From the IMG/VR virus record IMGVR_UViG_3300042861_000326, positions 1-29,320 of that record: a stretch of 29,320 nucleotides of DNA. One strand, 5' to 3'. This document shows, one piece after another, positions 1-29,320 of the stretch. Position 1 is the first letter of the stretch, and each line of letters starts with the position of its first letter. The notes under the pieces are model-generated. The model searched no databases. It worked only from the letters and a program-made list of their open reading frames with translations, and was not told where the DNA came from. Source of the stretch: a virus. The position numbers and the translations under genes were made by a program.

Positions 1-2
1 TA

Positions 3-119
3 CAGAAAGCCTGGAATGGTGGTTTTGTAGAGGGTGTTAATAGTGAGCGTGGTCATCCTGAGAAAAACTTTCATGAGTGGTATCAAATGCATAAATTTAC
101 AAAGAAGTATGGAAAATAA
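3..119 (+). CDS. C-terminal fragment of an unknown protein (runs off the left edge)
   Basis: An open frame enters from the left edge and ends at TAA 117-119. It encodes the last 38 residues of a protein, beginning QKAWNGGFVEG and ending HKFTKKYGK. The composition (Trp, aromatic and charged residues) looks like real coding sequence, and the following gene starts inside its end with an 11-base overlap, as is usual in this operon. I do not recognise the family from so short a piece. Confidence 0.6.
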   Translation, partial: QKAWNGGFVEGVNSERGHPEKNFHEWYQMHKFTKKYGK

Positions 120-312
120 TGGTTTATCTTTAAGTGCTATAGTATTTATAGTACTACTAACACTGAAACTTTCAGGTGTTATTGACTGGTCTTGGTGGTG
201 GATAACTTTACCTATATGGTGGATGATACCATTAGTATTACTCATTATTATATTTGCACTTATTGTAATTGTATTTGAAGAATTACGTGATAAAATAAGA
301 GAACAAGACTAA
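109..312 (+). CDS. Small two-TM membrane protein, Fragile-X-F-like phage protein
   Basis: This 67-residue protein has two hydrophobic segments (about residues 7-24 and 31-58) joined by a Trp-rich stretch, LSGVIDWSWWW, and a short charged tail ending REQD. The pattern recalls small phage proteins annotated as transmembrane Fragile-X-F proteins, whose function is unknown. I chose the ATG at 109, preceded by AAAGAAG, over the upstream in-frame TTG at 34. The ATG overlaps the end of the previous gene and puts the first membrane segment near the N terminus. It probably sits in the host inner membrane. The role is unknown. Confidence 0.7.
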   Translation: MENNGLSLSAIVFIVLLTLKLSGVIDWSWWWITLPIWWMIPLVLLIIIFALIVIVFEELRDKIREQD

Positions 313-313
313 T

Positions 314-637
314 ATGACTGAAGAAGAAAAGCTGAGAGTAGTGCATCTTATGATGCATTTAGAGGTATGCATTCATGCATGTGATAATACTGAAAGTATT
401 AAGTGGTTTAATAGACACAAGACTAAGATGACTATGAAGAACTTTGTAGATACAGTTCTTAAAGAACACGGTCATTTATTCAATGCTTTTTGGGAGACAC
501 CTGGTTTAGATATGAAAGACTTTGTTAGAGCAATAACAGAGTTTGGTGAAGAGGTAAGTACACTTCCTTTAATGGACTTACCTGAGATTACAGCAATCAT
601 AAAGGATTTTAAACAAAATAAATACAGTAAAAAATGA
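314..637 (+). CDS. Hypothetical protein, 107 aa, probably all-alpha
   Basis: The frame starts at ATG one base after the previous stop and ends overlapping the next start (ATGA at 634). The protein is acidic to neutral and looks helical. It has His/Cys near the N terminus (HLEVCIHACD) and a hydrophobic-charged pattern through LPLMDLPEITAIIKDF. No catalytic motif or membrane segment is visible. The tight junctions on both sides support a real gene translated with its neighbours. I do not recognise the family. Confidence 0.65.
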   Translation: MTEEEKLRVVHLMMHLEVCIHACDNTESIKWFNRHKTKMTMKNFVDTVLKEHGHLFNAFWETPGLDMKDFVRAITEFGEEVSTLPLMDLPEITAIIKDFKQNKYSKK

Positions 638-912
638 CAACAATTATTTTAGGAGCTATGGTAGTGGTATCTACTGCAGCGGCAATTACACTTGGCTTAA
701 GAGCACGTGGTTATAGACAACTAATGGAAGAGTTAGAAGTAGATTATGATCGTGTTATAGAGAAATATACTAATGCTTTTCTTGAAGCTAATGATTTAAG
801 ACAACAAGTTGCTAAACTTAAGAGAAAGCCAAGAAAAGATAAAGGTCAACCTAGAACTACATATAATGGCAAACCTATTACCAGTAAGCGTAAAGTTCAA
901 GAAGGAAAATAA
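634..912 (+). CDS. Small membrane-anchored coiled-coil protein
   Basis: The 92-residue protein has an N-terminal membrane segment (about residues 3-22), then a heptad-like helical stretch (about 25-63, rich in Leu, Glu, Asn), then a very basic tail (KLKRKPRKDKG onward). Such single-pass proteins with a basic cytoplasmic tail are common in early phage operons, but no function can be assigned. The start shares ATGA with the previous stop. The last 47 bases overlap the next gene. Confidence 0.65.
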   Translation: MTTIILGAMVVVSTAAAITLGLRARGYRQLMEELEVDYDRVIEKYTNAFLEANDLRQQVAKLKRKPRKDKGQPRTTYNGKPITSKRKVQEGK

Positions 913-1243
913 AGAACTTATTATAGCTAATCAGCTAAGTAAAGTTCAGTTAGATCTATTTGTAAAGCAGTTAGAAGAAGGACAGAAAGTTCTTGTTACT
1001 TATGAAGTTATAAATGATGATGCTTCTTATAGCCAAATCAGTAAACTACATAAGTGTATTAGAGAACTTGCACAGTATGCAGGCATGTCTATGGATGACA
1101 TGAAACTATATGTAAAGAATGAAGCCGGTCTTGTTAAAGGCGAGAGTGTAATATCTTTTGCAGACTGTAGTAAAGAAGAAATATCTATGGCTATAGAAGC
1201 TTGTATTAAGATAGGAGATAAAATTGGGTTCCCTATATACTAG
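866..1243 (+). CDS. Hypothetical protein, 125 aa, weakly NinB-like
   Basis: I place the start at ATG 866 (MANLLPVSVK), not the in-frame TTG at 809 inside the previous gene. The N-terminal half looks beta-rich (VSVKFKK..., VLVTYEVIND). The C-terminal half is helical, with SYSQISKLHKCIRELAQYAG and a final KEEISMAIEACIKIGDKIGF. The order of a short beta part followed by helices with an S-x-x-Q-x-x-x-L-H pattern loosely recalls NinB-type phage recombination accessory proteins, but this is a weak resemblance. The gene ends convergently against the minus-strand gene, and both stop codons lie in one hairpin. Confidence 0.6.
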   Translation: MANLLPVSVKFKKENKELIIANQLSKVQLDLFVKQLEEGQKVLVTYEVINDDASYSQISKLHKCIRELAQYAGMSMDDMKLYVKNEAGLVKGESVISFADCSKEEISMAIEACIKIGDKIGFPIY

Positions 1244-1250
1244 GGAATCC
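1226..1250. terminator. Hairpin at the convergent gene end
   Basis: A 10-bp stem (1226-1235 with 1241-1250, one G-U pair) closes a 5-base loop, and the two opposing stop codons overlap within it. On the plus strand a short T tract follows a few bases later (1256-1261); on the minus strand AATTTT follows. It could end both transcripts, but the T tracts are offset, so it may be only partly effective. Confidence 0.45.
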
Positions 1251-1557
1251 GCTCTCCTTTTTCAGCATCTATCTTAACCATTTCTGTTTGACCCTGTTGT
1301 TTAGCAGCATCCTCTATTAGTAACTGAAGAGATAACAAAGTTCTAAAGTGGTATGCTTCTACATCAGTTTCATCTTTACCTTCTGCTATCTTTGTAATGA
1401 TTTCACCAAGATGCTTGTCATCTTTAAAGGGAAAGAACTCAAAAAGAAACTGATTAATCCTTACATAATAAGAAATAGGTAGTTCTAACTTTACTGTTCC
1501 TGTTTCTTTTAGAACTTCACGCTCTATGATCTTAGGATTAGATGTTTCTTCGGCCAT
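1240..1557 (-). CDS. Hypothetical protein, 105 aa, lone minus-strand gene in the early region
   Basis: This frame reads against the surrounding operon and begins at ATG 1557 (MAEETSNPKI). It encodes a soluble acidic protein with a likely beta segment (GTVKLELPISYYVRINQFLFEFFPF) and a helical C-terminal half. No antisense frame competes with it and its composition is normal for protein. It must have its own promoter, in or near the 23 bases separating it from the uracil-DNA glycosylase start. Opposed single genes are often small regulators, but no DNA-binding motif is visible. I do not recognise the family. Confidence 0.65.
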   Translation of the reverse strand: MAEETSNPKIIEREVLKETGTVKLELPISYYVRINQFLFEFFPFKDDKHLGEIITKIAEGKDETDVEAYHFRTLLSLQLLIEDAAKQQGQTEMVKIDAEKGERIP

Positions 1558-1580
1558 AAATTAATTATTTATACAAACTT

Positions 1581-2285
1581 ATGTTAGAAAATGTAAACTT
1601 ACAACAAGTAAAAGAAAAATTATATAGTAGACTTAAAGATAACGGATGGGGAGACTCACTGAAAACTTTTGTATTAAGTTCTGATATGGATAAAATACTA
1701 GAGAGACTACTTGAAGAGGCCCGGGATAATAAAAGATTTGTACCCCAGATGAAAGATGTATTCAGAGCATTTGAACTTTGTCCATTTGAACAAGTTAATG
1801 TAGTGATCATGGGACAAGATCCTTATCCTTATCCAGATGTACCAGATGGTATAGCTTTTAGTTGTAGTAAGAAAGGAAAAGTAGAAGCTTCTTTAGGTTT
1901 AATCTTTGAATCTATAAAAGAAACTATAGATCCTGTATATTATCCTGATCCGGATTTATCTAGATGGTCTAAGCAAGGAGTGTTACTTCTTAATAGTGCA
2001 CTAACTACTACTATATTTAAACCTGGTAGCCATTATTTATTATGGTCTCCATTTATAGTATCAGTTTTAGATTCTCTTATCTGGAATAAACAAGATATTA
2101 TATATGTATTTATGGGTAAGAAAGCACAAGAGTATGCTGACTTAGTTCCTAATAATACTTTAAAGCTTTTGGTTTCTCATCCTGCTAGTGCAGCTTATGA
2201 AAAGAAACCTTGGGACTGTGAAGATCTTTGGAACAAAGTAAATACTCAGTTAGAAAAATTAAACAAACCTAAAATTCAATGGTAG
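1581..2285 (+). CDS. ung: Uracil-DNA glycosylase (family 1)
   Basis: This enzyme removes uracil from DNA by cleaving the N-glycosidic bond, leaving an abasic site. The 234-residue length is typical. The water-activating loop GQDPY (residues 78-82, Asp80) is present, as are the uracil-binding LLLN segment (Asn138) and the C-terminal SHPAS loop with the catalytic-position His200. The residue after GQDPY, normally His, is Pro here, and the HPS loop reads HPA, so the active-site rim differs from the E. coli enzyme. The gene starts divergently from 1240-1557 and overlaps the next start by 7 bases. In a phage it may repair its own uracil-containing DNA or protect replication; uracil-DNA glycosylases are found in crAss-like phages. 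Confidence 0.95.
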   Translation: MLENVNLQQVKEKLYSRLKDNGWGDSLKTFVLSSDMDKILERLLEEARDNKRFVPQMKDVFRAFELCPFEQVNVVIMGQDPYPYPDVPDGIAFSCSKKGKVEASLGLIFESIKETIDPVYYPDPDLSRWSKQGVLLLNSALTTTIFKPGSHYLLWSPFIVSVLDSLIWNKQDIIYVFMGKKAQEYADLVPNNTLKLLVSHPASAAYEKKPWDCEDLWNKVNTQLEKLNKPKIQW

Positions 2286-2653
2286 AAAAAGTAACAGTGA
2301 CTGTTTATGCAGAGCTTACCAAGTATGGTGAGGTTGAGTTTGCAGTAAAAAGTCACCAAGGATTATTTAAAAGAAAGTGTTTACATGATGCATTGTCTGA
2401 TGCAGATATTAAAATGACAGGTATAGATGATATACTTAAAGCATTTAATAAAAAACTTAAGCATGTAGAACACTTTGCTATAGAGTCTAAACACACCAGA
2501 TTATATGACGAAAGCGGAAAAACAGAAGAAGGACATGGAGAAAGCTGTGATGATACTAAATCAGCATCTGAACACAGCAATAATAACCTTTCAAGCAAAC
2601 ATACAAAAAGCACTAAGCCAAGTAGTAGACGGAAAGAAGCTGTCTTATTATGA
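2279..2653 (+). CDS. Hypothetical protein, 124 aa, with a low-complexity hydrophilic tail
   Basis: The start overlaps the end of the uracil-DNA glycosylase gene (ATGGTAG). Residues 1-75 look like a compact alpha/beta domain (VTVTVYAEL..., then helices around DDILKAFNKKL). From about residue 76 onward the tail is Ser/Lys/Glu/His-rich and disordered. That tail is encoded by DNA that also encodes the beginning of the next gene in another frame, which probably explains its odd composition. I do not recognise the N-terminal domain. Confidence 0.6.
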   Translation: MVEKVTVTVYAELTKYGEVEFAVKSHQGLFKRKCLHDALSDADIKMTGIDDILKAFNKKLKHVEHFAIESKHTRLYDESGKTEEGHGESCDDTKSASEHSNNNLSSKHTKSTKPSSRRKEAVLL

Positions 2654-2984
2654 GGTATTTCAGAACTTTAGTTTATCTCTTTCTGAACTTACGGATATTG
2701 CTGTGTCTATAGAACCAGAGTGTTTAAAAGTTAGAAAGAATTCAAGGCAGAGAAGGTATACAATACCTCGTCAGATGTTATGTTACTTTGCTAGTCAGAT
2801 GGGTTATAGTGAAGAGAAGATTGCTAAAGAAATTCTACGTGATAGATGTACTGTTGGTTACTCTAAACAAGTAGTTGAAGATGCTTTGACCTACAATAAC
2901 TTAGAGTATCGTAGAGTGTATAAAGACTTCATCAATCACATGAAAAAATACCCCAACGGAGATTACCTAGAACATCTTGATTAA
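2505..2984 (+). CDS. Protein with a DnaA-domain-IV-like helix-turn-helix
   Basis: The C-terminal region (about residues 81-130) resembles the DNA-binding domain IV of the initiator DnaA. A basic RQRRYTIPRQM leads into a helix with YFASQMGYSEEKIAKE, followed by RDRCTVGYS at the position of the DnaA signature RDHTTVLHA. In DnaA this domain reads DnaA boxes. Here it is joined to an N-terminal helical region with no AAA+ domain, so the protein may mark the phage origin or act as a regulator. The start is ATG 2505, or ATG 2535, which has AGAAGAAGG just upstream but very close. Either way it overlaps the previous gene by at least 119 bases. It lies two genes ahead of the helicase, among replication genes. 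Confidence 0.65.
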   Translation: MTKAEKQKKDMEKAVMILNQHLNTAIITFQANIQKALSQVVDGKKLSYYEVFQNFSLSLSELTDIAVSIEPECLKVRKNSRQRRYTIPRQMLCYFASQMGYSEEKIAKEILRDRCTVGYSKQVVEDALTYNNLEYRRVYKDFINHMKKYPNGDYLEHLD

Positions 2985-2994
2985 TTTAGTAACT

Positions 2995-3555
2995 ATGGAT
3001 ACAATAAAACTTTTTGATTTACTAGCTGAGATTTCTTTATCACCTAATCAGTATTACTTACTATGGTGTATGAAGAATAAAGTTGAACCTAAGAACATAA
3101 ATGTTCAGCTAGAACTACGTATACTTGTTAATGAAGGTTATGTAGAAGGGGTTAAGCTTACTGAAAAGGCTCAGCAGTTACTCTCTGATGATTCTATGAA
3201 TGTAAAGATTCCGGATAGTCTATTAGATAATATAGACAAGTATCTAAACATCTTTCCTAAAGGTAAACTACCGTCCGGTAAACCTGCTAGAGTAAACAAA
3301 AGAAATATTGAAGAAGCTTTCAAATGGTTCTTTAAGAACTACAAGTATGAGTGGTCTACTATTCTAGCAGGCACTGAGTACTATGTAAACACTTTTGAAA
3401 AAGAAAACTTTAAGTTCATGCGTAACTCTCAATACTTTATACGTAAACAAAACTCAGATAAGTCTTGGGATTCTGAACTAGCTAATTGCTGTGACATTAT
3501 ATTAAGCGGAGATGACCAAGATAACTCTCCACATTTTTCAGAAAAAGTAGTATGA
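2995..3555 (+). CDS. Winged-helix-like phage protein, possible replisome accessory
   Basis: I take ATG 2995 (MDTIKLFDLL) over the upstream TTG 2977, giving 186 residues. Residues about 8-70 have the pattern of a winged helix: two helices, then LELRILVNEGYVEGVKLTEKAQQLL, a recognition helix followed by a wing. After a linker with basic residues (PKGKLPSGKPARVNKR) there is a conserved-looking aromatic helical domain (EAFKWFFKNYKYEWSTILAG). Position just before a DnaB-type helicase gene suggests a helicase loader or replication organiser. That role is inferred from position only. Confidence 0.6.
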   Translation: MDTIKLFDLLAEISLSPNQYYLLWCMKNKVEPKNINVQLELRILVNEGYVEGVKLTEKAQQLLSDDSMNVKIPDSLLDNIDKYLNIFPKGKLPSGKPARVNKRNIEEAFKWFFKNYKYEWSTILAGTEYYVNTFEKENFKFMRNSQYFIRKQNSDKSWDSELANCCDIILSGDDQDNSPHFSEKVV

Positions 3556-3737
3556 CAAATAAACAACTTATACTTATACTTACATCTATAATATTATCTG
3601 TAACCGCTTGGTTAATCATCAATAATATTATAGTAGAAGTATCATTCTTTCAGTATTTATTTATAGAATTTCTCTTGCTTTTGTTCAGAGGAATTTTTAA
3701 ATTTGTAAACCACAGTCTTCCTGTACAGGCAGATTAA
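3552..3737 (+). CDS. Small two-TM membrane protein
   Basis: This 61-residue protein starts in an ATGA overlap with the previous gene. Two hydrophobic segments (about 5-29 and 32-50) are followed by a short polar tail. There are no other motifs. It is the second small membrane protein placed between replication genes in this operon. The function is unknown. Confidence 0.6.
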   Translation: MTNKQLILILTSIILSVTAWLIINNIIVEVSFFQYLFIEFLLLLFRGIFKFVNHSLPVQAD

Positions 3738-3750
3738 ACTTAACCAACAC

Positions 3751-4740
3751 ATGTCTAAACAAGCTCTTTGGAAAAACCAAAAACAGGGGTACCACGACTC
3801 TTTAATTTACCTAAAAGGTAGGAGAGAGGGTCTTATCAAGAGCATAAAGACACCTTGGTCAAAGTTTAATGATGCTACCACCGATGGTCTTGAATGGCAC
3901 TCAATGACTGTAATAGGTGGTAGACCTGGTAGCGGGAAGACTCTGATCAAGGATCAAATAATACGAGAGGCTTTTGTACTAAATCCTGATGAGGACTTTA
4001 GAGTTCTTGAATTTCAGTTTGAAATGTTAGCAAGAACATCAGCCATACGTCAGTACTCTAGTGTATTAGGTAAATCTTATAAGTATCTGTGTAGTGCAGA
4101 TGGGACATTAACTGAAGCTGATTTGAATACTTGCTATGAGTATGCAAAGAATCAAGTTAGATTTCCTATTGATATAGTAGAAGATCCTATTACAGTACTT
4201 GAATTAAAAGATACTATTATAGAGTACATGAATGCTCATGCTGAGAAAGATGCTGATGGAAACTATAAGTTTAAGAAGACTATAGTAACATTAGATCACT
4301 CGTTATTATTGAAGAAAGCTCCTTTTGAAAAGGATAAGTTTGATACTTTGTATAGTTTAGGTGAAACTATTACAGAACTTAAGCGTAGATTCCCTATAGC
4401 TTTTATCATTCTTACCCAGTTAAATAGAGGAATTGATAATCCCGAAAGAAATGAAGATGGTAAGTATGGTAACTACATATTAGAGTCTGACATCTTTGGT
4501 GCTGATGCATTACTACAACATGCTGATACTCTTATTGGTATTAATAGACCTGGTAAACAAAAGATTAGGTTCTATGGTCCTGATAAGTATATCATAGAGG
4601 ATGATAAAATCCTAGTGATGCATTTTCTTAAGTGTAGAAATGGAGATACTCGTATGAGTTTCTTTAAAGCCCAGTTTGAAAAGATGAAAATAGTAGAGAT
4701 TGTAACACCACCACAACAAGAAAAAAGAAGTAAAATTTAA
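3751..4740 (+). CDS. Replicative DNA helicase, DnaB-type RecA core
   Basis: This is a hexameric-type helicase motor that should unwind the fork 5' to 3'. Walker A is GRPGSGKT at residues 57-64. A Walker B-like strand TIVTLDHSLLL follows near residue 190, and the motif FIILTQLNRGID with the downstream Arg/Lys-rich segment matches the DnaB C-terminal domain. At 329 residues it has only the RecA-like motor and a short N-terminal linker. The N-terminal helical domain that contacts primase in bacterial DnaB is missing or reduced to about 40 residues. The primase lies downstream in the next block. The start ATG 3751 follows AACCAACAC with no Shine-Dalgarno. Confidence 0.88.
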   Translation: MSKQALWKNQKQGYHDSLIYLKGRREGLIKSIKTPWSKFNDATTDGLEWHSMTVIGGRPGSGKTLIKDQIIREAFVLNPDEDFRVLEFQFEMLARTSAIRQYSSVLGKSYKYLCSADGTLTEADLNTCYEYAKNQVRFPIDIVEDPITVLELKDTIIEYMNAHAEKDADGNYKFKKTIVTLDHSLLLKKAPFEKDKFDTLYSLGETITELKRRFPIAFIILTQLNRGIDNPERNEDGKYGNYILESDIFGADALLQHADTLIGINRPGKQKIRFYGPDKYIIEDDKILVMHFLKCRNGDTRMSFFKAQFEKMKIVEIVTPPQQEKRSKI

Positions 4741-4743
4741 TTT

Positions 4744-5280
4744 ATGATTAACAACACTAGTAGTACTGGCAGTAAGTACATTACTCCTGAAGAGCGTAAA
4801 CAAAAGGTTACTGAGCTTCGTAAAAAACACCAGCCTGTTTTTGACAGTCTAGGTGAACCGGATGCTTTGTTCTACCCTAAGTTAGCTTACAGACCAGAAG
4901 GAAAAGATGATCCTCACATGGCATTCTTTGTCAGTGAGCTAAGAAGAGGTATGGATATCTATACAGAATTTGTAGGAGCTAAGTGTGACTCTGAAGATCC
5001 AGACAGAACATTATGGAAGTGGAATTATAATCCTCACTGGCAAGAGGAGTATGAGAATACAGAGATGTCTGACAATGGTGCAGTAAGATACTTGGTTCCT
5101 GTTGCAGAATTAGTAAAGGTTAAAGTTGCTAAGAATCAAAAAGTAAATACTCAACTAAGCTTTGATAGCTTTGATGTTGAGGACATGCCTTTGTCAGAGT
5201 TAACAGCTAGAGATCTAATTGCTATATTGCACAAGATGCCTGTAAGTACTAAGCCTTGGCTAAATAATTTATTAAAATAA
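4744..5280 (+). CDS. Hypothetical protein, 178 aa, between helicase and Sak4-like ATPase
   Basis: It is a soluble protein starting three bases after the helicase stop and joined to the next gene by TAATG. It has a charged N-terminal helix (ITPEERKQKVTELRKKH), a central part with many aromatic residues (LWKWNYNPHWQEEY), and a C-terminal helical tail (LSELTARDLIAILHKMP). QLSFDSFDV before this tail loosely resembles a clamp-type peptide but does not match QL[SD]LF. Location suggests a replication or recombination role. I do not recognise the family. Confidence 0.65.
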   Translation: MINNTSSTGSKYITPEERKQKVTELRKKHQPVFDSLGEPDALFYPKLAYRPEGKDDPHMAFFVSELRRGMDIYTEFVGAKCDSEDPDRTLWKWNYNPHWQEEYENTEMSDNGAVRYLVPVAELVKVKVAKNQKVNTQLSFDSFDVEDMPLSELTARDLIAILHKMPVSTKPWLNNLLK

Positions 5281-6023
5281 TGGAAATCAAACTACCTACA
5301 AAAAAGGTTCCTGCTTCTCAGAGCAGTCCAAAGAACCTGATTATTTTCTCTAAACCAAAAACAGGCAAGACAACCTTGTTGTCACAGCTAGATGATTGTC
5401 TTATTCTAGATTTAGAAGACGGCTCTGATTATGTTGATGCCCTAAAAGTAAAAGCTAAAACTGTTGATGAAATCAAACAGATTGGTGAAGCTATTAAGGA
5501 AGCTGGACATCCCTATAAATATGTAGCTGTTGATACAATAACTGCATTAGAAGAGATGTGTATTCCTTATGCTGAAACTATATATTCTAAATCCAGTATG
5601 GGTAAGAATTGGTTCTCTGAGGGTAAGCCTAAATATGGTAACATATTAAACTTACCTAATGGTGCTGGTTATCCTTGGTTAAGAGATGCATTCAGCAAAG
5701 TAATAGCTTATGTTAAAACTTGGGCGCCTCGTGTTATCTTAGTAGGACACGTAAAAGATACCTTACTAGAAAAGAATGGTTCTGATTTTAGTTCTATGGA
5801 CTTAGATTTAACAGGTAAGATCAAGAGATCTACATGTTCTGACTCTGATTCTATAGGCTATCTATTTAGAAAAGGTAAACAAAACATCTTAAGTTTTAAA
5901 ACATCAGATCAAGTTTCTTGTGGAGCTAGACCTGGTCACTTAACTAACCAAGAGATTGTAATATCAGAAGTAACTGAAGACGGTACTATCCAGACCTATT
6001 GGGATAAAATTTATATTGATTAA
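5280..6023 (+). CDS. Sak4-like RecA-fold ATPase (AAA_24 type recombination protein)
   Basis: The N-terminal part is a RecA-type NTPase: the P-loop SKPKTGKTT is at residues 24-32, with Ser in place of the first Gly, and the Walker B strand YVAVDTITALEE starts at 81. LDLEDGSDYVDA after the P-loop, and the Walker B strand followed by a long helix, match phage Sak4/AAA_24 proteins. These promote single-strand annealing and recombination with an SSB partner. The length (247) fits Sak4. The next gene encodes an SSB-like protein, the expected partner. Confidence 0.85.
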   Translation: MEIKLPTKKVPASQSSPKNLIIFSKPKTGKTTLLSQLDDCLILDLEDGSDYVDALKVKAKTVDEIKQIGEAIKEAGHPYKYVAVDTITALEEMCIPYAETIYSKSSMGKNWFSEGKPKYGNILNLPNGAGYPWLRDAFSKVIAYVKTWAPRVILVGHVKDTLLEKNGSDFSSMDLDLTGKIKRSTCSDSDSIGYLFRKGKQNILSFKTSDQVSCGARPGHLTNQEIVISEVTEDGTIQTYWDKIYID

Positions 6024-6037
6024 TTAAAAAAAGAAAA

Positions 6038-6724
6038 ATGATTAACTTAGATCTATTAAATGACAAAGGGCCTAGTGTTTCTAAAACCTTGATGCCCGGA
6101 ACACACAAGTGTAAGATTAACTCTATTAAGTTAGAGGTTGCACCATTTGACAAAGAAGCTTCTGTAGTACTTCTTAATGTAGAGTCAGAGCCTATGGGTG
6201 ATGACTTTGAAGGTTTCTTCATTGATAAAGATAATCCTGAAGCAGGAAGATTCTTAGGTCAAGTAGGCCGTGTAAGAGCAAGCGAGTATCCATTTAAGAA
6301 TGGTACTACTAAATCAGGTATTGCTGTAAACAAAGACCTTGAAATCTTGAAAGCTATTCAGAACATTGCTAAAGTAACTGGTACTTTGAAGTGGATGGAA
6401 GATAATAATAATAAGTTTGAAACTATTGAAGAATATGTTGAAGCTTATAACAATGATGCTCCATTCAAAGATGTATTTGTTAATATGACACTAGCTGCTC
6501 GTGAGTACTTCAAAGATAATTATCCTAAGTATGATCTATTCTTACCTCGTGCAATGAGACCATCTATTAATATGGAGTCTTGTACTGTAGCTGAGGAAAA
6601 CAGTAAGCTTGTAAAGTTTGATGAGGCTGTTCACATTAAAAGAAAGAAACAAGAAAATGTAGAATCTTTTGGTGGTAATGACATACCTACATCATCTTCT
6701 GTAAGCTCAGACTTTGATCTATAA
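6038..6724 (+). CDS. Probable single-stranded DNA-binding protein
   Basis: The 228-residue protein begins with a beta-rich part, KTLMPGTHKCKINSIKLEV then ASVVLLNVESEP, consistent with an OB fold, and ends in an unstructured Ser/Asn stretch closing with the acidic tail SSDFDL. An acidic C-terminal tip is a hallmark of SSBs, which use it to recruit partners. The gene follows the Sak4-like gene with a 14-base gap and precedes a strong terminator, so it closes this transcription unit. The SSB assignment rests on fold pattern, tail and neighbour and is likely but not certain. Confidence 0.7.
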   Translation: MINLDLLNDKGPSVSKTLMPGTHKCKINSIKLEVAPFDKEASVVLLNVESEPMGDDFEGFFIDKDNPEAGRFLGQVGRVRASEYPFKNGTTKSGIAVNKDLEILKAIQNIAKVTGTLKWMEDNNNKFETIEEYVEAYNNDAPFKDVFVNMTLAAREYFKDNYPKYDLFLPRAMRPSINMESCTVAEENSKLVKFDEAVHIKRKKQENVESFGGNDIPTSSSVSSDFDL

Positions 6725-6743
6725 TTAAAGTAATCGTATAACT

Positions 6744-6770
6744 AAGGGGAGTGTAATACTCCCCTTTTTT
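6744..6770 (+). terminator. Strong intrinsic terminator after the SSB gene
   Basis: A perfect 9-bp stem (6744-6752 with 6758-6766, AAGGGGAGT and its complement) has a 5-base loop, and its 3' arm runs into a six-T tract (6765-6770). It lies only 10 bases before the primase start codon, so either primase has its own very short leader or the terminator is partly read through. Confidence 0.92.
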
Positions 6771-6780
6771 ATCTTAGCCT

Positions 6781-7755
6781 ATGATAACAACAGAGAATCT
6801 TGTAACATCTATTGATGATGTGCCTAGTTATTGGGTCTTTGAAACTTTTTGTAAGTTGTCTGCACCACTCATGGGTCAAAAGGAAAAGATTAAATCCATC
6901 TTTAATCCTACAGAGAGGACACCTAGTTTTGTTCTTTATGTATCTAATAATGAGTATAAGTTCAGTGATTTTTCTGCCGGTAGATATGGCGACAAGGTTA
7001 AGTTCATTATGGATCTTTATAACCTTAGCTACGGAGAAGCTGTAAACAAATTAGTAAATGACTATAGAAACTTTTTGAATCATAACACTAAAGATGATAT
7101 AAGATCTTTTAAGAAGCAGGCTAGATATACAGTAAACACGTATACTAAAAGACCTTGGAATAAAGGTGATGCTAAGTTCTGGATGCAGTATAATATTAAT
7201 TCTAGTACATTAGAATATTATAATGTAATTCCTGTAGGAGATTTTATAATGGAGAAGGAAGAAGATGATAAGTTATCTACTGTTACTATAGCCGGACCTA
7301 ATGCTTATATCTATTGTAGGTTAGATGGGACACCTTACAAAGTATACCAACCGTTGGTACCTGAGTTTAAGTTTATGAAAGTTAAAAACTATATACAAGG
7401 TACTGACCAATTAAAATTTGAGAAGCCTAATCTTATTATCTGTAGTTCTTTAAAAGATATTATGTCACTAAGTACTTTTGGATTTAATGCTGAGTTTGTT
7501 GCACCGGATAGTGAGACAGCCGTCATACCTAATGGTGCAATGAGTATGTATAAATCTAAGTACAAAAACATTATAGCTTTATTTGATAATGATGATGCTG
7601 GTAAGAAAGCTATGAGTAAGTATGATGCTATTCATAATATTCCCGGTGTTACATTACCACTAAGTAAAGATCTATCAGATTCTGTAAGAGACTATGGCCT
7701 AGAAAAAACAAGAGAGGTATTATATCCTTTACTAAAAGAAGCAATAAACAAATGA
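6781..7755 (+). CDS. DnaG-type primase (CHC2-like domain plus TOPRIM)
   Basis: This protein should make RNA primers for phage DNA synthesis. Residues 35-95 have the DnaG N-terminal fold pattern (SIFNPTERTPSFVLY, then FSDFSAGRYGDKVKFIM and YGEAVNKL), but the zinc-binding Cys/His residues are absent. A TOPRIM domain covers about 217-300: SSLKD at 222-226, DNDDAG at 269-274 (the DxD metal site) and KDLSD at 296-300. The usual Glu of the first TOPRIM motif is replaced in SSLKD. At 324 residues it lacks a helicase domain, in keeping with the separate helicase gene at 3751. The stop overlaps the next start (ATGA). Confidence 0.85.
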   Translation: MITTENLVTSIDDVPSYWVFETFCKLSAPLMGQKEKIKSIFNPTERTPSFVLYVSNNEYKFSDFSAGRYGDKVKFIMDLYNLSYGEAVNKLVNDYRNFLNHNTKDDIRSFKKQARYTVNTYTKRPWNKGDAKFWMQYNINSSTLEYYNVIPVGDFIMEKEEDDKLSTVTIAGPNAYIYCRLDGTPYKVYQPLVPEFKFMKVKNYIQGTDQLKFEKPNLIICSSLKDIMSLSTFGFNAEFVAPDSETAVIPNGAMSMYKSKYKNIIALFDNDDAGKKAMSKYDAIHNIPGVTLPLSKDLSDSVRDYGLEKTREVLYPLLKEAINK

Positions 7756-8174
7756 GTTGGATCTATAAGAATCAGGTCTTTACACCTGATATGATTCCAG
7801 AGGGTGCTGTAGGTTTTGTATATGAAATGACAGCTATCATAGATGGAAAGTCTTGTGCGTATATTGGTAAGAAGAATTTTCATAGTGTTACTAAGAAGAA
7901 ACTTACCAAGAAGAATACTCCGGCAGACAGACGTAAAAAGAATTATGAGCGTGTTGCTAAGCTAGCGTATGAAAACTACTTCAGTAGTAATGCTGTGCTA
8001 AAAGAAGCACACAAGGATAAGGTTCCTATTAAGAGGAATATCCTGCAGATATGTTACTCTAAGACAGAGTTAACTTATATGGAAACAAAGTATCAATTTG
8101 TCAAGGGTGTACTAGAATCAGATCTATATCTGAATGGTAATATCCTAGGACGTTTTTATAAACTTAAAAAATAA
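7752..8174 (+). CDS. GIY-YIG endonuclease, SegE-like
   Basis: The GIY-YIG signature appears as GFVYEM (21-26) and YIGKK (37-41), followed by a basic stretch, the YENYFSSN helix (73-80) and YMETKYQF with Glu111 in the place of the catalytic Glu. This arrangement matches the stand-alone phage GIY-YIG proteins usually annotated as SegE-like endonucleases. It carries no extra DNA-binding modules, unlike the homing endonuclease at 10594. It is translationally coupled to primase (ATGA), which points to a role in DNA processing such as cleaving branched intermediates or host DNA, rather than recent invasion. The exact substrate is unknown. Confidence 0.8.
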   Translation: MSWIYKNQVFTPDMIPEGAVGFVYEMTAIIDGKSCAYIGKKNFHSVTKKKLTKKNTPADRRKKNYERVAKLAYENYFSSNAVLKEAHKDKVPIKRNILQICYSKTELTYMETKYQFVKGVLESDLYLNGNILGRFYKLKK

Positions 8175-8178
8175 AATT

Positions 8179-8535
8179 ATGAGTGCATTTCATGATGAAT
8201 TAGAGGAAGCAGCATTTGTATCCTCCCTTAAGAACATGGGTATAACTGAACTTGTTGGTGAGTATGACGGTAGTGGAGATAGTGGTTCAATAGAAACTAT
8301 ATACTGTGAAGATGAAGATGGTAATACTATAAGTATAGAAAGTGATGTTGAATCTAAGGTAGAAGAGATGCTTTATGAAGTTCTTAGTAATAACTATGAC
8401 TATGATTGGTATAACAATGAAGGTGGTTATGGTACAGTAAGAATAAATATTGAAGATAAAACCTGGAAAGTAGACGGTGCTGTAAGAGTTATAGAAGACG
8501 CTAATGCATCTGGTAACTATGGCACATCCAAATGA
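8179..8535 (+). CDS. DUF6878-like protein
   Basis: This is an acidic 118-residue protein with EYDGSGDSGSIETI (28-41) and a later GGYGTVRINIEDKTW. Together they are the recognisable pattern of the DUF6878 family, small proteins of unknown function found in bacteria and mobile elements. No catalytic residues are known. The C-terminal codons overlap the start of the next gene by 17 bases, and that gene also belongs to a DUF family, so the two probably act together. Confidence 0.7.
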   Translation: MSAFHDELEEAAFVSSLKNMGITELVGEYDGSGDSGSIETIYCEDEDGNTISIESDVESKVEEMLYEVLSNNYDYDWYNNEGGYGTVRINIEDKTWKVDGAVRVIEDANASGNYGTSK

Positions 8536-8866
8536 ACATGCTAAATCATCCGCTAGAAGGTGGGGTGGTGAACTAACAGATTACACACATATTCATGAGT
8601 GGTTTGATGCTACTAAATCATGGGTAGGTCACAGTGACCACCGTATGTTCCGTCATCATAGTGAAGGTATATTTGAAGCTGAAAAGATCTTCGGAGTAAG
8701 CTTTGTAAACTCAGCAGGTAGAACTGTATACACCAGATATGTAGGTGAACAACATGTAAAAGAAGATTGCAATGGTTATATACCTAGTGCAAAAGAATGG
8801 ATCAAAGCAGTTAGTGGTAATGAACATCCTCTGTGGAGAATTAAAACATTAAAAATAGAAGACTAA
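8519..8866 (+). CDS. DUF6915-like protein
   Basis: The start is ATG 8519 (MAHPNEHAKSSARRWGG). The protein keeps the family pattern: SSARRWGG, IHEWFDATKSW, a His-rich FRHHSEGIF, and GEQHVKEDCNGYIPSAKEWI near the end. The several conserved His and acidic residues would suit metal binding, but no activity has been established as far as I know. It has 115 residues, normal for the family. It overlaps the DUF6878-like gene and joins the next gene by TAATG. Confidence 0.75.
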   Translation: MAHPNEHAKSSARRWGGELTDYTHIHEWFDATKSWVGHSDHRMFRHHSEGIFEAEKIFGVSFVNSAGRTVYTRYVGEQHVKEDCNGYIPSAKEWIKAVSGNEHPLWRIKTLKIED

Positions 8867-9351
8867 TGACAAAAAACATTCAAGAAAGTATTGTCCTATC
8901 AGATAGTACTTATGAAAGAGTATTAGGGATGCTAACAAGTCCTGATAAAGAAAGTGTATATATCGGTGTAAGTATTATAGAAGCAGTAGACTTGGAAGAG
9001 AACCTTCCGTATATCTTATTGCTTGCAAAAGATTGTAGTAAAAGTAACTGTAATCATGATCCTTTTAAGAATGATGTAATAGCTTCTGATGATCAGGATG
9101 TTATAAGACATAATTCTTTTAGTCCATCTATTATGGCATATGTAAATGACTGTGCTAATGAGAAAGGACATCTTAACTTTAATAGTATGTATAATGTTAT
9201 TAAGAAGAACACTAAGACTAGTCCGGCAGCAATGCAGTTTTTCCTAGATAAGTTTTCTGCGTCACTACAAGAACATTTATTAACCTGGGGTTTTGACTTT
9301 GTACAAGAGATGGACCTCAAACTAATTCCAAAGTATGCTAAACAATCATGA
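8866..9351 (+). CDS. Short member of a three-copy family around the VWA/MoxR pair (paralog A)
   Basis: The 161-residue protein shares a 45-residue module (residues 11-55, starting LSDSTYERVLGM) with the proteins at 12526 (residues 240-284) and 13655 (residues 222-266); the three align without gaps. The shared core is an acidic start, YE/FE, a hydrophobic-Met, S-P/A, a hydrophobic helix and a final helix with LAK or a similar end. The following helical region is loosely similar too, so this copy corresponds to the C-terminal half of the other two. Function is unknown. It overlaps the VWA gene by 17 bases, so an adaptor or substrate role for that pair is plausible. Confidence 0.7.
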   Translation: MTKNIQESIVLSDSTYERVLGMLTSPDKESVYIGVSIIEAVDLEENLPYILLLAKDCSKSNCNHDPFKNDVIASDDQDVIRHNSFSPSIMAYVNDCANEKGHLNFNSMYNVIKKNTKTSPAAMQFFLDKFSASLQEHLLTWGFDFVQEMDLKLIPKYAKQS

Positions 9352-10528
9352 CAGTCTAGCAAGAGCTAGTAAAGAACTTATGTTGAAGGAGCCATTCTAT
9401 GGTCTTCTTCTACTAAGTTTAAACAAGCAGTGGGACAAACGTATACCTACGGCTGGCGTAAGTAAGAATGGTGTTAACTTCCAGCTTACTATTAATGAGG
9501 ACTTCTGGAACTCTCTTAGTGATAACCACAAGAGAGGTCTATTGAAGCATGAGTTATTGCATATAGGTTTCTTCCACATTCAGTGTCAAGATGAATTCCC
9601 AAATAAGAAAGTAGCAAATATTGCTATGGACATTGAGATTAATCAGTACATTGATGCGGAAGATTTACCTGAAGGTGGTTGTACTCTAGAGTCATTTGCT
9701 GAATATAATCTACCACCTAAAGCAGGTTGTAGAGAGTATTACAAACTCTTGATGGAAGCTAAAGAACAAGAAGAACAATCTGGTTCTGGTGGAAAGATCT
9801 CTGATATGGCAGGTATGGATGACGGTGGACAACATGGTAGTGGTACCAATGTTCCTGATCACGGTACTTGGAAAGACTTTGAAGATCTATCTGAAGCAGA
9901 GAAGAAATTACTTGAGTCTCAGACCGCACACATCTTAAAAGAAATTGCAGATTCTGTAGAGAAATCTAGGGGTACTATTCCCGGAGAGTTTAAAGGTATC
10001 TTAGAAAGACTACGTCATGTAGAACCACCTAAGTTTGACTGGCGTAGTTATGTCAGAAGATTTGCAGGTGGTGCTAAAGAAGTATTCACTAAGAAGCTTA
10101 GACGTAAAGACAACAAGAGGTTTGAAGAGAACCCCGGTCTTAAGATTAAAAACAAGAGACACTTGTTGGTTGCCATAGACACTAGTGGTTCTGTAAGTGA
10201 TAAAGAAGTTAAGGAGTTCCTTAACGAGATACATCATATACATAAAACTGGTAGTGAGGTGACTATCTTACAATGTGATACTACTATACGTAGCATTGAG
10301 AAGTACAAACCTAATGAAGATATTACTCTTCATGGTAGAGGTGGTACTGAATTTGACCCTGTATTAGAGTATTACAATGAAAATCAAAGAAAGTATACGT
10401 GCTTATTCTATCTCACAGATGGTGAGTGTAGCACTGATGTAAAACCAAAAGGTAAAATGTTGTGGGTAATATCTACCCGTGGTGAAATTAATAAGGGTCT
10501 TCCAGGACCACAGATCAAGCTTAATTGA
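9335..10528 (+). CDS. Metallopeptidase-like plus VWA protein (PF13203/DUF2201 type)
   Basis: Residues about 15-105 form a putative zinc metallopeptidase domain with HELLH at 72-76 and a following conserved MDIEINQYI (98-106) that could supply the third ligand. A Gly/Asp-rich linker (150-175) and a helical region follow. The VWA domain, from about 275, has the metal-binding motif DTSGS (282-286), GRGGTEF and YLTDGE. Proteins of this build work with MoxR-type AAA+ ATPases in bacteria, the VWA part recruiting targets. The cognate ATPase is the gene at 11339, now separated by a homing endonuclease. Both the HExxH and MIDAS residues are intact, so activity is expected. The target is unknown. Confidence 0.88.
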   Translation: MLNNHDSLARASKELMLKEPFYGLLLLSLNKQWDKRIPTAGVSKNGVNFQLTINEDFWNSLSDNHKRGLLKHELLHIGFFHIQCQDEFPNKKVANIAMDIEINQYIDAEDLPEGGCTLESFAEYNLPPKAGCREYYKLLMEAKEQEEQSGSGGKISDMAGMDDGGQHGSGTNVPDHGTWKDFEDLSEAEKKLLESQTAHILKEIADSVEKSRGTIPGEFKGILERLRHVEPPKFDWRSYVRRFAGGAKEVFTKKLRRKDNKRFEENPGLKIKNKRHLLVAIDTSGSVSDKEVKEFLNEIHHIHKTGSEVTILQCDTTIRSIEKYKPNEDITLHGRGGTEFDPVLEYYNENQRKYTCLFYLTDGECSTDVKPKGKMLWVISTRGEINKGLPGPQIKLN

Positions 10529-10570
10529 GTTTAATTTAAGGATCAACTAGGATTATCACTGATTAATACG

Positions 10571-10590
10571 TATCTTTATAAAAAGAGATA
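10571..10590 (+). promoter_or_regulatory. Hairpin just upstream of the homing endonuclease start
   Basis: A 7-bp stem (10571-10577 with 10584-10590, one G-U pair) and a 6-base loop end three bases before the ATG. In the mRNA this would hide the ribosome landing region. Translation of some T4 homing endonucleases is restrained by such hairpins, so a similar role is possible. The stem is AT-rich and only moderately stable. Confidence 0.35.
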
Positions 10591-10593
10591 TTT

Positions 10594-11325
10594 ATGAAAA
10601 TTGATTTTAGTTTTAACAAACAGTCCGGTGTATACCTTATTTATTGTAATGATCATTCTTATATAGGTAGTAGCAAAAATCTATATATAAGAGTTAAAGA
10701 ACATGTGAATAGCTTAAAAAGAAAAAAGCATCATAACTCACATCTTCAGAATGTCTTTAATAAATACGGTATTGATCAGTTTAAATGTTATGTTTTAGAA
10801 GTATGCGATAATTATATTGAAAGAGAAACACATTACATAAAGTGTTTAAAACCTAATATGAATATTGAACAAGATCCTGTTAATAGAAAAAAAAGTGAAG
10901 AGACAAAACGTAAACTATCAATAGCAAATATGGGAAAGAATATTGGGTCTGCTAATCCTGTAGCAAAACCTATTCACCAATATGATATAGATGGAAATTA
11001 CATAAAGTCTTATGATACTGTTAAAGAAGCATCTATTGCAGTGGGTCTAAACTATAAAACTATACACAAAAACTCAGTTAAAAATACTAAGACATTAGGC
11101 GGTTACATGTGGAGTTTTAAAAAAGTTAGTAAACTAAAAACGAAAAGTCCTAAAAAACCTTCTAATGTCAAGTATAAAAAGGTAATTCTTGTTTCTGAAA
11201 AAGAAACCAAAACTGTAAAAAGTGTAGCTGCTGCAGCTGAACTGTTAAATGTAACTGTTCAGTCAATACATCAAGCTGCTAAAAAAAATAAAACCTGTAA
11301 AGGTTATCAAATTAAGTTAAACTAA
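10594..11325 (+). CDS. GIY-YIG homing endonuclease with NUMOD/IENR-type DNA-binding modules
   Basis: The N-terminal nuclease domain has GVY at 12-14, YIG at 23-25, Arg33 and a probable catalytic Glu78 in ERETHYIKCLKPNMN. A NUMOD3-like segment (SEETKRKLSIANMGK, 101-115) and two NUMOD1/IENR1-like modules follow (about 125-173, ending GGYMWSF, and 193-241, ending KGYQIKLN). These read DNA in mobile homing endonucleases. The gene is free-standing, not inside an intron or intein. It sits between the VWA peptidase and MoxR genes with looser spacing than elsewhere in the operon, consistent with later insertion. The protein is also more Lys-rich than its neighbours. All key residues look intact. Confidence 0.92.
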   Translation: MKIDFSFNKQSGVYLIYCNDHSYIGSSKNLYIRVKEHVNSLKRKKHHNSHLQNVFNKYGIDQFKCYVLEVCDNYIERETHYIKCLKPNMNIEQDPVNRKKSEETKRKLSIANMGKNIGSANPVAKPIHQYDIDGNYIKSYDTVKEASIAVGLNYKTIHKNSVKNTKTLGGYMWSFKKVSKLKTKSPKKPSNVKYKKVILVSEKETKTVKSVAAAAELLNVTVQSIHQAAKKNKTCKGYQIKLN

Positions 11326-11338
11326 AAAAATTAAGAAA

Positions 11339-12526
11339 ATGGCAAAGCAAGTTCAGTTAAACACAGATGAGTTAAAGCAATTTGTAACACACGTTGTAAA
11401 TAATAACAAGTATCTTCAGGAGAATGGAAAGATTCCTGTAGCTGTAAATATTGAGGGTGAAGCAGGTATTGGTAAGACAAGTACTATCTTACAGTATGCT
11501 AATGAGAACAACCTTCACTTTGTAAAATTATCCTTGAGTCAGCTAGAAGAGTTAGGCGACTTAGTAGGTTTTCCTATTAAGGAATTTGAAGTAGCTAAGA
11601 CTACAGAAGATGGTAAGCGTATAGCTAAATGGATTCCTGAGAACATCATGCCATTGTATATTCAGCAGAAGTATGTACCCACTGGTGAGAAGCGTATGAC
11701 ACATGCTCAGCCAGAGTGGATTCAAGGTAAAGGTGAGAATGGTCTCTTGATTCTTGATGACTATACTCGTGCTGATGCTAGGTTTATGCAAGCTACTATG
11801 GAGATCATTGACCGTCAGGAATATATCTCATGGAAGCTACCAAAAGGTTGGACTGTAATCTTAACTAGTAATCCAGATAATGGTGACTATCAAGTAACAT
11901 CTTTGGATGAGGCTCAGAAGACTCGCTTTATCACAAGTTACTTGAAGTTTGATATAGACTGCTGGGCTAGATGGGCAGAGGAGAATGAGATAGATACTCG
12001 TTGTATTAACTTTATGTTGTTACATCCTGAGTTAACAGAGAAGCGTGCTAATGCCCGCAGCTTTACTACATTCTTTAACTCTATCTCTAGTCTAGAAAGC
12101 TTTGAAGAAAGTCTACCTATTATTCAGATGATTGGTGAAGGTTCAGTAGGTGGTGAGTTTGCTACTATGTTTACTATGTTCATTAACAACAAGCTTGATA
12201 AGTTGGTAACTCCTAAAGATGTATTGAATAACAACAGTTGGGAGTATATCAAAGGACAACTTAAGTCTTGTATTGGTGAAGGTAATAACTACCGTGCGGA
12301 TATTGCCAGCTTGATGACTACTCGTATCATCAACTATGCTGTGCACTATAGTAATAACAACACTGTAACTCAACCATTAATTGACCGTGTTACTAACTTG
12401 ATTACTGATGATATCTTCAGCAATGACCTTAAGTATTATATCGTTAAGGGTATCCTTAATGGTAATAAGCAGAAGTGGTCTAAGCTAATGTTGAATCCAG
12501 AGGTGATCAAAATGACTGTAAAATAA
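11339..12526 (+). CDS. MoxR-type AAA+ ATPase
   Basis: This is an ATP-driven remodelling protein of 395 residues. Walker A is GEAGIGKT (40-47), Walker B GLLILDDYTRAD (135-146), and a sensor-1 region TVILTSNPDNGDY (172-184) leads into EAQKTRF with a putative Arg finger. This layout is that of MoxR/YifB-like AAA+ proteins. The C-terminal 180 residues are helical lid and unknown sequence. In bacteria such ATPases pair with VWA proteins to insert metals or remodel complexes; the VWA-peptidase partner is the previous native gene (9335). The stop overlaps the next start (TAATG). Confidence 0.87.
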   Translation: MAKQVQLNTDELKQFVTHVVNNNKYLQENGKIPVAVNIEGEAGIGKTSTILQYANENNLHFVKLSLSQLEELGDLVGFPIKEFEVAKTTEDGKRIAKWIPENIMPLYIQQKYVPTGEKRMTHAQPEWIQGKGENGLLILDDYTRADARFMQATMEIIDRQEYISWKLPKGWTVILTSNPDNGDYQVTSLDEAQKTRFITSYLKFDIDCWARWAEENEIDTRCINFMLLHPELTEKRANARSFTTFFNSISSLESFEESLPIIQMIGEGSVGGEFATMFTMFINNKLDKLVTPKDVLNNNSWEYIKGQLKSCIGEGNNYRADIASLMTTRIINYAVHYSNNNTVTQPLIDRVTNLITDDIFSNDLKYYIVKGILNGNKQKWSKLMLNPEVIKMTVK

Positions 12527-13677
12527 TGCAAAACAACATTAGTAGTACCTTAGAAGACTCTACTTTACCAAGCAAACTAAGATTTGTAGAAGGATCCTTT
12601 AAATATGTTTACATGTTTAGTACGGATGACTACGGCAGCGGTATTGGTGTAACTGAGTTGTATAAGATCTCTAGTGAAAGCAGGAATAAAATAGCGTCAC
12701 TCCTGAAAGGGGGTGATGCTTATACTCCTGTTTCTGGAGATAAGATTTATTTATTACCAGACTCTAAGATTCCTAGTTATAAAATCAAAGAGTATTGTAG
12801 ATCTAGTGGTTTAACCATCACTAATATTATAGAGAAGGCTACTGTTATCTTAGGTACTGAAGAGAATATTCTAGATCCTGCTGAGTATGACAATGGTATG
12901 TATCAGTATCCTAATGGTTGTATTGTAGGTGAACACTATAGTCCTTTAGTTACTTATAATGAAACTCTTGTAAACTTTATAAAGAGCAAGAATACATTTA
13001 CGGTAATTCCTTGTACAGGCATAGATTATCATGACATGTTGAAACCGGAAGATACAATTGTATTAACTAGAGCACTTGCATCACATTATTCCAGTAGTGC
13101 ATATACAGATAATGTAGGAAGTCCTACTACACAGTGGGCTCTTAATGCTGAGAGTCTTACTCTTGTATATAATATTCTATCTAAGAAGGTACCGGTAATG
13201 TCACAAGAACATTTTATTGAGACATGTGGTAATCAAGTAGTACTAGATGAAGACATGTATAATAGTTTAGATATGATGTTTAGTAGTCCTTCTCAAGAGG
13301 ATCATTTAACAGCAGCTAAGATTCTATTCAATTGTAATACTAAAGATTCTATCTATCATGTATGGAGGTTAGCTAAAAAGCACACTCATCGTATAGATAA
13401 TTCTGAGAATAACAGACTTAAAGAAGCTAAACTATTTAAGTCATTAGTAAGCTGGAGTCATCTAGAAGATCTAGATAATAACGGAATACTAACACATCTT
13501 GCAAAACGTGGACAGCTAGTACATGACGTGTTCTATAAACTCATCAATGATATAGTTGATGAAGAAACAGATCGTGCTAGTAGAAAACTTGATCTAACCC
13601 ATGTTACTGTAGAGATTACACCAAAGTATAATTACGAAGAATTCATTAAACCATATGGTCAACAAAATTCAAATTAA
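12526..13677 (+). CDS. Family member B next to the VWA/MoxR pair, unknown function
   Basis: The 383-residue protein is a paralog of the next gene. Residues 73-109 (KIYLLPDSKIP onward) align without gaps to residues 64-100 of the next protein (TIYISPKCEIS onward). This stretch has a beta-helix-beta pattern that faintly suggests a BRCT-like fold. Residues 240-284 hold the 45-residue module shared by all three family members, including the NCN sequence shared with member C. No catalytic motif is visible. It is joined to MoxR by TAATG and overlaps the next gene by 23 bases, so its dose is tied to the ATPase. An adaptor or substrate role is inferred. Confidence 0.7.
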   Translation: MQNNISSTLEDSTLPSKLRFVEGSFKYVYMFSTDDYGSGIGVTELYKISSESRNKIASLLKGGDAYTPVSGDKIYLLPDSKIPSYKIKEYCRSSGLTITNIIEKATVILGTEENILDPAEYDNGMYQYPNGCIVGEHYSPLVTYNETLVNFIKSKNTFTVIPCTGIDYHDMLKPEDTIVLTRALASHYSSSAYTDNVGSPTTQWALNAESLTLVYNILSKKVPVMSQEHFIETCGNQVVLDEDMYNSLDMMFSSPSQEDHLTAAKILFNCNTKDSIYHVWRLAKKHTHRIDNSENNRLKEAKLFKSLVSWSHLEDLDNNGILTHLAKRGQLVHDVFYKLINDIVDEETDRASRKLDLTHVTVEITPKYNYEEFIKPYGQQNSN

Positions 13678-14830
13678 CATAGTAGAGTCACTGAATGTAA
13701 ATTCAATGGGTCTTATTGAAAGTCTAAACTGTACTCAGAAAGAAGTAGTAAAGTTCACAGACAGTGCTTGGCAAAATATTAAATACTTTAAAAGTTTCTA
13801 TGATGAGCATGTAAATAAAACTGTAGATTTAACCGGTGCTAAAACAATTTATATATCTCCTAAGTGTGAGATATCTAGAGAGAAGTTAAAGTCATTACTA
13901 GAGTCTACTGGTGCCCGTGTTGTTAGAGATCCTGAGAAGGCAGACTTGATTTTTACAAATGCAAAATACTGTTATGATACAGCTGATACTCAAACGTATA
14001 AGATCTTTGATGATTTTGATCATACTAATGGTGAGCAAGCTTTCATGAACCCGGATGATGTAAAGTTGTTTAGAAGTTCTTTCTTTTTAAGAGAAGGTGA
14101 TACACAGCTTAAACAATCTTTAGAGTCTATTAATAAGAAGTATAAGTCAGTACGTAGTAGTTGGATGAGTGCTAGTTTTGTAGACTTTAATTTTATAGGT
14201 ACCTATATAACTATAGAATCTATTGAAGCAAACCTTATCTTAAACAATCTATTTAATAATGGTGGTATTAATGTATATGATGAGTCAGCTCTATTAGATA
14301 AGATGGGTGAAGCAGTAATTGACAAAGATACTTTTGAAGCAATTTTGCAAATGTTTCAGAGTGCTGATACTAGCAATCATACTGTTGCTATGACCATTAT
14401 GGCTAACTGTAACTATAAGAAGAGTGCTGTATATCTAGCGCAGATCTGTAGACTATACGGTCATAAAGTATGGGATCATCCTACTAGAAAAACTGTAGCA
14501 TTCAAAGGTCTTATTAGTTTCTTAGGTGGTCGTATGAGATACCAATTTAGATTTGACTATGAAGATGTATTCAACATTGCTATAGAGCAAGGTGATGTAA
14601 CACCTGAAGTAGTAGATTTTTTGTATGAGTTAGGTGCTGATGAATTCTCATCATCAACTAATATGATTGAACCTAATGGATACAAGTTCTCTGAGGAAAC
14701 ATTAACCAAAATAAATAATAAACTAAATGATAACGGATTTCCAAGCAGAGGAGAGGTTCTACAGCAAGAAGTTCCGGTTCAGTTACAGCAGCCTGAACAA
14801 GCTGATGTATGTGCCGAACACTTTTTATAA
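13655..14830 (+). CDS. Family member C next to the VWA/MoxR pair, unknown function
   Basis: The 391-residue protein is a paralog of the gene before it, sharing the N-terminal block at 64-100 and the 45-residue module at 222-266 (IDKDTFEAILQMF, with NCN inside). The middle part differs strongly, so the duplication is old or the middle evolves fast. The last 35 residues (Gln/Glu/Pro-rich, VLQQEVPVQLQQPEQ) are encoded by DNA that also encodes the start of the PD-(D/E)XK nuclease in another frame. The function is unknown; see paralog B for the context. Confidence 0.7.
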   Translation: MVNKIQINIVESLNVNSMGLIESLNCTQKEVVKFTDSAWQNIKYFKSFYDEHVNKTVDLTGAKTIYISPKCEISREKLKSLLESTGARVVRDPEKADLIFTNAKYCYDTADTQTYKIFDDFDHTNGEQAFMNPDDVKLFRSSFFLREGDTQLKQSLESINKKYKSVRSSWMSASFVDFNFIGTYITIESIEANLILNNLFNNGGINVYDESALLDKMGEAVIDKDTFEAILQMFQSADTSNHTVAMTIMANCNYKKSAVYLAQICRLYGHKVWDHPTRKTVAFKGLISFLGGRMRYQFRFDYEDVFNIAIEQGDVTPEVVDFLYELGADEFSSSTNMIEPNGYKFSEETLTKINNKLNDNGFPSRGEVLQQEVPVQLQQPEQADVCAEHFL

Positions 14831-15695
14831 ACACTATATTCTTGGTGAACGTGAAGATAGGCTTGACTCTCATTTAATTGAGGGTCGGGCTCTTCACTGT
14901 TTACTACTTGAAGAAGAGAAGTTTAATGACCAGTTTGTAGTATCACTAGCTACATTACCTGGTGACAATGCCCGTAAAGTTATTGACAAAGTGTATGCAC
15001 TATCTTGCCAAGATGGTTGTGAGGCATTACCTTTGTCATCTCATGAGGGAGTCATACTTGATATTCTAAGAGAGATTAATTTACACCAAAGTCTTAAGAC
15101 TGATCAACAACGTGTAGAGAAAATGCTCACTGCAGAGAATATAAACTATTATGAGTTTCTTAAATCAAAAGGTTCCAAGACTGTTATAGACCAGGAAACT
15201 TATGATAGACTCAGAGGCTACGTAGAAATTATACTTAATAATGACTCGGTTACTAGCTTACTACAGTTGGGTTCACCTAACAGTTGGAGTGAGGTGCCAC
15301 TAGAAGCTGAGACTAAGTATACATTTGGTTTAAAAGGTATCATAGATAATTATGTTTATGATCCTGAAACTAAAGTTGTTACAATCAATGACTTTAAAAC
15401 TACGGGTAAAACTATAAGTGAGTTTAAAGAAACTGTAGACTACTACAAGTATTGGATGCAAGCTGCCATGTATTACAAGTTGATACAAGCAAACTTTAAA
15501 GGTCTCTCAGAGATCAGATTTAATTTCATAGTTATTGATAAGTACCAGCAGGTATTCGCGTTTCCTGTTTGTGCTGCTACATTGCATAGCTGGATCTGGA
15601 ATCTTGATGAGATATTAATAAAGGCTGATCACCATTATAGTAGTAGAAGATATGATTTACCTTATGATTATCTTGTAAATAAGATAACCTTGTAA
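14727..15695 (+). CDS. PD-(D/E)XK nuclease, RecB/Cas4-like
   Basis: This is a DNA nuclease of the RecB-like group, 322 residues. The signature residues appear in order: FSYSSLNKLMYVP at the N terminus (18-30), EGRALHCLL with His57, GIID with Asp207, the DFKTT strand with Asp222 and Lys224, and a QAAMYYK helix with Gln245. There is no Cys cluster, so no Fe-S site of the Cas4 type. The start ATG 14727 lies 104 bases inside the previous gene and is supported by the conserved-looking N-terminal SYSSLNKL motif. Its place among replication genes suggests processing of ends for recombination or packaging, or host DNA breakdown. Confidence 0.83.
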   Translation: MITDFQAEERFYSKKFRFSYSSLNKLMYVPNTFYKHYILGEREDRLDSHLIEGRALHCLLLEEEKFNDQFVVSLATLPGDNARKVIDKVYALSCQDGCEALPLSSHEGVILDILREINLHQSLKTDQQRVEKMLTAENINYYEFLKSKGSKTVIDQETYDRLRGYVEIILNNDSVTSLLQLGSPNSWSEVPLEAETKYTFGLKGIIDNYVYDPETKVVTINDFKTTGKTISEFKETVDYYKYWMQAAMYYKLIQANFKGLSEIRFNFIVIDKYQQVFAFPVCAATLHSWIWNLDEILIKADHHYSSRRYDLPYDYLVNKITL

Positions 15696-15698
15696 ACT

Positions 15699-16256
15699 AT
15701 GATTAAAGAGATAGTTAGTAAGTATACTCAAAAATCAAGAGTATTTTTATTTCCTTTGTTGGGATACCCTAGAATATCAGTGACTAATCCTATTCAAACA
15801 TATACATCCTGGGAAGGTATGTATAGCTTTGATGATTACAAACTAGTATGTGAGTATCCTGATAGAAAGGATGATGAGTTTAAAACCTTTGAAACAAAAA
15901 AATTACTAAGTCATTCTCATTTTTTAGATTTCTATGAGTCTGAGAACAAAACAGGCTTATATGTATTTGATTTATCTATGTATAAAGAAACTTGGAATGC
16001 CGTACATAATGGTAGATATTCTCAGATTCTGACAGAAGATAAAGGTAAAATACGGAAATACTTTTTGAATAATGCTTCTAGTTTGGAACATATAGAAAGC
16101 TATCTATACCCTGAAAGATATTACGGGGTATATAGTAAAGCTCTTAATGTGGATGAAGCTCTTTTAAGAAGTGTGGGTGAACTGTGCAGCAAGCCCGATC
16201 TTAAAAAAGAAAAGTTGGAGGTTAAAATAAAACACACCCAGCTTTTTGATATTTAG
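15699..16256 (+). CDS. Conserved-type phage protein of unknown function, 185 aa
   Basis: It is a soluble protein, three bases after the nuclease gene, rich in aromatic residues, beginning IVSKYTQKSRVFLFPLLG. It contains TPIQTY-like and SWEGMYSFDDYKLVC segments and a later SYLYPERYYGVYSKAL. I recall similar sequences as hypothetical proteins in Bacteroidota phages but know no function for them. The C terminus ends in HTQLFDI. No catalytic motif is visible. Lying directly before the polymerase unit, it may serve replication, by position only. Confidence 0.65.
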   Translation: MIKEIVSKYTQKSRVFLFPLLGYPRISVTNPIQTYTSWEGMYSFDDYKLVCEYPDRKDDEFKTFETKKLLSHSHFLDFYESENKTGLYVFDLSMYKETWNAVHNGRYSQILTEDKGKIRKYFLNNASSLEHIESYLYPERYYGVYSKALNVDEALLRSVGELCSKPDLKKEKLEVKIKHTQLFDI

Positions 16257-16279
16257 TATATTTGACCAAATTAAAATTT

Positions 16280-16648
16280 ATGGAAAAAAGTATGATGCTT
16301 ATTACATCATCATGGAAGGATAGCAAGACTTTCAAGATGATTCCTACGGACCTAGATTGCCCGTACGTAGAATGTATTTATGACAAAGATGTTGCAGTGT
16401 TAGCTGTCATTGGTGCTACCCAGAAAAGTATTTTTCACATGGTACCTAAGATTGATGCTAATGGTGACGTTGAGTTACGTAAATCACCTAGCCGTGAAGG
16501 TAAACCCTATAAAGAAGAGCGTAGATCTATGGAGACTTTTCAAGAGTATTATCTTGAAACAGAATCTGAAATAGAGAACTTCATCAAAATGTTTGCTAGT
16601 AACGCTGATACTTTTGACTACAAGCAATACTTTTCTAAAGAAGCATAG
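16280..16648 (+). CDS. Hypothetical protein, 122 aa, upstream of DNA polymerase
   Basis: I take ATG 16280 (MEKSMMLITS) instead of the in-frame TTG at 16262. The protein looks like a small alpha/beta domain: strands FKMIPTDLDCPYVECIYD and VAVLAVIGATQKSIFHMV, a charged loop with KSPSREGKPYKEERR, and a C-terminal helix. It lies two bases before the polymerase start and is probably co-translated. The family is not known to me. Confidence 0.65.
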   Translation: MEKSMMLITSSWKDSKTFKMIPTDLDCPYVECIYDKDVAVLAVIGATQKSIFHMVPKIDANGDVELRKSPSREGKPYKEERRSMETFQEYYLETESEIENFIKMFASNADTFDYKQYFSKEA

Positions 16649-16650
16649 TC

Positions 16651-18642
16651 ATGGCCAATTGGGTAATGGACTATGAAACTTTGATTAATTGTTTTGTAGC
16701 AGTGTTTACTCATTATAAGGAAGATCAAACTAAAGTATTTGTGATACATAAACTCAGGAATGATTTCTCTGAGCTACATAAGTTTTTACTAGATACTAAG
16801 TTTGATGATTCCTGGCATGTATCTTTTAATGGTATAGCTTTTGACTCTCAGATTACAGAGTATATAATAAGAAATGGAGATGAGTTATCTGGAGAAGATC
16901 CAGAAGTAATAGCTCATAGTTTATATCTTAAAGCTCAGGAGACTATTGAACGTAGTAATGCGGGAGAGTTTCCGGAATATTCTGAAAGAGATCTAAGTAT
17001 CAAACAGCTAGATATTTTTAAGCTAAATCACTGGGACAATCCCGCTAAGAGATCTAGTCTTAAATGGATTCAGTTTTCTATGGACTGGCATAATGTAAGA
17101 GATATGCCTATTCACCATAGTAGTTTCATTGAAACACAAGATCAGATAAACACTATTATTAGTTACTGTATTAATGACGTGGCTAGTACTAAACAGATTA
17201 TGTTTCTTAGCAAAGAACAGATCCTGTTAAGGAAGGCCTTAAGTAATGAGTACAACATTAACTTATATAGTGCTTCTGAACCCCGGATATCTAAGGAGTT
17301 ATTCTTACACTTCTTGAGTGCCAAGACCGGGATTAAGAAATTTGATCTTAAGCAGATGAGGACTATGAGAACTGAGATTAATGTTGGAGATATTATTCTT
17401 CCTTATATTAAGTTTAAACGTAAAGAGTTTATTAATATACACGAGAAGTTTAAAACTCTTGTAATTAATACAGCTAACACAAAAGGTGGATTTAAATATT
17501 CAGTTACTCATAAAGGTGTAAAGACAGACTTTGGTTTGGGTGGTGTGCATGGTGCTACAAAAGCTGGTGTATATGAAGCAAAAGATGGAATGATCATCAT
17601 GACTTCAGATGTCACTAGTTTCTATCCTAATCTAGCTATTAGAAACGGATGGTCTCCAGCACACATACCTAAAAAAGAATTCTGTGAACAGTATGAATGG
17701 TTCTTTGAGGAGAGAAAGAAGATACCTAAGAAGGATCCAAAGAACTATGTATACAAGATTATACTTAATAGTACTTATGGTCTCAGTAATGACGAGAATA
17801 GTTTCTTGTATGATCCTGAGTTTACTATGAGAATTACTATTAATGGTCAGCTAAGTCTAACTATGTTGTATGAGATGCTATCAGATGCTATTCCTGGTAG
17901 TGTGCCACTCATGCAAAATACAGATGGTCTAGAGATGTTGATTCCGGCAAACTATAAAGATGTATATCTTGATGTATGTAGTAAGTGGGAAGAGATGACT
18001 CAGCTACAGTTAGAACATGACCAGTATGAGAAACTAATATTAGCAGATGTAAATAATTATATTGCTGTATTCAAAGAAAAAGAAGTAAGTAAAGAAGACT
18101 GGGACTCTCTTAAAAAGAAAAGTCCACATTATGTATTTAAGCAACAAGGAGATAAGTATTTCTTTAATGCTACTAAGTGTAAGGGTAGACTAGAGTTTAC
18201 TGACTTAGCTCTACATAAGAACAAGTCTGCTTTGATTATACCTAAAACAGTGTATTATTACTTCGTACATAATCAAGTCCCTGAAATATTCTTGCAGCAA
18301 AATAGAAACATCTTTGATTATGTCAAGGGTGTAAAGAAGAAAGGGGACTGGGCATTTGTAGAAACATGCTTTGAAAAAGGTAAAAGACTTAATAGAGAAT
18401 TACAAGCTGTAGTTAGATATTATGTATCTAATAAAGGATGTAAGATAATTAAAGTCAATAAGGCTGATGGTAGGGAGATCCAAGTAGAATCAGGTAGATG
18501 GTTACAAACAGAGTTTAATCTTCATGAGATTAAAGTTTGGCAAGACTATGATATCAATGATGACTATTACCTAGAACAGGTATATAAAGAGATTGAAAAC
18601 ATCAGTAAAACTAAAGAACAGTCACAACTAAGTTTATTTTAA
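16651..18642 (+). CDS. Family B DNA polymerase with 3'-5' exonuclease
   Basis: This is the phage replicative polymerase, 663 residues and compact for the family. Exonuclease motifs: MDYET (Asp7, Glu9), FNGIAFD (Asn60 to Asp65) and YCIND (Tyr172, Asp176). Polymerase motifs: A, SDVTSFYP with Asp320; B, KIILNSTYG (369-377); C, QNTDG with Asp425. In motif C the usual first Asp of DTD is Asn here, but the catalytic second Asp is kept. The protein ends SQLSLF, an exact beta-clamp-binding pentapeptide (QL[SD]LF), suggesting use of the host or a phage DnaN clamp. No thumb-type terminal-protein domain is evident. Start and stop are tightly spaced with the neighbours. Confidence 0.93.
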   Translation: MANWVMDYETLINCFVAVFTHYKEDQTKVFVIHKLRNDFSELHKFLLDTKFDDSWHVSFNGIAFDSQITEYIIRNGDELSGEDPEVIAHSLYLKAQETIERSNAGEFPEYSERDLSIKQLDIFKLNHWDNPAKRSSLKWIQFSMDWHNVRDMPIHHSSFIETQDQINTIISYCINDVASTKQIMFLSKEQILLRKALSNEYNINLYSASEPRISKELFLHFLSAKTGIKKFDLKQMRTMRTEINVGDIILPYIKFKRKEFINIHEKFKTLVINTANTKGGFKYSVTHKGVKTDFGLGGVHGATKAGVYEAKDGMIIMTSDVTSFYPNLAIRNGWSPAHIPKKEFCEQYEWFFEERKKIPKKDPKNYVYKIILNSTYGLSNDENSFLYDPEFTMRITINGQLSLTMLYEMLSDAIPGSVPLMQNTDGLEMLIPANYKDVYLDVCSKWEEMTQLQLEHDQYEKLILADVNNYIAVFKEKEVSKEDWDSLKKKSPHYVFKQQGDKYFFNATKCKGRLEFTDLALHKNKSALIIPKTVYYYFVHNQVPEIFLQQNRNIFDYVKGVKKKGDWAFVETCFEKGKRLNRELQAVVRYYVSNKGCKIIKVNKADGREIQVESGRWLQTEFNLHEIKVWQDYDINDDYYLEQVYKEIENISKTKEQSQLSLF

Positions 18643-18643
18643 T

Positions 18644-19711
18644 ATGCCATTCAAATTAGCAATGGGCGGGAGCACGGAGAGTTATCTTCGTGACTCCTCT
18701 CATATTCCCCAACATGGAGGAAGATATAAAGTAATTACTAACGGATCAATACTTGATACCGTTCGTGCAGAACTAGCAGCTGCTGGTTTAATTGTAGATA
18801 GAGAGTTATTCTCTTCAAATGGAAAGGTTACAGTAGGTAATCATTATATGTCATATGGTACAGATCCAAATATAGGTATTGTATTTACCTGGGTTAACTC
18901 ATATGATAAGAGTACCAAGTTTCACTGTAGTGTAGGTTTGCACTTTAAAGATACTGACGGGGTAATGATTACTTCAGACATGGCTTTCTTTATGCGTAAA
19001 CATACTGGTACTGCAGACATAGAGATGGTAGATAATGTAAAGAAGCAGATTGGTCATACAGATAGTTTCTATAATGAACTACTTAGACGTAAAGCATCTA
19101 TGGAAGCTGTACTTGTAAACAAGAATCAGTGTGGGGAGATTATGGGTAAGACCTTTATCAATGACTATCTTAAAGCAGATCAGTTGACTGCAAGTAAGCA
19201 CTACTATGATAAGTTATTTGTAAACTCTGAAGAGATATCTTTATGGAATGTATATACAGGATTAGCATACTCTATTCAACATAGTCATCCTAAGTTCTAT
19301 ACTAGATCACATATTGGATGTTTTGATACAGTGTATGATGAATTGAAACATACTATTCTTAGTAATGTAGTAACTCCACAGCCTGTAATTCCTGTAGACA
19401 TTATAGAGACGGATCCTAATCAAATAAGTATCTTTGATGTAATAGAGTCAGAAGAAGAGTTATATGTAGACATGACTAATGATTTATTGATTCCAGACTT
19501 TGATAATGTAGATAATACAGGGTCCGATTTTGATATTGATAAGGAACCTGAGCCTGTAATCTTTGACTTTGAAGAAGAGGAAGTACCTTTTGATACTACA
19601 CCAGTACCTGATGCTTTCTATGAAGATCAAGAAAAAGAAGAAAATTCTTTGAATGAGGAGTCAGATTTCTTTAACTTTGATAACGATATCATAGACTTAC
19701 CAGAACTATAA
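18644..19711 (+). CDS. DUF932-like phage protein with an acidic tail
   Basis: Residues about 25-240 resemble DUF932 (phage/plasmid-like) proteins: GGRYKVITNGSILDTVRAEL, NHYMSYGTD, VNSYDKSTKFHCSVGLHF, and AFFMRKHTG. Family members are common on phages and plasmids; the function is unknown. The C-terminal 100 residues are very acidic and disordered (for example DFEEEEVPFD) and may mimic DNA or serve as a docking tail. A QISIF segment near residue 260 resembles a beta-clamp-binding peptide, echoing the QLSLF tail of the polymerase just upstream (one base gap). Confidence 0.72.
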   Translation: MPFKLAMGGSTESYLRDSSHIPQHGGRYKVITNGSILDTVRAELAAAGLIVDRELFSSNGKVTVGNHYMSYGTDPNIGIVFTWVNSYDKSTKFHCSVGLHFKDTDGVMITSDMAFFMRKHTGTADIEMVDNVKKQIGHTDSFYNELLRRKASMEAVLVNKNQCGEIMGKTFINDYLKADQLTASKHYYDKLFVNSEEISLWNVYTGLAYSIQHSHPKFYTRSHIGCFDTVYDELKHTILSNVVTPQPVIPVDIIETDPNQISIFDVIESEEELYVDMTNDLLIPDFDNVDNTGSDFDIDKEPEPVIFDFEEEEVPFDTTPVPDAFYEDQEKEENSLNEESDFFNFDNDIIDLPEL

Positions 19712-19716
19712 AATAT

Positions 19717-19757
19717 GAACCCCGGGGGTATGACTCTTGCATGCCCCCTCCGGGTTC
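19717..19757 (+). promoter_or_regulatory. GC-rich RNA hairpin in the gap before the Nmad1-like gene
   Basis: GAACCC (19717-19722) pairs with GGGTTC (19752-19757), GGGGG (19724-19728) with CCCCC (19744-19748), then a T-G pair and ATG with CAT (19730-19732 with 19740-19742), leaving a 7-base loop ACTCTTG. A small asymmetric internal loop (1 and 3 bases) separates the stems. This is by far the most GC-rich spot in an AT-rich region. No T tract follows, so it is not a standard terminator. It ends 11 bases before ATG 19769 and could be a translation control or an RNA-processing site. Confidence 0.65.
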
Positions 19758-19768
19758 TAACTAATGTT

Positions 19769-20299
19769 ATGAACAGAACAGAATTTAATAAACTAGTAGA
19801 TAAGCGTAAGGAGCTTATTGAGTCAGTATTACAAAAGAAAGGTGCCGAGTATTCCGGTGATGCAAATGTTTTTCACAACTTTGAAGAAGGTGCTAAAATG
19901 TCTTTTCATAGTAAGAGAGAAATGGTAGCATGGGAATATATGACTAAGCATCTTCAGTCTATACGTGATATGATTAGTGACAATAAAGCTTATTCTGAAC
20001 ACATGATTCGTGAGAAGTTTGGTGATGCTATTAACTACTTAATTCTTATGGAGGCTATGATGTTAGAGTGTAACGGTATGCATAACAGATTCTGTGAAGC
20101 TATTAAAGAGACTAAAGAAAAAGCTGAAAGGAAGATGGAAGAACTCCGTACTCCTGGGCATAATAGAGGAATGGATCAATTAGGTATGCCTAGAATAACT
20201 GCTGATAATCCTCTAACTAAAGCAAATGATCCCTTAAATAAACTAAAATTCCAACAACTACCACCTAACTATGATGAGTGGTATTATTCTAGTTACTAA
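19769..20299 (+). CDS. All-alpha protein resembling DUF1599/Nmad1 nucleotide-modification family
   Basis: I take ATG 19769 (MNRTEFNKLV), because the upstream in-frame ATG 19715 would force translation through a stable hairpin and adds an unlikely N terminus. The 176-residue protein has KKGAEYSGDANVFHNFEEGAK (24-43), a KHLQSIRDMI helix (60-69) and EKFGDAINYLILMEAM (82-97), where Glu and Asp could bind metal as in all-alpha NTP pyrophosphatases. This recalls DUF1599 (nucleotide-modification-associated domain 1), though the match is moderate. The last 45 residues are disordered. The MazG-like gene follows one base later, so both may act on the nucleotide pool. Confidence 0.65.
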   Translation: MNRTEFNKLVDKRKELIESVLQKKGAEYSGDANVFHNFEEGAKMSFHSKREMVAWEYMTKHLQSIRDMISDNKAYSEHMIREKFGDAINYLILMEAMMLECNGMHNRFCEAIKETKEKAERKMEELRTPGHNRGMDQLGMPRITADNPLTKANDPLNKLKFQQLPPNYDEWYYSSY

Positions 20300-20300
20300 T

Positions 20301-20690
20301 ATGCAAGAAATTATAAATGCTGTAAAGCAATTCCATGATGTATTTGGACAACACTATGCATCAGAACCAAGTTTAATTAAAGAAAAAGAATATCAATTAA
20401 GACATGACCTACAAGCTGAAGAACTCTTTGAATATCTTATGGCTTGCCGGGAGAATGATTTGGTGGGTATTGCTGATGCTCTTGGTGATCAGTTATATAT
20501 ATTGGTGGGCACCATTCTTAAACATGGTATGCAAGACAAGATCGTGGAAGTATTCCAAGAAATACAAAGATCTAACATGAGTAAGTTAGGTGAGGATGGA
20601 CTACCTATCCTGAGAGAGGATGGTAAAATTCTTAAAGGTCCAAACTATTCTAGACCTGATATTAAATCTATCTTAGAACAAAAAAAGTAA
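20301..20690 (+). CDS. MazG-like/HisE-like nucleoside triphosphate pyrophosphohydrolase
   Basis: The 129-residue protein (start ATG 20301, not the upstream in-frame ATG 20271) has the all-alpha pyrophosphatase signature: EELFE (40-44), then DALGDQLYILVGT with Asp59 and Asp63, which together bind the metal. The C-terminal SNMSKLGEDG and DGKILKGPNYSRPDI match phage members annotated as phosphoribosyl-ATP pyrophosphohydrolase-like. It should hydrolyse NTPs or dNTPs to the monophosphate plus pyrophosphate, cleaning the nucleotide pool or lowering alarmone-type signals. It is the last gene of the plus-strand block and its stop lies in the bidirectional terminator. Confidence 0.85.
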   Translation: MQEIINAVKQFHDVFGQHYASEPSLIKEKEYQLRHDLQAEELFEYLMACRENDLVGIADALGDQLYILVGTILKHGMQDKIVEVFQEIQRSNMSKLGEDGLPILREDGKILKGPNYSRPDIKSILEQKK

Positions 20691-20708
20691 ACGGTTAAGT
20701 TTACTTTT
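20683..20708. terminator. Bidirectional terminator between the converging blocks
   Basis: A 10-bp inverted repeat (20683-20692 with 20699-20708, AAAAGTAAAC and its complement) has a 6-base loop. Reading right it ends in four T; reading left the A run at 20681-20686 gives six T. It covers the stop of the MazG-like gene and lies 25 bases past the last minus-strand gene, so it can end both transcripts. Confidence 0.75.
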
Positions 20709-20733
20709 CAGATGATATAGTAAGACTATTAGT

Positions 20734-20874
20734 TTACCCTTGACCACGGTAACGCTTCATATAGTTCTTACTAGTTTTTAGTTTACTTGATTTCTTTTTA
20801 GCTACAATCCCTGGGCGCTTCTTACGAGTGCCCGAGGGTGCGTAGTTATTTTTACTAGTATTAACTTTTGCCAT
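20734..20874 (-). CDS. Small very basic micropeptide, 46 aa
   Basis: ATG at 20874, TAA at 20736-20734. The peptide starts MAKVNTSKNNYAPSG and contains RKKRPGIVAKKKSSKLK and a KNYMKRYRGQG end; about a third of residues are Lys or Arg. I recall similar short Lys-rich peptides with a YRGQG-type end from Bacteroidota phage virion regions. The gene starts three bases after the stop of the preceding minus-strand gene, supporting translation. It probably binds nucleic acid or sits in the virion; the role is unproven. Confidence 0.65.
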   Translation of the reverse strand: MAKVNTSKNNYAPSGTRKKRPGIVAKKKSSKLKTSKNYMKRYRGQG

Positions 20875-20877
20875 GAC

Positions 20878-21189
20878 TTAACACTTTTTCTTTTTCATTT
20901 TAACTGAGCCACCTTTTTTTCCAATTGGAGGTGCACCTGCCGCTGCCATTCCTGCTTTCATACCAATCTGTGCAAGTTGTTCAGGAGGTAAACCTGTTTG
21001 TTGAGAAGCACCACCCATTGGATCACCACCCATGATTTTACCCATAGCTTCCATTGAGTTTTTTCTACCTCCTATATAACCTTTTATCATCTTACCCATA
21101 CCAAACATAGCTTTTGGTAATGGTTGTCTTGCTTGTTTAGCAATAGCATCCAGATTATTATTATCTGGTCTCATTGATTTTTTTTTCAT
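20878..21189 (-). CDS. Gly/Met/Lys-rich low-complexity protein
   Basis: The 103-residue protein is built from Gly, Met, Ala, Pro and Lys, with an amphipathic N-terminal half (AMFGMGKMIKGYIGG) and a basic tail GKKGGSVKMKKKKC. Similar low-complexity Gly/Lys-rich small proteins are common near virion genes of aquatic phages. It may be a minor virion or ejected protein with membrane affinity. No defined domain is visible. Adjacent to the basic micropeptide, it probably belongs to the same transcript. Confidence 0.6.
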   Translation of the reverse strand: MKKKSMRPDNNNLDAIAKQARQPLPKAMFGMGKMIKGYIGGRKNSMEAMGKIMGGDPMGGASQQTGLPPEQLAQIGMKAGMAAAGAPPIGKKGGSVKMKKKKC

Positions 21190-21201
21190 ATACTAATATA
21201 G

Positions 21202-21357
21202 TTAAGATCCACAATATAAACAACCATCATCTTCATTATCATGCCAGTCACCATGTTTTTCCATGATTTTTTTAACCTCTTCATTAATCTGCTCTTGAGT
21301 CCAGTCAGGATTCATGGCTCTGATCTGCGCTCTTAAAAAGAAATAATTACTGTCCAT
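21202..21357 (-). CDS. 51-aa micropeptide with a C-terminal CxxC
   Basis: ATG at 21357 overlaps the stop of the upstream minus gene by one base (TAATG), and the frame ends at TAA 21204-21202. The peptide begins MDSNYFFLRAQIRAMNPDW, has a charged helix (EEVKKIMEKHG) and ends DDGCLYCGS, with two Cys that could bind metal. The tight junction and normal composition support a real gene. The function is unknown. Confidence 0.6.
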   Translation of the reverse strand: MDSNYFFLRAQIRAMNPDWTQEQINEEVKKIMEKHGDWHDNEDDGCLYCGS

Positions 21358-21818
21358 TAGTTTGTTAGAATTAGTAGTACACCTAATAATAAGGTACTAC
21401 AACCTAACCCAATGTTCCAATTTAATGATTTAGAATTTTTGATTTTTAACTCTATGTTGTCTTCAGCAATCTCATTATACTCTTCTATGAGTAAATTATA
21501 ATCTTTAACATAGGTTTTTGCATCAGCTATACATTTATTATAGCTTGATGTTAATAACTTAAGCTCTAAGTTTTTATCACCAATCCTTTTTTCAGAATCT
21601 AAGATTATACTATCTCTTAGAGATATACCTTTAGAATAATAACGTAAGTCTACCATAGCTGTAAGTACAGCACGTTCTTGTTCAGGAGTAAGAAACACTC
21701 CTGACTGTCCATTAATTACTAATCTTTGGGGAGTAAATTGACCATAGACTGTCAAGCTGCTTATTAGAAGCACGCTTAATAATATCAATGTCTTGGTTAC
21801 GCTGATCATTGTTTGCAT
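21357..21818 (-). CDS. Secreted/membrane coiled-coil protein, possible spanin component
   Basis: An N-terminal signal-like segment (about residues 8-25, ending SSLTVYGQ with no lipobox Cys) is followed by a long helical coiled-coil region (about 45-130) and a C-terminal membrane segment (LGCSTLLLGVLLILTN). The first 107 bases overlap the end of the preceding gene in another frame. Small coiled-coil membrane proteins with overlapping frames beside a holin-like gene resemble spanin pairs (Rz/Rz1), which fuse inner and outer membranes at lysis. The lack of a lipoprotein Cys argues against a classical Rz1, so this is tentative. Confidence 0.6.
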   Translation of the reverse strand: MQTMISVTKTLILLSVLLISSLTVYGQFTPQRLVINGQSGVFLTPEQERAVLTAMVDLRYYSKGISLRDSIILDSEKRIGDKNLELKLLTSSYNKCIADAKTYVKDYNLLIEEYNEIAEDNIELKIKNSKSLNWNIGLGCSTLLLGVLLILTN

Positions 21819-22086
21819 TATCTAGATCTTTTAAGTGTTTAATATGAAGTACTCGTAGACTATCTACATGAGCTAAGCTATCATGTAAGATTTTCATCTC
21901 AAGAGAATCTTGTGTTAGACTATCTGCTGAGATCTTTTGTTTCAGTTGGTTAGTGTGTATCTCTAAAGTACTAACTCTAGACATCTCATAGACAAATAGA
22001 GTAGCTACAATACAGATTATTGCAACTATTAGTATATCCTTAATTAGTTGATTCTGATTCTCCCTCATTGTTTTCTTCATTACCAT
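21712..22086 (-). CDS. Rz-like membrane-anchored coiled-coil protein
   Basis: The 124-residue protein (start ATG 22086; ATG 22080 and 22068 also possible) has one N-terminal membrane segment (about residues 16-34) and then a long helical heptad-type region with repeated Leu, Asp and His (SLTQDSLEMKILHDSLAHV). This is the shape of an inner-membrane spanin (Rz). It overlaps the holin-like gene before it and the coiled-coil gene after it. Role in disrupting the outer membrane at lysis is inferred from shape and position. Confidence 0.6.
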   Translation of the reverse strand: MVMKKTMRENQNQLIKDILIVAIICIVATLFVYEMSRVSTLEIHTNQLKQKISADSLTQDSLEMKILHDSLAHVDSLRVLHIKHLKDLDNANNDQRNQDIDIIKRASNKQLDSLWSIYSPKISN

Positions 22087-22312
22087 GTTTCTTATTAATC
22101 CATTTATCTACTGATGCAATACCAAAGCATGCTATTGTAAGTAGTTTAAAAGAATCAAAGATAAACTCATTTACTAGTAAAGGTTGGTTTAAGATACCTG
22201 TTACTATGTCAACTATAGCAAAGATAATCATTACTATAAATGCACCAAACCCAATAACTGCTTTTTCATTTAAAGAGTTATTGTCATCAAACATTGTCCA
22301 AAACTTTTTCAT
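22040..22312 (-). CDS. Two-TM holin-like membrane protein
   Basis: The 90-residue protein begins MKKFWTMFDDNN and has two membrane segments (about 19-41 and 53-68), a short connecting loop and a charged tail (INKKHGNEENNEGESE). The small size, two membrane helices and charged tail fit a holin, and the neighbours (endolysin-like gene upstream, spanin-like genes downstream) support a lysis cassette. Membrane proteins of this kind also serve other roles, so the holin call is moderate. Confidence 0.6.
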   Translation of the reverse strand: MKKFWTMFDDNNSLNEKAVIGFGAFIVMIIFAIVDIVTGILNQPLLVNEFIFDSFKLLTIACFGIASVDKWINKKHGNEENNEGESESTN

Positions 22313-22332
22313 TTTATTATACTTTATGTTGT

Positions 22333-23448
22333 TTATTTTTTTTCTTTACTTCCTTCTTGAGTAGCATACTTGATACCCATAATTGTTCCTACTATTGAAA
22401 ATGCATTAGTTAGCAAAACACTAAACATATTACTCCAGGTTGACCCAATTATCTGCGTGTCTCTACTTGTAACTATTGCCATCCAATAAAGTGTTGTTGT
22501 AACAACCCCTACACCAACTATAACGGCTAATGCAACTTTAACAATGACTTTTATTAACTCGCTTTGACTTTTTTTCATTAGTACATCTAAGTCATTCAAA
22601 GCTGCATTCTTTTCTATCTCTATTGCGTTTTTAAGTTTTTCTGAGTTAGCTAGCTCTGTTTGCAAATTTTTTGAAAGGTCATCTATTTTCTTTTTATTAT
22701 TTACAGCGTCAGTAACATCTGTTGCAATCTTAACTACATCAGTGATATTTCCTTTGCTATCAAATACAGGATTGTAAGATGCTTGTAGGTGTACAATAGA
22801 CCCATCTACTTTTCTTCTTTCAAATATTCCATCAAAGTACTTACCCTTTCTTAATGTTTCCCAAAACTTAGCATACTCATCTGTTTTAGAATACTCGTAA
22901 CTAACAAACATGCTATGATGTTTTCCAATGACTTTATCTTTTTCATTGGATTTATATCCCATAGTCTCTAAAAAAATGGGATTTGCATCTGTTATGAAAC
23001 CTTCAGTATTAAAACTAATGAGAGCAGTACTTCTGTTAATTGCATCTATTTGCTTCTTACTACTAACTATTGCACTGATGTCAGTAGCAATTTTCATTAT
23101 CTTGGTAATCTTATTATCCTCATCAAAAATAGGATTATAAGTAGCTTGAAGATTGATAAGAGTTCCATCTTTTTTCTTTCTTTCAAACTCACCTTGATAA
23201 TACTTACCGCTTCTTAAGATATCCCAAAACTTTTCGTATTCAAGTGATCTTGAGTAATCTTCACATACAAAAATGCTATGTTTTTTACCAATGATATCAT
23301 TATGGTTACCTTTACCGTAACCCATAGCTTCAAGAAAAATATCATTAACACCAAGAATAACCCCATTAAGGTCAAAGTAGATAATAGCATTACTTCTATT
23401 AATAGCTTCTAATCTACTTAATAACTCTTCTTTAGATAGGTTCTTCAT
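22333..23448 (-). CDS. Double PAS-domain membrane protein in the lysis region
   Basis: The 371-residue protein has PAS1 (about 15-125), PAS2 (about 136-246), a coiled coil (250-298) and two membrane segments (about 299-325 and 338-361), then a basic tail. Both PAS domains carry the pattern of chemoreceptor/BdlA-type PAS-PAC units: a start like INRSTALISFNTEG, a conserved GKHHSMFV, FWETLRKGKYFDG and LQASYNPVFDSKG. PAS domains bind small ligands or cofactors and signal through a coiled coil. No kinase, HAMP, methyl-accepting or cyclase domain follows; the output appears to be the membrane hairpin itself. The gene lies between endolysin-like and holin-like genes, so it may sense host state and gate lysis. 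The ligand is unknown. Confidence 0.9.
   Translation of the reverse strand: MKNLSKEELLSRLEAINRSNAIIYFDLNGVILGVNDIFLEAMGYGKGNHNDIIGKKHSIFVCEDYSRSLEYEKFWDILRSGKYYQGEFERKKKDGTLINLQATYNPIFDEDNKITKIMKIATDISAIVSSKKQIDAINRSTALISFNTEGFITDANPIFLETMGYKSNEKDKVIGKHHSMFVSYEYSKTDEYAKFWETLRKGKYFDGIFERRKVDGSIVHLQASYNPVFDSKGNITDVVKIATDVTDAVNNKKKIDDLSKNLQTELANSEKLKNAIEIEKNAALNDLDVLMKKSQSELIKVIVKVALAVIVGVGVVTTTLYWMAIVTSRDTQIIGSTWSNMFSVLLTNAFSIVGTIMGIKYATQEGSKEKK
22711..23406 (-). repeat. Tandem duplication of the PAS-coding segment
   Basis: The two PAS units, coded at about 23406-23074 and 23043-22711, are similar at DNA level as well as in protein, for example around the codons for LQA-YNP-FD and KFW. This implies a duplication within the gene, or acquisition of an already duplicated pair from a chemoreceptor gene. 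Confidence 0.7.
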
Positions 23449-23501
23449 TTTTAATGTCTACAAGATTTCCTAAATCACCTATACTTTTATTCTGGAATAA
23501 T

Positions 23502-24047
23502 TTAGAACTCTTTCAAAAGTGTATATGTAAACTTCTTAAATCCGGATTTCTTACACTTGCCTAGTAACTCTGCAAATTGTTTTGGATCATTAAGAACCTG
23601 ACATCCTGCAGACCACTTATCTATAAGCTTAGAAACCATTTTCTCGTTAGCACGGTGAATGTTGATACCAAAGATACCAGTTTCAGTTACTGAAGATTCT
23701 TCAGCTACGTCATTCTTGTTACCATCTCTGAATACAGTTACAGGAGCACATTGTGTTAATGCTTCATACTTACCTTGGTGCATACCTACTTGCCAGCAAT
23801 CATCCCATTGTCCGGGCTTAAGCAATGCTGCTCCTTTTGGGTTAAGCAAATTCTGTAACCAGTGAGTACCAGGATTAGTAGTACAAGTATACCAAGTAAT
23901 GTTATCTTTTTCTATTACTGCAATAAGATCATCAAACTGATTCTTAAGATTAGCATTAGATCTAATACCTACTAATTGAAATACAGGCCAATCATAGCCG
24001 TGCTTCTTGAACTCTGCTTTGAGTTCGTCTATTGTATACTTTTTCAT
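23502..24047 (-). CDS. Endolysin-like protein with HR...SAGC motif (L,D-transpeptidase-fold suspect)
   Basis: The 181-residue protein has GIFGINIHRA (His131) and then KWSAGCQVLND (Ser147 to Cys150). A His followed by S-x-G-C is the catalytic pattern of YkuD-type L,D-transpeptidase folds, some of which phages use to cut or modify peptidoglycan. The N-terminal half (WPVFQLVGIRS, TWYTCTTNPGTHWLQN) is typical of small phage proteins of this type in Bacteroidota. No signal peptide is visible, so export would depend on the nearby holin-like proteins. The gene precedes the PAS gene in the minus block. Activity and exact fold are inferred. Confidence 0.65.
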   Translation of the reverse strand: MKKYTIDELKAEFKKHGYDWPVFQLVGIRSNANLKNQFDDLIAVIEKDNITWYTCTTNPGTHWLQNLLNPKGAALLKPGQWDDCWQVGMHQGKYEALTQCAPVTVFRDGNKNDVAEESSVTETGIFGINIHRANEKMVSKLIDKWSAGCQVLNDPKQFAELLGKCKKSGFKKFTYTLLKEF

Positions 24048-24499
24048 TATTGATTAATTATTTCTATAAAAAACTTAACTGTATCATCAGGTGTAATTTC
24101 TAAACTATCTCCTACAGCAAGTATTAAATTAGCACTACCTGTTTGTAAATCGAATGCTACAAGTGATAAAGCATATCCGAATATAAATGGAGCTCCTGAA
24201 TTATCAGATAACTCAACTAAAGTAATTTTTATAATACTATTAGGGGTTATATCTGGTTGAACAAAAGTATATGTAGTAGGAATAGTAGATATATTATCTA
24301 TAACAGTAAGCAAAATTCTTTTAGAAGTTACGTTAATAGTATTAGTTATAGATGTATCTAAAGTTACTGTTTCAATAGGATCTCCAAGTTGTAGCAATAA
24401 TGCATCATATACGGCATTAACATGTCCTATACGTGCAGCTTGAGCATCAGTGCTCTTACCAAAGTACTTTTTATAGTTTAAAAAATTAATGAAACTCAT
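24047..24499 (-). CDS. Small beta-rich virion-type protein
   Basis: The 150-residue protein begins MSFINFLNYKKYFGKSTDAQ followed by ARIGHVNAVYDALL, a start pattern I recall from structural proteins of Bacteroidota phages (a conserved Tyr-Phe, then A-R-x-G-H-x-N-A). The rest is beta-strand-rich with many Thr and Ile. It overlaps the endolysin-like gene by one base and follows the giant gene after about 20 bases. It is probably a minor virion protein, but the exact part is unknown. Confidence 0.6.
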   Translation of the reverse strand: MSFINFLNYKKYFGKSTDAQAARIGHVNAVYDALLLQLGDPIETVTLDTSITNTINVTSKRILLTVIDNISTIPTTYTFVQPDITPNSIIKITLVELSDNSGAPFIFGYALSLVAFDLQTGSANLILAVGDSLEITPDDTVKFFIEIINQ

Positions 24500-24519
24500 A
24501 TACTTTAATTTACAAAATA

Positions 24520-27500
24520 TTATACACCTTTCCTATTTAAATTACTAATAAAATTCTTAGTTGCCATAACAGGATCTACAGTTGAACCTGTGAATCCAAA
24601 CATCTTAGCAAAGTAGTTAGCCATCTTAACACCACCCTGTTGTTGGAACTCATATGGACCTACAGCTCTCTTATAGTATGCACTCTCGTCCCCGGTAAGT
24701 AAGTTAATCATTTGACCCAAGACTTTAGTGTAAGATTCTATAGTAGATGTTACAGCAAGTGACTCAAAGTTTAAGTAGTCTGTATATGCAGATAATCCTA
24801 ACTTAGGTAGTGGCACCCAGTTTACTTGCTCTTGTCTAGTCTGTAGAGTAAGTGCTAGTAGGTTATTTGAGATATATCCGCCCATATTAAACGGATGTTC
24901 TGGATCATCTACAGATTGAATCAATCCTATATTAAACGGTAATGCTCCTGATTTTTTTCTAAGCTTCTCATACTTCTCTTCATCATCAGCATCAAATCCA
25001 AATAGCATACTGATCATTAATGTCATAGCTATCATAATAGCAGCGTCCATTACTATTCTCATAAATGCATGCTTCTGTTCAGGTGTCATAGAAGAGAAAG
25101 ATTTACCCCCAGTTTGAATACCCTCTTTCATAGTTCTGAAAGCTTCAATATAGAATCCCATGTAACTGTCATTAAGACCCGCATCATATCTAGCTTTAGG
25201 ATCTAGTAGGTTTCCTCTAAACTGAAATCTATTCATGAACATTCTTATGAACCAGCGTTTTAAGAACATCACTTGCTTATATAGTAAGTATCTATCTGCT
25301 TCAGCATAATCAAACTTACCAAAGGCACCGTTCAAGTTATTACCTACAGCTTGAATTTTATTTCTATAAGCTTTGAAGTTAGAACCTTCTGGTCCCCATG
25401 AAGAATCTACACCTTCTTTTAATTGTATCTGACCATCTACAACTTCCCATGCATCTATGTAAGGAATCATAGTAGTCTGACCGTCAATAGTTTGTGGGAC
25501 TTTTTGTGAGTACATCATGGCACCAAAGATGCTGAATGATGCATTAAGTTCTGTCCACTTACGTGTGTTGGTCAATAGTCCTCCTATCTCAGTAGCATCT
25601 TTTAATCCAGTACGTGTAAGGTTCTCACCAAACTTCTCTTCAAATCTAGAAGAGGTAGGATCAAAGATCTCTGTAAGCTGTACATTTAGAGACTTAGGTC
25701 CATACTTATATATCTGAAAAGATACTTCCGCCATGGTTTTGTTTGCCCACACTGTACCTTTAGCAAAGTCACGGTTATTATAAAATCTACCAGCAGCACC
25801 TTCAATCACTCCCTGGATTCTAGCACCCATAGAGTTCTTAATAGCTGACGGTAAGTTCAATGCAAAGTATCCAAGTGCAGATGTATGAAGCATAAAGCTA
25901 GATAGGTTATTAACCCACTTACTATCTGCTAGCATACCTGTTTGGTTCTTACCCTCAAACTCTCTTTCAATAAAGTTATCAATAGCTTTAGAACGTATAG
26001 TCTGTCCTTTCTTAGTAATCTGTTTCTCTAAGCTTCTATTAAGTAAAGATCTTTTGCTAAAAGTATTTATTTCTTTAGCTGCGTTAACCGGATCTCTTAG
26101 TACTTGTTGCAAAGCTCTAGCTGTAGGACTCATCTCACGGAGCTTCTGGTTTTTTTCTAGAGACAACATATATCTCATAGTGCCCGTAAGAATATCTAAA
26201 GATGTATCTACTAGTTCTAGACGGTACTTACCTGTCATAGGAATATTAGATATTCTGTCGTCAAATAAGTCTGTGTTTACAAACTCTTTTTGTTCTTCAG
26301 CATTAAACCCTCTTTCAAAGTCATCAGCTCTTCCTTTCCAGAAAGCTTTAACTTTATTCATAAATACAGAAATAGGATTCTGTTTTACTTCATTACCTTC
26401 AGCATCAACAAAGTTTCTAGATTGTACAGCTTCTAGGTTAGACTTTTCATATCTGGGAATCTCAAGACCTAATCTTTCTTCGGGAGCTTTTCCTTCTTGT
26501 AACTCTAAGTGCTTATCTATAAGTTTTATAAGCAATGCATATAGAGCAGGGTCTTCTTCTTTTACTTTAAAGAATCCGTTCTCTATATAAGTAGTGTCCT
26601 TACTACCGTCTGCATTAGTTACATCAAGTTTTGGTAGCCAGTTAAAGCCATCCCAGTTAGCTTGAGTAATATCACCCGCAGCAATAGCTTCTCTAATGGT
26701 TACTTTCTTAGTTACAAATCCCGCTGCAGGATCTTGCTTAACTTGATATCTATAATACTTAGAAGCAGGAAGTCCTAATATAAATCTAGATGTACCATCA
26801 GGATTAACTATCTCTGTGGTTTCATAGTGATCAACATTAGTAGGTCTTGTTACTGACCAAGCTGCAGTTCTTTTATATCTAGTTTCAGATTGACCGGATG
26901 TTGTATTAAAGAAGTTTTCTTCTGTATGGTTATCATCAAACCATTTCTTAAAATCTGAATTATTATTTCTTAGTGTCTCAACAAAATAAATGTTATCAAA
27001 GATGTCTATGTTTTCTAGAGTAAATTCTTTAATACCCATATTCAAGAATATATCTTTTATCTCATCAGAAAACTCTGAGAAGTAACTATTAAGAACAGTA
27101 AGATAGTCATCCGTGGGATCATTAGTCTGCATTCCCTCAAGATCTCTATATAACTCCATCATCCTGTTGTAAACTTCTTGCTCTCTTTCAAGTGCAGCTT
27201 TTGCTTGAGGACTTAAGTTCTTAGCAGTTCTATTAATACGCTTATCTAATAGTTCTTTTCTTCTTGCAAACTCTTGTTGTGTAAGTCTTTCCATAGATTC
27301 TCCAGACAAGAATCTTTCTCTCTTCTCAGACAACATAGATAGCTCAGCTTGCTCTAACTTAGTTAAACCACTACGAGTCATAAGTAACTCTTTAGCAGCT
27401 TTGATTTTATCTTCAAGTACTTTTATTTTCTCAAGTACTTCAGGTGTCATTTCTAGTGATGCTGGCTGTCCATCTTTATCTCTATACTTAGCAACTAGTA

Positions 27501-29316
27501 GTGCTCTTTCTTCATATAGTTCGGCAAGCTTATCATCAATTGCTGGTTGATTAGCTTGTTGTAATAAAGACTTCTGTTCTTCTTTTAGTCTAGCTAGTTC
27601 ATCATATATAGCTCCTCTTTGTTCATAGAAACTATTCTTAATTTTAATACGAGTATTTCCCTTAATCCACTTATCTATGTGTTGGTTATACTCATCTGAA
27701 CCTACTTCAATATTACGGTCAACTAAGCTCTGAGCAAAGTTTAAGAAGGCATTCTGAAATACCCCACGTAGAGGAATCTCATCATACATATCTTTACCTG
27801 CTTTTTGAAACTCTTGTAGTCTACGTGCTATCTCTAGATCACGGCCTACTTTCATATTACCTCTCTCGTCTAGTAAAGAATAAAGTTGTTTCTTTCTTCT
27901 ATATAGTACTTCAAGTTCTTGTAGATACTCATACTGTTCATAGTCAGAGGCTACGGCATTATTAATATTGCGGATCTCAGATTCAATTTGGTCAAGTCTA
28001 TGTCTAGCATCTTTACCAATATCATCCTTCTCTAGTAAGTCATACTTAGCATAGTACTTATTTGTGTACTCTGTATGCATGTACTTTCTTTCCCATGCAC
28101 GCTTCTGGTTGATCAAGTCTGTAACTTTCTGATAGTCTTTAGTATCTACAGCTTCTTTCTTAGCTTGTTCTATCTTAAAGTTCCACTCATCAATATCTTT
28201 CTTATAGTTCTTCCATGGATTAAGATAGGTGTATGCTTGATAAGGTTTAAAAGTATCCTTATCTCTACCACCTACTAAATCTATGAATGTAGTTCTTTGA
28301 CCTAAGTCTGCAATGTTTTTAGGATTAAATCCCGCAGCCTTTAGTAAAGGTTCTATTTCAGTAGCATACTGATTAGCTTTTAATTGTGCTCTTGTTTGTA
28401 CATCTGTAAAGTTGTTCTTTACATACATAGCGAACCCAAATACTATAGGGTCTTGGTTATTCATGTACCCTTCTAAGAAAGAATTAAGAGCATGTGCATC
28501 TCCTAGTTCTCCTTTCATAAGAGCTTCTATCTTCTCGGGATTAAGTTTTAGTTCTTCATACTCACGCTTGCGGGCTTCTATAACTTTCTCAGGAGCATTC
28601 TTACTCTCTAAGAACTCAATCATCTCTGTATACTTCTGATCTATGGATTCTTTAAGAGGTAAAAGAGTATCGTAAATAATATCTCTGGTACCAGCCATAT
28701 ATACTTTATTGGTGAATACCTTAGACTGCTTAATGTTAGCTTGTATTTTATTTACTAATTGGTATAGCTTACTATTAGTTGTGAGACCTGCTAACGTGAA
28801 AGCCTGGTCATACTCATTCATGAACTTCTCTAATGTATTAATAACATTGTTCATGTAGAATACAGCTTGTAAGTTATCCTTGTTGTCTACATCTCTAGAT
28901 AACTCGGCTAGCTTATCATTCATCTTAAGAGTAACTACTTCAAGACGCTCTATACTATTAATGAAGGCAGTCATACGGGCACGCTCAAACTCTACTGACT
29001 GTGCGGCTTGACCAAGAGGTGTACCTGATATAGTCTGATATCTACGTATAGAAGATAAGATTTCTCTTAAGTCAGAACGATCATACTCATCACGGAGTAA
29101 GTTAGCAGCTAACTCATAGTCCTTATTCTTCTCTAGGTTATTAAGAGTATCCTGTACAACATCATACATCCGGTTAATACTATTCTGAAATTCACCAGTT
29201 CTGTCTATCCTGCGTAAATCATTAAAGTATTCCGTATGATCACGGACGTAGGCAGCAAAGTCAGAGTCACTAATAATGTCTGTATTAAAGGTAAAGGTAG
29301 TTCCACTCTCAATCAT
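24520..29316 (-). CDS. Giant virion-type protein, at least 1598 aa, possibly 5'-partial
   Basis: A single open frame of 1598 residues ends at 24520 and reaches ATG 29316, four bases from the right edge. No stop lies between that ATG and the edge, so the true start may be outside. The first half is highly helical and charged, with long coiled-coil stretches (about 380-750). The second half is more globular, with a hydrophobic segment near 1417-1438 (IVMDAAIMIAMTLMISMLFG) and basic aromatic helices (FLKRWFIRMFMNRFQF). Giant, mostly helical proteins with a late membrane segment are typical of ejected internal virion proteins in podovirus-like phages. I see no DxDGD RNA-polymerase motif, so it is not the crAss-type virion polymerase. 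Role inferred. Confidence 0.8.
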   Translation of the reverse strand: MIESGTTFTFNTDIISDSDFAAYVRDHTEYFNDLRRIDRTGEFQNSINRMYDVVQDTLNNLEKNKDYELAANLLRDEYDRSDLREILSSIRRYQTISGTPLGQAAQSVEFERARMTAFINSIERLEVVTLKMNDKLAELSRDVDNKDNLQAVFYMNNVINTLEKFMNEYDQAFTLAGLTTNSKLYQLVNKIQANIKQSKVFTNKVYMAGTRDIIYDTLLPLKESIDQKYTEMIEFLESKNAPEKVIEARKREYEELKLNPEKIEALMKGELGDAHALNSFLEGYMNNQDPIVFGFAMYVKNNFTDVQTRAQLKANQYATEIEPLLKAAGFNPKNIADLGQRTTFIDLVGGRDKDTFKPYQAYTYLNPWKNYKKDIDEWNFKIEQAKKEAVDTKDYQKVTDLINQKRAWERKYMHTEYTNKYYAKYDLLEKDDIGKDARHRLDQIESEIRNINNAVASDYEQYEYLQELEVLYRRKKQLYSLLDERGNMKVGRDLEIARRLQEFQKAGKDMYDEIPLRGVFQNAFLNFAQSLVDRNIEVGSDEYNQHIDKWIKGNTRIKIKNSFYEQRGAIYDELARLKEEQKSLLQQANQPAIDDKLAELYEERALLVAKYRDKDGQPASLEMTPEVLEKIKVLEDKIKAAKELLMTRSGLTKLEQAELSMLSEKRERFLSGESMERLTQQEFARRKELLDKRINRTAKNLSPQAKAALEREQEVYNRMMELYRDLEGMQTNDPTDDYLTVLNSYFSEFSDEIKDIFLNMGIKEFTLENIDIFDNIYFVETLRNNNSDFKKWFDDNHTEENFFNTTSGQSETRYKRTAAWSVTRPTNVDHYETTEIVNPDGTSRFILGLPASKYYRYQVKQDPAAGFVTKKVTIREAIAAGDITQANWDGFNWLPKLDVTNADGSKDTTYIENGFFKVKEEDPALYALLIKLIDKHLELQEGKAPEERLGLEIPRYEKSNLEAVQSRNFVDAEGNEVKQNPISVFMNKVKAFWKGRADDFERGFNAEEQKEFVNTDLFDDRISNIPMTGKYRLELVDTSLDILTGTMRYMLSLEKNQKLREMSPTARALQQVLRDPVNAAKEINTFSKRSLLNRSLEKQITKKGQTIRSKAIDNFIEREFEGKNQTGMLADSKWVNNLSSFMLHTSALGYFALNLPSAIKNSMGARIQGVIEGAAGRFYNNRDFAKGTVWANKTMAEVSFQIYKYGPKSLNVQLTEIFDPTSSRFEEKFGENLTRTGLKDATEIGGLLTNTRKWTELNASFSIFGAMMYSQKVPQTIDGQTTMIPYIDAWEVVDGQIQLKEGVDSSWGPEGSNFKAYRNKIQAVGNNLNGAFGKFDYAEADRYLLYKQVMFLKRWFIRMFMNRFQFRGNLLDPKARYDAGLNDSYMGFYIEAFRTMKEGIQTGGKSFSSMTPEQKHAFMRIVMDAAIMIAMTLMISMLFGFDADDEEKYEKLRKKSGALPFNIGLIQSVDDPEHPFNMGGYISNNLLALTLQTRQEQVNWVPLPKLGLSAYTDYLNFESLAVTSTIESYTKVLGQMINLLTGDESAYYKRAVGPYEFQQQGGVKMANYFAKMFGFTGSTVDPVMATKNFISNLNRKGV

Positions 29317-29320
29317 CTTA

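Follow-up and report, generated by a model that had tools for sequence, protein, structure and literature searches.

Here we describe a family of phage membrane proteins in which one strongly conserved C-terminal module, a coiled coil running into a hairpin of two transmembrane (TM) helices, is either fused to PAS sensor domains or encoded together with a histidine kinase and a receiver, its gene lying among lysis genes. We read these proteins, with a probability of roughly one half, as phage-specific, signal-gated membrane effectors of lysis timing that would be fed by a fused PAS input or by a phage-encoded two-component relay. What is known of phages sensing their surroundings at the lysis step comes chiefly from superinfection-induced lysis inhibition; if the proposed function is right, the coupling of signal transduction to a phage lysis cassette would be new.

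The protein under study is a 371-aa ORF (ATG start, minus strand, positions 22333-23448) of the window, as we call the whole analysed stretch, a 29.3 kb virus record; the plus strand of 22333-23448 is riddled with stops. The first-pass annotation had described two PAS units, a coiled coil, two TM segments and a basic tail without an output domain, and this description is borne out. Specifically, Pfam assigns PAS_3 (3.7e-25) and PAS_9 (1.2e-20), two stretches each, NCBIfam assigns a doubled sensory_box (6.6e-29), and Pfam returns no HK, MCP, GGDEF or other enzymatic or chemotaxis output domain, including the MCP signalling domain typical of BdlA- and Aer-type chemoreceptors. The AF2 model (31-row alignment; mean pLDDT 74, pTM 0.38) predicts both PAS folds (residues ~20-123 and 141-244), a single helix at 246-327 in which the coiled coil runs on into TM1, and a second, hairpin helix at 332-364; a short basic tail ends the protein after the two TM helices. 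The top PDB match of this model by Foldseek is the tandem PAS of MmoS, and the solved chains closest by sequence are MmoS, NifL and Aer. Both AF2 and hydrophobicity give two TM-length helices, for which flanking charges, the sole basis here, suggest an N-in/C-in topology. TM2 presents small or polar residues on one face (shuffle P 0.012; ordinary hydrophobic moment not significant), the pattern one would expect where helices pack or line a pore.

In the window the gene belongs to a tight minus-strand run that encodes a 1598-aa protein, a 150-aa protein, an endolysin-like protein, the PAS protein, a 2-TM protein and two overlapping small membrane proteins (Table 1). The placement between endolysin-like and two-TM holin-like genes, proposed at the outset, thus holds: the upstream product clusters with PG_binding endolysins from related loci, and the family of the downstream 2-TM protein (22040-22312) is present in 53/81 loci, with no holin match for the window protein in either Pfam or PHROG. 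The two small membrane-protein genes (21357-22086, minus strand) share 107 nt read in different frames, an Rz/Rz1-like arrangement, although the second product has a signal peptide, a C-terminal TM and no lipobox; a pair related to them is found in locus L105. A separate u-spanin-like candidate, a protein with a lipobox and a C-terminal TM but no Pfam family (cluster 28; L008:5271-5747 and similar), is found in nine loci, where its gene is the second one ahead of the PAS gene. The 1598-aa protein (24520-29316, minus strand) likewise has no Pfam family, and resembles a protein of uncultured gut phage cr116_1 only weakly (22.7%).

Table 1. Features of the 371-aa protein and its neighbours in the window (positions are those of the window; residues are those of the protein)
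Feature	Position	Strand	Basis
PAS-PAS-coiled coil-TM hairpin protein, 371 aa	22333..23448	-	Pfam, NCBIfam, AF2
PAS1, residues 15-130	23059..23406	-	Pfam PAS_3 33-120; AF2 PAS fold
PAS2, residues 136-250, probably internal duplicate of single-PAS form	22699..23043	-	Pfam PAS_9 147-247; PAS-unit tree
Coiled coil, residues 251-299, helix unbroken into TM1	22552..22698	-	AF2 helix 246-327
TM1, residues 300-325	22474..22551	-	Hydrophobic segment; AF2 helix
TM2 and approach, residues 331-363, invariant core TQIIGSTWSNMFSVLLTNAFSIVGTIMGIKYAT	22360..22458	-	Conservation in alignments and motif counts
Endolysin-like protein, directly upstream of PAS gene	23502..24047	-	phrog_3000 2.4e-37; endolysin phrog_33083 7.3e-19
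2-TM holin-like protein, 20 nt downstream of PAS gene	22040..22312	-	Conserved neighbour
N-terminal TM and coiled coil, i-spanin-like candidate, overlaps next gene	21712..22086	-	Topology; weak match to Rz-like phrog_739, E 0.052
Protein with signal peptide and C-terminal TM; may pair with 21712..22086 product	21357..21818	-	Sequence features; no lipobox seen

Among 50,697 deposited phage records there are no full-length relatives and three matches, all to the PAS part only; MT836939 and two Listeria phage records were set aside as relatives, being ordinary PAS-MCP-like proteins without the hairpin. IMG/VR, by comparison, holds 241 relatives by whole protein and 554 by hairpin, two sets that overlap, and 350 from a PAS-less form, which may overlap both. 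Across 59 distinct copies amino-acid identity is ~87% and pN is 0.069 against a pS of 0.54, synonymous change being near saturation. Such a low pN at near-saturated pS points to an old and strongly constrained family rather than a freshly spread one and, together with the hundreds of relatives, argues that the ORF is not a chance one. The TM2 region is the best conserved of the protein, with a mean pairwise identity of 95.5% at a pS of 0.55: residues 331-363 are invariant in the 31-row alignment, and the core motif (residues 331-362) is identical in 153/153 proteins and in 311/336 of a wider set. Two of the scans used patterns taken from the conserved stretch itself; a control scan was built from PAS-end patterns only, and every locus that it added had the TM2 motif. 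The variant TQVISAAWSNIFGILLTNAFSIVGTIMGIKYA of the motif came from a pattern scan that was not ranked by similarity. Why TM2 should be invariant is a puzzle in its own right.

Large contigs (116 to 322 kb) carry a single hairpin gene each (10/10). The hairpin looks phage-specific, since it is absent from 395 Bacteroidia genomes. A bacterial version was also sought in a scan of genome contigs with two PAS-derived patterns, a non-exhaustive search that gave only bacterial sensors sharing the PAS part, and was not retained as a candidate.

The hairpin is common to three forms, namely proteins with two PAS domains (371 aa), with one (~250 aa) and with none (224-228 aa, with a long coiled coil), the last occurring on contigs of up to 322 kb. 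A profile built on the PAS-less form hits the PAS-type proteins at ~1e-42 over positions 98-223, which cover the coiled coil and hairpin, and its AF2 model (5 alignment rows only; pLDDT 80) has a helix at 36-184 running into TM1 and a hairpin helix at 188-221. At the sequence level these comparisons show the C-terminal coiled coil and hairpin to be the constant module and the N-terminal input to be interchangeable. In a PAS-unit tree (few columns, unrooted) all hairpin-linked PAS units fall into one group (99/98), with single-PAS units beside PAS2, consistent with PAS having been captured once and duplicated within the protein afterwards. The window's PAS1 is matched best by the second PAS of a phage kinase (55%), most bacterial and plasmid matches lying at ~40%; we did not adopt direct descent from the kinase PAS, as the tree does not resolve it despite this highest identity. 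A further relative, A0A6J5PRT3 from an uncultured Caudovirales phage (218 aa), shares 53% identity with the PAS-less hairpin (E 6.9e-15 by Foldseek against BFVD) and is annotated only as uncharacterised.

The PAS-less form is found with what appears to be a complete two-component system. In L350 and L367 (304 kb contig), for example, the gene order is a PAS-PAS or GAF-PAS-PAS histidine kinase, a CheY-like receiver, the hairpin and a GH19 endolysin, and Pfam confirms HATPase_c, PAS, GAF, Response_reg, PG_binding_1 and Glyco_hydro_19 in the PAS-less loci. A receiver lies directly upstream of 50/52 distinct PAS-less hairpins, a kinase is present at all 37 loci with enough upstream sequence, and the receiver stop overlaps the hairpin start by 4 nt in 30/37 cases and nearly abuts it in the other 7. 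Kinase, receiver and hairpin thus form one apparent operon (L350:2929-5675, L367:2411-5678, L387, L414, L419, L423 and L424); two of these loci, L387 and L414, each encode a pair of kinases ahead of the receiver. The kinase is recognized by HATPase_c (2.9e-16), and its H-box is read from an RHDMHSGI-type motif conserved in 37/37 testable loci, Pfam HisKA giving no match. Pfam finds no DNA-binding domain in the receiver, which scores above cut-off (Response_reg 4.4e-8) and in three aligned sequences keeps D9, D10, D63, S94 and K116 invariant, that is, the acidic pair, the phospho-acceptor Asp, the Ser/Thr and the Lys. Kinase-receiver specificity is inferred only. Because the second PAS of the kinase is the closest match of the window's PAS1, a similar PAS input would seem to reach the hairpin by direct fusion or from upstream in a presumed phosphorelay.

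Relatives with the PAS-TM-TM layout number in the hundreds in IMG/VR, and their neighbourhoods strongly support a link between hairpin and lysis genes, as the first-pass annotation had suggested for the window gene. When distinct loci with 3 kb or more on either side were searched by tblastn, a same-strand hydrolase no further than 3 kb away turned up in 33/38 two-PAS and 22/22 one-PAS loci (55/60 for PAS types) and in 19/29 PAS-less loci; no recognised hydrolase was present in that range in the remaining 10/29, and hydrolases outside the reference families, which were drawn from the same loci, would be missed. Counted in genes, a hydrolase lies no more than 3 genes from control genes at a distance of 7 or more positions in just 4/423 cases. 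The hydrolases near hairpin genes are of four unrelated kinds, Phage_lysozyme, Peptidase_M15_3, PG_binding endolysin and GH19, so that homologues do sit in lysis regions. A 2-TM gene lies within 3 kb, again on the same strand, in 29/38 two-PAS and 20/22 one-PAS loci (49/60 for PAS types) and in 0/29 PAS-less loci.

The suggestion that the hairpin is holin-like stands in part. Its predicted two-TM topology agrees, whereas neither Pfam, PHROG, NCBIfam nor hhalign profile comparison gives homology to known holin families; hhalign likewise gave no kinship with the neighbouring 2-TM, Phage_holin_4_1-type or other small TM families. We therefore use "holin-like" for topology only. The broader proposal of a sensor-gated membrane protein that might time lysis, or that might instead block lysis or superinfection, draws support from the sensor, the hairpin and the lysis neighbourhood, and is reinforced by the PAS-less form with its kinase and receiver. 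The nearest solved PAS relatives (MmoS, NifL, Aer) bind FAD. In the mechanism that we propose, both termini would be cytoplasmic, as the basic residues flanking both TMs suggest; PAS domains resembling FAD-type redox and aerotaxis sensors (MmoS, NifL, Aer, BdlA) would read redox or energy state, a guess made because these relatives are of the FAD type; the signal would run down the continuous helix into TM1; and a shift in the oligomeric state of the hairpin would control membrane permeability and the onset of lysis. In jumbo phages, phosphorylation might work the switch instead, with the kinase acting through the receiver on the coiled coil of the PAS-less form. That phages thereby possess a dedicated signal transduction for the lysis decision, in which an ultraconserved hairpin with PAS or kinase-receiver input makes lysis depend on the redox or energy state of the host, is a tentative extension that we hold at slightly under even odds.

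We favour a hairpin that acts directly in the membrane, as a self-assembling, holin-type protein with a predicted role in either triggering or delaying lysis, over an inhibitor of the 2-TM protein. The inhibitor alternative is that the PAS-hairpin protein is an antiholin that heteromerises with a true 2-TM holin and restrains it, either up to the arrival of a signal or for as long as the signal lasts, in the way that RI restrains T in phage T4. Lysis inhibition by holin-antiholin pairs is an established form of phage environmental sensing (PMC7182436, PMC8385771), and the 2-TM gene of PAS-type loci often lies directly before or after the hairpin gene. Given this frequent second holin-like gene, the holin may also be a protein other than the hairpin. 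Yet the 2-TM neighbours are mostly ~36-45% identical to that of the window beside a near-invariant hairpin, so the two do not co-vary, and the hairpin of PAS-less loci is independent of any 2-TM gene, which argues for direct action; we consider an antiholin unlikely.

Holins usually diverge fast, and the ultraconservation of the hairpin, unusual for a holin, would also fit a conserved host target. Perhaps the hairpin binds a conserved host membrane protein, in superinfection exclusion, rII-like protection or a block of a host response, with the lysis cassette serving merely as its late operon. Thirty-two consecutive residues identical in most copies across very different phages would suit such a partner, although precise self-packing of an oligomer would also yield invariance, and the consistent company of four unrelated hydrolase kinds, rather than of late genes in general (control 4/423), speaks against it; we rate it marginally below the antiholin. 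Least likely of all, in our judgement, is a membrane-tethered PAS sensor without a lysis role, with the hairpin a mere anchor and the output another cytoplasmic protein. PAS domains can serve as scaffolds, and the protein has no enzymatic output domain by Pfam; but the PAS-less form keeps the hairpin with no sensor to anchor, and an anchor needs no invariant TM residues, whereas TM2 is the best conserved region.

Class II holins are ~65-95 aa long and have no sensor domains. Together with pinholin S21 they share with our protein the two TMs, the predicted N-in/C-in topology, the short basic C-tail and a gene beside an endolysin; PHROG and hhalign comparisons gave no sequence homology to it, and its hairpin is far more conserved. 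Two-TMD N-in-C-in holin-like proteins of 77-88 aa have been compared with S21 (PMC13056207). The BdlA, McpS, Aer, NifL and MmoS proteins carry PAS domains of the same type, those of BdlA and McpS being listed as FAD candidates (PMC8694187), and feed chemotaxis or kinase-type outputs, whereas here the output is a membrane hairpin. As in our proposal, lysis timing is tied to a sensed signal in lysis inhibition by T4 T/RI and ICP1 TeaA/ArrA (PMC8385771, PMC7182436); sensing in T4 is periplasmic (RI-T) and believed to concern superinfecting phage DNA, whereas we predict cytoplasmic PAS or phosphorelay input. LytST-LrgAB similarly ties a two-component system to holin-like proteins (PMC3507848), as in the PAS-less loci; it is bacterial and acts on expression, whereas here the receiver is encoded by the phage, Pfam shows no DNA-binding domain in it, and its gene overlaps that of the hairpin. 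A survey of jumbo phages found a divergent receiver domain, never with kinases (PMC7824862), and the words "sensor" and "histidine" are absent from the text of a survey of lytic proteins (PMC12596118). Searches of open-access papers turned up T4/ICP1 lysis inhibition and bacterial LytST-LrgAB but no account of PAS domains in, or a kinase-receiver pair linked to, a phage lysis protein, in agreement with the first-pass statement that no phage holin or antiholin with PAS domains was known.

Proteins like phrog_1544/GTA_holin_3TM also have a coiled coil followed by a TM hairpin, and differ in a C-tail motif, FGSSxGS. The hmmscan matches of our hairpin to phrog_1544 are weak (0.0045-0.013; 1.7e-5 for a single record) and profile-profile comparison by hhalign gives no support, so homology was not accepted and phrog_1544, a family annotated as of unknown function, is retained as an analogy; it has no match in T4, S-PM2, P-SSM2 or HTVC008M. 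A phrog_1544 relative with coiled coil, TM hairpin and FGSSxGS tail does occur in a Bacteroidia genome (L441:1086-2016), and its position directly after an M15-like endolysin suggests that it possibly belongs to a holin-type family.

With the hairpin joined to PAS domains or encoded with a two-component pair among lysis genes, viruses may read the state of a cell before bursting it. If so, phages couple lysis to classical bacterial signal transduction in one-component (PAS-fused) and two-component (kinase and receiver) versions, which would explain how aquatic phages could tune the burst to host state and would provide a modular, testable sensor-actuator. That the carriers are tailed phages is supported by terminase matches in 8/14 large contigs, five of these matches being strong. 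The hosts are probably uncultured aquatic bacteria of the Bacteroidota, judging from the lack of Shine-Dalgarno-like motifs before 30 window genes (the gene at 29316 has only 4 upstream bases) and from a CHU_C-like C-terminal sequence seen by eye at one locus; window GC is 34%. Read by eye, DnaK/Hsp70-like genes stand just downstream of the kinase-receiver-hairpin operon in two putative large phages (L423:5385-7244 and L424:6046-7896), and a GIY-YIG homing endonuclease look-alike lies among the plus-strand genes of the window (10594-11325).
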